64,000 nucleotides of DNA from contig VRMN01000004.1 in NCBI GenBank assembly GCA_008690995.1, positions 1,178,001 to 1,242,000 of the forward strand, read 5' to 3'. The notes under the pieces are model-generated. The model was given only the letters and a program-made list of their open reading frames with translations. It ran no database searches and was not told where the DNA came from. Shown here piece after piece: positions 1 through 64,000 of the stretch. The DNA is from Porphyridium purpureum (Eukaryota > Rhodophyta > Bangiophyceae > Porphyridiales > Porphyridiaceae). The position numbers and the translations under genes were made by a program. How positions within the stretch are numbered: position 1 is the stretch's first letter; each line of letters starts with the position of its first letter.

Positions 1-631
1 CGCTGCGAACCGCCTGCAACGTCTGCAGGCGGTCTTGAAACGAGCGCGTCGAGATGACTTTTGGATAGTACTCCTCCGAAGTATCAATATTGTGATTATA
101 TGCTGTTAGCCCAGCCTGCTTAAGTCGACTGGCCTGCTCTTCGTTCACCATACCCAAGGTGGCGCATACTTCCATATCCATAGCGCGAATCTCCGAAATC
201 ATATCGAGCACGCGATTGAACTGGTTCTTTCCCGCCGACGACACACCACGCCAGGCCGCACCCATGCAGAAGCGGGTGCTGCCGGACGCCTTTGCGTTGC
301 GGGCTGCCTCCAGAACGTCGGCTCCGTCCATGAGTTTCTCGGCCTTCACGTCGGTTTTGTACTTGGACGACTGCGAGCAGTACGAGCAGTCCTCGGCGCA
401 ACCGCCGGTCTTAATCGATAGCAAGGTACAACGCTGCACCTGTGATGGCGAGAAGTATGCGCGGTGCGCGCTCGCGCCGGCGTACACGAGCTCGAGCAGC
501 GGCATCTCAAACAACGAGCGCACTTCGGCCACTTCCCAGTCGCGCCGGACGGGGTACTTGACGCGCAGCGCGTGCTGCTCCGCTTGCGTCATACTTTGAA
601 GCGCATGCCTGGCCACCCGATTGGCCGCCAT
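1..631 (-). CDS. BIO2/bioB: Biotin synthase, 5' part (gene runs off the left edge)
   Basis: Radical-SAM enzyme that inserts sulfur into dethiobiotin in the last step of biotin synthesis, in mitochondria in most eukaryotes. The minus-strand reading contains the diagnostic cluster motif GGCAEDCSYCSQSSKYKT (Cys-x3-Cys-x2-Cys for the 4Fe-4S cluster), then the family segments GSTRFCMGAAWR and TLGMVNEEQASRLKQAGL, and AYNHNIDTSEEYYPKVIST before the edge. The ATG at 631 has a good context (aag before, g after) and begins an Arg/Ala-rich leader (MAANRVARHALQSM) suiting a mitochondrial presequence. An in-frame ATG at 691 would add 20 residues but has a poor context. About 210 N-terminal residues are present. 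The C-terminal barrel lies outside the window. Confidence 0.95.
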   Translation of the reverse strand, partial: MAANRVARHALQSMTQAEQHALRVKYPVRRDWEVAEVRSLFEMPLLELVYAGASAHRAYFSPSQVQRCTLLSIKTGGCAEDCSYCSQSSKYKTDVKAEKLMDGADVLEAARNAKASGSTRFCMGAAWRGVSSAGKNQFNRVLDMISEIRAMDMEVCATLGMVNEEQASRLKQAGLTAYNHNIDTSEEYYPKVISTRSFQDRLQTLQAVRS

Positions 632-912
632 CTTCGATCTTTCCGTCACGAATCCGTCCAAATGTCTCGCGCAAGTCGTTCGAGGCGTGCACATAAATCT
701 CTCCGTCACACGTACGAACGCGATCACCGCCGAAGTGACTCACTGTACCTGTCTTGAGCGTTGCATCTGGCGCATGCAAGTTGCAAGAAGCGTCGATGGC
801 ACTGAGACTGAATGGATGACGACCGACTTCGGCACCTTGCTCGGAAACAAAATAACGCTGTATCCTTTCTGTTTACTCTTCTCATCCCTCGTACCCACTC
901 CGAGCACCCAAG
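632..912. promoter_or_regulatory. 5' region of biotin synthase / 3' end of DUF3611 gene
   Basis: 281 bp between the biotin synthase start and the stop of the next minus-strand gene. It holds ACTGTAC at 742-748, which reads GTACAGT in the sense of biotin synthase, about 110 bp upstream of its ATG. I see no other gene here. Confidence 0.4.
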
Positions 913-1710
913 CTAGTACTGGGTCTTGAGCCACAGGGTGACAATAAGGCCAATCAGAAGCGACAGGAGCGAGTTTGACGCGGCCTGGATGACAAGAAGG
1001 TCGATAGGCTGTAAACTCGCAGTGAGGTTTGCGTATGCGCCACTAGAGTAGCGGTTGGTGTTGGTGAAGATTCGAGTCAGAAGGGTGCCGTTGAGTCCCT
1101 GAAGCCCAATCACGGTTGCCAGCAGCCCTGCCAAGCAGACCAGCGTGCCCACGTACAGCGAGCGCGAGATAAAGGGTCGAGAGATCTTGTCCCTCTGGTT
1201 CGCAATGTCCTTGAGCTGGAGCATGCAACGGTATCCGATACGCGTGTACCCATAGGTCCACAGAATCGCGACGATCGAGAAACACGCGCCGACGGTTGTG
1301 AACACCATCGCGAGCTTGGTTATACCGTTGATCGACACAGAACCCTCGACGGAAGGAAACGCTAGCGCAAAGCCGAGGATCACGGCCGAGACGATGGTCA
1401 GTGCGAGCTGCAGCCAAAACGCAATCCAGCCGAGCTTCCAAAAGACGACAGACGCCCGCTTAAAATTAATTTCCTGGGCACCCTTTCCCACTGCCATGGA
1501 CGGAGCAACGTCCTTTGCCAGCTTCTGCTCTTCATTGCTCATGCGCAGCGCAGCAGCTGATCGCACGCACGGCACACGCGTGCGCTCCCGTCGGCGCAGC
1601 ACGACATCACCTCGCGATCCCGCGCAAACCAACGACGTCCTTTGCCGCGAGTGTGCGAAATATCCACCGGGCGCTTGCAGGAGCCCGTTCACAAATGCCA
1701 CCGGCGCCAT
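913..1710 (-). CDS. DUF3611 family membrane protein, probably plastid-targeted
   Basis: 265 residues from an ATG at 1710. The first ~56 residues are basic and rich in Ser/Ala/Arg, like a red-algal transit peptide. A second Met (MSNEEQKLAKD, ~residue 57) would begin a cyanobacterial-like mature protein. Four hydrophobic segments follow: WIAFWLQLALTIVSAVILGF, a helix near VFTTVGACFSIVAILW, one near LVCLAGLLATVIGLQG, and the C-terminal LLSLLIGLIVTLWL. This layout and the FWLQL segment match DUF3611, a family of cyanobacteria and plastids with no established biochemical role. The plastid location is inferred. GTACAGT heptamers lie 100-140 bp upstream. Confidence 0.8.
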   Translation of the reverse strand: MAPVAFVNGLLQAPGGYFAHSRQRTSLVCAGSRGDVVLRRRERTRVPCVRSAAALRMSNEEQKLAKDVAPSMAVGKGAQEINFKRASVVFWKLGWIAFWLQLALTIVSAVILGFALAFPSVEGSVSINGITKLAMVFTTVGACFSIVAILWTYGYTRIGYRCMLQLKDIANQRDKISRPFISRSLYVGTLVCLAGLLATVIGLQGLNGTLLTRIFTNTNRYSSGAYANLTASLQPIDLLVIQAASNSLLSLLIGLIVTLWLKTQY

Positions 1711-2283
1711 TGACTCGTCACACTCTCACACCCGCACGTCTCATCGCTTCTCCCACGCTCGCGTCTCGCAACCAACCCAAACTCTCGCGCTTCACACCCA
1801 ACCAACCCACTGTACCGTACTGTACCTTCACACCAAAACATCACTGTACTCCACGTTCAGTTGCTATGATCAATCGAGCCATTTTTATGGCGAGGCAGCG
1901 GTTTCAAATCGTCTAGTAGAACGCAATGCTTTTTGCAGTAATGTGGTAAGCTGGTGAACGGAGTAGATTTTTTGCGGGGAAAGGTGGTGTGTGTTTGTGT
2001 GTGTGTGTGTGTGCGTTGTGTGTGCTTGGAAGGCAAAAGTTTGGGTGGGCCATGTCAATGTGCATTTGTTCGGTGGTATTAGCTGCGCAAGAAGAAGGCG
2101 AGCGCGGCCAGGGAGACAAAGACAAAGAAGACGGACGCGTCGACATATGCGAAAGCAAAGAAGAGCGACGGACGGCGCGTCTAATTTTTGCACAAGCGGG
2201 AGCGGCTGTTGCGCGGACATTGTGGTGCAGAGAACGGAGCGGCAGAGCTGGTCGGAGGCCGTTTCGGTGCAACAGCGGCCGAG
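1711..2283. promoter_or_regulatory. Divergent 5' region with three GTACAGT heptamers and a GT tract
   Basis: 573 bp between divergently transcribed genes. ACTGTAC occurs at 1809-1815, 1819-1825 and 1843-1849, reading GTACAGT towards the DUF3611 gene. An imperfect GT tract fills about 1987-2024, and GGTTTCAAATCG lies near 1899. Open frames on either strand here are low-complexity and start on non-ATG codons. I see no convincing gene. Confidence 0.45.
1987..2024. repeat. (GT)n dinucleotide tract
   Basis: About 38 bp of nearly pure GT broken by a few substitutions, in the divergent promoter region. Confidence 0.9.
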
Positions 2284-3117
2284 ATGGCGTTTGTGCCCGC
2301 GTGTGAGCTGCGAGGCACTTGGCGCGGCTTGCCGCACGCCGCAGTGGGTCTGAGAGCGGCGCCGGCGCGAGTAATGTGCACCAGGACTCGAAGTGTGGTG
2401 ACGATGATGGCGGTTGCACCGGATGCTGGAGAGGAAGGACGTGCAAGTCCAGGCCGAGCCAGTGAGTTTGATGTGGTGGTGGTACCCGGCGACAAGCGCG
2501 TGCAGGACCAGCTTGCGGATGCCGTTTCGTGGGAAGCAGAGAAACTTAATTATGTCGACCATCTGGACTTTTTCGTACGCTCCGAGATGCACAAGTTTCG
2601 CGAGCGGTTGCACGAGGAGAATAAGCTGAGCGCGCGAAAGTTCAAAATCAAGTCGGATTACCTCGCGCTTCTCGAGACCTGCGTGCACACGTCGCGCTGG
2701 AACCAGGAACAAATGGTGATGGACAAGGAAGCGCGCGAGCGCCGCGCGCAAATTCAGTCTGAGCTCGCGGTGATTGACGCCCTGCTGAGGCGAGAGCAAA
2801 TGCGCACTGAGATGAGGAGCAGACAGCTTCGAACGCGACACGGCCGAGGCGGCGGCGCCAGGGCGGACAGGTCCCGCAGCGGCCAAGTTCAGAGGCTCGG
2901 CGCCACCGCGAAACCGATGCGGTCGCTGTCAAGCTTGGAACTGGCCTCTGTCGTTGTGCTCAGTGCCGCCGCCACCCTTGTCGGGCAGCACGAGCTAGCT
3001 CATTTTGTGGAAGAGTGGGGACCCAGCCGGTTCGAGTCGTGGTCTTTTTATACGTTTGGGCTGACTGTGGCGTGGGCGTATTTGACAGCCGTGTCGGACT
3101 ACAAGGAGGGCTTGTAG
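2284..3117 (+). CDS. Unknown protein: basic leader, coiled-coil region, C-terminal membrane segments
   Basis: I do not recognise this family. The frame opens further upstream on TTG; the ATG at 2284 (gagATGg) is the first good start and gives 277 residues. Residues ~1-55 are Arg/Ala-rich without acidic runs, like a transit peptide. The middle (about residues 75-175) is charged and heptad-like around VRSEMHKFRERLHEENKLSARKF. An Arg/Gly-rich linker follows, then two hydrophobic segments (LELASVVVLSAAATLVG and FYTFGLTVAWAYLTAV) ending in SDYKEGL. A plastid membrane protein is plausible but unproven. It lies upstream of trigger factor on the same strand. Confidence 0.65.
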   Translation: MAFVPACELRGTWRGLPHAAVGLRAAPARVMCTRTRSVVTMMAVAPDAGEEGRASPGRASEFDVVVVPGDKRVQDQLADAVSWEAEKLNYVDHLDFFVRSEMHKFRERLHEENKLSARKFKIKSDYLALLETCVHTSRWNQEQMVMDKEARERRAQIQSELAVIDALLRREQMRTEMRSRQLRTRHGRGGGARADRSRSGQVQRLGATAKPMRSLSSLELASVVVLSAAATLVGQHELAHFVEEWGPSRFESWSFYTFGLTVAWAYLTAVSDYKEGL

Positions 3118-3415
3118 ACCTTGTGCCCGCATCGGCGCGCTCGAAGTTCAGTTTGTGGGTACAGGTTCAGTTGGAGTACACTAAACCCATAAAGTACAGT
3201 TTATTTTTGTACCTCGACACGGCCGACCGCGGCCGTGTGCGCGATGAGCCCGTTCGCGACTAGTAAAACCGCCTCGAATTGTGAGACAGTCGAGATTTCC
3301 AATTCTCGCGTGGGGGCTGTGGTAGAGTGTGCACGCGCGATAGGAAGTCGGCGGTGTAGAGGACAGACGACGCCGCGGCATTGAACGGCCCACGAGCACA
3401 CGAGCACAACGCATC
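3118..3415. promoter_or_regulatory. Intergenic region upstream of trigger factor
   Basis: 298 bp containing GTACAGT at 3194-3200 in the sense of the trigger factor gene, followed by a TTTATTTTT run that could belong to the 3' end of the upstream gene. Confidence 0.35.
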
Positions 3416-4945
3416 ATGGCCTTTGTGGGGGGATCGGTATGTGTCCGTGCGACGCCCGAGATGGCGCGCGCGCCGCGCTCGCACAGTTGTGTGCCGCAGA
3501 GTAAGCCGGCGCTGGCATCGCACGCTGCGCGATTATCCCCGCGCCGCTGCCGCGCCGTGCGCGCCGGAAAGGCGGTCGTGATGGCGGCCGCCGCGTCCAG
3601 TGCGTTGGCCGAGGGTGTGGAGCAGCTGCCGGACTCGCAGGTCGGCATCGAGGTGTGCGTCAGCGCGCAGGAGACTGCCGCAGCGTTCGATAAGGTCATG
3701 CGCGAGATGGGCGGTAAGGCGCAGATTCCCGGGTTCCGCAAGGGCAAAGTGCCCAAACAGGTTTTGCTCAGCCACTTTGGACCGAAGAATGTGTACGGTG
3801 CGGCGTGCGAAGAAGTGTTCAATACCGCGGTCGGAAAGACGCTCCAGGAGAAGAAAATCAACTACATTGGCCAGGCCGCCATTGACGGAGACGTGGACGC
3901 CATTCTTGACACGTTCAGGCCAGGAGAGGCCTTCAAGTTCAAGATAAAGATCGATGTATGGCCCACGGCATCGTTCAGTGGTGAGTACAAGGGCATGTCA
4001 GTGGAGGCCGAGGAGGAGTTGTTCGATGAAGCGCTCGTCGAAAATGCGCTTGTCGAGCTGCAGAAGAAGAATGCGCTCCCTGTGATTGCCCCAGAGGGCA
4101 CCAAGGCAGCGATGGGCCAGGTGCTGGTGGCCACCATGACCGGATTTTTCAGGAACGACGACGGCTCGCAGGGCGCCGAGCTTCCAGAGATTGCAGACGG
4201 GAAAAGCATTGAAGTCCAGATGGAGTCGGGTGTGTACATGCCGGGCCTCGTGGAAGGCATCGTGGGCGCCAGTATCGGCGAGACTCGTCTGGTTCCTGTG
4301 GACTTTCCAGACAACGCCCCGCGCGCGGAGCTGCGCAACATCAAGGCATTGTTCAAAGTGGACGTCGAGGCCATCAAGAACAAGGTGGTTCCTGAGCTCG
4401 ACGACGAATTTGCGCAGCAGGTGAGTGAGGAGGACACCCTGGAGGCGCTCAAGGCGAACATTCGAGAACGCCTGGGCTCAGAAGCGTCCGCCCTGACCAA
4501 GAGCAATATCCAGAGAGCGCTGGAGGACAAACTGAGGGAGATCACCGAAGTGGCGTTGCCGGTGACGCTGGTCCAGGAAAGAACAAAGTCGAAGTTTGCC
4601 TCCATGATGGCCGACTGGAAGGATCAGGGAATGCCCGAGGAGCAAGTGAGAGCATTGATCACGCCCGAGAATTTTGAAAAATACGCCAAGAAGGCGGGCC
4701 CCAATGTAGAAAAGCAGCTTGCTTTGTCCTTCGCGTTCCAGAAAATCGCAGAGATCGAAGGATTGAAGCCTTCCGCCGGGGAGGTTGATGATCAAATCAC
4801 GATTGTCCGCGGCGAGCTCAAAGGCCAAGAGGTGGACGAAGAACTACTACGCGAGAACGTGGAGGCCGAACTTGTTCGCGAGAAAGTTCTGGATTTCCTC
4901 AAGGACAGCGCCACTATCAAGCTTGTGCCAAAGGCCAAGGTCTAG
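3416..4945 (+). CDS. TIG: Trigger factor, ribosome-associated chaperone and prolyl isomerase (plastid-type)
   Basis: 509 residues, against about 430 in bacteria; the surplus is an N-terminal basic leader (residues 1-~70) expected to be a plastid transit peptide. The ribosome-docking signature GFRKGKVPK sits at residues 106-114, the loop that contacts the ribosomal exit tunnel protein uL23. A PPIase (FKBP-like) domain follows at about 230-330 (MESGVYMPGLVEGIVGASIGE, then a VDFPD segment), then the long helical C-terminal chaperone domain to about residue 500. The ATG at 3416 is the first in frame. Bacterial trigger factor shields nascent chains; here it would act on plastid-encoded chains, an inference from the leader. 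Confidence 0.95.
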   Translation: MAFVGGSVCVRATPEMARAPRSHSCVPQSKPALASHAARLSPRRCRAVRAGKAVVMAAAASSALAEGVEQLPDSQVGIEVCVSAQETAAAFDKVMREMGGKAQIPGFRKGKVPKQVLLSHFGPKNVYGAACEEVFNTAVGKTLQEKKINYIGQAAIDGDVDAILDTFRPGEAFKFKIKIDVWPTASFSGEYKGMSVEAEEELFDEALVENALVELQKKNALPVIAPEGTKAAMGQVLVATMTGFFRNDDGSQGAELPEIADGKSIEVQMESGVYMPGLVEGIVGASIGETRLVPVDFPDNAPRAELRNIKALFKVDVEAIKNKVVPELDDEFAQQVSEEDTLEALKANIRERLGSEASALTKSNIQRALEDKLREITEVALPVTLVQERTKSKFASMMADWKDQGMPEEQVRALITPENFEKYAKKAGPNVEKQLALSFAFQKIAEIEGLKPSAGEVDDQITIVRGELKGQEVDEELLRENVEAELVREKVLDFLKDSATIKLVPKAKV

Positions 4946-5113
4946 AATAAGCTATTTGTAATGAATGAAACTCCGTCACAATTTGCGCTGGGGTAGCCTA
5001 AGTGGCGGGACTCGTACGAGTTTGGCCGCGTGGCTTTCTTTCTCGTGAGCACAAGCTTGACACCCAAAGCGTTCGGCTCCTGTCGCCATGCTACACTAAT
5101 ACCGGCTGTGCAT
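4946..5113. other. Convergent 3' ends of trigger factor and DRAM-like gene
   Basis: 168 bp shared 3' space between convergent genes. It contains TTTGTAATG just after the trigger factor stop, a possible 3'-end signal, and nothing else of note. Confidence 0.3.
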
Positions 5114-5905
5114 TCATAAGAAGACCTGCATTTCTGTCTTGCTCGTCCACGGTGCGGTATTTGCGGAGACCGCGTCGGTTCCTTCTGACTCTGTGACGAC
5201 CTGGATGCCGATCGTTGTCGAGTGGGGCAATAAATACGTCTCGAGCTGAACAGTGGCAGCGAAAGCGAGAACAGCACTGTATTCTGAGAGCGCCATACAA
5301 GTGTAGTAAATCCTTCCCGTCGAATGCAACCACGCATCATCGCCTTGCCGCCTATTCCACGCCTGCGCGAACGCTGCGACGAGAGTCGCAGCAAGCAGCT
5401 GCACAGCTGCGAGGATGATGTGTACCGTCGCGCACCACGGCGGCAAAGGAGTTGCAAGCAGTCTGTACATGATCACACGCGCCACGGTCCATAGAAAGCC
5501 GAAAAGAAAGACCAGAAACGAGAGAATATGATGCAGCAGGTAGTCAGACGACATCTGTGCCATCGCACCCAGGCACACAGCGGCAGCCGTCAGAAACGTG
5601 GCGCCGCTTCTGGGCACAGGCCGACGCAGATAGATGATTCCATTAAACAACATGAGTAAGAGGGCTGCGGATGACATACACAGCGTGTACGCCATGCGCT
5701 CCGGATCCTTCACGGACGCATCGGAGATCATAGGCACGGGGTTCAGCCGGTCCGGATTCAGCAGTACACGCAGGGCACACAGCGCACCACAGCCTAGTAC
5801 CACACTCACCGTTCCTAGCTGAATCCAATTACGCACGCGCACACGCACTTGCGTGGATTGTCTGCCATCCACACCATCTCGCACGACCTGTTCCATCTCG
5901 ACCAT
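5114..5905 (-). CDS. Frag1/DRAM/Sfk1-family six-helix membrane protein
   Basis: 263 residues from the ATG at 5905; the frame opens on TTG at 5914, and a second ATG at 5896 has the better context. After a short basic N-terminus come about six hydrophobic helices. The segment NPVPMISDASVKDPERMAYTL matches the luminal 'PxISDxG...PE' loop between helices 1 and 2 typical of DRAM (damage-regulated autophagy modulator) and Frag1/PGAP2-like proteins. Family members act in lysosomal or ER/Golgi membranes in autophagy or GPI-lipid remodelling. Which branch this belongs to cannot be read from the sequence. Confidence 0.75.
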   Translation of the reverse strand: MVEMEQVVRDGVDGRQSTQVRVRVRNWIQLGTVSVVLGCGALCALRVLLNPDRLNPVPMISDASVKDPERMAYTLCMSSAALLLMLFNGIIYLRRPVPRSGATFLTAAAVCLGAMAQMSSDYLLHHILSFLVFLFGFLWTVARVIMYRLLATPLPPWCATVHIILAAVQLLAATLVAAFAQAWNRRQGDDAWLHSTGRIYYTCMALSEYSAVLAFAATVQLETYLLPHSTTIGIQVVTESEGTDAVSANTAPWTSKTEMQVFL

Positions 5906-6238
5906 CAACCTCAAAACCGTCGGACCAAATGCTCACAGGGGCTGCTCTCTCTCTCTCTCTCTCTTCGGCAGTCCTTGTCTCATAAGAGGCGGTACAGTCG
6001 GTACAGTTCCGCTCATCTTTGGAAGAAACCCTCGACGTGAATCGGTTTAGGGTTACCTTTAGAGAGACCCTATCGGTTTGACAGGGGACAAAAGGCGAGG
6101 GGAAAGGCCTTGAAGCCGATGTGCCACCCGCGTCTGTGCGAGTGTACGTTCAGTGCCGATCACGAGGCACCAGGCTGTTGCGTCGCAGGTGCACGTATCC
6201 AGTGAGCTAGCTGCTGATTGGTGCGGGATTGGCACGGG
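5906..6238. promoter_or_regulatory. Divergent promoter: CT tract, two GTACAGT heptamers, CGGTTT half-sites
   Basis: 333 bp between DRAM-like (minus) and PDAT1 (plus). It contains a CT tract at 5945-5964 and GTACAGT at 5992-5998 and 6001-6007 in the sense of PDAT1. ATCGGTTTAG (6041-6050) and TATCGGTTTG (6071-6080) resemble the CGGTTTATCGG element found in two other divergent promoters. Confidence 0.45.
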
Positions 6239-8542
6239 ATGGCGGGGCACGAGGATGGTAGCAAAAGCGACCACGGCTCAGACCGTGATTCACAATCGAG
6301 TGATGCAGCGTCGCAGGCGTCTGCCGAGTCAAAGGTCGTCAAACGGGAGAAGCGCGGTGATGAGTCGCGTTCTGTGAGCGCAATGAATCCGCTTGTCGCG
6401 GCGTTCTATCGTGCGAGCAGCCTGCAGCGCACGGAAGCGGCGGAGGTGCTCTTTGGGTCGTCTGCAACCGACTCGATGTCTGGCCCAACTGCTAATTCAG
6501 GCGCGGCGTCGGGTTCTGAATCAGAGATGGACTTGCAGCGGAGGACGCATAGTAAGCTCACCGAGAAACCGCCCAGCGTGTGGTCAGTCGTGGTGGTGTT
6601 GTCTGTGTGTCTGCTGCTCGTGGCCGGAATTTTACTGGCGTTATACAAGGTCACGCAATCAGAGCAATGGCCGACGAGCATCGAAGAGACGAAAACAAGA
6701 ATCAAAGAGACGACCGACTACTTCGAAGAAACCATTGAGAAGGTGAAAGAACGTGTGTCGAGAAAAGAGCAGCTGCGGAGAATTGGCTGGTCTATGAAAG
6801 GAAATCGCGTGGCCGACGCTCCGGTCATTATCATCCCGGGTATCACGTCCATCAGTATGGAAATGTGGGATGGGCGTGAATGCGCCGCGCAGGTTACATT
6901 TCGGGAGCGCCTTTGGGGAGGATTGATGGACGGCGTGCGTCATTTCCTCCGGGATACGAAATGTTGGATGGAGCACATGAGTCTTGACCTGCTCACTTGG
7001 GATGACCCGGCAGGTATCCGACTGAGGCCCGCGGCCGGCTTTTCAAGCGCTGATTTCTTGCTTCCGAACTTTTGGGTCTGGGGCAAGATGCTCGAGAACC
7101 TGCACGATGTTGGGTATGAGCCAAGGAACATGCACTTGCTCACGTACGATTGGCGGCTCTCCTTTCACGATCTCGACTCACGTGATGCATTCTTCAAGCA
7201 GCTCCAAGTTCACGTGGAGCTGCTGCGATGTCGAAATGGGGGCAAGCGAGTGGCGCTCCTGACTCACTCCATGGGGGGCTTGATTACGCAGTACTTTCTG
7301 CAATGGGCGGAATATAATTTAGGAACACGCTGGATCAACGAGCACCTCGTGAGCTGGATCAATATTGCGAGCCCATCACTGGGTGTATGTAAGTCGGTCA
7401 GTGCCGTGCTCAGCGGGGAGATGCGTGATACGGCTGAATTTGGACGGTTCAGTCGACAAATGTTCGGCTCGCTGTTCGGTTATGACCGTACGATCAGCTT
7501 TTTCCGGAGCCTGGGCTCCTTACCGAGCATGTTTCCAATTGGCTCTGCCAAAATGTGGCATGCGTACTCGGGCAAGACAGACGACGAAGCTCCGCTGCTC
7601 TCCTTTGAGACCCTCGCGCCAGACTCTTCTGTTTTAGCCTCTGCACGGAATGAGACGCTGAAGGAGGCATGGGACAATGTGGTGCAGGAACGAATTATGG
7701 ACCGTGCTCAAATTGAACGCCTCGCGAATGGAACGTCATATTCTGTGTCCAATTATTTTGACTTTCTGGCGGAGGCCATTCCGCGCTATTATAAGCAAGT
7801 CAAGACGCATTATGAGTTGAACGGCAACAATAATAGCCGCAATTCATGGTACTCTGCGCTCCACAATCCGCTGCCACAGGCGCCGCAGCTCAAAATTTAC
7901 TGTCTGTACGGCGTGCTGAATTCAACGAGTACCGAAATCGGGTACCACTACCTCATTGACGGAAGCCAGAATCTGTCAGACTCGTCGTCGATATTTTTCC
8001 TTAATCCTGGTGCTTCAAGCGAGCGAGGCGACGTGAAAAATGGGGTGATCATGGGTTACGGCGACGGGACGGTGCCGCTTGCGTCGCTGGCACACGGCTG
8101 TTATCTGTGGAAACTGGGAGACGGAAGTCCCATCAACAGGATGAACCCGGCTAATATTCCCGTGACGATCCGCGAGTACCTACCGGGCGGACCGTCCGAA
8201 ACTAGGAACCTTGGTGCGGCGTTCTGGACTGAAGACTTCAACACGCTGATCCGCGGCGGCGAGTTTGCGGTAACTCACGTCGAAATCTTAGGTAATAGGG
8301 AGGTGCTGCGGGACGCGCTGCACATTCTCACCAAGCCTCTTAGGAACGATCACCAGCAGCGAGACATGGACGGCGATGTCGATGAGCTGAATGATCAAAT
8401 CCAATCGCACTCGTTCGACGCCTACTTGAAAACGCTCGACTCGAGTGAGCAAGTGGATCGTGTGATCGACCTGTTTGAACAGTGCAAGGTCAGCGCGCCT
8501 GTAGTCAAAGACGAACACGCTCCTTCCAGCTCAGACCGATGA
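6239..8542 (+). CDS. PDAT: Phospholipid:diacylglycerol acyltransferase (LCAT superfamily), copy 1
   Basis: Moves an acyl chain from a phospholipid to diacylglycerol to make triacylglycerol, normally at the ER. 767 residues from the ATG at 6239. The ~110-residue N-terminal region is hydrophilic and Ser-rich; one membrane helix (WSVVVVLSVCLLLVAGILLAL, ~115-137) follows. The lumenal LCAT fold then shows PGITSISMEMWDGRECA, WVWGKMLENLHDVGYEPRNM and LLTYDWRLSF. The Ser-His-Asp triad is readable: HSMGG with Ser344, YGDGTVP with Asp609, VTHVEILGN with His680. These are classic PDAT motifs. Length is slightly above plant PDAT. A second paralog lies 2.8 kb downstream on the other strand. Confidence 0.93.
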   Translation: MAGHEDGSKSDHGSDRDSQSSDAASQASAESKVVKREKRGDESRSVSAMNPLVAAFYRASSLQRTEAAEVLFGSSATDSMSGPTANSGAASGSESEMDLQRRTHSKLTEKPPSVWSVVVVLSVCLLLVAGILLALYKVTQSEQWPTSIEETKTRIKETTDYFEETIEKVKERVSRKEQLRRIGWSMKGNRVADAPVIIIPGITSISMEMWDGRECAAQVTFRERLWGGLMDGVRHFLRDTKCWMEHMSLDLLTWDDPAGIRLRPAAGFSSADFLLPNFWVWGKMLENLHDVGYEPRNMHLLTYDWRLSFHDLDSRDAFFKQLQVHVELLRCRNGGKRVALLTHSMGGLITQYFLQWAEYNLGTRWINEHLVSWINIASPSLGVCKSVSAVLSGEMRDTAEFGRFSRQMFGSLFGYDRTISFFRSLGSLPSMFPIGSAKMWHAYSGKTDDEAPLLSFETLAPDSSVLASARNETLKEAWDNVVQERIMDRAQIERLANGTSYSVSNYFDFLAEAIPRYYKQVKTHYELNGNNNSRNSWYSALHNPLPQAPQLKIYCLYGVLNSTSTEIGYHYLIDGSQNLSDSSSIFFLNPGASSERGDVKNGVIMGYGDGTVPLASLAHGCYLWKLGDGSPINRMNPANIPVTIREYLPGGPSETRNLGAAFWTEDFNTLIRGGEFAVTHVEILGNREVLRDALHILTKPLRNDHQQRDMDGDVDELNDQIQSHSFDAYLKTLDSSEQVDRVIDLFEQCKVSAPVVKDEHAPSSSDR

Positions 8543-9650
8543 TGGGAACTGTGCGAACCAGCAATCCATCCCCAAACCCACAGCCACCACATCTCACTTA
8601 ATCGTGTACTTTTGACTTGGTACTCACGCAAGTACCTCGACCGTAACGCTGAGCCACTGTAAATCCATGCATGCACGTGCATCGCTTCGACAATCTGCCT
8701 TGGCGCGACTACGGATTGCACGAAGCCTAGCGCTCGACAAGCCTTTGCAGTTTTCCGTGCGCCGGACGAATCTATTCAGGCGACGGTCAGTGAAGCCCTT
8801 GCGCTGTACCAACGTTCGGGAATTTCGCGCTCAAAGCCATGCCCTGCTGACTTTTTGGATGCTACCACGCGACGTTCACAACGCCCGCTCGATGATTCGC
8901 ACGAACGCTGTTCGACGGTTCAGCAAACGGTTTACCGGAATCACGTCGAACGCAAAGTCGATTCAATCTCGGGTCATCCATCACGCATCCCCTTGTTCTG
9001 GCGCGACACGACAGAACATCACGGAATCAGCGTTTGGATATCTCACGTCAGCCTCATCTTACTTTCACTCCCTCTGTTGCGGCCCAACCAGCGAGCCAGC
9101 GAGCCAGCGCGCTTCTCACATAGGAGTGGAACGCTCAGTCCTTGACCCGCCCGCGCACTGTGTTGCGTATCTTATCTGGGTGTGTGTCACCATACGTGTG
9201 TGCCTGTTCCGCGACGCAAAACGGCACTGGCCGCGTCAGCAAGTCGGCCGCACTCATGCAACTGTGGAAATCGGGGGCGTGGTAATGTAAATCTCGAGAT
9301 TCTTAAGACTCCTGTTCAGATGAAGTCGGGCCGAAAGCAACAACACACGCCGCGGGAACAAGGGGCCGCCTGCTCATTATGGATGTGGATGCGGATGTGG
9401 ATGTGTATACTCTGAAGCGCTGAGAAAGACGCAACGCGGTTGCGTGAGAATAGGCTCGCTGCGCGCGGGGTTTGTTGCCGGGACGCACGCTTCCAAGCTG
9501 GGACGAGGGGTTTTGCTCGCCCACGTGGTTCAAGAGGAAAAAGAAACAAGGGAAAAAATAGGAAAGGGAACAAGGAGCAATCTTGCGGCGGTCGAAAACG
9601 AAAAGATCTTGGGACAAGCGGCACTTGGCGGGAAACGCGTGTGCTTTGTG
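8543..9650. other. 1.1-kb gene-poor stretch after PDAT1
   Basis: I see no recognisable gene. An ATG-started frame of about 207 codons (8667-9290, plus) is Arg/Ser-rich and has no family feature, so it is not called. Local oddities are the GAGCCAGC repeats near 9095-9107 and alternating GGATGTGGATG near 9383-9405. The second half is probably the 5' region of the next gene. Confidence 0.4.
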
Positions 9651-10244
9651 ATGCGGACGCGAGCGATGGCAACTATCACGTCGTTGGCGACTGCGACGCT
9701 CCCGGTGGACGAGACGCAGCCCAGCCCTCTGCCGACTCTCAGCCCCGGTAAGCATAACATCTACCAGAGCGAGCGCGCTGTGCCTGACTGGGAGCAGATG
9801 AGGAAGAAAAGTTTGATTGAAACTGCCGCAGAGCATCGTTTGCGGGACCATTCGGCCACGACGGGTTCTGGTTTCACCGCGTCGCGAAGCGCCAGTCGAA
9901 TTCCCGTCATGGCCGACATCAAGAAAACCTCGGGCGGTGTTCGCCTGCTCGGCGGCCGCACGCCCCGGATTCGTGAGTCTCTCAAGTGCTCGCTGCCAGC
10001 GATTCTTGAGCTCGATGATGAGACGACGTCGGCGTCCTCTTCCGCATGCGCCACGCCCATTACCCGGCAGGCCAAGAGGCAGTCGTCTACCATGCTCATG
10101 AAGGAAGCAGTGACCCCGAGCCAAGAAGCCGCTGCTGTCATGCGTGCCATGCAATTGGAACAGCGCAGCTCCGCACAAGAAAGATTAGCTGCTGCTGCCG
10201 TTCGAGTAGAAAACAAAGGCGAGGCTCGGCAGCCAGAAGAATAG
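9651..10244 (+). CDS. Unknown small basic, low-complexity protein
   Basis: 197 residues from the ATG at 9651 (an alternative ATG at 9666 has slightly better context); the frame opens further upstream on GTG. No family is recognised. It is hydrophilic with no membrane segment. The most ordered part is about residues 35-65 (NIYQSERAVPDWEQMRKKSL), followed by Ser/Thr/Ala-rich stretches and a short Glu/Arg helix near the C-terminus (EAAAVMRAMQLEQRSSAQERL). It is convergent with the phosducin-like gene, 143 bp away. Reality of the gene is supported by frame length and spacing only. Confidence 0.5.
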   Translation: MRTRAMATITSLATATLPVDETQPSPLPTLSPGKHNIYQSERAVPDWEQMRKKSLIETAAEHRLRDHSATTGSGFTASRSASRIPVMADIKKTSGGVRLLGGRTPRIRESLKCSLPAILELDDETTSASSSACATPITRQAKRQSSTMLMKEAVTPSQEAAAVMRAMQLEQRSSAQERLAAAAVRVENKGEARQPEE

Positions 10245-10387
10245 CATACGAGCGAACGTGGCGCCCCATTTTGTATTTTTTTTCCTTTCCTTCTTCCACA
10301 TGTTTCCAACTCATGTCCAACATAAACACAAAGGAAGCAAAAGCAGCACGTGTATCCCTCGCGCAGCGCCGCACGAGATAGAGCGCC

Positions 10388-11077
10388 CTAGACACGCTTT
10401 ATGTTGAAGCCCTTTTCTTCCTGATTCGGCGGCTCGTCCATGTCCGTGTGCACGGCTCCGACTTTGCTCAGTGCCCACTCGAGGTCATCTGCGTTGGAGC
10501 GAAGGCCACGAAATCGGTCAAGTCCGACAAACTGTACGAGAATCTTGCCTGCCTTGTACACGAGAATGGTGGGACATTTGGAGTCTGGGTAATTCTTGAT
10601 GGCGTCCGTGGCCTTGCACGCGAGAAACTTGGTGTACACAAATTTGGTCGCCAGCTCGCGCAGCAGCTGGAGAGCAAGTTTGCACGCCTCGATACCTTCT
10701 TGTGTCAGCAACACCACGACGTACGCGTCTTCCGTGGCGTTCGTGACCTCGGTCTTCCACTCATCGGCGTAGATTTGGCGGACACCCGGGCCGTACCTCG
10801 GTCGCGAGGCGTCCTGTTTCAACTCTGCCACACGCGCTGCACGGTACTTTTCCAGAATACGCTCCTCCTCGGAATCCGCTTCCTCAAGTTCCTCATCCAG
10901 CTCCTTGACGTTCTTATTTGCGTGAGGGTCGTACGCCTCAACCGCATCATCTACGAGTTTGCCCAACTGCTCCTCTACGATCTCCTCCTGGGTCTTCTCA
11001 GGGATGACCCCTTTCTCGCGCAAAATGTCTTCCCATTCCGTCGTCTCCTTCGCCCCGCCCGTTCCTAACGTCGCCAT
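10388..11077 (-). CDS. PDCL3: Phosducin-like protein (PhLP2/PDCL3 type)
   Basis: 229 residues from the ATG at 11077, preferred because the family N-terminus is a Trp-containing helix, here TTEWEDILREKGVIPEK, shortly after the Met. An acidic coiled region (KELDEELEEADSEEERILEKYRAARVAELK) is followed by a thioredoxin-like domain (VVVLLTQEGIEACKLALQLLRELA, then KFLACKATDAIKNYPDSKCPTILVYKAGKIL) with no CxxC redox pair, as in phosducin-like proteins. PhLP2-type proteins cooperate with the cytosolic chaperonin CCT in folding actin, tubulin and cell-cycle clients. The frame would extend 24 codons upstream only by using GTG. Confidence 0.92.
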   Translation of the reverse strand: MATLGTGGAKETTEWEDILREKGVIPEKTQEEIVEEQLGKLVDDAVEAYDPHANKNVKELDEELEEADSEEERILEKYRAARVAELKQDASRPRYGPGVRQIYADEWKTEVTNATEDAYVVVLLTQEGIEACKLALQLLRELATKFVYTKFLACKATDAIKNYPDSKCPTILVYKAGKILVQFVGLDRFRGLRSNADDLEWALSKVGAVHTDMDEPPNQEEKGFNIKRV

Positions 11078-11318
11078 CACACCCACAAACGCAAGCAAGT
11101 CCTCAGTCCGTCCGTCGATCAATCCTTTCTCATCCGATGAAACAGACACCCAACAAATCTTTCAACACAGTTAAGAACTTTATCTGGTTTTACTCTTTCG
11201 CCGTCGTTACTTATCTATCTACGAGACCGACCGACACTGTGAATGGAACGGCACGATGTAGCGGCAACTACTCCAAGGCGCGGGCGACTACGAGTGCATT
11301 CGCGAGCGCCAAAAGCTT

Positions 11319-13247
11319 CTACTCTTCACCCCCAACTTTGCGCCCGGGATGTAGTTTTTCAAAGATGTCATTCGCGTCTGTGGCAAAGACGTCTTCAAGG
11401 AGAGTGGGCTTGGCCTCGGGTTTATCTAGCGGCAGTGAAACCAGCTTGATGACGTCTCTCATCACGTCCATATTGGCGATGATCTCGACGTGTCCCACCG
11501 AATACTTGCCGCCGCGCATGTAGTCCTTGTCCAGCAAGCTCAGCTTGCTTGGGTCTTCAAGGTATTCACGAATGGAGACCGGCAACCTGGCAGGGTTTAT
11601 AAGCAAACCGCCATACTTCCACTTTAGACAGGGGTAGACCATGCTCGCCCATGGAACTGTTCCATCGCCTCGCCCGTTGTAAATGCCTTTGGTTAGGTTG
11701 AATTCAGGCACGGAGACTGACGTGTTGATCGAAAGCAGTGTGGCGGATTCGTCCGCGTCCGCGTCGATGCTGTACTCATAGCCGACCTCCGTCGTGTGAC
11801 TTTGTAGAACGCCGTACATGCACGTGATTTTGAGCTCCGCCGCGCCGGGGAGCGGGTTTTGCTCGGACGAGAACCATTTTTTCGAAAGGGACCCTACCGT
11901 TTCAGGTCCGCTTGATCCATGCGCATAGTGAGACTGCACCAGTGCGAAATATCGAGGCGCAACTTTGCCGAGCAATTCATAAATAGTTGCGGTGGAATAT
12001 TCCGAGCCAGCAACCGTTTCCTGGAGGTCGGTTCTCTTACAGAGCGGCTCGTCCAAAATCATGTCACGCCTAGGTGGCGACCCAGGCTCGCTCACATTCT
12101 TTGTCGCCTCAGAATGACTCTCTGTACTGGCCTCCTCCTTCATACTTTCCTGGACTCTCAGCAGCGGGGCCTTGTGAAACGCTTGCCACACTTTCGGACT
12201 CCCGGATGGAAACATCGACGGGAGGCTGCCAAGCGACCTGAAAAAACGGACAAACAGGTCGTTGCCAAAGATGGCACCGATCACTTGCTTCGAAAACATG
12301 CCAAATTCCGCAGTATCGCGCATCTCGCCGCTGAGCACGGCCGAAATCGTCTTTGGCACACCCAAAAGCGGCCCAGCAATGTTAATCCATCCTTCGACAT
12401 TATCTGTGATCCATTGGTCACCCTTGTGATGGGACGCCCAATGAATGAAGTAGTGCGCAAGGACGCCGCCCATCGAATGTGACACAATATATACTCTTCG
12501 TGCGTGGTTGCGGTTGCGCAGCCGTTCCACCATGCCCGCCATGTGTTCCCAAAACGCTTCCTTGCTTTCGAGGTCCTCCAAGCTCTGCCTCCAATCGTAC
12601 GCGAGCAGATGCATATTTCGCGGCTCATAGCCCACGTCACGAAGATTCTCCAGCATTTTGGCCCACACGAAGTAGCCCGGAAACAAGAAGTCGGACGCCG
12701 AAAAACCTTCAGACGCACGCAGTACAATATTCTCGGGGTCGTCCCACTCATTGGATAATCCGAGGTGCTCCAGCCAGCATGACGCGTTGCGCACAAAGTT
12801 CCTCATCATGGATTCGCTTCCCCAAAACTTTTTCCTGAACTGTTCCGACGCGCACTCCTTGCCCTGCCACAGCTCCAGCGCGGTCGAGGTGATGCCTGGT
12901 AGAAGCAAGACGGGCGAAAACGCGTGATACTCCTCCTTCATCTTTAGCCCGACACGGTCTGCAAACGCCTCCGCGTACTGTTGCTTAAGGTCCTCCACAG
13001 CCGTGTTCACAGTCGCGGTTACGCCGTCCAAAAGTGTGCTCTCCTTATCGAAGTGCTGATCAAGCTTGAACAGTCGCACCAGCTCACGTTCATTCAGCAA
13101 AGTGCCTGCCAGGATCCCAACCACGAGCACGACAAATGCGCCCAGAATCAGCGTGCTCATCTGCGAACCCGCGCGCCCGACATCCGCGCGAGATGTGCGT
13201 GTGGCTACATTATCCTTTGTTGCAATCGCCGCGTCGCGCTCCGCCAT
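11319..13247 (-). CDS. Phospholipid:diacylglycerol acyltransferase-like enzyme (LCAT superfamily), copy 2
   Basis: 642 residues from the ATG at 13247 (gccATGg); an upstream extension would need GTG. One membrane helix (~32-51, LILGAFVVLVVGILAGTLL) precedes the LCAT fold. Shared signatures with copy 1 include PGITSTALELWQGKECA, VWAKMLENLRDVGYEPRNM and LLAYDWRQSLEDL, the nucleophile in SHSMGG (Ser258), the Asp motif GRGDGTVPWASM and the His motif GHVEIIAN. Compared with copy 1 it lacks the long N-terminal tail and has different acidic/Ser-rich loops. Triacylglycerol synthesis at the ER is the expected role; divergence may mean a different acyl donor. Confidence 0.9.
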   Translation of the reverse strand: MAERDAAIATKDNVATRTSRADVGRAGSQMSTLILGAFVVLVVGILAGTLLNERELVRLFKLDQHFDKESTLLDGVTATVNTAVEDLKQQYAEAFADRVGLKMKEEYHAFSPVLLLPGITSTALELWQGKECASEQFRKKFWGSESMMRNFVRNASCWLEHLGLSNEWDDPENIVLRASEGFSASDFLFPGYFVWAKMLENLRDVGYEPRNMHLLAYDWRQSLEDLESKEAFWEHMAGMVERLRNRNHARRVYIVSHSMGGVLAHYFIHWASHHKGDQWITDNVEGWINIAGPLLGVPKTISAVLSGEMRDTAEFGMFSKQVIGAIFGNDLFVRFFRSLGSLPSMFPSGSPKVWQAFHKAPLLRVQESMKEEASTESHSEATKNVSEPGSPPRRDMILDEPLCKRTDLQETVAGSEYSTATIYELLGKVAPRYFALVQSHYAHGSSGPETVGSLSKKWFSSEQNPLPGAAELKITCMYGVLQSHTTEVGYEYSIDADADESATLLSINTSVSVPEFNLTKGIYNGRGDGTVPWASMVYPCLKWKYGGLLINPARLPVSIREYLEDPSKLSLLDKDYMRGGKYSVGHVEIIANMDVMRDVIKLVSLPLDKPEAKPTLLEDVFATDANDIFEKLHPGRKVGGEE

Positions 13248-13473
13248 GGCGAAAACGCTGCGAGTCCTTCTCTGCCCAGTCGAACACCTCGACCACGCAG
13301 CCGTTGCCGACTCGCAAAAAGGGCCCCAACGACTGTTAACGGATCGGTTTATCGGCTTATCCACCTTTCGACTTAACGGTTCTCAACGAGACGGAAGCCG
13401 ATAAACCGAAGAGCGCTTCGCGTTGTGCCGCGCTGAGACGTGAGCCAACGACGCGTGCGACAAGGTACGCGAC
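13248..13473. promoter_or_regulatory. Divergent promoter with a 15-bp perfect inverted repeat
   Basis: 226 bp between PDAT copy 2 (minus) and PRP8 (plus). TCGGTTTATCGGCTT at 13344-13358 is repeated in inverted orientation at 13395-13409, leaving a 36-bp spacer. The inner 11 bp CGGTTTATCGG recur at 54561-54571 in another divergent promoter. Likely a protein-binding site pair; the function is inferred. Confidence 0.55.
13344..13409. repeat. 15-bp inverted repeat, 36-bp spacer
   Basis: Arms at 13344-13358 and 13395-13409 are exact reverse complements. The spacing is too long for a simple terminator hairpin, and the element is placed between two gene starts. Confidence 0.85.
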
Positions 13474-16400
13474 ATGCAGTCGGAGCCAGAACAGGCGGAC
13501 GGCACATCTCATGGGCCACTGCTCCCGGAAGCTCAGCAAATGGGACAGGATCGGCATGGGCTGAAAGACCGCAGCGAAGACCTGGCGGCGAGTGGACAGG
13601 AGGAGGCCGTGATGGATGGACGCCATGCTGCCGATGATGACCTATCGGCCGAATTGAGAGAACAGGAGCTTCATGCAAAGAATTTGCAGCGCGATCAGCA
13701 AATGACAGAGTCGCGCGACGTACGGCATCGCAAGTATGGAAGACGTCTTGCGGCGCGTCGACATGGTGGTTCCGGCGGGCCTGGCGGTGTCTCGATGGCC
13801 AACAAAGAGCCAATGCCCGCCGAGCATCTCCGCAAAATTGTGCGCGATCACGGCGATATGATGCATAAGAAATTCAGGCGAGAGAAACGCGCGTATTTGG
13901 GCGCACTTAAGTACATGCCGCATGCCGTGCTCAAGTTGCTCGAAAGCATGCCCATGCCGTGGGAACAGACGCGCGACGTGGTTGTAGTGTACCATGTGTC
14001 CGGTGCCATCACATTTGTCCACGAAACTCCGCGGGTCATTGAGCCATTGTATGTTGCACAATGGGCCACCATGTGGATCATGATGCGGAGAGAAAAGCGC
14101 GACCGTGCGCACTTTCGCCGCATGCGCTTCCCACCATTTGACGACGAGCAACCGCCTCTCGACTATTATGAAAACCTGATCGACGTTGAGCCTCTTGACC
14201 CCATTCGTATGGAGCTTGACCCAGAGGAGGACGCCGCAGTGATAGACTGGTTTTATGAGCCTGATTTGCTGCTGGATGCCGGCGAGGGCGAGTTTTCTGT
14301 GGGGTTTGATGACGGCATGACGAATGCAGACACGGATGCGGGCATGGATCAGAAGCTTGCGCCACAATCGTCGAACTGGGTCATTGGCCCTTCATTAAGG
14401 CGCTGGCGGCTCGACGTGCCCACCATGTCGACACTGTATCGCCTTGCCAGCCCTCTCGTGAATCATGCAGCATCGGATGCGCAGTACTTGTTTGACAGCA
14501 AGACCTTCTTTACAACCAAGGCGTTGTCTGTGTCGCTGCCTGGCGGTCCCAAATTTGAGCCGCTTTTTCCCGACGAGCCCGCAGATGAGGATTGGAACGA
14601 GTTCAATGACTTGGGCAAGCACATTGTGCGTCGCCCTATCCGCACGGAGTACCGCGTCTCATTTCCGTTTCTGTACAACAGTCGACCGCGTTGTGTCGCC
14701 ATTCCCACGTATGGACAGCCCCTTTCTATGCATACCCAGGTGCGGGCAGGTTCTGACCCAGATCTCCCAGCGTTCCGATTCAGTCCCGAGTTTCATCCAA
14801 TCATGCCCGATGTGTTCTTGGGGCAAAGTGACGATAGGCATACGGGTCATGCTCGCGCAGGCTCGAGACCACCGAGAAATCGGAAGAGGAGTCGACGCGG
14901 TGCTTTCATTGAGGACGAGGACGAAAGCGCAGATCCTGACGTGGTGGTCAAAGACTTTGAACAACGCTACGAGTGTCCTGTGGTTGAGGGTACGCCTGTC
15001 CATGCTAGTGGTAGCCAGTCTATGGCTTTGAAGCCCTTGCTCGATGGACTCATCCTGACACATCGTCCAGCAGCCGGACAAGACGAAGGCATCACGGGCC
15101 CCGCGCTGGATCTACTGCAGGCACCACCACCGTTTGATTGCCATGCGGGATACAGCCGTCGCGTTCTTGACATTCCGATAGTGAAACCTTGGTACTTATC
15201 TCGACCGGACAGCGTTGGAAGCAGCAAAATCCAACACGTACCAGTGAAAGTACGAGTAAGCTATCAGAAGCTGTTGAAAGGCCACGTGTACAATGAGTTG
15301 CGCCGTCGTCGAAGTGTTGCAAGAAAGAGGAGCCGGCGTGCTCTGCTCCCGGCGCTCCTGCGCACAAAGTATTTCCAGACGACGAAAATCGACTGGGTGG
15401 AGGCCGGGCTGCAGGTGGTGAGGCAAGGTCATAGCATGCTCAACCTGCTGATGCAACGGAAAGGCCTTACATACTTGCATCTTGATTTCAACTTTAATCT
15501 GAAACCGATCCGGACCTTAAGCACCAAAGAGCGCAAAAAATCTCGCTTCGGACATGCGTTTCATTTGTGTCGAGAGATTCTGCGGCTCGCAAAGCTTTTG
15601 CTGGATGCTCACGTGCAGTATCGCTTGGGCAATGTCGACGCGTTCCAGCTTGCTGACGGCCTGCAGTATGCACTGGCACACGTCGGACAGCTCACGGGCA
15701 TGTACCGATACAAGTACAAGCTCATGAAGCAGATCCGCCACATCAAAGACCTCAAGCACGTGATCTATCACCGCTTTAACGCAGCACCTGTAGGCAAGGG
15801 TCCAGGAGTCGGATTTTGGGCACCGATGTGGCGCGTGTGGCTGTTTTTCCTGCGAGGCATGGTACCTCTGTTGGAAACGTGGCTTGGTAACTTGCTGGCT
15901 CGGCAGTTCGAGGGAAGGAACAGACAGAGCGTCGCAGCGACAGTCACCAAGCAGCGTGTGGAAAGCCACTACGACTTGGAGCTTCGCGCGAGCGTGATGC
16001 GGGATATTTTGGAAATGATGCCAGACGGCGTTGTGCGCGCAAGCAAGGCGCGCACAATAATGCTCCATCTGTCTGAAGCGTGGCGCTGCTTCAAGGCCAA
16101 CATCCCTTGGAAAGTGCCCGGGTTTCCGCCTCCGGTCGAGGCCATGATTTCTCGCTACGTCAAGGCCAAAGCCGACTGGTGGACCAACATGGCACATGCG
16201 AACCGCGAGAAGATCCGCCGCGGCACCACTGTCGACAAAACAGTGATGAGGAAAAATACTGGCCGTCTAGCTCGGCTATGGCTCAAGGCAGAGCAGGAGC
16301 GACAGAGCGCATATGGACGAGATGGGCCGTACTTGGCCAGTGATACGGCTGTGACCATGTATCAAACCATGGCGCACTGGCTAGAAGCAGCCAAGTTCCA

Positions 16401-19400
16401 ATCCATACCGTTCCCACCAATGAGCTATAAGCATGACACAAAGCTTCTTACGCTTGCGCTCGAGCGTTTGAAGGAGACGTACAGCACAGGCGCGCGACTA
16501 AATCAACGACAGCGCGAGGAGCTTGGGCTCATTGAGCAAGCGTACGACAATCCTCATGACGCGCTAGCGCGAATCAAACGCCACCTGCTCACAATGCGCG
16601 CATTCAAAGAAGTGGGTCTTGAGTTCTTTGATAATTATGAGGTTTTGACCGGCGTGTACGAAATTGAGCCGCTGGAAAAAATTACCGATGCCTATTTGGA
16701 TCAGTACTTGTGGTATGAAGCCGACAAACGCCGGCTTTTTCCTAATTGGATCAAGCCGGCCGATACCGAACCTGTGCCTCTTTTGGTTTACAAGTGGTGC
16801 ATGGGCATAAACAATTTGCAGGACGTGTGGAGCACGCAAGACGGCGAGAGCTTGGTTCACATGCAAGCCAAGTTGGAAAAACTCACTGAAAACGTAGATT
16901 TTACGTTTATGAATCGGCTGTTGCGACTCGTCATGGACCACAATCTCGCCGACTATATCACCGCGAAGAATAACGTGCCTTTGGCGTTCAAGGACATGCT
17001 TCACACAAATGCCTATGGACTCATACGAGGCCTCCAGTTCGCATCCTTTTGCGTGCAGTTCTACGGACTGCTTTTTGATCTCCTGCTTCTTGGCTTGCCG
17101 CGCGCTCAGCAGCTGGCGAGCAGCCCTCAATTCCTGTCGTTCGAGAGCGCCGATGTCGAAACACGGCACCCGATCCGGATGTACTGCCGCATTGTGGACA
17201 CTGTGTATATCGTATTCCGTTTAGACGCGCAGGACGCTGCCGAATTAGTGCAGCGCTTCCTCGGTGCGAATCCAGATCCAAACAATGCCAATGCAGTCGG
17301 ATACCCGACAAAGCGCTGCTGGCCGCGTGATGCACGCATGCGTCTCATGAAACGCGACGTCAATCTGGGTCGTGCGGTCTTTTGGGAAATGCAGTCGCGC
17401 CTTCCGCGCAGCATTACCTGTCTGGAATGGGACCATTCTTTTGTTTCGGTGTACTCTGCGCTAAACCCCAACTTGCTCTTCGAAATGCTTGGATTTGAAG
17501 TGCGCATTTTGCCGCGCGTCCGAGCACCACGAGGAGGAAGCGGTATCACGAGCGGTCCCGGCGGTGATGGGATTTGGGCGCTTTATAATTCGGCGACGAA
17601 AGAACGCACAGCAAACGCGTATCTGCGTGTAAGCGAGGAAGCATGTCGTCAGTTTGAAAACCGTGTTCGGCATGTGTTGATGAGCAGCGGTGCGACCACA
17701 TTCACCAAGGTGGCGAACAAATGGAACACGGCATTGATCTCGTTGGTAACCTATTTTCGCGAAGCGATCATCAACACGCAACCTCTCCTCGATATTCTGG
17801 TCAAATGTGAAAACCGAATCCAGACACGCGTCAAAATCGGGCTCAATTCGAAGATGCCCACGCGCTTCCCACCATGCACGTTTTACGCGCCAAAGGAATT
17901 GGGCGGGCTCGGAATGTTGAGCATGGGCCACGTGCTGATCCCAGCAAGCGACCTCAAAGGGTCGCTGAATGCTGGTGCCGTCACCACGCATTTCAGGGCT
18001 GGTATGAGCCATGAAGAAGGCACTTTGATCCCTAATTTGTACCGATATGTACAACCGTGGGAGGCCGAATTTTCGGACTCGCAGCGCGTGTGGGCAGACT
18101 ATGCCCTAAAGCGAGCAGAGGCACAGGCACAGAATCGACGATTGACTCTGGAGGATCTGGAGGACTCGTGGGATCGTGGCATCCCGCGGATCAATACGCT
18201 GTTCTCGCGTGACCGTCACACGCTTGCGTACGACAAGGGCTGGCGCATTCGTCTGAACTTCAAGCAGTTTCAATACGCTCGCAACGATCCGTTCAGCTGG
18301 ACGCACCAGCGACACGATGGCAAATTGTGGAACCTCACCAATTATCGTGCAGATATGATCCAGGCGCTAGGCGGCGTGGAGGGAATTCTGGAGCACACGC
18401 TTTTCAAAGCAACGTTCTTCCCTACTTGGGAGGGCTTGTTCTGGGAAAAGACCAGTGGCTTTGAAGAGTCAATGAAGTTTAAGAAGCTCACGAACGCGCA
18501 GCGGTCCGGGCTCAACCAGATTCCAAATCGGCGCTTCACGCTGTGGTGGTCTCCCACCATCAATCGTGCCAACGTGTACGTTGGATTTCAGGTGCAGCTG
18601 GATCTCACGGGGATCTTTATGCACGGTAAGATCCCAACCTTGAAGGTGTCTCTCATTCAGATTTTCCGCGCGCACTTGTGGCAGAAGATCCATGAATCGG
18701 TGGTGATGGACCTTGCTCAAGTGCTCGACCAGCAGCTCGATACGCTCGGCATCGACACGGTGCAAAAAGAAACGATTCACCCGCGCAAGTCGTACAAGAT
18801 GAACTCATCGTGTGCTGATCTGCTTTTATTCGCCTCGTACAAGTGGCCGGTGTCGCGCCCGTCCTTGTTAACGGACTCTGACCATAACTTTGCGAACGTC
18901 AACGACACGCAGAATACGAAGAGGGAGACCGACAAGTACTGGATTGACGTGCAACTCAAGTGGGGCGATTTCGATCAGCACGATACAGATCGTTACGCGC
19001 GTGCCAAATTTCTGGATTATGCAGCGGGAGGTAGCAGCTTGTACCCGAGCCCAACCGGTTGTCTGATTGCAATTGATCTGGCGTACAACACCTACTCGGC
19101 GTACGGCAACTGGGTGCCTGGCATAAAGCCACTCATTCAGCAGGCTATGGCAAAGATTATGAAGGCGAATCCGGCTTTGTATGTGCTGCGTGAGCGCGTG
19201 CGCAAAGCGCTGCAGCTTTATAGCTCCGAGCCTACAGAGCCATATCTAAATGCGCAGAATTACGGTGAGCTCTTTGGCAATCAGATTATTTGGTTTGTGG
19301 ATGATACCAATGTTTATCGCGTTACGATCCACAAGACTTTTGAAGGCAACCTCGTCACCAAGCCCATCAACGGAGCAATCTTCATTTTCAATCCGCGGAC

Positions 19401-21174
19401 GGGCCAACTCTTTCTGAAGGTGATTCACACCTCCGTGTGGTCCGGGCAGAAGCGTCTCAGTCAGCTGGCGAAATGGAAGACTGCCGAGGAAACGGCCGCG
19501 CTAGTGCGATCTCTGCCTGTGGAGGAGCAGCCGAAGCAGTTGATTGTGACTCGGCGTGGTATGCTGGATCCGCTAGAGGTGCATTGTCTCGATTTCCCCA
19601 ATATTGTGTTGAAGGGCTCTGACTTGCAACTGCCTTTTCAGGCGCTCCTGAAAATCGAGAAATTCGGAGACTTGATTTTGCAGGCAACTGAGCCGCAGAT
19701 GCTGCTCTTCAACGTGTACGATGATTGGCTTCAGAGTATTTCTTCGTACACCGCATTCTCACGAATGATCTTGATTCTTCGTGCGATGCATGTCAATCCG
19801 GAGCGCACGAAGCAGATTTTAAGGCCTGGCACGGAGCAGCAGCAAGCGCACCACGTATGGCCTTCGTATGCGGATGAGGAGTGGATTCGCGTGGAGGTGG
19901 CGCTCAAGGACGTTATTCTTGCGGATTACGGGAAGAAGAACAACGTGAACGTTGCGAGTCTGACGCAAACTGAAATTCGCGACATCATACTGGGTGCTGA
20001 AATCACACCGCCATCCCTCCAGCGCCAGCAAATTGCCGAAATTGATCGTTCAGCAAGGGAGCAAGCCGCGGGTGCACCTGCAAACAACCATGCACAGACT
20101 ACTGCGCGCACCACGCGTACGGTCGACAAACATGGCAACGAGATTGTTGTGACGACCATGACGAACTACGAAGACAGCACGTTTACGAGTCGCGCCGATT
20201 GGCGAGCGCGTGCGGTCGCGGCGTCGCATTTGCATCTTCGCACACGCCAAATCTATGTTTTGTCGAATGACGGCGACCAGGGGAGCGCACCCAATCTTGC
20301 AGTCGCCGCCGCGCCCGCCACAACTTATGTCATGCCGAAAAATCTGCTGCGGAAGTTTGTGTGCATTGCGGATTTAAGAACGCAGATCGGAGGGTACATG
20401 TACGGGGTGAGCGCGCCAGATGTGCCTCATGTCAAAGAGATTCACTGCATTGTTTTGCCACCTCAAACAGGAAACTTCAACAGCGTGTCGCTGTCGTCAA
20501 TCACCGCGCAGCATCACGAGTTGCTGAGCGATTTGGAGCCGATTGGATGGCTTCATACGCAACCGACAGAGCTTTCTGAGTTGGCTCCCTTCGACGTGAT
20601 TGGGATGGCAAATATGATCCACAGCGGCGTCAGCGGTGATGTGCATGCAAGCAGTCTTGAGAATCATGGCACCGCGAACGCTGCAGTGCGTCAGCCAAAG
20701 TGGAAACGAGAAGAAAGCGTGACTCTGACCGTATCGTTCATGCCTGGTTCTTGCTCCTTGTCGGCGTACGCGCTTACGCCAGGTGGGTACGAATGGGGCC
20801 TGAAGCAACAGCTGCTAGATCCTCTGGCGAACGAGCGCACGGTTCCGCCAGGGTATCATTCTGGCTGTTTCCAGCGCGTGCCGCTCGTTTTGAGCGAGCG
20901 GTTCAAAGGATTTTTCTTGGTTCCGGAAGCTGGGAGCTGGAACTACAACTTCAAGGGCATGAGCTTCCGACGTGACCTGCGGTATGGGCTGAAACTGGGC
21001 GTGCCGCGCGAGTTCTACCACGAGACGCACCGCGCGCTGCACTTTCTGCAATTTTCGGCGTTCGAGTCGTCGGGCGACATGGATGAGGACGGCGAGAATG
21101 GCACCGCACTGCATGCGGCGATGCCGTCGACTGCGGCGCATCTGGCCGAGATCGACAACGACGTGTTCGCATAA
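13474..21174 (+). CDS. PRP8: Pre-mRNA-splicing factor PRP8 (U5 snRNP core), single uninterrupted frame
   Basis: 2,566 residues (human about 2,335). PRP8 forms the protein scaffold of the spliceosome active site. Order seen: divergent N-terminus; PRO8-type region from ~150 ([21 protein letters not shown]); an unusual insert ~445-550 with the NLS-like RNRKRSRRG near 469; RT-like core from ~590 ([10 protein letters not shown]) through [16 protein letters not shown] and [15 protein letters not shown]; linker near 1460 ([18 protein letters not shown]) and 1690 ([19 protein letters not shown]); RNase H-like domain near 1970 ([16 protein letters not shown]); C-terminal MPN/JAB1-like domain from ~2285 (GWLHTQPTE). 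The extreme C-terminus carries an extra ~20-residue acidic/Ala insert before the usual short end. ATG at 13474. Confidence 0.99.
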
Positions 21175-21428
21175 ATTTTGGCGTTTCGCCAAGAAAAGAC
21201 GATTGTCGGAAGTACAGTAAGTACTGCTGTGTTCTGTGAGCGGTGCGTGCACTGTACCTCGTACGCGCCTTCTAGAACGAAAACGCGGCGTGCGCGCACG
21301 CGGCGAACCGGCTGGCGGCTGGCGGCGGAACGAAGTCGGAGAAGAGAGAGAGAGAGGGAGAGAGCAGGAGAGAAGGAAGGAGAGAGGTCGTGTGTGAGGT
21401 GATTGAGAAGGACGGAACGGGATAGGAA
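21175..21428. promoter_or_regulatory. Intergenic region with GTACAGT, ACTGTAC and a GA tract
   Basis: 254 bp between PRP8 and the nucleoplasmin-like gene (both plus). GTACAGT is at 21212-21218 and ACTGTAC at 21251-21257; a purine tract of mostly GA/GGA lies at 21341-21387, just before the start codon at 21429. Confidence 0.4.
21341..21387. repeat. GA-rich purine tract
   Basis: About 47 bp of GA/GGA repeats in the 5' leader of the nucleoplasmin-like gene. Confidence 0.85.
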
Positions 21429-23807
21429 ATGAAGATATTGTCGGATGAGAAGGGAGCAGCAGGTAGTGCGGCAGAAAATGGACGCGTGGGCGGGTCTGCC
21501 GGGAAGGAGGATGGAGAGACCAGCGCGTCTGGACAAAGGTTGTGGCGGCTGACGGACTGCGTTGCGGCCGAGGTGTTTGGGGAGCTGGCGAGAAGGCCGG
21601 GCGGTGCTCGCGTTCGAGAGGCGGCGCAGATGGCGCTGGCAATGCTGGGTAGTGGGTGTTCGCTGAAGGATGTCGCGTGTACGGCGCACGCAATGCAGAG
21701 CCATGTGCGCACGGGTGAAAGTGACGCCGAGATTTACAGCAAATGGAATTCCGTAGCACACGTACTGGCACGGGTGACACCCGTTTTGGATAGTTTGCCC
21801 GACGTCTTTGCGCAGCGAAAGAGGCCGTATGAGTACGTCAATGCTGGCTCGCATTCTTTGGTTGACCGTGTTGTGGAAGTCGTGGTTGGGCCCTTCGTGG
21901 ACGCACCACACATATTTCGCGGACGAGCGGTGACGGACCTGGGGACTTTCAAGGCGGAGAATCGGAAATCAGTGGATGAAAAGTTGGCCGCGATACCGTC
22001 CTCGGTCCCCGAAGTCGCGGATCTGAGGAAGGGCCTTTCGGAATTGCGAAATCAACTTTTGAGTGACAGTGTAATTTGCGAGATTTCCGATACCCTTCAA
22101 ACTTCGGACGTACCAGAACCTTTAGGTTCAGATACTCATGCAGGGGCCGCCAACGCCAAGTCTGAACCTGATAGTAGTCCCCAAACAAACCCCGACCAGG
22201 GCACCAATGAGAATGCGGGTGCCTTGAATGCGAATTCTTCTCGCCCGGGGGAAAGCGGATGGGAGATTCGCTGGGATATGTCACCGGAAGCGGAAGATAT
22301 GGTAGCGACCGCGGCAGATGAAGGTTCTTGCTTCTTCAGATGTTGCTGCAAACCAGACCGCGAAGAAGCGATCGAGCTGGCGCCAGGCATGACGCTGAGC
22401 TTACGAGTTGCGTCCTACGGCGAAGAGCTCGCTCCCCAGTCGGAGGGAAGCCGGTCAGCCGTCAGCGTTTATTGTCAATTTTTGGACGTCAAGACTTTCG
22501 TTTGTGTTTTGCGTCCCGTCACCATGGAGTCAGTTAATCTAGACGTCGACTTGGCTGGTCCGGGTTTTTTTGTCTTTCGCACATCCGGTCCAAATGAAGT
22601 TTATCTCACTGGCGAGTTGCGTTGCGAAGATGACCACCAACACGGGTCATACAGCGACGAGGAGGACGACTATGACTCGGACGGCTCGGATGGATCCGGT
22701 GGCCTGATTCAGGATTATGACGATGAGAGTGAAGATGATGGCTCTGCTCAATGCAACCACCGCAGGCACCGGTCGGACACTGCGCATCATGGACACGGGT
22801 GCGAGTTCGACACTGAAGACTTTTACTGCGATGAGTGCGGTGCGGAATTGGACAGTGACGGCGAGTGTGAGGAATGCATGATGTATGCTTCTGAGTATGA
22901 ACACTATGACCGCGGGCCGTGTTCGTGCGCTAACTGTAATCGACGGAGTCGACCTGGCCATGGGCGCAGGTTCAACAGTGAAAGGGATCGCGATGGATGT
23001 TCTGCGCGGCCCATTCGGATGCCCCTCCCACTCACTGCTGCACCACATCAACAGTCCGGTGTTGCGCCGTCTGCTCCGGTACCATTGCCGAGAGCGACTA
23101 TAGAAGTGCTTCCCGAAACACCTGTTGACTCGCAAAAGCAGGCTGGCAGAGCGGGAGCTTCTTCTCGTCCAGTGACACCAAGGAAAGATCGCCCTGACCC
23201 GAAGAAGGGACCAGGCTCGTCTTCAAAGGTCCTGGCCTCTCCTGCCTCTACGCCTTCCAGGCCCGCCGGTGAGCCGAGAACCGGGAAAAATGTCCATGGA
23301 GAGAATGCCAAGTCGCCAGGAACATCAAAAGCTGGGGTAATTTCAAGATCAGGAGGATCGGCTGCGAACAAGGGTGCCTCCGCGAGTGGTTCAAAGCCGA
23401 CGCCCATCGAGGCTAGCGGCTCGTCACAAACCCGCGACAAAGGAAAGAGTGGGAAGGCGCGTGTGTCCGCGTCAGATCGACAGTCTCTCGCTCGACAAGA
23501 TCGCCATGGTGCAGCCGGCTCTTCGCGAACGGGCACTCCCACGTCCGCGCCGCCTCGTGACGTTGCTCGCGCAGGCAACGCGGCGCGCAGCCGAGGCGGG
23601 AGGGAAAACGTTCCGATTCAGACACCTGGTGATTCCCGCAATACGCCTGGAGCAAACACAGAGGAGGCTCCATCAGCGGCAAAGAAGAGCGACAACGCGC
23701 AGAATACGCGCAGCAAAGATTTGAAGGGTAAGGGGCCGGCGAAGCGGAAACGTGAAAATGATGATCCGCCGGGCCCCTCAGGATCTGGCTCAAAGAAGCG
23801 ACACTAA
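21429..23807 (+). CDS. Nucleoplasmin-like domain protein with Cys cluster and basic C-terminal tail
   Basis: 792 residues. An N-terminal helical region (~40-210) of unknown type precedes a nucleoplasmin-like (NPL) domain at ~305-400: IELAPGMTLSLRVASYGEEL, then LRPVTMESVNLDVDLAGPGF and a VYLTGEL strand. This pattern is known from the N-terminus of nuclear FKBPs (FKBP39/53) and HD2 histone deacetylases. As in those proteins an acidic tract follows (~405-440). A Cys-rich segment (~457-505; CDECGAELDSDGECEEC and CSCANC) looks zinc-binding. The last ~280 residues are Ser/Pro/Lys-rich and end in the NLS-like KRKREN and KKRH. No FKBP domain is present. Histone chaperoning in the nucleus is inferred from the NPL fold. 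Confidence 0.75.
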   Translation: MKILSDEKGAAGSAAENGRVGGSAGKEDGETSASGQRLWRLTDCVAAEVFGELARRPGGARVREAAQMALAMLGSGCSLKDVACTAHAMQSHVRTGESDAEIYSKWNSVAHVLARVTPVLDSLPDVFAQRKRPYEYVNAGSHSLVDRVVEVVVGPFVDAPHIFRGRAVTDLGTFKAENRKSVDEKLAAIPSSVPEVADLRKGLSELRNQLLSDSVICEISDTLQTSDVPEPLGSDTHAGAANAKSEPDSSPQTNPDQGTNENAGALNANSSRPGESGWEIRWDMSPEAEDMVATAADEGSCFFRCCCKPDREEAIELAPGMTLSLRVASYGEELAPQSEGSRSAVSVYCQFLDVKTFVCVLRPVTMESVNLDVDLAGPGFFVFRTSGPNEVYLTGELRCEDDHQHGSYSDEEDDYDSDGSDGSGGLIQDYDDESEDDGSAQCNHRRHRSDTAHHGHGCEFDTEDFYCDECGAELDSDGECEECMMYASEYEHYDRGPCSCANCNRRSRPGHGRRFNSERDRDGCSARPIRMPLPLTAAPHQQSGVAPSAPVPLPRATIEVLPETPVDSQKQAGRAGASSRPVTPRKDRPDPKKGPGSSSKVLASPASTPSRPAGEPRTGKNVHGENAKSPGTSKAGVISRSGGSAANKGASASGSKPTPIEASGSSQTRDKGKSGKARVSASDRQSLARQDRHGAAGSSRTGTPTSAPPRDVARAGNAARSRGGRENVPIQTPGDSRNTPGANTEEAPSAAKKSDNAQNTRSKDLKGKGPAKRKRENDDPPGPSGSGSKKRH

Positions 23808-24185
23808 ATACTTGGGCATTGCCGTTGTAGTACAATGTGCGACCGTGCTGTAGGCACGCGCGCGGAATAAATCTAAACTCGCGACTGGAGCAGATGTATT
23901 TGATTCGGGCTTGCAGATGGATCACACGCGGCTCGGGATGCGCGGTTGGACCATCCAACCGTGACTGCAATGTGCTTTGATGGTATGTATCTCGTTGCCG
24001 AGTGAGCGCAGACGAAGGCACTCCAAAAGGTCCACAGTGTGCACGTGGGCTGGGCCTGAACTCACGAACCTAGTTACCGGGCGCGCCGAGCCCTGAAAGC
24101 AGCCACAAAACGTTACAATAAAAACAAAGTTTTATTCTTCCTTGATTTCTTTGTCTCAAGGACGGATTCCGTAGAATGCAGGACA
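23808..24185. other. Convergent 3' region
   Basis: 378 bp between convergent genes. It holds GGAATAAATC near 23866 and, for the minus-strand gene, a T-rich stretch around 24117-24152 with AATAAAAAC (plus reading). I see no gene. Confidence 0.35.
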
Positions 24186-25811
24186 TCAAGACGATGCCTC
24201 TTTTTGAGCTTGCGAGCGCGCCTTCCACGCATAGTAAGCGAGCAAAAATGTCGTAGCCAGCAGAGTTGCAGCGGTTCCGCCCCAAAAGCAGCCTACGCCT
24301 CCCAGCCCGAGGCTGCTCGAATAGTCATTTAACATTCCCGCGAGAATATTACCCCCTGCAAGTGACACCCCCGACAACGCGGCAAAGAAGGCAAATCCGG
24401 CACCGCGTTGCGTAGAACTCAGACTCGACGACAGAAGGCTCTTAGTGTTAGCTTGAGTCATGCTCATGTGCACCCCGATCAGGATGAAGCCGAGAATGAT
24501 CCCAAATACAGATGGCAAGAACATGAACGCGGCGTTCGCGGCGACCAAAACCAAGAAGCCAGTGACCAAGATGGCCTGCGAGCTCATGCTGTCGGCTAGC
24601 CATCCCATGGGGTACGACAGCAGTGCTTGGATGAGCTGATTCACCGTAAGAAGCAGAGGCAGCGAAGCATTCGATACGCCAACACCACGTGCGCGAAGGA
24701 TGACAAACGACTCACTGAAGCGCGCCATGTACAAAGTGGCCACGATGATGGAGCAAAAGTAGAAATCAGGGGGCAACTTTCGAATCTCGGCCCACTGCTT
24801 TGCTACAGATTCACGCATGGAAGTCTTTTCCACCGGCTGAGCTGGGGCATCGCTCTTGCTACTGCTCGCGACTTTCTCTGCATCCTTTGTCAAAGAAGGC
24901 TGTGAGACCTGCGTAAGCAGCAAGAACAACGACAAAACAGCCGGCAGCGTGGCCAGAATGAACACGAGTTTGTAGTTAGACTGCGTCAAGTACATCATCA
25001 GCGAGCACGCCAAAGAACCCACAACACCACCAAAAGTGGCGAAGGAGTAGTTGACGGAGAAAGCGCGATTGCGCGTGCCGGGCGAGGACAAATCTGCAAT
25101 GAGCGCGTCGAGGGGGGCACCGCGCACGCCTTTCGATAGCCTATCAATGATTTTGCCGGAAAACAACCAGTAAAAGGCCGGGACATTGCCGAAGAATTGC
25201 TGCACGATACCCGCTCCCGCGAACATGGGCTTGACCAAGATTGTCATGACTGCACCTACGGAGATGACGCCGATACGGCTCTTGAGCATGTCTGAGATGA
25301 CGCCCGAAAACACCTTGCTGAAGAATGCCGCGGCGATGGCAGCGCCTTCAAACATGCCAATTTTCGAGTTGGACAGACCCAGCTCGTCGCGCATGTACAC
25401 GGGGAGCACGCTGACCACCATGAGGTTTGAAACGGTCCACAAGTGACTCACTAATGCAAGCACGATCAGAGACCGATTCTTTGCCGGATCGTCTTCAATG
25501 CTGAGGTACGCCAGTGCCTTTTGCAGGATCGACTTTGGAGCGTCATCCGATGCATCACCTTTCTCGACCTCGTTCTGATCCGTCTTCTCTGCAAGGCATC
25601 GACCGACGCGATCACTCCTACTTTTTCTATTGCACGCAACGCTCGAAAACCCGGCGCGCGCGCCGAGCACACGCCTAGACTGCGCGGGGACCACTGCCCC
25701 GTCTCGCGGAGCCAGCGCTGCTGCCGGTGCAGAGGCGGACAGGCCAGTTCCATGCCTATTGGATCTGGACGGCGCGAGCGCGGCGCAACTCGCCAGAAAC
25801 GCCATCGTCAT
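24186..25811 (-). CDS. Major facilitator superfamily transporter, probably plastid envelope
   Basis: 541 residues from an ATG at 25811. Residues 1-~75 are Ala/Ser/Arg-rich and resemble a plastid transit peptide; about twelve membrane helices follow in two six-helix halves joined by a hydrophilic loop (~305-345). The motif KGVRGAPLDALIADLSSPGTRNRAF lies in the loop after the first helices; bacterial MFS permeases of a poorly characterised clade carry a very similar 'RxSKGxRxAPRDALIA' motif. The substrate is unknown. A bacterial-like body with a eukaryotic leader suggests old transfer from a bacterium or the plastid ancestor. ACTGTAC at 25981 reads GTACAGT in its sense, 170 bp upstream. Confidence 0.85.
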   Translation of the reverse strand: MTMAFLASCAALAPSRSNRHGTGLSASAPAAALAPRDGAVVPAQSRRVLGARAGFSSVACNRKSRSDRVGRCLAEKTDQNEVEKGDASDDAPKSILQKALAYLSIEDDPAKNRSLIVLALVSHLWTVSNLMVVSVLPVYMRDELGLSNSKIGMFEGAAIAAAFFSKVFSGVISDMLKSRIGVISVGAVMTILVKPMFAGAGIVQQFFGNVPAFYWLFSGKIIDRLSKGVRGAPLDALIADLSSPGTRNRAFSVNYSFATFGGVVGSLACSLMMYLTQSNYKLVFILATLPAVLSLFLLLTQVSQPSLTKDAEKVASSSKSDAPAQPVEKTSMRESVAKQWAEIRKLPPDFYFCSIIVATLYMARFSESFVILRARGVGVSNASLPLLLTVNQLIQALLSYPMGWLADSMSSQAILVTGFLVLVAANAAFMFLPSVFGIILGFILIGVHMSMTQANTKSLLSSSLSSTQRGAGFAFFAALSGVSLAGGNILAGMLNDYSSSLGLGGVGCFWGGTAATLLATTFLLAYYAWKARSQAQKEASS

Positions 25812-26762
25812 CTTGCCTTTGATGCGATCGCGTCGTTGATCTGCCGCTCTGACTAAGACTCTTCCTATACTCCTACCCCAAGTCAGCTCCCCACCACCAC
25901 CACCACCACCGGTTTCGGTGTGTCACCGCACGCGCGCGCGCTGTACACGCACAAAACACTCCTGTCCACACATGTCGCGAACTGTACCCTACTACGAAAC
26001 TCGGAACTCTCCGCAGCTCGGGCTGCAAGGGCATGAAGGTGAGACACCCAGGCACAGACCAACGCCCTTCATGAGGCGCTGCGGGGAGCGCCGCGTGCGT
26101 CGGCTTCCGTGGCGAAGCTCGGCCTCTGGTTCTGTACCTTGCTCTGATTGCTCTCGCAGGTCGGAATCATGTGTCATGTGCCAGTGCTCGCTGAACGCTA
26201 ACCTTTTGTCCCTGTTTGTGTTACTAGTGTATGTTCGTTCAGAACCGCGTGGTTCGTGTGCGCCGGCGGCCGCTTTGTTGTGATGGCACTTGAGAGCACG
26301 AGCACAAGAAGGACAGGGAGATATCCCGCATCAATGTCGAAGGTCACATACGACCACAGCAAGGACGGGCTGTACCGAGCCGCATTTCCAAGGCCACCCT
26401 GGTTGTGAGTCAGAGCACGATACGCAAATGGGTACGCGCACGACTGAGACGGCCCTCGGCCACGTGTGTATCAAGTTTTCTACTCTGGCAGCGTGTGGAT
26501 GACGCGTGTAAGATATGCGTCACGTTCCGCGCGGAAGGGTTGTCCGGTACGTCAGCACGTCAGCTTGGAAGCATGCGTGTGCAGTGTAAACTAGCAGAAT
26601 CACAAGGCAGCGATTAAAAAAATTAAGGCACCGGGTCTTCGGAGCGTGTTTAAAATAAAGCGGCAGGTCAAAAGGCCAGCGAGGCGGGTAAGCGAGGTGT
26701 GCGCCGAAGGAAAGGGAGACGTGTGTGTAGGTGGCGGGAAGGCAGGATTCAAGCACATTGGA
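25812..26762. promoter_or_regulatory. 951-bp divergent intergenic region with CCA tract
   Basis: Between the MFS gene (minus) and the WAPN-motif gene (plus). It holds a CCA triplet run at 25891-25910, ACTGTAC at 25981-25987 and CACCGGTTTCGGTGTG near 25908-25923 (a small palindrome, CACCG...CGGTG). Overlapping short frames look random. I see no gene. Confidence 0.4.
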
Positions 26763-27704
26763 ATGAGAATGGGATGGGAGATGCCGGGCTGCGCAGTGCG
26801 TCGTTGTGCGGCAGAGTGTGAGGCGGGGACGAGCCTGCGTGAGCGGACGTTGAGCGAGGCAGAGTGGCTGCATTCGCTGGAGCGGTACGCGCGTGAGGAG
26901 GACGAGGTGCTTGCGTGCAGACAGCAGCAGCACGTCCAGGAGCAGCATCTGCAACAGAGGCCGCGTGGGAATGGGCCATGGCATGAGCCGGGATTCTCGA
27001 GGTGTGTTCATGGCTGTGAGGAGAACTCGCCGTCCAGCTCGCAAGAGCTGTTTCTTGTGTGCAAGCAGGAGGTGCGAACAACGCAGGCGCGGACACCTGG
27101 AGGGACGACCGGGCATGAGGACGAACGAGCTCCTAGCATTAATGAGATCGGGATAAGAGAAGCGGGATCAATTGATCCCGATAGCGACGTAAGCGAGCTT
27201 CCACTTGGTACTTCTACAGCCGCAAACTCGACACCCGTGGCGCCCTCGAGGCGTGCGAGCCCGGCATTGAAGAGACGCAGAGTACGGACACGTCATACCG
27301 GAGCCCTCCCGTCCGAATGTGACCATGCGGGTGAGGAAGAGCAGCGCATGCAGCTAGCTTTGCACGCTTTCTTTGATCGCGAACCAGACCACAAAGGCCA
27401 GTTGCGGTGCCTATGCGGAACCGCATTGTGGGCGCCGAACGCACGACACCATTGCTTGAAGTGCAGTGTCGTGCAAACCATTCTGCATAGTGAGACGCTG
27501 GAGCAATTGCGTGCGCGTGAGCAGCGCAAGATGTTCGAGGCGGAAGCCGCGGAGCGACAGCGTGTCATTCAAGGCAAAATTGAAGGCTTTGTCGTGAACC
27601 GAATGCGGCGAGGACACGCAACGTGCATTTACTGCCATGAGGATGTTTGGGCACCGAATTGCCAGCGGCACCGTAATTGCTGCCGCAAAGGATTGGATGC
27701 ATGA
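26763..27704 (+). CDS. Unknown protein with two WAPN zinc-knuckle-like motifs
   Basis: 313 residues from the ATG at 26763; the frame opens earlier on GTG. The N-terminal two thirds is hydrophilic and apparently disordered (His/Gln/Glu-rich, then Ser/Pro-rich). Near the C-terminus are two related small motifs: CLCGTALWAPNARHHCLKC (~216-234) and CIYCHEDVWAPNCQRHRNCC (~288-307), joined by a charged helix (EQLRAREQRKMFEAEAAERQ). Both share C-x(1-2)-C-x4-WAPN-x3-H-x3-C, suggesting two zinc sites from an internal duplication. I do not know a named family with this motif. DNA/RNA binding is a guess. Confidence 0.65.
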   Translation: MRMGWEMPGCAVRRCAAECEAGTSLRERTLSEAEWLHSLERYAREEDEVLACRQQQHVQEQHLQQRPRGNGPWHEPGFSRCVHGCEENSPSSSQELFLVCKQEVRTTQARTPGGTTGHEDERAPSINEIGIREAGSIDPDSDVSELPLGTSTAANSTPVAPSRRASPALKRRRVRTRHTGALPSECDHAGEEEQRMQLALHAFFDREPDHKGQLRCLCGTALWAPNARHHCLKCSVVQTILHSETLEQLRAREQRKMFEAEAAERQRVIQGKIEGFVVNRMRRGHATCIYCHEDVWAPNCQRHRNCCRKGLDA

Positions 27705-28023
27705 TGAATACTCTGGTCCCAGCGCACTCGTCTTTGTTCAGCACCTGTCAGGTGCTTCTTGAGTCTAGTACTGAATGCATTCCTGGGCATTGTCCCTTGC
27801 CGCTTTGTACCGTAGGTTTGAATTGAACGTTTCGGTAGAGTTGTGGTTGGCCTCTGCTATTCGAGCACACTTGCATGGTTACCGAGAAAATTTGGTGAGT
27901 CAACTGACTACTAAATATGTGGATAGATTCCTGACTTGTAGTATAGATACAATGTGTGTGCGTTTTGAGCTTGTTGTCAATAAGGTAAACATGTGCGTTT
28001 GCAACCTTTATGAACAGATAATT
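27705..28023. other. Convergent 3' region, AT-richer than average
   Basis: 319 bp between convergent genes, visibly richer in A/T than its neighbours. An open plus-strand frame here runs through the antisense of the next gene and looks like a shadow. I see nothing else. Confidence 0.35.
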
Positions 28024-28968
28024 TCAAACGAGCGTAATCTGGGGCTTTCGCACCCGTATGGAAGGCTCGTGGTCCTCGGCGCTCCACTCATCTCGTGGAA
28101 TCCTTTGCACGCGTCGCTGATGTTGGTGTGGGTTCTGACGCTCTTCATACCGCGTCCGTTCGAGTTGGTTCTCCACCCCTTCCTTCTCTTGACTAAGCAC
28201 AGGCGGACCGCTGGTGTGTGTCGGCAATTCGTGCATTTCTTGCGCAGCCGCATTATCATCTTCGCTAGGATCAGTCTCGTCGCGCTTGTACATCCTGCGT
28301 GCGAGAAAGCCACATAAACACGCGATCGCTGGGAATGTGCCTGGTGCAACAAGAATGAACATAAAGACCGAGCCGCCAATCTTGATGACTTTTTCCAGAA
28401 ATGACTTCCATCGCGATATCTTAAAGTTGCTGATTTCCACCGTGCCGACTTGCTGCTCACTGTCAAGCTGCGGTTCTGTGTTTCCCTTCATTTTCTCCGT
28501 ATTCTTCTCTGGCTTACCGACAGAAACGTCCTTCGCGCTGTCAACAACATGCGACATGTTTTTCGCGCTTACTCGTGCAAAAAGTCGGCCTTCCATGACA
28601 TCTGCGTGCTCCACCTGTGTCCGCATCGCGTCGGAGAGACCTGTGTGACCATGTTGGACTTCGAGAGCCACCCTGTATCTCCGTCCCTCTCCCATGCTGT
28701 CGGAATCAGCCGAATCAACCGAGCCAACAGGCACTTCATCTGCCGCGTGAGAAATCTTTCCACAATCTCCAAGCACAGGCATCTCCGAACCACATCGTTT
28801 CGACACAGTGCCAGCCTGCCCGCTTGTGTTCACGGTCGGTGCCGCAGCCGCCGCCGAACGCCAGGCAGGCACGGCGAGCGCCGTGCCACAATTCAGCAAG
28901 AAGCACAAACCCACCACACCAAGCGCGCAGGTCAAGTTCCATATCACGTGTATCGAATGCGCTCTCAT
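28024..28968 (-). CDS. Unknown secreted/single-pass membrane protein
   Basis: 314 residues from the ATG at 28968, chosen because it opens directly on a signal peptide (MRAHSIHVIWNLTCALGVVG... to TALA); the frame otherwise starts on GTG. A lumenal region of ~165 residues, acidic and Ser-rich with few cysteines, precedes a hydrophobic segment (GGSVFMFILVAPGTFPAIAC to CGFLAR), then RRMYKRDE as a stop-transfer and a ~75-residue charged cytosolic tail. This predicts a type I membrane protein. No family is recognised. Confidence 0.6.
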   Translation of the reverse strand: MRAHSIHVIWNLTCALGVVGLCFLLNCGTALAVPAWRSAAAAAPTVNTSGQAGTVSKRCGSEMPVLGDCGKISHAADEVPVGSVDSADSDSMGEGRRYRVALEVQHGHTGLSDAMRTQVEHADVMEGRLFARVSAKNMSHVVDSAKDVSVGKPEKNTEKMKGNTEPQLDSEQQVGTVEISNFKISRWKSFLEKVIKIGGSVFMFILVAPGTFPAIACLCGFLARRMYKRDETDPSEDDNAAAQEMHELPTHTSGPPVLSQEKEGVENQLERTRYEERQNPHQHQRRVQRIPRDEWSAEDHEPSIRVRKPQITLV

Positions 28969-29260
28969 ATCACCCGGCAACTTGACGCCACTTGACGCCA
29001 CTCGCCCAAGAGTCTGGTCCTCACACCCCACGCACACTCAACCATGCGCCCACAGGTGGCGATGGTTGCTCCTTGTCACGCATTTTTTAAACCAGAATGA
29101 ATTCTTAAAAAAGGTTGAATAATTGCCGAGTCGTTTTGGTTTCAAACCGGTCCTGTTTGAAACCGATAACTCCGAGCGTGAATGAGAAATGTGTCCGACG
29201 ATCAAGGAAAGAAAACACTTGTTCATGTCGTTCGTGGATATATGCAATGAGGACAACCTA
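28969..29260. other. Intergenic region with a perfect 10-bp hairpin
   Basis: 292 bp between the membrane protein start and the truncated Hint copy. GGTTTCAAAC at 29138-29147 pairs with GTTTGAAACC at 29155-29164 across a 7-nt loop. A short direct repeat CTTGACGCCA (28981-29000) is also present. Confidence 0.5.
29138..29164. repeat. Perfect inverted repeat, 10-bp arms, 7-nt loop
   Basis: Arms GGTTTCAAAC and GTTTGAAACC are exact reverse complements around CGGTCCT. It lies about 100 bp before the left boundary of the duplicated Hint segment. Confidence 0.85.
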
Positions 29261-29690
29261 GTCGTCTTCTAGAGGGCACAAGGACCCGAATGCCGTGGGG
29301 CAGAACTTTGTGCGCGTCACGTTCGAGGACGAGCGCGTGCTCATGCTCACGGCAAACCACCTTGCGTACGTAAACAGTGCGCTGGTGCCAGCTTGCGACA
29401 TCCGTGCCGGTATGCTGATGACGGATGCTGAGGCTGGGCGTGAGATCCGCGTGAAGTCTGTGGAGTTTACCATGCGCGCCAAGGGGCTGTACATGCCGCA
29501 TACGGCGCACGGTGACCTAGTGGTGGATGGCATTGTGGTGTCGTCGTACGCGTCCGTGGCACCGCGCAGAGCGCACGCGCTGCTGCTGATTGAGCGCGTG
29601 GTTCGTGCGGTTTGCTTTTCTGCGCTGGGTAATTTGCTGGAGAAGAAGACGCCGTGGTTGCTCGAGCGCGCCATGTCTGTGGTAGCATAG
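29261..29690 (+). pseudogene. 5'-truncated copy of the Hint/Hog gene at 31043-31981
   Basis: Homology to the intact gene begins abruptly at 29261 (matching 31553) and runs through the same stop. It lacks the signal peptide, the Cys-rich domain and the catalytic Cys block of the Hint fold. Over the 396 nt from 29295 to the stop I count 8 substitutions (about 98% identity): four change amino acids (Tyr to Cys, Glu to Lys, Met to Arg, Gly to Cys, relative to the intact gene) and three or so are silent. One extra base near 29271 shifts the very start. The frame stays open but has no ATG in frame at its beginning. The homology continues into the 3' flank to about 29885, where similarity falls. Confidence 0.85.
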
Positions 29691-31042
29691 GGCATCGGGC
29701 ATGAGGCACCGGTCGTCGGGGACCGGTCGTCTGGAACAGGTCGTCGGGGACAGGTCGTCGGGTATCGGGGATCGAAAGGAGGAGATGTGAAGGAGGTGCG
29801 CAGAATGTCTTGAGTGGAGAGTCGTAGGTGGTGCGGTGCCACTCGCCCTCTGCCCATGTGCAGAACACGCGTGTGGTGAAGCGGACCGTTCTGTCGCAAT
29901 CTGCTGGCCTGCCGCTCGCACGCCACGCAGCCGCGACATCGCGTTGTATTGACTCTTTGCACACTGCGGCTGTACCGTGGCCGTGGCGAAGTGCGACAGA
30001 AACGGATGGAAGAGAATACCTGCTGTTCCACTTTTCGAGTGAAATGATCCATCCTCTACTAAAGAGGACACAGCTTCGGTGAAGAAGCAACGTTGCTGGC
30101 AACCGGAACGGAAAGGCACGTCGCTGAACTTAACGCAGGCCTACAGCTTCAGAATTGGTCGCGATTTCCTTGCGCTTATGCGCCGCGCAGATTTGCATAG
30201 CCGAAGATGCGCTTCGACACAGACACGCACCAATTGGACAAAACGGGCTAGTCAACGGTGTCCAAAGCTGACGCGGTAATGTTCTTGAGCTTCCGTTTCG
30301 TCTGCTGCTGCTGGTGCTGTGTCTGCCGTTAACCTCCGTTAGACCCAAAATGGGCCCAAAGTGGTTGGCTCAGTTGCTTTGCATGGACGCCATAACCCAA
30401 GCACTCCGTACCAAGCCGAATACCTCCCAGCAAAGGTCCAAATTACCATGCGGCACCGGCGCCGCATCTGGTTTTCCATCACGCTGCGAGGTCTTGGACC
30501 ATAACTATCGGCACGGAGTCGGGTGCCGCTGAAATGCTTCCACGTCGCCTGAGTTCGTGTACTGTACGTGCAGATGCCACATAGAGTGGTCATCATGCCC
30601 TTCCACACCGCACTAATCCCCAATGCACCAAGGCCAACGCGGGCCTAACCTGCTCGCGCGTGCTCCGCGTGTTCGTCACACTCCCAAGTACAGTGCGCGG
30701 TACACGCCACAAGCCCGTTTGCTTCGAAACGATTTCATTGGAAAAAGAATGGAGTGATTCAAATCTATCTGTTTATGAGGGACCTTGCGAACCCCGATGA
30801 GCTCGACTGGTGTAATTCACAGCGGGAACGTGGATCCTGTAGATACTCCGAGCAGATTCGGCGCCAGTCGGATGCAGATCAACAGACACATACTAAACAG
30901 ATGCGCAGATGCACGGAGAAAGGGGGGCGGAGCGGGCGAGGAAGAGTGGCAAGGGGAGATAGTTCTGGCGTAGGAAAGGGGCTGCCTTGTTGGTATTGTC
31001 GTTGTCGTCTTCCTCTTCTGTGGGTAAGCAGCCAAAGCGGAG
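29691..31042. other. 1.35-kb gene-poor stretch between Hint copies
   Basis: The first ~195 bp are the diverged 3' flank shared with the intact Hint gene. The rest holds no recognisable gene. ACTGTAC at 30561-30567 and GTACAGT at 30688-30694 lie upstream of the intact Hint gene. Antisense frames at 29258-30119 are shadows of the Hint copy and its flank. Confidence 0.45.
29708..29763 (+). repeat. 14-bp minisatellite, four units
   Basis: Units at 29708, 29722, 29736 and 29750 follow AC(C/A)GGTCGTCGGGG with small variations. The homologous position after the intact Hint gene (~31996-32010) has only one such unit. Confidence 0.85.
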
Positions 31043-31981
31043 ATGACGAAGGTGGGCACGCCGGCGCTGCTGGTGGCGGTGGCTGCCGCGGTGATGGCCG
31101 CGACGTTCCTGCGCGTCGATGCCCAATCGCTGAGGCTCTGTGTGTACGAGGATGCGTCGTGCTCAGAGCGCGAGTCGTGCCGGGATTTTTCGAACGGCTG
31201 TCAGAACGTGGACGGGACCCCCGTGTCGATTCGCTCGGAGATTGATTGCACCGAGACAGACGGCATGGTGGAATTCTCAACACTCATACTTGAGATTTGG
31301 GAAAATAGCAAGGACTGCCCTAGTGATGTGACACCCGTGGACTTCTCGCTCCCGGGGACAAACATCACAGAAAATACATGCTATGTTGACGAAGAGGCTG
31401 GTTCGTACAGGGTCACAAACGTCAATTGCGGTGGCGGAGACTGCTTCCCGGCTTTCGCACGGGTACAACTGGAGGACGGATCCCGCAAAGCTATGCATGA
31501 GATCAACATTGGCGACATGGTCAAGGTGTCAGCCACAGATAACTACAGCCCGGTCGTCTTCTGGGGGCACAAGGACCCGAATGCCGTGGGGCAGAACTTT
31601 GTGCGCGTCACGTTCGAGGACGAGCGCGTGCTCATGCTCACGGCAAACCACCTTGCGTACGTAAACAGTGCGCTGGTGCCAGCTTACGACATCCGTGCCG
31701 GTATGCTGATGACGGATGCTGAGGCTGGGCGTGAGATCCGCGTGGAGTCTGTGGAGTTTACCATGCGCGCCAAGGGGCTGTACATGCCGCATACGGCGCA
31801 CGGTGACCTAGTGGTGGATGGCATTGTGGTATCGTCGTACGCGTCCGTGGCACCGCGCATGGCGCACGCGCTGCTGCTGATTGAGCGCGTGGTTCGTGCG
31901 GTGGGCTTTTCTGCGCTGGGCAATTTGCTGGAGAAGAAGACGCCGTGGTTGCTCGAGCGCGCCATGTCTGTGGTAGCATAG
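31043..31981 (+). CDS. Secreted Cys-rich protein with C-terminal Hedgehog-type Hint (Hog) domain
   Basis: 312 residues from an ATG at 31043. A signal peptide (1-~28, cleavage near VDAQS) is followed by a Cys-rich domain (~30-130, with Cys at 33, 40, 46, 53, 69, 92, 113, 129). The Hint domain starts at Cys134 in GGGDCFPAFARVQLEDGSRK, very like the GGCFP start of Hedgehog autoprocessing domains, then has INIGDMVKV, the T-x-x-H motif in MLTANHLAYV (Thr200, His203), and TAHGDLVVDGIVVSSYAS, equivalent to Hedgehog 'TxHGTxVxDxVxASCYA' with Ser265 in place of that last Cys. Hint domains cleave themselves and join the N-terminal part to a nucleophile. This predicts a secreted, self-processing protein; cleavage and the partner are unproven. 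Confidence 0.9.
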   Translation: MTKVGTPALLVAVAAAVMAATFLRVDAQSLRLCVYEDASCSERESCRDFSNGCQNVDGTPVSIRSEIDCTETDGMVEFSTLILEIWENSKDCPSDVTPVDFSLPGTNITENTCYVDEEAGSYRVTNVNCGGGDCFPAFARVQLEDGSRKAMHEINIGDMVKVSATDNYSPVVFWGHKDPNAVGQNFVRVTFEDERVLMLTANHLAYVNSALVPAYDIRAGMLMTDAEAGREIRVESVEFTMRAKGLYMPHTAHGDLVVDGIVVSSYASVAPRMAHALLLIERVVRAVGFSALGNLLEKKTPWLLERAMSVVA

Positions 31982-32191
31982 GGCATCGGGCACATGACAC
32001 AGGTCATCGGGTACCGGGGATAGAAAGGAGGGAATGTAAAGGAGGAGGGCAGAATGCCATGAGTAGAGAGTCGTAGGTGGTGCGGTGCCACACGCTCTCT
32101 ACTCACATGCAGGACAGGCGAGTAGTGAAGCGGGCGTAGAAGCGATGGGTTGAAAGGTATCATTAAAGGTTAGTTGCTTTGCACCTAGTTG

Positions 32192-32231
<40 letters not shown>

Positions 32232-32566
32232 CTGTGCCTTGTGACCGCTAGGCAGCCTCGATGATCACTCTGCTCCCTGTCGTCCCTCCACCCATCGCGA
32301 TGCTCCGCTCTCGTGGCGGCAGCACCTGCGCAGCCCAGGCTGTTCCGTCGCAATTCTGCCCGTCTGCCGCGTGGCGTGGAAGCACACGCAACAACGCTAC
32401 GAGGAGGTACACTTGGTGTAAGTGAGCTGTACCATAGTCGAGGTACAGTGCGCCGCGTGTTGGCGCGGTGGATGACCGGAGACGCACGGACGGACGGACA
32501 TGTCACGATGTGGTTCGGAGGATGTGGCGCGGCGCGGCAGCAGGCCGCTAGCAAGGGGTGGAGTGC
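31982..32566. promoter_or_regulatory. Intergenic region: Hint 3' flank, long GT tract, GTACAGT
   Basis: 585 bp. The first ~150 bp are homologous to the flank of the truncated Hint copy. A pure GT tract lies at 32194-32230, and GTACAGT at 32443-32449 is in the sense of the next gene, ~118 bp before its ATG. I see no gene. Confidence 0.45.
32194..32230. repeat. (GT)n microsatellite, ~37 bp
   Basis: Uninterrupted GT dinucleotides, the longest pure dinucleotide run I see in the window. Confidence 0.95.
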
Positions 32567-33217
32567 ATGGAGCGTCAAGAACGGCGGCTGCCGATGCCGA
32601 CGATCAAGGGGTTGGATGTGCGATGGCCATGGCAACGAGATGAGCGCAAGTCGGGAGTGTCAGATGAGCCGCAGGCGGGAGTATGTTTGGAGCTGGTGGA
32701 AGGAGATGACGCGGGTGTGAGCGAGCTGTGCGAGCGTGATTGTATGGTGCGAGTGGGTGGCGGGCGGAGAGATCGACGGCCGTTCGAGACTCGCGCGGCG
32801 CTGGGTATTTCAGGCGGTTGCTACGTGGGTGCTGGGTTTGGATTTGCGGTAGGAATTGGAAACCTCTGGATGCTGCCTGGTAAGAGTGACACTGCGATTG
32901 TCACCCCGAGCCTTCAGCTCCAGCCGTTTGCTCACCAAGGGTATCTGGTCGGCGCATTTTGCGGTGTCGCCATTGGCTCTGGTTTTGGTGCGAGTGTCGC
33001 AAAGGGCATCGGATTCGCGTTCGAACTCGAAGCGCTGCTCGCTTTATTTCGAGCGCTGGTAAGAGGCAAATTCGTGTCTGCACTCAACGCCAGCGCGCGT
33101 CGGCCGAAAAGACAAGTCACCTCAAAGCTCCTCATTAGTAGTAGCAGCTCCAACCACATCAGATCCCGTCCCGCAGGCTTTATTGCAAGTGCATCAGTTC
33201 CACGGATAAACGGTTAA
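32567..33217 (+). CDS. Unknown protein with Gly-rich central segment
   Basis: 216 residues from the ATG at 32567 (the frame opens at a GTG nine bases earlier). The centre (~78-155) is Gly/Ala/Phe-rich and hydrophobic: LGISGGCYVGAGFGFAVGIG, then LVGAFCGVAIGSGFGASVAK. It recalls small plant Gly-rich membrane proteins, including the so-called cadmium-induced AS8 type, but the match is weak. The C-terminus is basic and Ser-rich. It lies 87 bp upstream of the peptidase-like gene on the same strand. Function unknown. Confidence 0.55.
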   Translation: MERQERRLPMPTIKGLDVRWPWQRDERKSGVSDEPQAGVCLELVEGDDAGVSELCERDCMVRVGGGRRDRRPFETRAALGISGGCYVGAGFGFAVGIGNLWMLPGKSDTAIVTPSLQLQPFAHQGYLVGAFCGVAIGSGFGASVAKGIGFAFELEALLALFRALVRGKFVSALNASARRPKRQVTSKLLISSSSSNHIRSRPAGFIASASVPRING

Positions 33218-33304
33218 CCATTTCCTTTGTACAGATTCATTTCATCGACGCTTCGCGGGAGGAGAAACCTTTGAGAGCGACACGGCGTCGCGTTCCCAAC
33301 TACC

Positions 33305-34273
33305 ATGGCACGGCTCGGGTACACGGCCATTGGAGCGCCGCCGCTACTCGCCTCTGGGCAGGAGCAACGCCTGGAAGAACGTGGCGGCTCCCGCGTGCGA
33401 ACTGCAGCATGGATGGCTCTGGCTCTAGTAGCGGTCTACGGGGTTGGAGTGCTATGCTCAATGTCAGGACCGATTGCCCCGGTCATGGAGCATTCACGAC
33501 CGGGACTTGCGCCGGAGGTACGCGATACAGCCAAGGAGACGAATAAGGTGATGAATATGACGGTAGTCTTGGCCGCGTTTGAGCCTTTCGGGAATTTCTC
33601 GATAAACCCGGCCCAGAACGTGAGCAAGATACTGGACGGCAAGTGCATTGATTCGATATGTTTCCGAGCGATGTCGATTCCCGTGAACCACGCAGGCGTA
33701 CAGATGGTACCCAATATGCTCATACATACGCAAGACCTCCCACACGCGGTGATTCACCTGGGGCTCGATGCATCGGCTCATGATGTCATGGTGGAAATCG
33801 TGGCCGCGAACGTCGCTGCCATTGACGGCGACAAGGGCAAGCTTGAAACTAGCCAGGTCGTGACTGAGGCTTCTCATGGCGCGTTCTTTCGTGAAATTGC
33901 GCCCGGGTTTGGTCTAAGCTACCTTCTTCCAACAACGGCTGATCTTGCGCAGCTGTACATGGATTTTTCGCAGCCTCGAACCAGAGCCGCGGGGTCTGTA
34001 CATGCCACATCTTTTGCACGCTTTCAGGAACATGAGATGCGAGTTGCCTTCTCACGTGATCTCGGGGCGTTCTTTTGCAACGAGGCTTATTTTCGTACGC
34101 TATTTGCCGTTCATCAAGCGAAACTTCGCGTTGAGAGCGTCTCGTGCGCCCACACGCAGAGGCTTCTCCCAGTGCTCTTCGTTCATTTACCGCTTTTGAG
34201 CACCATTGGCGCCGAAGATGCAAGCACAGTGGTGGCAAAAATAGCCAGGAGTATTTTATTGGTATCGCCTTGA
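33305..34273 (+). CDS. Pyroglutamyl-peptidase I-like protein with N-terminal membrane anchor
   Basis: 322 residues from an ATG at 33305. A hydrophobic helix (~35-52) follows a short tail, so it is probably a type II membrane or secretory protein, unlike the cytosolic ~215-residue bacterial enzyme. The C15 fold starts near 85: VVLAAFEPFGNFSINPAQNVSKIL matches 'VLVTGFEPFGxxxxNPS'. Candidate triad residues are Glu164 (VMVEIVAANVA, aligning with TPERVAIN), Cys258 (DLGAFFCNEAYF) and His294 (PVLFVHLPLL). The Gly-Gly-Arg of 'GxxGGR' is missing (HLGLDASAHD) and Cys-His spacing is 36 instead of ~24. Removal of N-terminal pyroglutamate is the family reaction; activity here is uncertain. Confidence 0.75.
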   Translation: MARLGYTAIGAPPLLASGQEQRLEERGGSRVRTAAWMALALVAVYGVGVLCSMSGPIAPVMEHSRPGLAPEVRDTAKETNKVMNMTVVLAAFEPFGNFSINPAQNVSKILDGKCIDSICFRAMSIPVNHAGVQMVPNMLIHTQDLPHAVIHLGLDASAHDVMVEIVAANVAAIDGDKGKLETSQVVTEASHGAFFREIAPGFGLSYLLPTTADLAQLYMDFSQPRTRAAGSVHATSFARFQEHEMRVAFSRDLGAFFCNEAYFRTLFAVHQAKLRVESVSCAHTQRLLPVLFVHLPLLSTIGAEDASTVVAKIARSILLVSP

Positions 34274-34520
34274 TGACCTTGATGACATTGTCTTCGGCCA
34301 GTTGAGAATTCAGAACCTTCTGTCTCGCACCTCTTTCGCAGCGTTGTGATTAGAACGCGAGCGAGCTTCGTATGTGCCAACGTCGAAGGTCTTGCAACAG
34401 ATCTGCATTGAAACCAGAATTGATACTGTTTAACACTCAGATCGAATCGTCAGATAATTTACATGATCCGAAAGCCGTCTCCCTCAGCCGACTTAATAGC
34501 TGATGTTCATCGCTCTCTGA
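34274..34520. other. Convergent 3' region
   Basis: 247 bp between convergent stops, with a direct repeat (TTGATGAC, 34269-34285) at the start. I see no gene. Confidence 0.3.
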
Positions 34521-37253
34521 TCAAAAGGCCGTTCCGCTGCCAAGCAACGAGTCCGACATTGCCTCGACACGGCTACTCGGCGACAAGGTCAGCGCCTCAA
34601 AAACATTCATGTCTGCTTCCATGCCAAAGTCATTGAGAATTTCTCCAACCTTCCCGTCGCTCCCCACAAGGACACTATCTGCTGAGTTCGATGGAAGAGC
34701 GCGCCCATTAAAGGTCACCAGAATTCGACCCACGCCCGACTCAAAGTTGGACTTGCCGCACGCATCTGGTCGCTTTGTTGACGGATTCACGCGAAACGGC
34801 TCCACCTGACCGTTCGGAACTATCTCCGGTAGTTCTATGATGGAGGAAAGCTGCGATGCTACAAATGGCTCACTCCTGATGGCACCGCGCGACAGCTCAA
34901 TCTGAGACATCACAAAATTTCTGTCCAATGCATCGTTGCCAACTGAAGCAGCGCGTACATGAGCCGTTGCTGGTTTAACTGCCGAAGGCAACGGGGCCGA
35001 CGACGTCTGTATTCCAGGTGAGGCACCAGCTGAGATTGTATGGCCCAACCCAGCAGCAGTGCTGCGCACGGCATTCTGCGCTGGGACTGAGGCAGACGTT
35101 TCGCCGTCATTTACACTAGTGCCCTTTTTCGACGCTGCAACCGTGGATCGTATGAACGCGTCATGCTCCTTCTTTGCTTGCAGAAAACGCTGGACAATTT
35201 GAAGGTGAGATCGCTCGAATCGGGTCTTGCCGAGTGTGAACAAAAAGGCGCGACGCGGGCGGACATGCCTTTCCATCCATGCGCGCTGACGCTCCTCGTC
35301 CTCGAGCCATCGGAACAGAAACCACGCGTTCATCGCACCGTTCTCTGAGCTCTGAATGTACTGCTCGACGGTCTTGTCAACAATCCGCATGCACATGCCC
35401 GGGTTCGAACTGCACTCAATCATGGGAACCGCGGAAACCTCGAGCGCATTCATGTATTCCACCATAGATTGCGACCACGCCTCAATGCACGCGACCATAG
35501 CCATCAATCTTTGCTTCAAGCTTCCATTCAGTTCGGCACCTGCGTCGCGATGCTGTATAATCGAATTTGTGGAAAGACCGCGGTACATGTTACGGCGGCG
35601 GCCGCTGGTGGCAGCTTGCTGCTTTGTTTTGCTCCCGTTTGTGTGACTGATGCTGCTATTCTGCTTGCTGAGCGCCTCATTGTTGGTCGACCATTTCACC
35701 TGGTCGACCGCACTCCACACCTTGCTGAGCCTGGCGTCCATGGTGTCGCGCAAACGAAAGATCTGTGCGGTGTTGTATGGTATTTTCCCAAACGACCGGC
35801 GCGGATCCAAGCCATCCACGAAAGGAAAGACCACGTTCCTTTCGACCGCGCGCCAATCCTGTAACAGTTTGCGGAAGGTGAGCATCCAAGTCACCGCGTC
35901 CAGGGTCTCGCGCTTCGTCACACGAAAATTACGGCTCTGAATTGAGATAAGAATAGTGTACATATCGAGCATTTCGCGGCGCACAGAGTTGTGACTCACT
36001 GACAAAATGTCGCGTGCCCACGACCACGAGTAACCATAGTCCTCGAGGCAGAGCACGGGAAGACGGATCGGGTTCTTTGGGCTCAATTCCAAACAAACCT
36101 GAAAGGCTCGCCGCAGATGGGTGAAGTAGTCGACAAGCACTCGGCGCTGCTTTCGATGCGTCTCTAACCACTGCATATATTGAGCCGTTGAGATTCCCAG
36201 CCGCTCTTTGAAGTCCCTCATCATCCACTCTTGATTGTTGAGCGACATCCATCTTGTGAGCATGACCAGGAATACCTGCCCTTCGCGCGGTTGTCGAAAT
36301 AAGTAATGCACAGTGCAGTTCTCTATTTCGAACATGTCCTCCGGACACAGAAACATTTCTATGAGGTCACCCAAGAGAACAAACTCCATGTTCATGTACA
36401 AAAGCAGCATACGTGAGCTCTCATCCACGGCGTCGAGAAACTCCACTACCGTGGTCAGATCATAAACCTCCGACATCTTCTGCAAGCGGAACGCAACTTC
36501 TTGCAGTTTGTTGACGATGTCGTTCTTTTCTGTGGAGAGGACGTAGAGCTCACGCGCTACCATGCTGCCCTCCACATCATCAGGCTCGCACGCCAGCAAG
36601 CGTGGGAACAAGTAGCGTCGCTGTGAATCGAAATACAGCTTGATAAACAGCACGAGAACACGCCACCATGACCCAAGGTCGTCGAGCGCCCGCTGCTCGA
36701 GATCAAACTCGGCCTTGCGCATGCCCATCAGAATCATCGAGTAGAGGTCTTGCAGCTCCTTGCGAATCGCATTCTGAAACAGCGTGATATAGTCTCGTCC
36801 CCACAGCCACTCATACCCATAGTCGCGGCTCTGCAGCACGGGTTCGCGCGTATCGTTGAGCAGGGCCTGTAGCGTGATTGGCACGCGCTCACTTGGTAAA
36901 GAGGGAGGGCTTGAGTACCTGCTGCGGCTAGACGAGTAAGATATGCGTACGGGCGAGGACCGCTGCGTTTGTACCTGACGAAAAGAAGGCACAGTTGGGG
37001 GAACAGTACACGGTGAAGCGTCTTGCGACTGAAACACGTATCGCCCGCGGGCGTCCCGTATTGCCGCTGATGGCGGCATGTTTACGTGCCGCGGGGCGCC
37101 TCCCAAGCCGGACCCCAAACTCCCGGTGCTTCCCAGACTCGGATTCGATTCTGACTGCGAGCCTGCTGAACTACGCGTCCCTGAATAAGGTCCACGCACA
37201 TGCGTCTGCGCGTGACCGTGCGTCGGCTGCACCCTGCCTGCAGGCCCGGCCAT
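34521..37253 (-). CDS. Large unknown protein with tandem helical (hemerythrin-like) units
   Basis: 910 residues from the ATG at 37253; upstream codons in frame lead only to GTG. A Ser-rich disordered N-terminus (~1-110) is followed by two clearly related units beginning DYGYEWLWGRDYITLFQNAI and DYGYSWSWARDILSVSHNSV, each ~230 residues and each containing helices with RYLFPRLL or RNVVFPFVD. Their second halves also resemble each other (FLVMLTRWMSLNNQEWMMRD and WFLFRWLEDEERQRAWMERH). The helix lengths, the 'ExxxxFP' motif and HNSVRREM recall hemerythrin HHE domains, but most metal-binding His are absent. The last ~230 residues are low complexity. Function unknown. Confidence 0.65.
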   Translation of the reverse strand: MAGPAGRVQPTHGHAQTHVRGPYSGTRSSAGSQSESNPSLGSTGSLGSGLGGAPRHVNMPPSAAIRDARGRYVFQSQDASPCTVPPTVPSFRQVQTQRSSPVRISYSSSRSRYSSPPSLPSERVPITLQALLNDTREPVLQSRDYGYEWLWGRDYITLFQNAIRKELQDLYSMILMGMRKAEFDLEQRALDDLGSWWRVLVLFIKLYFDSQRRYLFPRLLACEPDDVEGSMVARELYVLSTEKNDIVNKLQEVAFRLQKMSEVYDLTTVVEFLDAVDESSRMLLLYMNMEFVLLGDLIEMFLCPEDMFEIENCTVHYLFRQPREGQVFLVMLTRWMSLNNQEWMMRDFKERLGISTAQYMQWLETHRKQRRVLVDYFTHLRRAFQVCLELSPKNPIRLPVLCLEDYGYSWSWARDILSVSHNSVRREMLDMYTILISIQSRNFRVTKRETLDAVTWMLTFRKLLQDWRAVERNVVFPFVDGLDPRRSFGKIPYNTAQIFRLRDTMDARLSKVWSAVDQVKWSTNNEALSKQNSSISHTNGSKTKQQAATSGRRRNMYRGLSTNSIIQHRDAGAELNGSLKQRLMAMVACIEAWSQSMVEYMNALEVSAVPMIECSSNPGMCMRIVDKTVEQYIQSSENGAMNAWFLFRWLEDEERQRAWMERHVRPRRAFLFTLGKTRFERSHLQIVQRFLQAKKEHDAFIRSTVAASKKGTSVNDGETSASVPAQNAVRSTAAGLGHTISAGASPGIQTSSAPLPSAVKPATAHVRAASVGNDALDRNFVMSQIELSRGAIRSEPFVASQLSSIIELPEIVPNGQVEPFRVNPSTKRPDACGKSNFESGVGRILVTFNGRALPSNSADSVLVGSDGKVGEILNDFGMEADMNVFEALTLSPSSRVEAMSDSLLGSGTAF

Positions 37254-38107
37254 CCTGCCCCCTGGCCGTCCTCTCTCGCACAGTTCACTGTGATCCAATC
37301 CCAACTTCCTGGCACAGTGCTCGCATCTTCTCTTCCTCTCAACCTCCCTCTCCCCCGCCGCCGTCCCACCGCCGCACGGCACTCAACCGACCTCCTGCCC
37401 GCACGCGTTGCACCCTCAATGCCCGCCGTCTCTTTTATCCGCCAGAGGTCCACTCCTCACCTCCACCTCACCAACGCCCGCTCGAGTGTCCGTGTCCGTG
37501 TCCGCTTGTGTCCGTGTGCCGTGTCCACGCGCCTATCTACGTCGCCGCCCACGTTCTCACGTATATCCTTTGACCCGAAACGCAGCCCGACTGTGTCTTT
37601 TCCTTCTCATCGACCTCAATCTACCGCATTGTTGCCCACCTCACCACCCGTCAATAACCACCACAGTCCCAAACCCCTCTCGGACACTCGCAACTCGCAA
37701 GTGTCCAGTCGCTCGCAGCAACAAAAAGTGAGCCCTCCATCTCATAAAGTCACCCATCACACAGGACACCACCACACACGCGCGCCGAATCTAGCATCAA
37801 AACGGCCGCGTTTTATGAGACGCGCGAGTGGAGTGCACCTGATTTTGACGCGTTGTGGGACACCGAATGTGAATTTCCAAGATGATGGCAATGCAATTGC
37901 GCATTGCTGGCGCGGCGCAGAGAGTACAGCGGGACCACTGCAACAGCCGGTGCGTGTACAGTTAAAGATTGATGCACAGTGGGTACGGCGTGTTTTGAGG
38001 CGGGTGAGAAAGTGTGAAGGCGGGGCTGTGAAGCTGGGGAGAAGCGTGGCGACGTCGTTGGTGGTGGTGGTGGTGGTGGTGGAGGTGGACAACGGCGACG
38101 ACGGGAG
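37254..38107. promoter_or_regulatory. 854-bp divergent intergenic region with GTACAGT and GTG tract
   Basis: Between the hemerythrin-like gene (minus) and bL19m (plus). The left ~500 bp are C-rich on the plus strand (Pro/Ser/Arg-coding by chance). GTACAGT lies at 37956-37962 in the sense of bL19m, 146 bp before its ATG, and a GTG triplet run at 38058-38087 lies in its leader. A 306-codon open frame across this region is rejected as composition-driven. Confidence 0.45.
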
Positions 38108-39064
38108 ATGTGGAACGTGAGGAGGAATGTGCTGCCGCTTCCGCCGGATGTGAAGCGGGTGGATGGTGTGATGCGAGGGTTCGGAGAAATGAGCGATAGA
38201 TGGAGTCGCGTGACGACAAATTCATCTGCGCTTGGGTTTCGGCAATGCGGTGCCCGGCGTGGGCTGCATAGATCGAGCGGCTCTCGAGTAGCCGCGTCGC
38301 CAGATGGAGATGCGAGGGAAGCGTCTGCAGATACTGGCCCGGCGGGAGAAACGGCACACGGAGATGAGCCGGATTATGTCGTCACGCGGCGCAGGATCAC
38401 CGAATTGGAGAAGAAGCTCAAGTTTGCCCGGCGCTTGACGAGCCCGATTCCGCGAGACAAGCGCGTCTGGGTGGATGTTGAGAAGCAGCGCGCGCTCGGT
38501 CGGGACATTGATCTGGCGACCAAGCGCGCGCTGGGCCCTGCTGCACGACAAGCAGTGAATCGAAAGCTGAAGAATAACGCGTACCCTTACGAGCCATTAT
38601 TTTCAGAGCGCAAAGTGTACATGCCGCGCACCGACGCACGCCACCGTGTTCGCGGACTCATGCAGCTTCTCAATCTGGAAGAGCGCAAGCGCTACTTGGA
38701 AGAAGGTCACGGCGGCGTGCTGCTCAAAAAGATCCCGGATGTGAATGCAGGCGACGTGATTCGGCTCAAGCTGCGCTCAGAAAAGGACCCCGACACATTC
38801 AAGTACTTTACGGGCCTAGTGATTGCGCGCAGAAATTACACTGGTCTGAGCGCGTCCATTATTCTTCGAAACGTTGTCGACGGTGTGGCCGTTGAACGCA
38901 AGTTCAAGATGTTTTCCCCTCTCATCGTCGACGCCGAACTTCTGAAGCGCCAGTGGCGTGGTCAGGCCAAGCTGTACTACCTTCGCGAGCAGCCTCTGAA
39001 GGAATCTGACTTTGGTCCAGCCACATTGCCGCCCGCGACTGCGACCAAAAACACCAGAAAATAA
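38108..39064 (+). CDS. MRPL19: Organellar large-subunit ribosomal protein bL19 (probably mitochondrial)
   Basis: 318 residues; bacterial bL19 is ~115. An N-terminal extension of ~130 residues begins basic and Met-rich, suiting an organelle presequence. The bL19 core runs from ~215 (DVNAGDVIRLKLRSEKD) through TGLVIARRNYTGLSASIILR and GVAVERKFKMFSPLI to QAKLYYLREQPL, matching bacterial 'GDxVxVxxxxxEGxxxRxQxFxGxVIxRxGxG...GVGVERxFPLxSP...RAKLYYLR'. bL19 sits at the subunit interface. The long charged extension is typical of mitochondrial rather than plastid versions, as red-algal plastids usually encode their own rpl19. ATG at 38108. Confidence 0.88.
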   Translation: MWNVRRNVLPLPPDVKRVDGVMRGFGEMSDRWSRVTTNSSALGFRQCGARRGLHRSSGSRVAASPDGDAREASADTGPAGETAHGDEPDYVVTRRRITELEKKLKFARRLTSPIPRDKRVWVDVEKQRALGRDIDLATKRALGPAARQAVNRKLKNNAYPYEPLFSERKVYMPRTDARHRVRGLMQLLNLEERKRYLEEGHGGVLLKKIPDVNAGDVIRLKLRSEKDPDTFKYFTGLVIARRNYTGLSASIILRNVVDGVAVERKFKMFSPLIVDAELLKRQWRGQAKLYYLREQPLKESDFGPATLPPATATKNTRK

Positions 39065-39178
39065 AAAAGCAGGCACTATCTAAAAACGTCTCCGTCATCC
39101 GTTTCGAAAGTTTTTCACGCGGCGCTTTGGCGCTCGAAGTGTTCACAGCGCGTGAGTGGGCGAGCGAGAACCGTCATC

Positions 39179-40780
39179 ATGATAAACACGTTGAGCCAAT
39201 CCAGCAAGCCGTGCAGCTACTTTCAGCGCGGCCAATGCAAGTTTGGCGATCGCTGCAGGTTCTCGCACCAGACGGGGAGTGCGCCGTTTGATAATGCGGC
39301 ATCCGTATCGTCAATGTTCGGCTCCTCTGCCGGCGGCGCGTCGTTCGGAGGAGGTGCCGCTGTCCGTAGTTCTTCGTTCGGAACAGGTGCCGGAGTTGGT
39401 AGTTCGCCGTTCGGAGCAAGTGCCGCAGTTGGCAATTCGCCGTTCGGAGGAGGTGCCGCAGTCGGCAACGTGCCGTTTGGAGGAGGCACGGCCGCGGGTA
39501 GTACACCTTTTGGTGCTAATGGGGCTACGCCAGCGTTCGGAACTTCTGCCGCACCATTTGGCGGCGGCAGTGCGACGTTTGGCACGACTACTGCAGGTGC
39601 ATCCTCCACTCCGTTCGGCAACGCTGCCAATTTCTTTGGGTCTTCCGCTTTAGGCGCTCCGACGACTTTTGCGAATAAGTTCAACACGGGCCAGCCTGCA
39701 TTCGGCGATGCGCAACAGAGGAAGAACTTCTCAATGGGGGAAGTTATGCAAGGGAAATCCATGCCGGACAAGACATCCGCATCGGCTCTGGGATTCGGCG
39801 TAGGAGTGGGATCACAATCGCCAACTGGACCTTTCTCCAATCTGAGCACGTCCCCAGTTGCTGCGCAATCTTTTGCAGGTGGCATCGCCACGGCAACGTC
39901 GATTGCTGGCGGGTTTGGTGGCGCACTGCAAAGTGCTGTGGCGAGCTCCTCTCCGATTGGAGCAACTTCGTTTGGACAGCCCACAGTAACGGGCACCTCA
40001 CCTACCACGTTGGCGGCAGCCGAACCGACCATGGCATCGAACGCCCAAAGGCCTTTGACAGACCCCTTCGGGAAAAGCTCTACGCTGGCACCGGATCCTC
40101 TTGAAAAGCCCGGTGGGTTATTTCCTGCCAGTGGTGTCGCTTTGCTATCGACGTCTGCAAATGCTTCGTCATCTGCGGCGAGTGCAGCCGAAATTCAAGG
40201 CGACTTTGTGACAAATCTCGACTTTCCGTCATGGAGCCTGACGTGCTACGGACCAGAAAAGAAAGAGTGCTTGGTAGCAGGTGAAAAGAGCGCCGAAGAA
40301 GTGAGGTGGAACCATGCTCAACGAAAGGTGTCAGGAAGTGCAGTATCTACTGACGACGAGAACACAGAAATGCTCACGCATCTGACCAAGTTTATCGATC
40401 TACTTGGAGGACATGGCATCAATGTACAGGAAACCAATGTGTTCCGCCGCGCGCGCGAGCTGAACCCTCTCTTTTCTTCATCCGCTCATGTGCAACCTAC
40501 GGGGCCTTCCGCAAGCGGTTCTTTGCAAGCGGCGACTACTATGGTTACGCAGCACAAATCGCAGCCTCCGAATCCGTGGAAGCAGACTGCCCGCTCACAA
40601 GCCGCTAGGTCGGGTTCGCAGGTCTCCGAAGGCAATGATAAAGTAGCAGGCACTCGCGAAAAGTCAACACAAAATGCGCCATTGACCTTGTCGGCTGCCG
40701 ACATGCGCGAGTACCAGGCAGCAAACTTCACATTCCAGCAGGTGCCAGAGGCACCGCCGCCGCCAGAAATGTGCAAATAG
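39179..40780 (+). CDS. NUP42: Nucleoporin NUP42-like: CCCH zinc finger plus FG repeats
   Basis: 533 residues from the ATG at 39179 (the frame opens on GTG at 39152). A single CCCH finger lies at 12-30 (Cys12, Cys20, Cys26, His30: C-x7-C-x5-C-x3-H), followed by a long Gly/Ala/Ser-rich region with a dozen or so FG dipeptides, many in a GGG-x-x-x-G-x-S-P-F-G setting. The C-terminal ~200 residues are less repetitive and end in YQAANFTFQQVPEAPPPPE. This order (CCCH, FG, short C-terminal helix) is that of NUP42/NUPL2/Rip1, which binds Gle1 at the cytoplasmic face of the nuclear pore and helps mRNA export. The Gle1-binding end is inferred only by position. Confidence 0.82.
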   Translation: MINTLSQSSKPCSYFQRGQCKFGDRCRFSHQTGSAPFDNAASVSSMFGSSAGGASFGGGAAVRSSSFGTGAGVGSSPFGASAAVGNSPFGGGAAVGNVPFGGGTAAGSTPFGANGATPAFGTSAAPFGGGSATFGTTTAGASSTPFGNAANFFGSSALGAPTTFANKFNTGQPAFGDAQQRKNFSMGEVMQGKSMPDKTSASALGFGVGVGSQSPTGPFSNLSTSPVAAQSFAGGIATATSIAGGFGGALQSAVASSSPIGATSFGQPTVTGTSPTTLAAAEPTMASNAQRPLTDPFGKSSTLAPDPLEKPGGLFPASGVALLSTSANASSSAASAAEIQGDFVTNLDFPSWSLTCYGPEKKECLVAGEKSAEEVRWNHAQRKVSGSAVSTDDENTEMLTHLTKFIDLLGGHGINVQETNVFRRARELNPLFSSSAHVQPTGPSASGSLQAATTMVTQHKSQPPNPWKQTARSQAARSGSQVSEGNDKVAGTREKSTQNAPLTLSAADMREYQAANFTFQQVPEAPPPPEMCK

Positions 40781-40849
40781 TAGGTGCTTTACTGCCTGGG
40801 AATTCCGCCTATTAACTAAAGAGTGTTCTCGACGCAAAAGGTAACTTTT

Positions 40850-41986
40850 TCAGAGCCATGGGTCTAGCGTCACCTTGACGGAGCCATCACTGGATGAATT
40901 GACCATGTGGATGCCATCAACCACCTTGTCTAGAGGAAGAACATGTGTTACAATACTTTCGATCGGTACTTTGCCCGAAGATAATGTCTCAATAGCCTTC
41001 GCATACCCTTCGTTCCCGCTGCAATGTGCACCGAGCAGGTCGAGCTCAAGAGTATCACTGATCTCGCTCCAGTCTGTAGTCACCGCCTCCTTAAATACCG
41101 AGTATTCCACGAACCGGCCGCGTTTCCGGACCATTTTGAGCCCTTGTGTGACACTTGCTGGCGAGCCTGTCGCCTCAAGGTATACATCGCATCCGTATCC
41201 ACCTGTGCGGTCTTTCACGAGTTGGACCACATCATCTTTCCTTGGATTAAGCACCATGCTCGCGCCACACAACTGAGCGAGACGGAGCCGCTCGTCAATG
41301 CAGTCCAATGCAATAATTTCCGCAGGGCACTTCGAAATGGCCAAGTAACAGATCATACCAAGCCCAATGGCGCCGCATCCACTCACCACCACTACATCGT
41401 CGCTTTCTACTTGCGCGCGTTCCACGCCGTGCACGCCACAGCTGAGTGGCTCGATGTACACAGCCTCATCCACGCTCATCTTCTCCGGAATTTTGTAAAC
41501 GAGCGCGTTCGCCGGGAAAATCATGTATTCGGCCATAGCACCGTTCACACATGTCTTGAAGCCAAAAATGGCGTGCGGGAGACACAGGTGTCTCAAATTT
41601 TTCTGGCAGTACAGGCAGTTGTTGCACGGCACAACCTGCTCTGCAATCACACGATCACCGACGCTGAGCTCATGCCCTGTCCGGAATGCGCTGCGTCGCT
41701 TGACCGGCGGCGGACCGAACGCGACGATCTCCCCCACAAATTCGTGACCAGGTATGACTGGCGTCTCCACGTACGCCTTTTGCGCCGAGTCCGGGCAGCC
41801 CCAGAACCGCGCCGCGCCCTCAAAGCATTTCGCGTCGCCTGCGCAAATCCCACAGCGAAGCACCTTGACCAAAATCTCATCCCGACCGGGTTCTGGAATA
41901 GGGACATTCTCGACAACATAATCACGGACGCCGCGGCACACCACCGCTCGCATTGTACGCCCTTGCTCCTCTCTCGGCGCCGCCAT
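40850..41986 (-). CDS. Zinc-dependent medium-chain dehydrogenase, polyol (erythritol/threitol) dehydrogenase-like
   Basis: 378 residues from the ATG at 41986 (good context); other in-frame ATGs lie at 42040 and 41953. The GroES-like half has the catalytic Cys (VLRCGICAGDAKCF), GHEFVGEIV with the zinc-ligand His, and a structural-zinc set of four Cys (VVPCNNCLYCQKNLRHLC). The Rossmann half has GCGAIGLGMICYLA and ends the coenzyme strand at IALDCIDERLRLA, an Asp that usually favours NAD. YGCDVYLEATGSPASVTQGL and RKRGRFVEYSVF resemble bacterial erythritol/threitol dehydrogenases more than sorbitol dehydrogenase. The exact polyol is unknown. GTACAGT (ACTGTAC at 42082) lies ~96 bp upstream. Confidence 0.88.
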   Translation of the reverse strand: MAAPREEQGRTMRAVVCRGVRDYVVENVPIPEPGRDEILVKVLRCGICAGDAKCFEGAARFWGCPDSAQKAYVETPVIPGHEFVGEIVAFGPPPVKRRSAFRTGHELSVGDRVIAEQVVPCNNCLYCQKNLRHLCLPHAIFGFKTCVNGAMAEYMIFPANALVYKIPEKMSVDEAVYIEPLSCGVHGVERAQVESDDVVVVSGCGAIGLGMICYLAISKCPAEIIALDCIDERLRLAQLCGASMVLNPRKDDVVQLVKDRTGGYGCDVYLEATGSPASVTQGLKMVRKRGRFVEYSVFKEAVTTDWSEISDTLELDLLGAHCSGNEGYAKAIETLSSGKVPIESIVTHVLPLDKVVDGIHMVNSSSDGSVKVTLDPWL

Positions 41987-42639
41987 TCTATCCGCACGCA
42001 GCTCTCCTTCCTTGCCTCCCTCCGTCCTTTCTCCCCACATCCTATATCTCTCCACCAAAATCCAACCCACCTTTCAACCACACTGTACTCCAAGCTGTAC
42101 ACGTCGGTGTTTTCCAAAGATGACATCCCATCCTTTATCATCAATAAGAATATATAATGATGTCTTCAACATTAAAGATGCCAAAATGCACGTACAGGAT
42201 GACTTGATGCGATTTAAAGATGTCAATATTATTCCAGAATGAAATGTTTGACGTGAGGATGACAGAACAGTTTAAAGATGACAAGCAGCTTGATTTTTGC
42301 GCGCGCGAGTCGCGAGCGCAGTGGCCAGTGGCGGCAGCGTGGCGGGGGAAGGAGAGAGAGAGAGAGAAGGAGAGGGAGAAGGCGCGGTGGCACATACACA
42401 CACACACACACACGCACGTGCTTTGGTTGTGAGAGAGACGACGCGGAAGGTGCAGTGACAAGAGGCTGAGTCGGGAAACGGGGCTCAACGCCACGCGGTG
42501 GAGGAGATTAGAGCTCGAGGGTTGCCGCCGGGGAGCTTAGTTGTCTGTGTTTGTGTAGCAAGGTGCGTGGCGTGAACGTCGCGACTGAAACGGGGGAAAG
42601 AGGGTTTGGGCGGAAGGGGAGAAGTCTGTAGTGGGTGAT
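41987..42639. promoter_or_regulatory. Divergent promoter with AAAGATGNC array and GA/CA tracts
   Basis: 653 bp between the polyol dehydrogenase (minus) and TUP1-like gene (plus). ACTGTAC is at 42082-42088. An AT-rich stretch at ~42116-42290 carries four AAAGATGNC copies at 42116, 42174, 42216 and 42274. A GA tract (42351-42380) and CA tract (42391-42413) follow in the TUP1-like leader. Confidence 0.5.
42351..42413. repeat. GA tract followed by CA tract
   Basis: (GA)n at about 42351-42380 and (CA)n at about 42391-42413, separated by GCGCGGTGG. Confidence 0.9.
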
Positions 42640-44805
42640 ATGCAGGGGGTCGGGTATGGAGGGGGTGGCCCGGGACCGGATGGAGATGGCGGCCGCACGT
42701 CAGCAATGGCGTCCATGGCGCGGTTAAACCGATGTGCGGAGTTGACTGAGCAGATTCGTGGCGAAATCGGAAACGCGGCGAAGGCCATGGAGAACAGCGC
42801 GGTGGGCAACGGGGATCTGGTTCAGAAGATGGATGAGCAAATGTGGGAGATCAACGCCATTGAGCGTGCCGTGTTTGAGCTCGAGAAGCGCAACCAGCAG
42901 ATGCGCGATCAGTATGAAAATGAACTTCACAGACTCAGGATGGAGCTGATGGCGCAGCAGCAGCAAAGTGGGGCGGGAATGCCATCCTATCCGCAACAGC
43001 AACAGCAGCCCTCTGGGCAACAACAGCAGATTAGTCAGCAGATGCAGGGCATGGGCAGTCGAGCTGGTGGCGCAATGCAGTCAGCACCGGCTGGTATGGA
43101 TGAAGAGGTTGCTACAAAGGGTGGTGCATCAAAACAAACTGGAGGCCTGAACTCGCAGCAGCAGCAGCAGACTCCAGACAAGGCGATGAGTGGCGGCTTT
43201 AGGGGTCAAGATAACCGAGGCGGCGTATTTATGTCGGGTGGGGGGCCTTCCAGCGCACCCGGAGGAGGGGCCGCTTTTGTGGCGAATCGTCAGGGCTTTA
43301 ACGGGAGCAGTGCCATGCAACTGCAGATGAGTGGTGGTGAAGGCGGCGCACCTGCACAGATCGGAATGGATACGGGCATGTCTGGGATGAGGGCGGGCTC
43401 GACTGGAAACCTCAACATGATGGCACCGCAACAAAGTGGCGGCAGTGCCGTAAATCCCATGTACATGGGAGGAAGCGGGATGCTTGGGATGGGAGCGTCA
43501 AACGCGGAAATGATGGGTCTTCATCCCTCGATGCAACGATACGATCCGCTGCGGCCTGAAAGCGGCGTAGGAGGCCCTTTGCATCATGCAGGCGGCGACC
43601 CGTCAGCGGTGGGCCGTCCCGTAGGGTTTGGTCCTGGGCCCGCCGGCGCAGGAGGCGGAATGGCCAGCGATCAGCAAGCACAGCAGCAACAGCCAGTCGG
43701 GGGATTCGGAGACGTGAACCACGACGCAGCACTTCGCGACAGTGGCGTGGTACAGGACGAAGACTACGTGGTTTACCGTGGGCGCACATCAAATGGTGTG
43801 TTAGTGAATCTGAACATCAAACTACAAAACACCATCCCACACGAATCCGTGGTGTGCTGCGTTCGGTACAGCTGGAATGGGCAGTACATTGCGACGGGCT
43901 CGAATCGGTACGCGATGATGTTTGACGCGGCAACTGGAGGACACGTCGCAACTTTTGGGAACACAGACGATGCCAATATTGGCGGAGGTGGTGATGTCGC
44001 ACCTCCCGGCAGTGATGGTGGACCTGATTCGGCATCTACCGAGAATTATTTCCGCGCAGTATGCTTCTCGCCCGATGGAAAGTATTTGGTAACCGGATCC
44101 GAGGATCGGGCCGTTCGCATTTGGGACATTCGGTCGCGCACAGTGAAGCATCGGCTGGTGGGCCACGCTACTGATATTTACTCGGTCGAAACAAGCCCCG
44201 ATGGGCGCTTTATTGTGAGCGGCAGCGGCGACAGGAATACCATTCTGTGGAGCCTGCAGTCTGGCCACAAGCTGCGCACACTCGAAGATACTGAGTTTTG
44301 TCCAGCCGATGGTATCACCTCCGTTTCTATATCGCCAACTAGCAGCCATGTGGCGGCAGGCTCGTTGGACAAGATTGTTCGCGTTTGGGACGTCGAAACC
44401 GGTCGCATTGTTCGATGCTTTGATGGGCACCGAGAGTCGGTTTACGCCGTGGCGTTTTCGCCCGATGGCCGCATGTTGCTCTCGGGCTCGCTAGACAAGA
44501 CGCTGAAGCTCTGGGATTTGTCCGCCACGCAGCAGTCAAACCAGTGTGTCACATTTACGGGGCATAAGGATTTTGTGCTTTCGGTATGCTTCAGTCCGAA
44601 TGGTCGCTGGTTGATCAGCGGAGGCAAGGACCGTACCATCCAGTTTTGGGACCCGCGCAATCCGTCCATGGCGCTGATGCTCCAAGGTCACCGCAATGCG
44701 GTCACCAGTTTGGCCCATTCTCCGTCCACCAAGTCCCTCGCGAGCGGATCGGGTGATTTGCGCGTGCGCACGTGGATCTACAATTCCAATCCAGTAAAGA
44801 CATAA
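42640..44805 (+). CDS. TUP1: TUP1-like WD40 transcriptional corepressor
   Basis: 721 residues from the ATG at 42640 (GTG upstream not used). Residues ~25-110 form a helical region typical of the Tup1 tetramerisation domain: ARLNRCAELTEQIRGEIGNA, then INAIERAVFELEKRNQQMRD and YENELHRLRME. A Gln/Gly/Met-rich disordered linker (~110-370) follows. The C-terminal half has seven WD40 repeats, e.g. VCFSPDGKYLVTGSEDRAVR, FSPDGRMLLSGSLDKTLKLW and FSPNGRWLISGGKDRTIQFW. Tup1/Groucho proteins are recruited by DNA-binding repressors and interact with histones. Start of repeats: after a DYVVYRGRTSNGVL segment close to what fungal Tup1 has before its propeller. Confidence 0.92.
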   Translation: MQGVGYGGGGPGPDGDGGRTSAMASMARLNRCAELTEQIRGEIGNAAKAMENSAVGNGDLVQKMDEQMWEINAIERAVFELEKRNQQMRDQYENELHRLRMELMAQQQQSGAGMPSYPQQQQQPSGQQQQISQQMQGMGSRAGGAMQSAPAGMDEEVATKGGASKQTGGLNSQQQQQTPDKAMSGGFRGQDNRGGVFMSGGGPSSAPGGGAAFVANRQGFNGSSAMQLQMSGGEGGAPAQIGMDTGMSGMRAGSTGNLNMMAPQQSGGSAVNPMYMGGSGMLGMGASNAEMMGLHPSMQRYDPLRPESGVGGPLHHAGGDPSAVGRPVGFGPGPAGAGGGMASDQQAQQQQPVGGFGDVNHDAALRDSGVVQDEDYVVYRGRTSNGVLVNLNIKLQNTIPHESVVCCVRYSWNGQYIATGSNRYAMMFDAATGGHVATFGNTDDANIGGGGDVAPPGSDGGPDSASTENYFRAVCFSPDGKYLVTGSEDRAVRIWDIRSRTVKHRLVGHATDIYSVETSPDGRFIVSGSGDRNTILWSLQSGHKLRTLEDTEFCPADGITSVSISPTSSHVAAGSLDKIVRVWDVETGRIVRCFDGHRESVYAVAFSPDGRMLLSGSLDKTLKLWDLSATQQSNQCVTFTGHKDFVLSVCFSPNGRWLISGGKDRTIQFWDPRNPSMALMLQGHRNAVTSLAHSPSTKSLASGSGDLRVRTWIYNSNPVKT

Positions 44806-44925
44806 CTGCGTCGGCGCCTTTGGCCCGCGCGGAGGTAATGTGATTCTGCAAGGGGAGTGACACTTGGGCGTGCGGCGTCGCCAGCGCACGACTCTTTTAT
44901 TGGTGAGCTGGTCTGCGATATCCTT
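44806..44925. other. Short convergent 3' region
   Basis: 120 bp between the convergent stops of TUP1-like and DUF4336 genes. Nothing distinctive. Confidence 0.3.
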
Positions 44926-46248
44926 CTATGAGATATCACTTGGCGTCAGTCCTATGTTTCTCAAAAGTCTTTCCAGCCCAGACAGGATCTCGAAATCTTT
45001 CTCAGGCAGCTTGACGGTCTCTTCTTTGCCCAGTACAAAGGCGAAGGCGTCCAGCCAGTCCTTCGGTGATGCGGCGATGGGCGCTGCGAAGTGCGCTGGG
45101 ATAATCGACGTGAACTGCCATGCAGTGGCCACATCAAGAACAAACTCTCGCAAGGGGCCTGTGATGCGAGAGTAGACGAGCTTTCGTACAACCGGGGAAA
45201 CAACCAAACGACCGGCCAGCGCATCAAAAGAGCCTCGAGGGTTCAGCAGGTCGTACGGTCCAAAGTAGGTGGAGAGAAGCGCCATGCGCATCCAGCCCAA
45301 CTCCAGGCTCGGTTCAGGAAAATCCTCCGGCCTCGGCGGCTTCTCGACCGAACCCGTGCGAAATGACGAGTAGAATCGGTCGCTAGCGCCTTGCAACAAC
45401 GAATTCCGGTCAATAACCTCTGGCGGGCTTCGAGGAATGTGCACGACGGCGTCTGTCACAATCAAGGTCTTGGACGGCTTGTGGAAAAATGCGGCTTCCG
45501 AGTAGGGCGCGATTCCGAGCGTGGCAGGGCCAATTACCTTTTGCTCAATTTCGTCTGCCCACGGAGTCGAGCGGTCATCATTCCGCAGCTCGCCGTCTGC
45601 AAAGATACCGAAAAATGCGTTTGGAAGATTGATAGGCCAGCTCCAGCACTTGACGGTGTAAACCTTTGCGTCGGGGAACTTGCGCGAAAATGGAGCTGCA
45701 TAAATTTTGTGCTCGTACGCGTATGTACCCAAGATAATGAATTCAACGTCTCCTCCAAGTTCCTTGACAAGATTCACGCACTCCTCTGTTGGCGCAATGG
45801 GGCTGTGCACCCATAGGCCACCCGATTGCAAGCGGATTACGGTCATGACAATATTGACTGCGACAAAGGTGAACCCAAGTCCGTGCTCCTGCTCGAATGT
45901 CCACATGGTGCCCGGGATGACCTCCTTTCGCATTGTCCTTCTCTTGAAAAACGGGCGCAGCGGGAACGGAAACCCAGTGAAGTTTACGTACCATTGTGAG
46001 CCGCGTTGCTGCAGCTTCTGCATTTGCTCTGTCGCCTGACCATCCTGCCGCGGCTCCTTCACATCCATCTGAATCCCGACACGGCTTCTTACACGGCCGG
46101 AGCCCACGCAAAGACCACCAGTACCACCACTAGCCGTTCCATGTCCACCTGATCGTTTCCAGCGCGGCAGCGGCGGCTTCTCACGCACGCCTGTTCTCCT
46201 ACTCGGCGGCGCTGCCGCGGCACCCACAAACGCAAACATCATTCTCAT
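44926..46248 (-). CDS. DUF4336 family protein (metallo-beta-lactamase-like fold), probably plastid-targeted
   Basis: 440 residues from the ATG at 46248 (GTG upstream not used). The first ~65 residues are Arg/Pro/Gly-rich, resembling an organelle leader. The body shows TMWTFEQEHGLGFTFVAVNI, IRLQSGGLWVHSPIAPTEEC, VEFIILGTYAYEHKIYAAPF and SEAAFFHKPSKTLIVTDAVV, which match DUF4336, a family of cyanobacteria, plastids and some bacteria. The strand pattern resembles a metallo-beta-lactamase, but the HxHxDH metal site is not evident; EH in the AYEHKIY segment sits where it would be. No reaction is established. Confidence 0.8.
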   Translation of the reverse strand: MRMMFAFVGAAAAPPSRRTGVREKPPLPRWKRSGGHGTASGGTGGLCVGSGRVRSRVGIQMDVKEPRQDGQATEQMQKLQQRGSQWYVNFTGFPFPLRPFFKRRTMRKEVIPGTMWTFEQEHGLGFTFVAVNIVMTVIRLQSGGLWVHSPIAPTEECVNLVKELGGDVEFIILGTYAYEHKIYAAPFSRKFPDAKVYTVKCWSWPINLPNAFFGIFADGELRNDDRSTPWADEIEQKVIGPATLGIAPYSEAAFFHKPSKTLIVTDAVVHIPRSPPEVIDRNSLLQGASDRFYSSFRTGSVEKPPRPEDFPEPSLELGWMRMALLSTYFGPYDLLNPRGSFDALAGRLVVSPVVRKLVYSRITGPLREFVLDVATAWQFTSIIPAHFAAPIAASPKDWLDAFAFVLGKEETVKLPEKDFEILSGLERLLRNIGLTPSDIS

Positions 46249-46922
46249 ACAAATCTTCACCAGCAGCAGCACCACCTTTATTACACATCCACGATGCTCT
46301 GGAACCAGGACGGCTCATCACCATTCCAGTTCGCCCCGCCACGCCGCGCGTCCTTCCATCACGAGTCATCCAACCACCACGAACAAGCTCCAACTTGCGC
46401 CTCGCTTCTATTCCGCTGCGTCAGTTTCACTCTCCGCCACAAAATCACAACCAGGTCACAGGAGGTACAGCCGAGTCAGCTCAACATCGAAAAGGGTACA
46501 GTGGATGTTTACGTGAACGGACTGTACACAGAAGTACTGTGTGGCATATTGCGCAGCGCCGATCTGAACGGCCAAACGCAAACGCCAGGTTCTCACACCA
46601 CCCGAGGTAGAAGCAGATCGCTGACTCGAACTGGTTCTCGCTCCGCACTAACGCAGAAGGACAACAGCGACCACGCTTCACGCGGGACTCCATCTATCCA
46701 CGAACCTGGTCTCGCCAGGCTTCTGCCAGAGCGACCGACAGTCATGTCCAACCGTCGCACGTTTCAGCCACGTTTCGTGTGGTGGCGCGCCGGTTACGCA
46801 GTAGCCGTTAAACCGTGAACCATTACGCCGCTCGGTCAACGTCACTGTACTCAAACTGTACCGGATATTTAAACATTTGAAACGCGCCTGGTGCGCGAGG
46901 ACGGGCGCGAGAGCGCGTGTGC
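46249..46922. promoter_or_regulatory. 674-bp divergent intergenic region with four GTACAGT/ACTGTAC heptamers
   Basis: Between DUF4336 (minus) and the CBS-PB1 gene (plus). GTACAGT at 46496-46502; ACTGTAC at 46521-46527, 46844-46850 and 46855-46861, the last two only ~65-80 bp before the CBS-PB1 ATG. CCGTTAAACCGTG lies near 46804. A 174-codon frame at 46294-46818 lacks family features and is not called. Confidence 0.45.
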
Positions 46923-49514
46923 ATGTTGGATAACTGGGAAGGGCAGCGTGTGACCGCCACGAGCTGCAGAATGGGAGATCGTGTCGCGCCGAGCGCGCGG
47001 ACAGTGGGCGCCGTGGCAACGAATGGACGGAGCAAGTTGGTCGCAGTGTCGCCGGGCAGCAGCGTGCAGGAGCTGTGCGCGGCGTTGCATTCGGCGCAAG
47101 CAGACGCAGCGTTGGTTCTGGATGGCGATGAGAAGGGGCAAGGCTCGGACGCAATGTGTGTGGTGACGTGTCATGATATTGTGCGCGCCATGGCGGCAGG
47201 GAAGAAGGATGTCGGGAAGCTTCGAGTGGCTGAGCTGCTTCCCGCTACAGAGGAACGGCGGCTTATTGCGTTGAAGTCTTCCCATCCGGCACTGGACGCG
47301 TTGCAGCTAATGGAGACGCAGAAACAAAAGCACGTGCTGGTTCTGGGCGATCGTGAGGATGTGCTCCAGGAGCGCCGCCGCAGCACATCGAAAATATCGT
47401 CCAGTGATTCGTCCGACCCGATTGCACTGTTGGACGCGCTAGGGTTATGCTACGATGTGCTTGCGCTTGCGCACACATCTCACAGCGCGCTACCGACAAA
47501 ACGCACCTGGCGCTTCTGGCAGTTGGCAATCTCGGCAAAGAGATCAGGTGGGGTGACCGCGGTCCCTGCTCCGTCCAAAGCGGTCGAGTCGGTCGCTTTG
47601 GACTCGCACTTTGTGGCACCGCAGGCCGATCTGGACCAAGTCTGTCGTGCGCTAGCCGCCAGCTCCTCTGGGTCGGTCATTGTCCTCAACACAAATCTTT
47701 ATCCAGATGAGATTGTGGGAATTGTGACGTGCAGTGACATTGTAAATCGCGTCCTGTGCGGCAAGAACCGTCAAAGATGCATGGCGCAAGACATAATGAC
47801 TCGCGACCCCGTTGTGATTCCGTCATCGTGCTCGCTAACGGATGCCCTTCAGCGCATGCAGGCTCAGCGCTTCAGGCACTTGCCGGTGCGTTATGCAAGC
47901 AGGCTCGAATCGAACGAAAGGTACGGAATGGTTACTGTGCTCCAGCTTGCTGTTCACACGCTCAGTGAGGCATACTCTGCTCTTGGCATTGAGGAGCAGC
48001 CCAACGTGGAGCGCGCTCACGTCCGCGCGCGCGAAAGAACCAGCGCTGGAATGGGTCACAGCGCAAGCTTCGCCGAAAAGACTCCTACACAAGAGCATGA
48101 CACGCAGAATCAGCAAAGTACTTCGTGGTGGGATATGCTTCGCAATGCAGCCACAGGCCGAGTTGAGGACGCAACACTGCCTATCGACGCCGAGAAGAAT
48201 GTGGTCACCACCAGCCTAGAGTCAGAGAAGCGTCGGAGTGCGAATATTCAGCAGGCCAAAGAAGTGGCATTCAAGATCGAGTATCCCGCTGGTGCGTTTC
48301 ATCGGTTTAAATTGAGCGAGCAGCATCTATGCATGCAGAAACTGCGCTTTGAGATTGGTCGACGGATACGAGCAGACAGCAAGAGCGACAATGCTGTGTC
48401 TGCCGCGCGGCTCAGTTACGCGGACGAGGAAGGCGACGATGTCCTGCTAGTATGTGACGAAGACCTCATGGAGTGCGCGTCGCTCGCTTCGGAACTGCAC
48501 TGGAAAGTGATCAAGCTCAAGCTCACTTTTGATACTGAGCCTGGCGCACACTGCCTGGTGCCGCCATCTGCCGACCCGGCTCAAGCATTGAACGAGTCTG
48601 CAGACGGTGTGAATAGCACCGCTCACTATCAGCTTGAAGATCTTACCGATGAACTGGACGTAGACGCTGTGGCGCCGGATTCCTCGTCGACGACTTTGAC
48701 GCCAGCGGCCGTTTCGACGACTTCAGGCGCAGCGGACGGGTCGACCGGAGACGAGCCTGCCGCGGTTGACGCCTCTTTCGCATCGGGCGATCTTGAAGCG
48801 GCGATATCTCACTACGCCAAAGTGATTGCTCGTGAGCCAAATAACTTGCGCGCGAGAAGCGGTCGCGCGGCTGCGTTGCTCATTCACGGTGACTCGGTAC
48901 TAGCCGAGGCAGACTACAAATATGTGATTGATGCGATTGCATCTGGGGCCCAGTCGCAGGATGATCAAGAGAAACACGCACATCTGCTTGATTCGTGTTA
49001 CAGCGGCCTGTCGGAGGCGCTCCTCGACCTTGGAAGATTTGAGGAAGGCTATTCTTTTGCGCTGCAAGTGCAAGACGGAGCAGTAAGCACGGCCTCAATC
49101 AATACATTTCGTGAAGAGCTGGATGCGCAGCGGGATCTGGCCACATCGGCAAAGCGTCGTGGTGATGCTTCAGATGCAATGACCTATTTCACTAAGGCCA
49201 TCCGCTTGAATGAGATTCTCGCCCGCGGCTCAGCAGCTAAAAGCAGTCATTGCGAGTGGGAGCCACAGCTCTATTTGGAGCGTGCAGAGGTTTACCTGGC
49301 TCTCGGTGACCGAGACATGGCCAGGCAGGACTTACTCAAAGTCTACCCGACACCCTTAGACTTTGACAGGAGAGCTGTCGCTCTTGCCGAGCAGCTTGAG
49401 GTTGCGGCTGTGCGGCTTCCTGAGGAACCCATAGGGGAAGCCGGGCAATCGCAACAAGAAAAGCGTGCCAAAGTTGCGGCCCTTGGCGCAATGCTTAAGA
49501 ATATTGATTTATAG
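46923..49514 (+). CDS. Four-CBS, PB1 and TPR domain protein
   Basis: 863 residues from the ATG at 46923; an ATG at 46971 has the stronger context. Two CBS pairs: ~38-145 (VSPGSSVQELCAALHSAQAD, CVVTCHDIVRAM, ALDALQLMETQKQKHVLVLG) and ~230-350 (HFVAPQADLDQVCRALAASS, IVGIVTCSDIVNRVL, MTRDPVVIPSSCSLTDALQR). A PB1 domain at ~455-540 starts VAFKIEYPAGAFHRFKL and contains the acidic DEEGDDVLLVCDEDLM. TPR-like helices fill ~615-820 (DLEAAISHYAKVIAREPNNL, DAMTYFTKAIRLNEIL). CBS pairs bind adenine nucleotides; PB1 pairs with other PB1 proteins. Plants have CBSCBSPB proteins, which lack this TPR end as far as I know. Confidence 0.85.
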   Translation: MLDNWEGQRVTATSCRMGDRVAPSARTVGAVATNGRSKLVAVSPGSSVQELCAALHSAQADAALVLDGDEKGQGSDAMCVVTCHDIVRAMAAGKKDVGKLRVAELLPATEERRLIALKSSHPALDALQLMETQKQKHVLVLGDREDVLQERRRSTSKISSSDSSDPIALLDALGLCYDVLALAHTSHSALPTKRTWRFWQLAISAKRSGGVTAVPAPSKAVESVALDSHFVAPQADLDQVCRALAASSSGSVIVLNTNLYPDEIVGIVTCSDIVNRVLCGKNRQRCMAQDIMTRDPVVIPSSCSLTDALQRMQAQRFRHLPVRYASRLESNERYGMVTVLQLAVHTLSEAYSALGIEEQPNVERAHVRARERTSAGMGHSASFAEKTPTQEHDTQNQQSTSWWDMLRNAATGRVEDATLPIDAEKNVVTTSLESEKRRSANIQQAKEVAFKIEYPAGAFHRFKLSEQHLCMQKLRFEIGRRIRADSKSDNAVSAARLSYADEEGDDVLLVCDEDLMECASLASELHWKVIKLKLTFDTEPGAHCLVPPSADPAQALNESADGVNSTAHYQLEDLTDELDVDAVAPDSSSTTLTPAAVSTTSGAADGSTGDEPAAVDASFASGDLEAAISHYAKVIAREPNNLRARSGRAAALLIHGDSVLAEADYKYVIDAIASGAQSQDDQEKHAHLLDSCYSGLSEALLDLGRFEEGYSFALQVQDGAVSTASINTFREELDAQRDLATSAKRRGDASDAMTYFTKAIRLNEILARGSAAKSSHCEWEPQLYLERAEVYLALGDRDMARQDLLKVYPTPLDFDRRAVALAEQLEVAAVRLPEEPIGEAGQSQQEKRAKVAALGAMLKNIDL

Positions 49515-49589
49515 GCATTCAAGGTTCACGTACGTAAACAATTGCGTCTTTTCAGATACCTTGGCTGCGAGTGAAGTCCACAAGATCAC

Positions 49590-52500
49590 TTATTTTCTTG
49601 ACCTCAGCGCAGCAAAGTGTTTGCCATACTTTCGTCGCATACTGCTCGCGGTACTTTTGGACATTCCGCCGGACCGCTGCCGAGGAGAGTTCCCCTCAAC
49701 AGCCGCTTGTTGCTGCACAAGCTCTGGTTCCGAGTACGCGAGCTGAGCGGGGGGTTGGATTTGCGCCTGTTGCCAGCCACTCATCGTTTGAGCTTCGTCA
49801 GCGTCGTTCAGCGGATCACGGAGACGAGACATCTCGTACGACATGCGCAAAATTGAATTCATATGATCCAGCTGAGCGCCGGGACTTTGTCCGATATTGT
49901 AAACCAACCCTTTGTTGCGCTCGACTGATAGTGGTGTCTCGAACCCCGCGCTGATACGGTCCCCACCGAGTGGTACCCGCGACGGTGTCATAGGGAAGGA
50001 GTGCATACCGCCAAAAGCTGAGCTAAAGTTGGGCGGCGAAAATAAGACTGAATCACCTGAGAGCGACCGCTTCAGCGTCGTGCTACCACAGAACGCTGGC
50101 GGGAGAGACTTTCCTGGACTCGCTACCGGTGGAGGCTGGTATGCCACTCCATCGTGTGCGGGACTAGGACTGCCCAGGAATTTCATAGCGCCCACCGAAT
50201 CGTGCAAGTGCTTGCCCGGTAAAGGAGGCACGGGACTGCTGCCGAACAAGCGACTGCTCGTACCCGGCAATCGCGATGCCGACATGCTCTGTCGCGCAGG
50301 AGTCTTCAGAGCCGTCTGCTGAGCAAGACGATGGCACCTTTGGATCTCGTTGCGCATCGCGGGCTCAAAGATATCTGCGTAGAATATACGCAAGGAACCC
50401 ACGGCGTCAGTGTCCTGCAACACCACGGTCTCAAGCATCGTTTGCACAAAGGACGAAGACCTGGTCGCGTCCCCGCTACTTTGGCATGTGGTTTCATACG
50501 CTTGAATCACCTTCTCCAGTGTGCCAGGCAATCCGTGCGGAGTCAACGAGTCTGGCTCGAGACATGCCGCGGCGGCGGCGGTGCAGCAAAGAAGAATTTG
50601 GTCCAGCCGCCGACCCTGCAACAAAGTGAGTTGCTCTTTGAAAACACACTTGAAAATGCTGATGGCGGTGCCTGCGATGTGATATGGTGGCACCGAAAGG
50701 TCAGATTCTCCAAATGCGACCGGGGTCACTTTCATGACGCGGCGCTTGGCGACGCGGTGCGCTGCATCCCAAATGGTATCGCGGATCGTGCGCGTCTGCG
50801 CCTCGTCACTGGGCATCAGCAAACACACCATCAGAGCGGACTGTGCCGCCCATGCGCGCGCATCGAGCAATACAGCCTCAAAGCTCGCAAGCTGCTCTAC
50901 TGCCACGCGCGGGAGTTCGAGGCAAGCATTGACGCACTTTTTGACGATCTTGCAAAAGTCGAGAGTGTCGATTTGCAGCGCGTCGACAAGCCTGAGCGCG
51001 TTGTGCGCCCCTGAATAGCTGGACAAGCACCCAGAGCCGAGAATTGCATGCACCACCTGGACAGCGATTGCAATGACCGCGCGCAGCAGGGCGTCGCTTT
51101 CGACTAGCTTGGCAAGAATACTAGCACGGACTTTCTCCGACAACGCAGTAGCCTCGTTGCACAGCATCACGATCAAGCAACGCCGCGTCATACGCGAGAC
51201 GGTCTGCCAGTGCTCTGCAAGCACCGGCATTTCAGCGTTCCCGTGTCCTTTCTCTCCTTCCCGCTCCCTCACGGCGAGCTTAGTGAGCACGCCTCGCAGG
51301 CGCTTTTCCATGGCCCGCCAAGCGCAGCAAACCGCATCATGTTGTTCCTCAGCATTCGAATCGATGCCGTTGCTAGGTGTCGTGCGGCACGAACCACATA
51401 ATACTGGGTGCAGCAGCGCGAACTGGACGTCTGACATGCGCAGTACGACCTCGTTCCGTTCCAACTTTAAGCCGCAGAATGAGTCGAGCCATTCAGACGG
51501 CGTGCACGTGGGTACGGAAGACGTGACTTTCGACATGCGCAAGAACGGCGTGTGCACCAGGTCGTGTCGCGTCGGTGATTTCCAGAGTCGCTCAGAGCCA
51601 AGATCAACAGGCGATGGGGGAAGTGACGACGCCAAAGTCGCCAAAGTTGCAAGCTGCGACGTCTCCAGGGCGTCATGCGAGACAAGTGGACTCGTGTGGC
51701 AAATACTGCGCGTCCTGTCTTCGTCTGCGCATGCTTGCGCGGCCGCTTGTGGAGAGTTGGTACAGCCGGAGTCTGTTGTAGAAGCCGATGCCATTCGGCC
51801 ATTCACATTCCTCCACAACGCTGCGACCTCAGAGAACCAATTTGAGGAAGTCATCTGGTCCGGGTTGGCAACAAAGATGCGATCGTCCACGAGCATTTGC
51901 CCCTCGTCCTGTCGCGCCCTTTCTGCCTCAAAAGAGGACGCAAACTGCAAGGTGCTCATAGCCACGGCCTGTTTGCACAGGTCCTCGTGCTCCGAAACCC
52001 ACGCGCGGCTCTTTTCGACCGCGTCACTTCCGGTGATACCCAAAGCACTGAAAAAAGCATCACACTCGCCCGCGAGCCGCAGCTCCACCCTGCGCGATTT
52101 GCGGCGGTGCTCAACGGGCGAAGCGTCCTCTGTACTCTCTGGGCACGCTTTCGCCCACACGGCGAGAAATCCAGCCATGCTATCCAGCACGTCTGATGCA
52201 ATGTCTGGGTGCTTCTGTGCCTCTGTTTTGGTCTCGCATCCTCGTGTCCCACAAGCAGGAGTGCCCGTCACCTTCAAAGACACGAGTGCGTACCGTGTCC
52301 AAGCATGCTCGACTTGTTCATGACGCGCAGTCACCACGGACGCACTCATGTGAGACACTGCGTTCTTTACCAATCCCTCGAATCGCATAAACTCGCGCGC
52401 GCGCCGCACAAACTGCTGCGCCAGTTGCTCCCGATCCAGGTCGCGCGGCGCAAGCCGTCCGTCCACCTTTTGCATTCCATCGCCACCGCCGCCAGACTCT

Positions 52501-52664
52501 TGCGCGTCCATCAGCGCCGTTTCCTGCGACGCCACACGTGCCGACGCCGCGGCACGACGCCGTCGCGGGTGATGATGGTGATGAGAAGCGCTGCTCACCA
52601 CGCACGCCGCGGCGTCACGCCCAAACGCACGCAACAGTGCGTCCTGCTTCGCTTCCACCGCCAT
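49590..52664 (-). CDS. RBR: Retinoblastoma-related pocket protein
   Basis: 1,024 residues from an ATG at 52664. Pocket proteins bind E2F/DP and hold back S-phase genes until phosphorylated by cyclin-CDK. N-terminal helical region to ~350; A-box start near 375 (PFLRMSKVTSSVPTCTPSEWLDSF, like 'TPVxxAMxxxxWL'); B-box from ~655 with AGTAISIFKCVFKEQLTLLQ and RRLDQILLC, matching the hallmark 'RHLDQI(I/L)(M/L)C', then LRIFYADIFEPAMRNEI near 760, like 'IxxFYNxxFxPxxK'. The C-terminal ~240 residues contain many Ser-Pro/Thr-Pro sites (SPSP, ASPGKS, MTPSR), expected CDK targets. N-terminus has a His run (SHHHHHPRRRR). Its 3' end is 75 bp from the CBS-PB1-TPR stop. Confidence 0.88.
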   Translation of the reverse strand: MAVEAKQDALLRAFGRDAAACVVSSASHHHHHPRRRRAAASARVASQETALMDAQESGGGGDGMQKVDGRLAPRDLDREQLAQQFVRRAREFMRFEGLVKNAVSHMSASVVTARHEQVEHAWTRYALVSLKVTGTPACGTRGCETKTEAQKHPDIASDVLDSMAGFLAVWAKACPESTEDASPVEHRRKSRRVELRLAGECDAFFSALGITGSDAVEKSRAWVSEHEDLCKQAVAMSTLQFASSFEAERARQDEGQMLVDDRIFVANPDQMTSSNWFSEVAALWRNVNGRMASASTTDSGCTNSPQAAAQACADEDRTRSICHTSPLVSHDALETSQLATLATLASSLPPSPVDLGSERLWKSPTRHDLVHTPFLRMSKVTSSVPTCTPSEWLDSFCGLKLERNEVVLRMSDVQFALLHPVLCGSCRTTPSNGIDSNAEEQHDAVCCAWRAMEKRLRGVLTKLAVREREGEKGHGNAEMPVLAEHWQTVSRMTRRCLIVMLCNEATALSEKVRASILAKLVESDALLRAVIAIAVQVVHAILGSGCLSSYSGAHNALRLVDALQIDTLDFCKIVKKCVNACLELPRVAVEQLASFEAVLLDARAWAAQSALMVCLLMPSDEAQTRTIRDTIWDAAHRVAKRRVMKVTPVAFGESDLSVPPYHIAGTAISIFKCVFKEQLTLLQGRRLDQILLCCTAAAAACLEPDSLTPHGLPGTLEKVIQAYETTCQSSGDATRSSSFVQTMLETVVLQDTDAVGSLRIFYADIFEPAMRNEIQRCHRLAQQTALKTPARQSMSASRLPGTSSRLFGSSPVPPLPGKHLHDSVGAMKFLGSPSPAHDGVAYQPPPVASPGKSLPPAFCGSTTLKRSLSGDSVLFSPPNFSSAFGGMHSFPMTPSRVPLGGDRISAGFETPLSVERNKGLVYNIGQSPGAQLDHMNSILRMSYEMSRLRDPLNDADEAQTMSGWQQAQIQPPAQLAYSEPELVQQQAAVEGNSPRQRSGGMSKSTASSMRRKYGKHFAALRSRK

Positions 52665-53340
52665 CCTTCAACCAACCGAGCGCTCAGTCCTCCGTGACCC
52701 GTCCCAACGCCCGCTCACGCACGCAAACCCGCACGTGCGGTGCTCCCTTTTCTGCGCGCACAACCTCCACGCTGCGTGTGCGTGTCGCTCTCTCTGTGGC
52801 TCTTCCTCTTCCCCCCGCCCTTCTCTCTCCCCATGCGAAGAGCATCTCGCGCCATCATCCATCGATCCTCTCTTCCCGCGCAAATTCCGGTCTTGTGTCG
52901 CCTGGTGCCTGAACGAGCGATCGCGCCTGTCTCGCGCCCGGTCGCGACGTGCTATCAGAAACACGCCGTTTGACTAGGCGAACCGCACGCGCCAACACAC
53001 GAAACGAAACAGCAACCGCGCGCGGCGTGCTATTAAAACACACGCGGTTTGCTACGCAAATCACAAACCGCCAAACCGAGCGCGTTCGGCCAGTCACCTG
53101 GTTTCGCGCCAAAAAGTACACTTCGATTCGGTAGTGTACAGCGACCCGCGGGTTTGGCATGGCAGCGCGTGCGAGCACGCGTTTGTTCGGCGAGAGAGCG
53201 GCACGCCGGCTTCGTGCCAGGTCGGGAGGCTTGGCGATGAGATATTGTGCGTGTCTGCGACATGCCTTGAGCAAGGCGGTGGGTCTTGACTGGACACGTC
53301 AAGCTAAGAGCAAAGGCCGCGGGCCGCGGGCAGCGCGCCC
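52665..53340. promoter_or_regulatory. RB promoter region with diverged direct repeats and hairpin
   Basis: 676 bp between the RB start and the stop of the carrier gene. Two related segments, CGTGCTATCAGAAACACGCC (from 52949) and CGTGCTATTAAAACACACGC (from 53026), lie ~77 bp apart. GCGGTTTG (53044-53051) and CAAACCGC (53064-53071) form an 8-bp inverted repeat. Overlapping frames of 80-140 codons on both strands look composition-driven. An 85-codon ATG frame at 53159-53416 is not convincing. Confidence 0.45.
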
Positions 53341-54486
53341 TTATTGTATGCGTTGCTTGTCAGCCATGATCCATTGCTTGGCAGTCTCGAAACAGGTCAT
53401 GGAGATCGCAGTCTGAGGGGAAATCCACAGCACGCGAGCGGAAAGGCCGCGGAACATGCCGCGGAGGCCCTGCTCGGCAATGATACGGCGCATCACGCTG
53501 GCCGCAGAAGACCTCGTTCCAGATGGGTGTGAGGCAGCCCCCGCCGCAGCGTTGCGATGACCATCACCAGTGCTGGTGCCACCAGTCGCACCGCCGTCGC
53601 GGAGAAGAATATCTCCTTCGGTTTGGATGCGGGTCTTAATGACGTCCAGAGGCGTGGTGGCTGCGGCACTCAGTGCCGCGCTCGCAGCGGCGCTCGAAAG
53701 AATGGGCCCGGTACTCAACTGGTCCACGCGACAACCGTTGCGCTGCGCATGGTACAGCTTCATGCGCTCGTAGAACATAAAGTAGAGCATGGCGTACGGC
53801 CCAAACACGCCCACAGTTAGACCGTAGCCCCGAAAGAGAGACGACGGGCCTTCGTATCGAAGCAGGTCCTTCAGCACCGCCAGCGACGAGACACGCTCCT
53901 GTCGGACCTGCACGCGCTGCTTGACCACCTCCATGGGCACCCAAAACACAGCCGAGATCGTTTCGGCAATCAGCCCGCACGCCAGATGCGTCCACGCGCT
54001 GTGCGGATGGAAGTTCAGTCCGAGTCCAAGACCGTCGGTACGTGTGAGCTGCTGCTTGGCATAATCGTATGACGTAAGATATGTCGCGAGCGCTGGTGCC
54101 TGCACTGTAACCGTCACGCCAAATCCGCGGTAAAACCCGCGCATACCCTCTTTCAAGTACGTTGCACGGCATACGTGCGCCAGGCCTAGCGAGCGAGCAG
54201 AGTCAGTGGCGCCGGCACCTGCTGCCATCATTTTCGCCCGCATGGTGTCCATCGGGTGCACGAAGCTGCGCGCAACCACGCCCGATGTTCCCGCCGCAAA
54301 CAAAAGCTGGACCCATTGCGACCCGGCGCGAGCTTCAGAACGACCGTCTGATGCTGTTATTTGTTCCCCGCCATTCGGTCTCTGTCCAGCTGGCTCTGCT
54401 GTTGTGGATACCATGGCAGATGGAGATTGGGCTTGAGGTGCGGACGGAGATCCATGCGCGGATACAGATCCGCCGTCTCTTTCCAT
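53341..54486 (-). CDS. Mitochondrial carrier family protein (SLC25)
   Basis: 381 residues from the ATG at 54486 (GTG upstream not used). A Ser/Pro-rich tail of ~75 residues precedes three tandem ~100-residue repeats with six helices. Each carries the Px[D/E]xx[R/K] signature: HPMDTMRAK, VPMEVVKQR and TPLDVIKTR, with GxxRGxxG-type partners (GFYRGFGVT, LFRGYGLTVG, MFRGLSARVLW). A Gly/Ala/Ser-rich loop (~300-335) lengthens repeat 3. PMEVVKQRVQ on helix 3 recalls S-adenosylmethionine-type and related orphan carriers, but the substrate cannot be assigned. It is divergent from the EngB gene, 235 bp away. Confidence 0.92.
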   Translation of the reverse strand: MERDGGSVSAHGSPSAPQAQSPSAMVSTTAEPAGQRPNGGEQITASDGRSEARAGSQWVQLLFAAGTSGVVARSFVHPMDTMRAKMMAAGAGATDSARSLGLAHVCRATYLKEGMRGFYRGFGVTVTVQAPALATYLTSYDYAKQQLTRTDGLGLGLNFHPHSAWTHLACGLIAETISAVFWVPMEVVKQRVQVRQERVSSLAVLKDLLRYEGPSSLFRGYGLTVGVFGPYAMLYFMFYERMKLYHAQRNGCRVDQLSTGPILSSAAASAALSAAATTPLDVIKTRIQTEGDILLRDGGATGGTSTGDGHRNAAAGAASHPSGTRSSAASVMRRIIAEQGLRGMFRGLSARVLWISPQTAISMTCFETAKQWIMADKQRIQ

Positions 54487-54721
54487 TCGATTGGCCTTCG
54501 GCGGTTGCCACACACACCCAGCACAAGGACGCACGACGAAGCTTTCAAGGAGTATGCAAACGGTTTATCGGATTCAATGTGAATGAACATACTCATATCG
54601 GTTCAAGAATGTTTAAATCGGAACGGAGAAGAGTCGTGGTCGCTGCGCAGCGGCGAAGAGACTTCGGGTCTTCTATGGTGGGCAAGTGTGGGAGCGGCTG
54701 ACTGACGCCGGGCGAGCCGCG
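54487..54721. promoter_or_regulatory. Divergent promoter with CGGTTTATCGG element
   Basis: 235 bp between the carrier (minus) and EngB (plus) starts. CGGTTTATCGG at 54561-54571 is identical to the core of the inverted repeat in the PDAT2/PRP8 promoter. ATATCGGTTC lies ~25 bp further on. Confidence 0.5.
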
Positions 54722-55882
54722 ATGCAGGGAGCCCTGCATGTGCGCCAGCGGCAGGTCCCTTGCGTCGTCCAATTGCGGCGCTTTGGAAAGTATGTCATCA
54801 GCCAGTTTGACCTGGTGGAGTTGGAAGAGGAGAGGGAAGAGCTGCGGCGAAAGGCGCTGGACGCAGCAAAGCGCATGAAGCAGGGGTTGACCGAGGGTGT
54901 GCCGTATTCGGAACGCCCCTCGCCAGAGCCCAAGACTGCGAATCGCGGAGTGAACGTCAAGCTGCGGAACATGCCCGTGGACGAGCCGTCGTTGAACCTG
55001 ATTCGCGCGCTCCGCGTGTCGCGGTTTGGGCACAAGGGGTTGGCGCCCTTCCCGCATCTAGTGATGCAGGGCCATACGCGCGAAGTGTGGAAGGACGGCG
55101 CGTACTATGCGTACTCGTTCAAACCGCCAGAAGATGCGGAGACCAACTACCCCATCGAGCGTGAGCTCGAGCTCCATGACTGGAACGTACTCAAGCAGCC
55201 GCCAGACAATTCACTTCCGGAAATCGCCTTTCTGGGGCGCTCCAACGTAGGCAAGTCGTCGCTCTTGAATCGTATGGCAGGGAACGGGCGCCGGCTCGCG
55301 AATTACGACTACCGGCCTGGCACCACTCGCCACGTGAGCCGGTACGAAATGGCATCCAAGCGGTTTGCGATTTTGGACGTGCCCGGCTATGGCTTTGCCT
55401 TTGGCGGCATCGCGTGGTGGAAAGCTGCTCTCGACCTGCTCATGATGCGCCCCACCGTCAATCGGCTGATCATGATTTTGGACGCGCGGCACGGACTCAT
55501 GAACGCCGACCGCGAAGTGCTGCGTGCGATCAGTGTCCGCAAACCGAACAGCACGCTCCAAGTTGTGTTGAATAAGTGCGACCTGGTCGCCGAAAAAGAG
55601 CTCGCCCAACGGTCACACATGGTTTTGCAGGAAACGAAGGAGTACCCAATGTGCATGAAGCGGCTCTTTTTCTCCTCGGCGGCCAAGAACACAGGCGTTT
55701 TGGACTTGATGAAGTATATTGCGGATACATTTTCTGCAAACTCGGAATCCAGCAAGGTGGAGAAAAAGAAAAAGGACAAAAACGATGAAAAGAACCGACC
55801 CGAACGCAAGGACAAGTACCAGATCTTGCAAGTTCGTGAACAGCCACCCTCTTCTTCTTCCTCGAGCAGGATAAGAAAGTGA
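54722..55882 (+). CDS. ENGB: EngB/YihA/YsxC-type ribosome-assembly GTPase, organellar
   Basis: 386 residues from the ATG at 54722; bacterial EngB is ~200. GTPase motifs are all readable: G1 GRSNVGKSS (~171-179), G2 PGTTR, G3 DVPGYG, G4 NKCD, G5 SSA. The EngB-specific 'FLGRSNVGKSSLLNRM' and 'GYGFA' context supports the family over EngA/Era. EngB helps assemble the bacterial-type large ribosomal subunit, so this copy should act in plastid or mitochondrion. The ~165-residue N-terminal extension contains a charged helix (LVELEEEREELRRKALDAAK) and no close family match; the C-terminus is a Lys/Glu tail ending in a Ser run. Confidence 0.92.
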   Translation: MQGALHVRQRQVPCVVQLRRFGKYVISQFDLVELEEEREELRRKALDAAKRMKQGLTEGVPYSERPSPEPKTANRGVNVKLRNMPVDEPSLNLIRALRVSRFGHKGLAPFPHLVMQGHTREVWKDGAYYAYSFKPPEDAETNYPIERELELHDWNVLKQPPDNSLPEIAFLGRSNVGKSSLLNRMAGNGRRLANYDYRPGTTRHVSRYEMASKRFAILDVPGYGFAFGGIAWWKAALDLLMMRPTVNRLIMILDARHGLMNADREVLRAISVRKPNSTLQVVLNKCDLVAEKELAQRSHMVLQETKEYPMCMKRLFFSSAAKNTGVLDLMKYIADTFSANSESSKVEKKKKDKNDEKNRPERKDKYQILQVREQPPSSSSSSRIRK

Positions 55883-55897
55883 GAGCAGCTGCTGGAA

Positions 55898-56917
55898 TTA
55901 AAATACCACGACCACTTTTTCGCCACTCATTCCTGCTGACACCATTTGCAGCCCCTCCATGACTGAATCGAGGCCGTGCAGCTCACGGACCCGACCGGGT
56001 ATCAGTTTGCCTTCATCAAACCACTCGCACAGCGTATCGCGGACTTGCTCAACGAACGACATGTTAGGCCCTGGATTGGGCACGCTGCCCAGAAATACCG
56101 ACTCACACGGTACGGCCGGTTCGACCGTCTTGGTGGGCGCGCCCTGGCACGAGCTGAGTTTGGCATCCGCTGTTCCAGCCAGGCACTCCACGCACAAGTC
56201 GCAGCTCGCCGAACTGATGGTGCTAAAGGCATATCTGATCGGCTGGCTGGACGAGCCAAGCGCGCGAATCTGTGCCACGGCGTCAGGCGCACCATAATCC
56301 ACCACATGCTGAGCTCCCAGCTGCTTCACGTAGTCAAAGTTTCGAGCGGAGCATACAGCGATGACCGAGTAGCCGGCAGCACGCGCGAGTTGTGTTGCCC
56401 AAGAGCCCACACTTCCACTAGCGCCCCAGATCAGTACGCTTGTACCGGGAGCCTTGCATTGCATGGGCAAGCCGAGCGCATGAAATAAGCCAAGAGCTGC
56501 CGTCAGCATACCCACGCCAACCGAGGCGAGCTGCGCACTACTCATGGCAGTCGCGGCGTTGCACTTGAGCGCAACGGACGCCTCCACGACGGCGTACTCG
56601 GCAAATGTGCCAAAGCCCGCCTTGCCCAGGCCGGTGTACCCAAATACGCGATCGCCCACGGCAAATTGCTGCGCTGCGTCGCCAGCGCCGACAGCCTCCA
56701 CCGTGCCACAAAAGTCGCAGCCCGCAGCAAACGGCAGAGGGGACGCCATGAAGATCCCCAGCTGGCCGATGAGCAAGTCCACTGGGTTGATTGCGGCCGC
56801 CTCCACTTTCACCAGCAGCTGCGTGTCCGCGGGCTGCGGCTTGGGTACATCGTCCTTCACTGCAAAGTTGGCCAGGACCGGTGTCGCCTTGCTGGATACA
56901 TACACCACAGCCTTCAT
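55898..56917 (-). CDS. Quinone-oxidoreductase-like (zinc-free MDR) enzyme
   Basis: 339 residues from the ATG at 56917 (upstream codons lead to TTG only). GroES-like N-terminal half: VKVEAAAINPVDLLIGQLG and GCDFCGTVEAVGAG, with no catalytic zinc Cys/His pair. Rossmann half: VLIWGASGSVGSWATQLARA (AxGxxG variant) and VIAVCSARNFDYVKQLGAQH, with Ser-Ala-Arg after the strand favouring NADPH. The pattern is that of quinone oxidoreductase/enoyl-reductase-like MDRs, including fungal trans-enoyl-reductase-like proteins. The substrate is unknown. It ends 16 bp from the EngB stop, convergent. Confidence 0.88.
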   Translation of the reverse strand: MKAVVYVSSKATPVLANFAVKDDVPKPQPADTQLLVKVEAAAINPVDLLIGQLGIFMASPLPFAAGCDFCGTVEAVGAGDAAQQFAVGDRVFGYTGLGKAGFGTFAEYAVVEASVALKCNAATAMSSAQLASVGVGMLTAALGLFHALGLPMQCKAPGTSVLIWGASGSVGSWATQLARAAGYSVIAVCSARNFDYVKQLGAQHVVDYGAPDAVAQIRALGSSSQPIRYAFSTISSASCDLCVECLAGTADAKLSSCQGAPTKTVEPAVPCESVFLGSVPNPGPNMSFVEQVRDTLCEWFDEGKLIPGRVRELHGLDSVMEGLQMVSAGMSGEKVVVVF

Positions 56918-58292
56918 CGTGCGTGTCTCCGCAGCTCGAGCCCAAACAAACGATTGGCTGCTGCCGGCGAGTATTTGGCTTTGAGGATCTCCTCGAAGAT
57001 TCAATTGGGGGTTCGCCCGTTGCGGTTCCCCTTAAAGAATGAAAAACCGTTGGAGCTTGGAATGCAATTGTCATGCTCCGGTTGCTCTCTTTAGGAATGA
57101 CTGTAACACGTTCTCTAAACATGCAGCGTTTGGCGGACTTTTGTCGCTGGTTCCGAGATTATGGGCGTGACGCCGTCATCTACTCAAGCAGTCGAACCGA
57201 CACTGGAGGGCACCTCAAGCAGTCGAACCGACACTGGAGGGCACCTCAAGCAGTCGAACCGACACTGGAGGGCACGCTCGTCGACCAGCTTGATTTGCCG
57301 TTCATCCGCGCGGCGAGTCAGTCCTGCATCTGACATCGGCGGCACCGGACAGGTTTTAAATGTGTTGCGCGCGTGTGACTTGGCGCGCGCGTGCCGCACA
57401 AGCAGCGTTGCTTCGATTCAGGCGAGGAAAGCTCCCCGTCGTCGCCGCAGCGAAACTCGATGCGTGACAGCAATCGCGGTTCCATTGAGAACCGGTGCGT
57501 TGCATTGGGGATCATGTGGACATCACAACACCCTGTGACTCGGCCCCATCCGACGTCGCGGCGGTTGATTCTTGCGCGACGTCAGGCCGCACATCAATGC
57601 GTGGCGAGCCATGCCGCACCACAGCTCGTTTCCCTCCCCTTTGTAAATCACACCGACTGCTGTACCCAACCCAGGGCATCGCACAGGAACTCTATTCTAC
57701 AAAGGTACAGCGTGTCCCAGTCATGTCGAACGAAATACAAACTGTACCTCCTGCGACAAACACATGAACACACGCACGAGTTTTGTACGTGTCTAAAAAC
57801 TGACTAGGGCACGTGGTTGAGCCTACTAAAGCCGGGTGGTTTGTGTTTGAAGGGAGAAGCGGGGCGGGGCGAGAAGGCGCAAGCAGGGCGCAAGGGACAG
57901 CCGGAAGGGAAAGGAGGGGAGGGAGTGTGTGGGGAGCACGGTGGCCGGCGTGGACGGGGGTGGAGTGGCGTGGACAAGTGATTGCGGAGGAGGTCGTGGA
58001 CACGATCTGGACCGGGATCCAGACGGCGCGCGGGAAGGGGGGGCGCTGCGGAAACGCACGTGTGGGTGCATTCCGATCGTGCACGATCGAGCGTGCGCGG
58101 TGTGGGATTTGTGGGGGGCATTGGTGGGCTTGCTTGGACCAGGCTGGCGGTGCGGGACGAAGGGACGCTGCTGTTGCGGGGCCCCGGAGCGGTGTGAGGG
58201 GTGGTCACTGAGTGAGCACGTGTGCGTGCGCTCGGCTTGCCTCGGTCTGCCTGTGCTGCAAGGCCCCGGGGGTTTGAACTCGTGTCTCCACC
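56918..58292. promoter_or_regulatory. 1.4-kb divergent intergenic region with a 31-bp tandem repeat
   Basis: Largest gene-free stretch in the window, between the MDR gene (minus) and SEC31 (plus). It holds the 31-bp x3 repeat, ACTGTAC at 57741-57747, and a G-rich plus-strand segment from ~57830 to 58290 that is probably the SEC31 leader. Several 120-235-codon frames on both strands in the G-rich part look composition-driven. I see no gene. Confidence 0.4.
57183..57275 (+). repeat. 31-bp tandem repeat, three exact units
   Basis: Units at 57183-57213, 57214-57244 and 57245-57275 are identical; each begins CTCAAGCAGTCGAACCGACA and ends GGAGGGCAC. Confidence 0.95.
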
Positions 58293-61200
58293 ATGGGCGT
58301 GGTTGCCGAGGTGGATCGGTGCGCATTTGTGGCATGGCGAGATGCGGGCGCACTTGCGGCAGCGTCGTCCCACGCCATGCTGGCCACAGGGGTGCTGGAT
58401 GGAACATACTCTGCCGGAGGCGGCCAGAATGTCGAGGTCATGCAGCTCCGCGCGGATCGGCGGCGGCTCGAAACACTTGCGACTATGCCCCTCGCTGGGC
58501 GCACTTGCCATGCGCTAGCGTACGGCGCGAGCGATTTGCTTGCGGCCGGCCTAAATGATGGCACGGTGTGCCTGTGGGATGCTGGCAAGGCAGTGCGCAG
58601 CAGCAATCGGAGCCCAGATGCTGGTCCGGATGCCTCGGGCGCACTGCTATTCTCATCCAATACATTGAAACGCACGCACGCGAGCGCGGTGCGATCGCTG
58701 GAATTTAATCCGGCTGTCAAGACCTTGCTTGCATCTGGCGGCGCGGACGGCGAAATCTTGGTGTGGGATATGCATGACAATGTGGCATCGCCAGCCGTAC
58801 ACGCCCCCGCGGCAGCTGCTGCGGCGGCGGCGCGTGCCAAGAGTGGTGCAGGCGGGGCAGGAAGCGACACGCATCCGTCAGGAATAGCACCCACTGCCGC
58901 GGCGTCCGCTATGGCCGGTGCGGATGAAATCACGGCAGTTCAGTGGAACCGCAAAGTGCAGCACATTCTTGGCAGTGTTGCGTCCAATGGACTGTGTGTG
59001 ATTTGGGACCTGCGACAGAAGAAAGCCGTCACCTCGATTCGGAGCGGGCGGCGGCGGTGTAGCGCGTTGGCGTGGAGCCCCGACGTTGCAACACAGCTTA
59101 TCCTCGCTTGTGACGACGAGATGGCGACCAGTCCTGCACTTAAACTTTGGGATCTGCGCAACCCGAATAACTCAATCCGGGAGTACGCGCATCAAGCAAG
59201 CGGCGTAAGCAGTCTCAGCTGGAGCCCGCACGACTCTGACTTTGTGGTGTCTGCAGGTAAGGACGGTTCGACGGTGGTCTTTTCGGCCAGCACTGGTGGG
59301 CTTCTCACCGAGCTGCCGCGCTCACAGAGCAGCACGATCTTCCACGTTCGCTGGGCACCAACCCTGCCCGGCACGCTCAGCTGCTCAAGCCTTGGCGGCA
59401 GTGTGTCCATTCACTCTATGCTAGCGGCCCCGTGCAGTGCAGACACCTTTGAAGGAGGCGATGGATCGGGCGGGAAGAACGCTTCCATCGCAGCGGCCTT
59501 CGGCGTCGATGCCGCTGATTTTGCACTCCCTGAAGATGCATTAGGCCTTGCCAGCGATGCGGACGAGAAGAGCGTGTCGACAGGCAACGTCGTGGATCTT
59601 TCGGCGCGCGCACCAAAATGGCTGATGAAGCGCTGTCGTGTCAGCTTTGGGTTTGGTGGCCGCATGGTCGCGACGCGATATCCGCCCAATCCAGCCAAGG
59701 GAAGTCCACCTGATGCAGAGCAGACCGTACACATGTCTCGCCGCTCGGTCGAAGTGAGCAACGTACCGGTGGAAGCAGCTGCCGTCGTCAAACATGATGA
59801 GCTACTGCAAAAAGTTGCAGAACTGGATGACGCGCTTGCGCGTGCTACTGCCTCACCCAAAGCTGCGGCGGCGTTCTGTGCGACCTTCGAGGCGGAGAGT
59901 GGAACGAACACGTTGGAGAAGACTTCATGGGAGTTTCTGCGCATTCACTTTGAACTTGACCCACGGAGCAAACTAACTGAGAAATTGGGCTACAAACACA
60001 AGATATCGAGTAGCGGTGGTACGAGCTCGAGTCGGCGTGGTGAAAACGCGACGTATGGCCTTTCCCGTGCGCCACCGCTGCGTGAGGTCGATAAGCCGCC
60101 CGCGGGCACCGAAATGGATATTTCTACTGGTTCGGCCGCCCTTGGCGAAGGAGCAGATCCGGGGACTGCGGCGTCATCTTCGTATGACCCGCTGGCTGAT
60201 GATCTGGCTGGTCTTGCTGCGCCATGGGAGACTGAGGATGCTGATGGTTCACTCCTTGATGCAGCACCCTCTGATGAAGGCCCTGAAGACAAACAAGCGA
60301 CAAGGCAAGCAGCTGCCATTCCGGCACAGCAAGTAGGCGTGGATACGCAGGTGCAAGCGTGTATCACGGTGGGCGATTTCGAGTCTGCGGTGGAGCTGTG
60401 TATAGGGAACGGCGAGTTTGCTGAGGCATTGGTACTTGCGCGCGCGGGCGGTCCCGCGTTGTGGTCCAGTACGATGCAAAGATATCTGGAACAGCATGCG
60501 CACGCGGCGTTTCGCGTCGTGCTGCGCGGTGTGGTGACAAGTGGGGAAATGAGCAGCGTGTTGGATGGCTGTGCCGACTGGCGGGAGGCTCTTGCGCTTA
60601 TCAGCACTTACTCAGACTCGGCAGGCGAGTTCAGCGCGCAAGCGGAGCGTTTAGGCATGAAACTATGCACGCAGGGCGAGGTACGTGGAGCTGTGGCAGC
60701 GTTTGTTTCTGCGCTCAGTGCACGGAGATGCATGCCGCTTTGGTACAAGGAGAGCATTTCGGCCGCCAAAGGGAACCGTTTAGCGGCTTTACTTTCTTTG
60801 TCGCGCCGCGTGCGCATGTGCGCAGCGGCACGTGCACTTGCACAGGGTGGTGTCGTAGATATGGCTTCTCGAGATGTCTTGTCCAAGAGCGGAAGCGAAG
60901 ACGCGTCGAGTCTTAGCGTGCTCGTGGAGCTTGCTTATGAGTTGGGCAGTGTCGGTGCCCTGGAAGCAGCCGCGCGATGTGTACAATATGTCCCAGGTGG
61001 TATCCCAAGCGTTCATGGGACGTCGGATGAAGTTCGCATGTTTATACAAGTTATGCAAGGTGTCATTGCGAACGCGGCCAAGGTTGCGGCGATGGAGCAA
61101 CAGCAGAAGGAAATGCGAGAACGGCAGCAATATCAGCAGCAGCAGCAACAGCAGCAGTACCAGTATTCTCAGCGACAACAGGCTCCGCAGGCGCATCAAA

Positions 61201-62234
61201 TGTACGCGGGATCGAATGGGTTTGCGGCTGGCCCGCCCAGCGCAATGATGATGCAACCCACAGCACCGGTACCTGCAAGGGCAGTAGGGGGGCCGCCTTT
61301 ACCATCAGCGCCGGGGTTCACCATCATGCAACCTGCACAGCAGCAGAGCGCACCCCCCGGAATGTCGGCGCCGCCGCCATCACTGCGCTCGGGCGCAGTG
61401 GTGCAACCGCCTCCGAGCGGGCCTCCGACGGGGCTGCCGCCAGCACCGCAGCTGCAAACGCCTGTGATGCCTTCAATGCCGCCAACAACGCAAGTGCGGC
61501 TACCGGCGCCTCCGGCGCCTCCATCAAAGCCAAGCATGACACCACCAGTAGTGATGCCGCTGCAGATGCCAATGATGCCACCGCCACCAGGGACAGGGGG
61601 CGCGCCCCCCGTGGCACAGCATGTGGCTCCGCCACCCGGTATGGTGCCGCCGCCTGCGCAGCACATGCCCATGATGCCGTCAGCTACGGGTTCACATCCT
61701 GGGATGTCGACTGCGTCGTCCACGAGCAGCCTATCCTCGTTGACGGCAAGTAGCGCGGTGCCTCTGCCGACAGGTGACGGCACGCCGACTGGCGGTAGAC
61801 GTTTGCCGCAGTCGGCCGAGGTGGCCGGACTGGTTCAGTCACAGAACGAGCGCCGACCGGTGACGGTGAAGGAGCCGAGTGTGACCATCGAGGAAGCGGA
61901 TGTTTCTAGTGTGCCGGCGGAGCAGATGGCGATTGTGCAAGGCCTTCGCCAGGCAGTCAGCCACGCGGCGGCGCTGAATTCGACGGGCATCTATGCGAAG
62001 AAGATGGACGATCTGAGCCGGCGCCTGGGCAAGCTGCTGCAAATGTTGAATCGCGGCGAGCTGAGTGAGTCGATTATCGGCAAGCTGAGCGAGCTGTGCA
62101 CGGCGCTGGGCGGCGGCGACCTGGTGCGCGTGGGCGACGTGATCAAGCGCCTGACGGCGGAGAACTGGGAGAACAACGCGGCGTGGATCATGGCGCTGAA
62201 GCGGCTGGTCGAGATGCTCAAGACGGGCCGGTAG
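58293..62234 (+). CDS. SEC31: COPII coat outer-layer protein SEC31
   Basis: 1,313 residues from an ATG at 58293 (ccATGg). Residues ~1-400 form a WD40 propeller (LEFNPAVKTLLASGGADGEI, AVQWNRKVQHILGSVASNGL, LSWSPHDSDFVVSAGKDGST). An alpha-solenoid (ACE1-type) at ~680-940 includes ITVGDFESAVELCIGNGEFA and CADWREALALISTYSD, characteristic of Sec31. A Gln-rich run (~945-970) and a long Pro-rich region (~980-1205), the Sec23/Sar1 contact in other species, precede a C-terminal helical domain ending NNAAWIMALKRLVEMLKTG. SEC31 with SEC13 builds the COPII cage on ER exit sites. An Ala/Gly-rich insert (~169-205) interrupts the propeller. Confidence 0.95.
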   Translation: MGVVAEVDRCAFVAWRDAGALAAASSHAMLATGVLDGTYSAGGGQNVEVMQLRADRRRLETLATMPLAGRTCHALAYGASDLLAAGLNDGTVCLWDAGKAVRSSNRSPDAGPDASGALLFSSNTLKRTHASAVRSLEFNPAVKTLLASGGADGEILVWDMHDNVASPAVHAPAAAAAAAARAKSGAGGAGSDTHPSGIAPTAAASAMAGADEITAVQWNRKVQHILGSVASNGLCVIWDLRQKKAVTSIRSGRRRCSALAWSPDVATQLILACDDEMATSPALKLWDLRNPNNSIREYAHQASGVSSLSWSPHDSDFVVSAGKDGSTVVFSASTGGLLTELPRSQSSTIFHVRWAPTLPGTLSCSSLGGSVSIHSMLAAPCSADTFEGGDGSGGKNASIAAAFGVDAADFALPEDALGLASDADEKSVSTGNVVDLSARAPKWLMKRCRVSFGFGGRMVATRYPPNPAKGSPPDAEQTVHMSRRSVEVSNVPVEAAAVVKHDELLQKVAELDDALARATASPKAAAAFCATFEAESGTNTLEKTSWEFLRIHFELDPRSKLTEKLGYKHKISSSGGTSSSRRGENATYGLSRAPPLREVDKPPAGTEMDISTGSAALGEGADPGTAASSSYDPLADDLAGLAAPWETEDADGSLLDAAPSDEGPEDKQATRQAAAIPAQQVGVDTQVQACITVGDFESAVELCIGNGEFAEALVLARAGGPALWSSTMQRYLEQHAHAAFRVVLRGVVTSGEMSSVLDGCADWREALALISTYSDSAGEFSAQAERLGMKLCTQGEVRGAVAAFVSALSARRCMPLWYKESISAAKGNRLAALLSLSRRVRMCAAARALAQGGVVDMASRDVLSKSGSEDASSLSVLVELAYELGSVGALEAAARCVQYVPGGIPSVHGTSDEVRMFIQVMQGVIANAAKVAAMEQQQKEMRERQQYQQQQQQQQYQYSQRQQAPQAHQMYAGSNGFAAGPPSAMMMQPTAPVPARAVGGPPLPSAPGFTIMQPAQQQSAPPGMSAPPPSLRSGAVVQPPPSGPPTGLPPAPQLQTPVMPSMPPTTQVRLPAPPAPPSKPSMTPPVVMPLQMPMMPPPPGTGGAPPVAQHVAPPPGMVPPPAQHMPMMPSATGSHPGMSTASSTSSLSSLTASSAVPLPTGDGTPTGGRRLPQSAEVAGLVQSQNERRPVTVKEPSVTIEEADVSSVPAEQMAIVQGLRQAVSHAAALNSTGIYAKKMDDLSRRLGKLLQMLNRGELSESIIGKLSELCTALGGGDLVRVGDVIKRLTAENWENNAAWIMALKRLVEMLKTGR

Positions 62235-63160
62235 GGCGTTCTGCTTGTGTCGGAGGCGCCGCCCGGTCTGTCGCCGTGCGCGAGGCTCGCGAGCCGATTT
62301 CGTCATGCGTGCGACGCCAGCCGCGGTGTGGGCACACGGGTGATGTGGCGTGTTGGGTGGTGTACCGCCGTAGTACAGTTGATGTAATGTTTTGGTTCCA
62401 CAGAAACGCGCGGCAGGGCTCCGCTTCAGCAGCTGCCAACAGAAAACACGCGCATAAATCGCATGACGTCCCATTCACCAACGCTCGCACGCGCACTCAC
62501 GCAACGCGCCCCCCAAAATAGGCGCGCCTTGGTATGCCGCTGCGCCGTTTGCCGAATTTAGCCGCCAGGCGCCCGGGGCCCCCCTGCTGCTAGTGCTGCG
62601 GCAGCCGGTGGCAGCACACGCGCGCAGTGCGGTTTTGAGGCGCGCGTAGTGGAACGCGCCCGTTTTGGTACGAACTGGTCCATCGGCCCCGCCCCCGCCC
62701 TTGCGGCAACGAGCAGCCGCGCTGTGGAGCGTGTGCGTTCGTGAGCACGTGTTTGAGGCAGGCGCAGGCGTGCCGGGTGTCCAGCTGCCGTATAACAAAC
62801 CAGTCGCGCTGCGGAGGCTGGCGCAGAGGTAAGGCGCGTGGGTGGTGGAGGTGGCTGCTGCACGCAGAGGAGGGTCGGCGGGGGGCGGCGTGGGCGTTGG
62901 GGAGGGGACAGCACGCAACGCGCACGCCGTGGCTTGTCTCGGCTCGGTTCTGCTCGGCGCGTGTGTGGAAAGCATTGGAACTATCGCGCGCAGTGCGGGG
63001 GAGGGTCGACCGCGTGGAATAAATCGCGCGCTGCGTCTCGGCTTCGCAGCGGATCGCGGTGTGGGTCTGAGCGCGGGTTGTGGGCGGCCGGCGGGGTGGG
63101 CTGTGCGGGGTCTCGCAAAGGAACGCGGGACGCGCAGAAGAGGTTCGAAAGCTCGGGCAC
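62235..63160. promoter_or_regulatory. 926-bp intergenic region upstream of the last gene
   Basis: Both flanking genes are on the plus strand. TTGATGTAATG near 62379-62389 may belong to the SEC31 3' end; GTACAGT lies at 62373-62379. The rest is very GC-rich. Long minus-strand frames (62475-63389) are composition-driven and run antisense into the next gene. I see no gene. Confidence 0.4.
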
Positions 63161-64000
63161 ATGCGGTCGTCGAGGGCGAGTGCGCGTGCGGCCGCCATGG
63201 CGGCGGCGGCTCTGCGCGCCGGTGTGCTCGCGGTCGTCGTGCTGGTGATGTGTTTATGCACCGTCGAGGCGCAGTCGCAAAGATACTGGGTGAACGAGTT
63301 GACAGATGGCGGCAACGAAAATACAGAGACTTCGGCGTGCTGTATTGCGCGCGATCAGGGCACAGGTGTGGTGATTCTCGGCACGACAAACGGTGACATT
63401 GGCGGGGTGAGTGTAGGTGGCACCTTTAACATGTTCACGGAGCGCTACTCGATCCAGACGGGTATCAGCCAAGGCTCTTTGCTGATCCCGGACCAAGGCT
63501 TTGGTGATGAGACCGCGCAGTTCCTGATCATCGACATCGCGGTGGAGGGCGGCCAGATCGCGTGCTTTGGTACTACGGACGGAAACTTTTTCAGAAGTCC
63601 AATCAACTCCTTTCTCAACTTCATTGTGGTCACTATCTCGAATGACAACGCGGTCGAGTTTGCACGAAACCAGCTGAATCGCAACGTAGTGGGTGATGAT
63701 ATTCTTGGCGGTGTCGAACTAACCAACAACGGTTACCTTGTTATTGGTTCCGGCAAAAGCAACCCGTCGGCTTCGACGAACAATGCGCTCATTTTGTGGC
63801 GGCTGAATTTTGCGCTCGTGGAGCAGTCGTTGAACGTCGTAACCAAGACAACGAACTCGGCCGCTACGGTTTTTGTCCGGACGACGTCGCGCTCGGTACC
63901 CAATCAAAACGTAGCGATTGCATACGGTGTCGAGCTTGCGTCCACCTCGGTTCAGTACTTCGTGGACGTCTATTCATTCACCGTCGCTTTTCAGTACACT
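63161..64000 (+). CDS. Secreted repeat protein, partial (runs off the right edge)
   Basis: 280 residues visible from an ATG at 63161 (a second ATG at 63197 also opens on the signal peptide). Signal peptide MAAAALRAGVLAVVVLVMCL... ending near VEAQS; after it the protein is rich in Asn, Thr, Val and Gly with beta-strand-like periodicity: GVVILGTTNGDIGGVSVGG, IACFGTTDGNFFRSPINSF, GYLVIGSGKSNPSASTNNA. The 'GTT(N/D)G(D/N)' units recall SBBP-type beta-propeller repeats of secreted proteins, but with only about three units visible this is tentative. No stop is reached by 64000. Confidence 0.7.
   Translation, partial: MRSSRASARAAAMAAAALRAGVLAVVVLVMCLCTVEAQSQRYWVNELTDGGNENTETSACCIARDQGTGVVILGTTNGDIGGVSVGGTFNMFTERYSIQTGISQGSLLIPDQGFGDETAQFLIIDIAVEGGQIACFGTTDGNFFRSPINSFLNFIVVTISNDNAVEFARNQLNRNVVGDDILGGVELTNNGYLVIGSGKSNPSASTNNALILWRLNFALVEQSLNVVTKTTNSAATVFVRTTSRSVPNQNVAIAYGVELASTSVQYFVDVYSFTVAFQYT

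Follow-up and report, generated by a model that had tools for sequence, protein, structure and literature searches.

The window, a stretch of 64,000 nucleotides from Porphyridium purpureum, contains an intronless gene for a protein of the Hog family (Table 1). A preliminary description, made from the letters alone, had placed the open reading frame at the same positions and had proposed a red alga as its source. We recovered exactly this frame on the plus strand, 312 amino acids long and uninterrupted from ATG to stop, and Porphyridium belongs to Rhodophyta. The residue assignments held as well: eight cysteines lie between the hydrophobic N-terminus and Cys134, the first-step residues Cys134, Thr200 and His203 are in place, and Ser265 stands in VSSYA where ASCYA would be expected.

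A truncated copy of the gene (L037) is located 2.3 kb upstream. DNA similarity between the two starts at about codon 171 and protein identity at Gly175, with four non-synonymous and three synonymous codon changes. The 3' flank of the gene is matched again at 29750-29884, beyond the truncated copy. A GT microsatellite (32194-32229) lies immediately 3' of the Hog gene, and a plus-strand open reading frame at 33305-34273 gave a partial match to pyroglutamyl peptidase (E 2.3e-10).

Table 1. Features of the Hog gene and its truncated copy (window positions), and family members with recognisable cargo (locus handles)
Feature	Position or locus	Strand	Description
Whole Hog gene	31043..31981	+	312 codons + stop, intronless; ORF, Pfam and paralogue matches
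Signal-peptide-like N-terminus	31043..31123	+	residues 1-27; hydropathy 2.74 over 12 residues
Eight-Cys N-domain	31124..31441	+	residues 28-133, predicted all-beta
Predicted scissile junction Asp133-Cys134	31439..31444	+	aligned to Hedgehog Gly257-Cys258
Hint domain	31442..31843	+	residues 134-267; Pfam, structure and profile comparison
His176, codon CAC	31568..31570	+	column of Drosophila Hh Asp303 (D46), general base
TANH motif, Thr200 to His203	31640..31651	+	Hedgehog Thr326/His329
His250 of P-H-T	31790..31792	+	column of human SHH Leu348, close to active site
Ser265	31835..31837	+	column of Hedgehog Cys400
SRR-like C-terminal tail	31844..31978	+	residues 268-312; His275 and Arg282 of H-P-R, Pro column = Ile280
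Pseudogene fragment, 5'-truncated copy of the gene's 3' half	29261..29726	+	96.4% identity, 466 bases
Trypsin-Hog	L007, L008, L021, L026; weaker L042		Pfam over cut-off
M14 zinc carboxypeptidase-Hog	L044:472-2748		Pfam over cut-off
Carbonic anhydrase-Hog	L011:1405-3063 (C11:1068 kb)	-	Pfam; public name 'Carbonic anhydrase'
Pentapeptide-repeat Hog	L039, L040		Pfam over cut-off
DUF305-Hog	L028		Pfam over cut-off

We observed that the window protein matched the Pfam Hint family PF01079 at 89.9 bits (cut-off 29.7) and the Drosophila Hedgehog Hint domain by single-sequence phmmer (E 4.4e-8). With the predicted structure, Foldseek ranked 6tyy first and VIA-align tied 6tyy with 1at0. The Hedgehog Hint domain was the best match both by sequence and by structure, as the preliminary description had expected when it named a profile search and a comparison with Drosophila Hog as checks on its Hint/Hog assignment. 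Among the features by which Buerglin 2008 recognises Hog proteins, PF01079 above cut-off, Cys1 and the TxxH motif are all present. As for the SRR/ARR, the alignment of the family profile to Hh and SHH extends into their SRR, and the window protein keeps His275 and Arg282 but not the Pro, in a tail of low model confidence where block pLDDT falls from 67 to 37. The hydrophobic N-terminus is a putative secretion signal, judged from hydropathy only, with putative cleavage near VDA/QS. Membership of the Hog family is practically certain. The earlier reading was right about the fold and the first-step residues but overlooked His176, which takes the place of Asp303, and the partial SRR motif.

The N-domain had been described as other than a Hedgehog signalling domain, and HH_signal indeed gave no match in the protein at E values up to 10. 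A profile search of the genome for HH_signal was likewise without a match, as were the control genomes, so the absence of HH_signal holds for the protein and not yet for the genome. Lacking an HH_signal N-domain and carrying His176 in place of Asp303, the protein is not a bona fide Hedgehog. Inteins end in His-Asn, followed by Cys, Ser or Thr and the C-extein. The Hint domain of the window protein ends in VVSSYASV, without His-Asn; because this splice end is absent and the Hedgehog Hint domain is the best match, we rejected an intein or bacterial intein-like domain. A viral or bacterial origin was also rejected, within a search reach of close relatives: neither A2 nor P0006 gave a confirmed match in IMG/VR, nor did P0009, the Hog protein with carbonic-anhydrase cargo, in prokaryote genomes (a single-protein query detects close relatives only, and 2 of the 6 patterns of the P0009 search lay within the Hog part).

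The cysteines of the N-domain are spaced C-x6-C-x5-C-x6-C-x15-C-x22-C-x20-C-x15-C. No family scored above cut-off in Pfam or NCBIfam, and there was no convincing PDB match. The all-beta prediction is of modest confidence (pLDDT 71.9, from five sequences), so a new fold does not follow from the missing match. The N-domain had been called new, which stands insofar as no known family or fold was matched, but it is not unique. Among eight hand-chosen proteins (five of this genome, and P0003, P0004 and P0005 from elsewhere), seven carry eight Cys in like order with small spacing changes (the window protein, L002, L004, L006, L033, P0003 and P0004); P0005 has six Cys.

The closest paralogue, L002, is 62% identical to the window protein across residues 9-311. 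In the Hog part, where identity is 149/179, dN is 0.10 and dS 0.85, so the reading frame is under purifying selection as judged from this one gene pair. The N-domains of the pair share 28/104 residues, with dN at 0.81 and dS saturated. The cargo domain diverges much faster than the Hog part, and Buerglin 2008 reports the same faster cargo change in haptophyte Hog proteins (PMC2362128).

PF01079 matched at least 33 places in the genome. Of these 33 matches we kept 28. The five left out are L034, whose protein duplicates that of L033 exactly, the truncated window copy L037, two fragments of a single C18 copy, and L045, which has neither Cys1 nor the TxxH His. The Hog family comprises 28 apparently intact genes, the window gene included; we call a gene intact if its frame includes Cys1 and is free of stops, read without intron models. 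The identical Hog proteins of the L033/L034 pair lie on contigs C1 and C12, through either a gene duplication of recent date or the same contig being present twice. All 28 show a hydrophobic stretch behind a Met in residues 1-160 of the open frame (12-residue mean hydropathy ≥2.17). A Pfam N-domain scored above cut-off in 10/28 (Table 1) and in none of the other 18, among them the window protein. In 8/28 proteins, not including the window protein, Pro and Thr together make up 30% or more of the 40 residues preceding Cys1. The protein at L013:1411-2193 is nearly cargo-free: its start resembles a signal peptide, a short segment with a Pro/Thr run at its end follows, and the Hog domain begins at residue 67, counted from the Met.

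Carbonic anhydrase matched four places in the genome, of which L011 is the only one coinciding with a Hint match; this gene may encode a self-tagged extracellular algal carbonic anhydrase. When the Hog domains are placed in a FastTree tree, that of the carbonic-anhydrase fusion groups with one from a pentapeptide protein (support 0.987), a pairing that would be expected under an exchange of cargo. The enzyme cargo of L044, L007, L008, L021 and L026 would make activity easy to follow. We found no statement on Hog proteins of Porphyridium, or on trypsin- or carbonic-anhydrase-Hog fusions in this alga, in the literature searched, whose coverage was partial.

We aligned the 28 Porphyridium Hog proteins with five further proteins (P0003, P0004, P0005, P0008, P0010) and Drosophila Hh. 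The Asp303 column holds His in 28/28 family members and 5/5 further proteins, and the register at the base is firm: the alignment to Drosophila is gapless from Tyr168-Ser169 up to this residue. Five of 134 Hint columns are invariant in all 33 sequences, namely Cys134 and Phe135 (partly by choice, since Hint starts were chosen by 'CF'), His176, His203 and Val258. Neither His176 nor His203 was individually required; at the loci, the script needed only a His anywhere from 35 to 80 residues beyond the Cys. Median pairwise identity among the 28 Hog domains is 37%.

The TxxH His is present in 28/28, and its Thr column holds Ser in 19, Thr in 8 and Ala in 1. At the Cys400 column we counted Cys in 12, Ser in 11 (window protein included), Thr in 3, and Ala and Val in 1 each, so that 16/28 are non-Cys. 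The H-P-R motif of the SRR helix retains His in 22, Pro in 13 and Arg in 25 (n = 28). Residue -1, which bears on the fate of the thioester, is not conserved: Gly occurs in 0/28, and Asp in 6/28 (L002, L004, L006, L013, L033 and the window protein) and in 3/5 further proteins. The SHH Leu348 column is His in 26/28 and the Leu242 column Gly in 25/28. Both leucines were close to the active site in simulation (PMC7906309), and their replacement could point to another alcohol.

Drosophila provides the chemical precedent for the base. The D303A mutant keeps thiol-induced cleavage and does not give full cholesteroylation, and D303H keeps its structure and cholesterol activity, with a gain on coprostanol and epicoprostanol (PMC9163320). 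Because D303H is active, the algal His176 is, by analogy with this established chemistry, a workable general base. A profile built from 17 of the 28 Hog domains (A5) scored the D46H chain at 90.9 bits vs 84.8 for wild-type 1at0. His also occupies the base column in the truncated window copy and in L045. Against a general rule, the broken copy L046 (C18:207500-210700, two frames), which is outside the counts, has Asp at this column, and outside Porphyridium the His is seen in the five further proteins only. Protein searches gave 5, 4 and 2 matches (the second among 7,992 candidates listed), with no named published red-algal Hog protein. Since Hall et al. 1997 reportedly mention His in some nematode sequences, we do not claim a first natural case. 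The accessible text of PMC9163320, PMC13060885, PMC7906309, PMC4695875, PMC2362128 and PMC1636047, and the further literature searched, yielded no mention of a natural His at D303. The bacterial Hint chain 8w20 (residues 1083-1177) has His at the aligned column, so His may be ancestral, with Asp as an innovation of animals.

The family, the fold, the conserved residues, the base replacement and the purifying selection on one pair are directly supported; that the protein is secreted and cleaved, and that its cargo passes to an alcohol of a particular kind, is our inference. The protein would enter the secretory pathway, where the Hint domain would use Cys134, Thr200 and His203 to convert the peptide bond between Asp133 and Cys134 into a thioester. 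His176 would then activate an alcohol offered by the SRR-like tail, and the eight-Cys domain would pass to this alcohol, likeliest a sterol, in an ester bond. Across the 28 paralogues, this mechanism would give very different secreted cargo the same kind of anchor. Our preferred reading, that the window gene encodes a secreted non-Hedgehog Hog protein moving its eight-Cys domain onto an alcohol, is reasonably probable. Taken by its parts, self-cleavage of the window protein is highly likely, transfer to an alcohol is favoured with some reserve, and a sterol as that alcohol is plausible but somewhat doubtful. Several observations count against the preferred reading: the unconserved residue -1 is Asp instead of the Hedgehog Gly, the tail is short and poorly predicted, the SHH Leu242 and Leu348 columns are mostly replaced, and Ser occupies the Cys400 column, where Drosophila mutations inhibit both steps (PMC4695875).

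The sterol itself is suggested by the partly kept H-P-R motif, by the reach of the profile into the SRR of Hh and SHH, and by the description of red algae as strong cholesterol makers, a general statement and not a Porphyridium profile (PMC8172173). Families of a cyclase, a sterol methyltransferase and Patched/sterol-sensing proteins are matched in the genome as well. This is weak evidence, since these proteins serve sterol functions of other kinds and their genes tell nothing about Hog; given a sterol methyltransferase, the main sterol may also be one other than cholesterol. The Patched-type places L047 (C24) and L048 (C44) have equal scores and are not identical over 3456 bases.

Transfer to an alcohol other than a sterol, for instance a glycerolipid, a glycolipid or a hydroxyl group on the sulphated mucilage, would tie the cargo to membrane or matrix. 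The Gly and His at the two SHH Leu columns near the active site (PMC7906309) would fit such a partner, as would the tolerance of D303H for other sterols (PMC9163320) and the naming of nematode tails as adduct, not sterol, recognition regions (PMC2362128). We consider this rather unlikely given the partly kept SRR helix motif and the cholesterol production of red algae (PMC8172173). We also put forward, tentatively, that red-algal Hog proteins form a separate catalytic lineage, with His176 and His250 instead of Asp and Leu at the thioester site, for general C-terminal tagging of secreted proteins (proteases, carbonic anhydrase, repeat proteins) with an adduct other than cholesterol.

In inteins, Asp at -1 favours hydrolysis, which makes plain release a serious rival for the six Porphyridium proteins with this residue. 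The Hog domain would then be part of a self-cleaving propeptide, a maturation or folding device without tagging, and hydrolysis of the thioester would free the cargo with a free C-terminus. Asp in three of the five relatives and the replacement of Cys400 in more than half of the family agree with such release. Plain hydrolysis, however, would need neither the base-column His, which is invariant, nor the retained part of the SRR motif, and we judge this explanation improbable. That the Hint domain is inert, a binding or structural module, is very improbable: Cys400 to Ser and Asp303 to His both depart from Hedgehog, but Cys1 (partly by the CF choice) and both active-site His are invariant despite the low pairwise identity, and Drosophila D303H remains active (PMC9163320).

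This unicellular alga supplies 28 natural substrates, and in some of them the cargo is a familiar enzyme (trypsin, carboxypeptidase, carbonic anhydrase). The alcohol choice, if any, of non-animal Hog domains becomes directly testable by mass spectrometry. The family is a natural counterpart of a base swap that chemists designed. It may reveal how Hog protein-tagging chemistry works outside animals and may supply Hog domains with a possibly wider substrate range for protein tagging.

The algal protein shares with the Hedgehog autoprocessing domain (Drosophila Hh, 1at0; human SHH) the Hint fold, Cys1, TxxH and part of the first-helix motif of the SRR. It differs in having His for Asp303, His for SHH Leu348, Ser for Cys400 (window protein), a residue other than Gly at -1 and a non-Hedgehog N-domain. 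The Drosophila Hh D303H (D46H) 'general base swap', 6tyy, has His at the same column and ranked first by phmmer as well as by Foldseek. 6tyy is an engineered single change in an animal domain, whereas the algal His is natural, family-wide and accompanied by further active-site differences.

Non-Hh Hog proteins of the red algae Chondrus, Porphyra, Gracilaria and Griffithsia were published by Buerglin 2008 (PMC2362128). In these likewise red-algal proteins the motif J Cys is changed to Ser, Thr or Asp, and the Porphyra upstream regions had no match in other organisms in that study (PMC2362128). The words 'histidine', 'D303' and 'catalytic' are absent from its main text, alignment figures excluded. 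The nematode warthog and groundhog proteins also carry Hog behind non-Hedgehog N-domains, but are animal (PMC1636047), and the diatom Pleurosigma has Hint-domain genes in large number (PMC12803021). The kelch plus Hog genes of Cyanidiophyceae are likewise multi-copy with foreign N-domains (PMC9812998, PMC13353863), and the Thr/Pro/Ala-rich kelch-Hint linker of Cyanidiales (PMC9812998) compares with the Pro/Thr-rich stretch in 8/28 Porphyridium proteins. The Cyanidiophyceae genes are subtelomeric and have kelch and trefoil cargo (PMC9812998, PMC13353863), whereas Porphyridium has trypsin, M14, carbonic anhydrase, pentapeptide, DUF305 and eight-Cys cargo.
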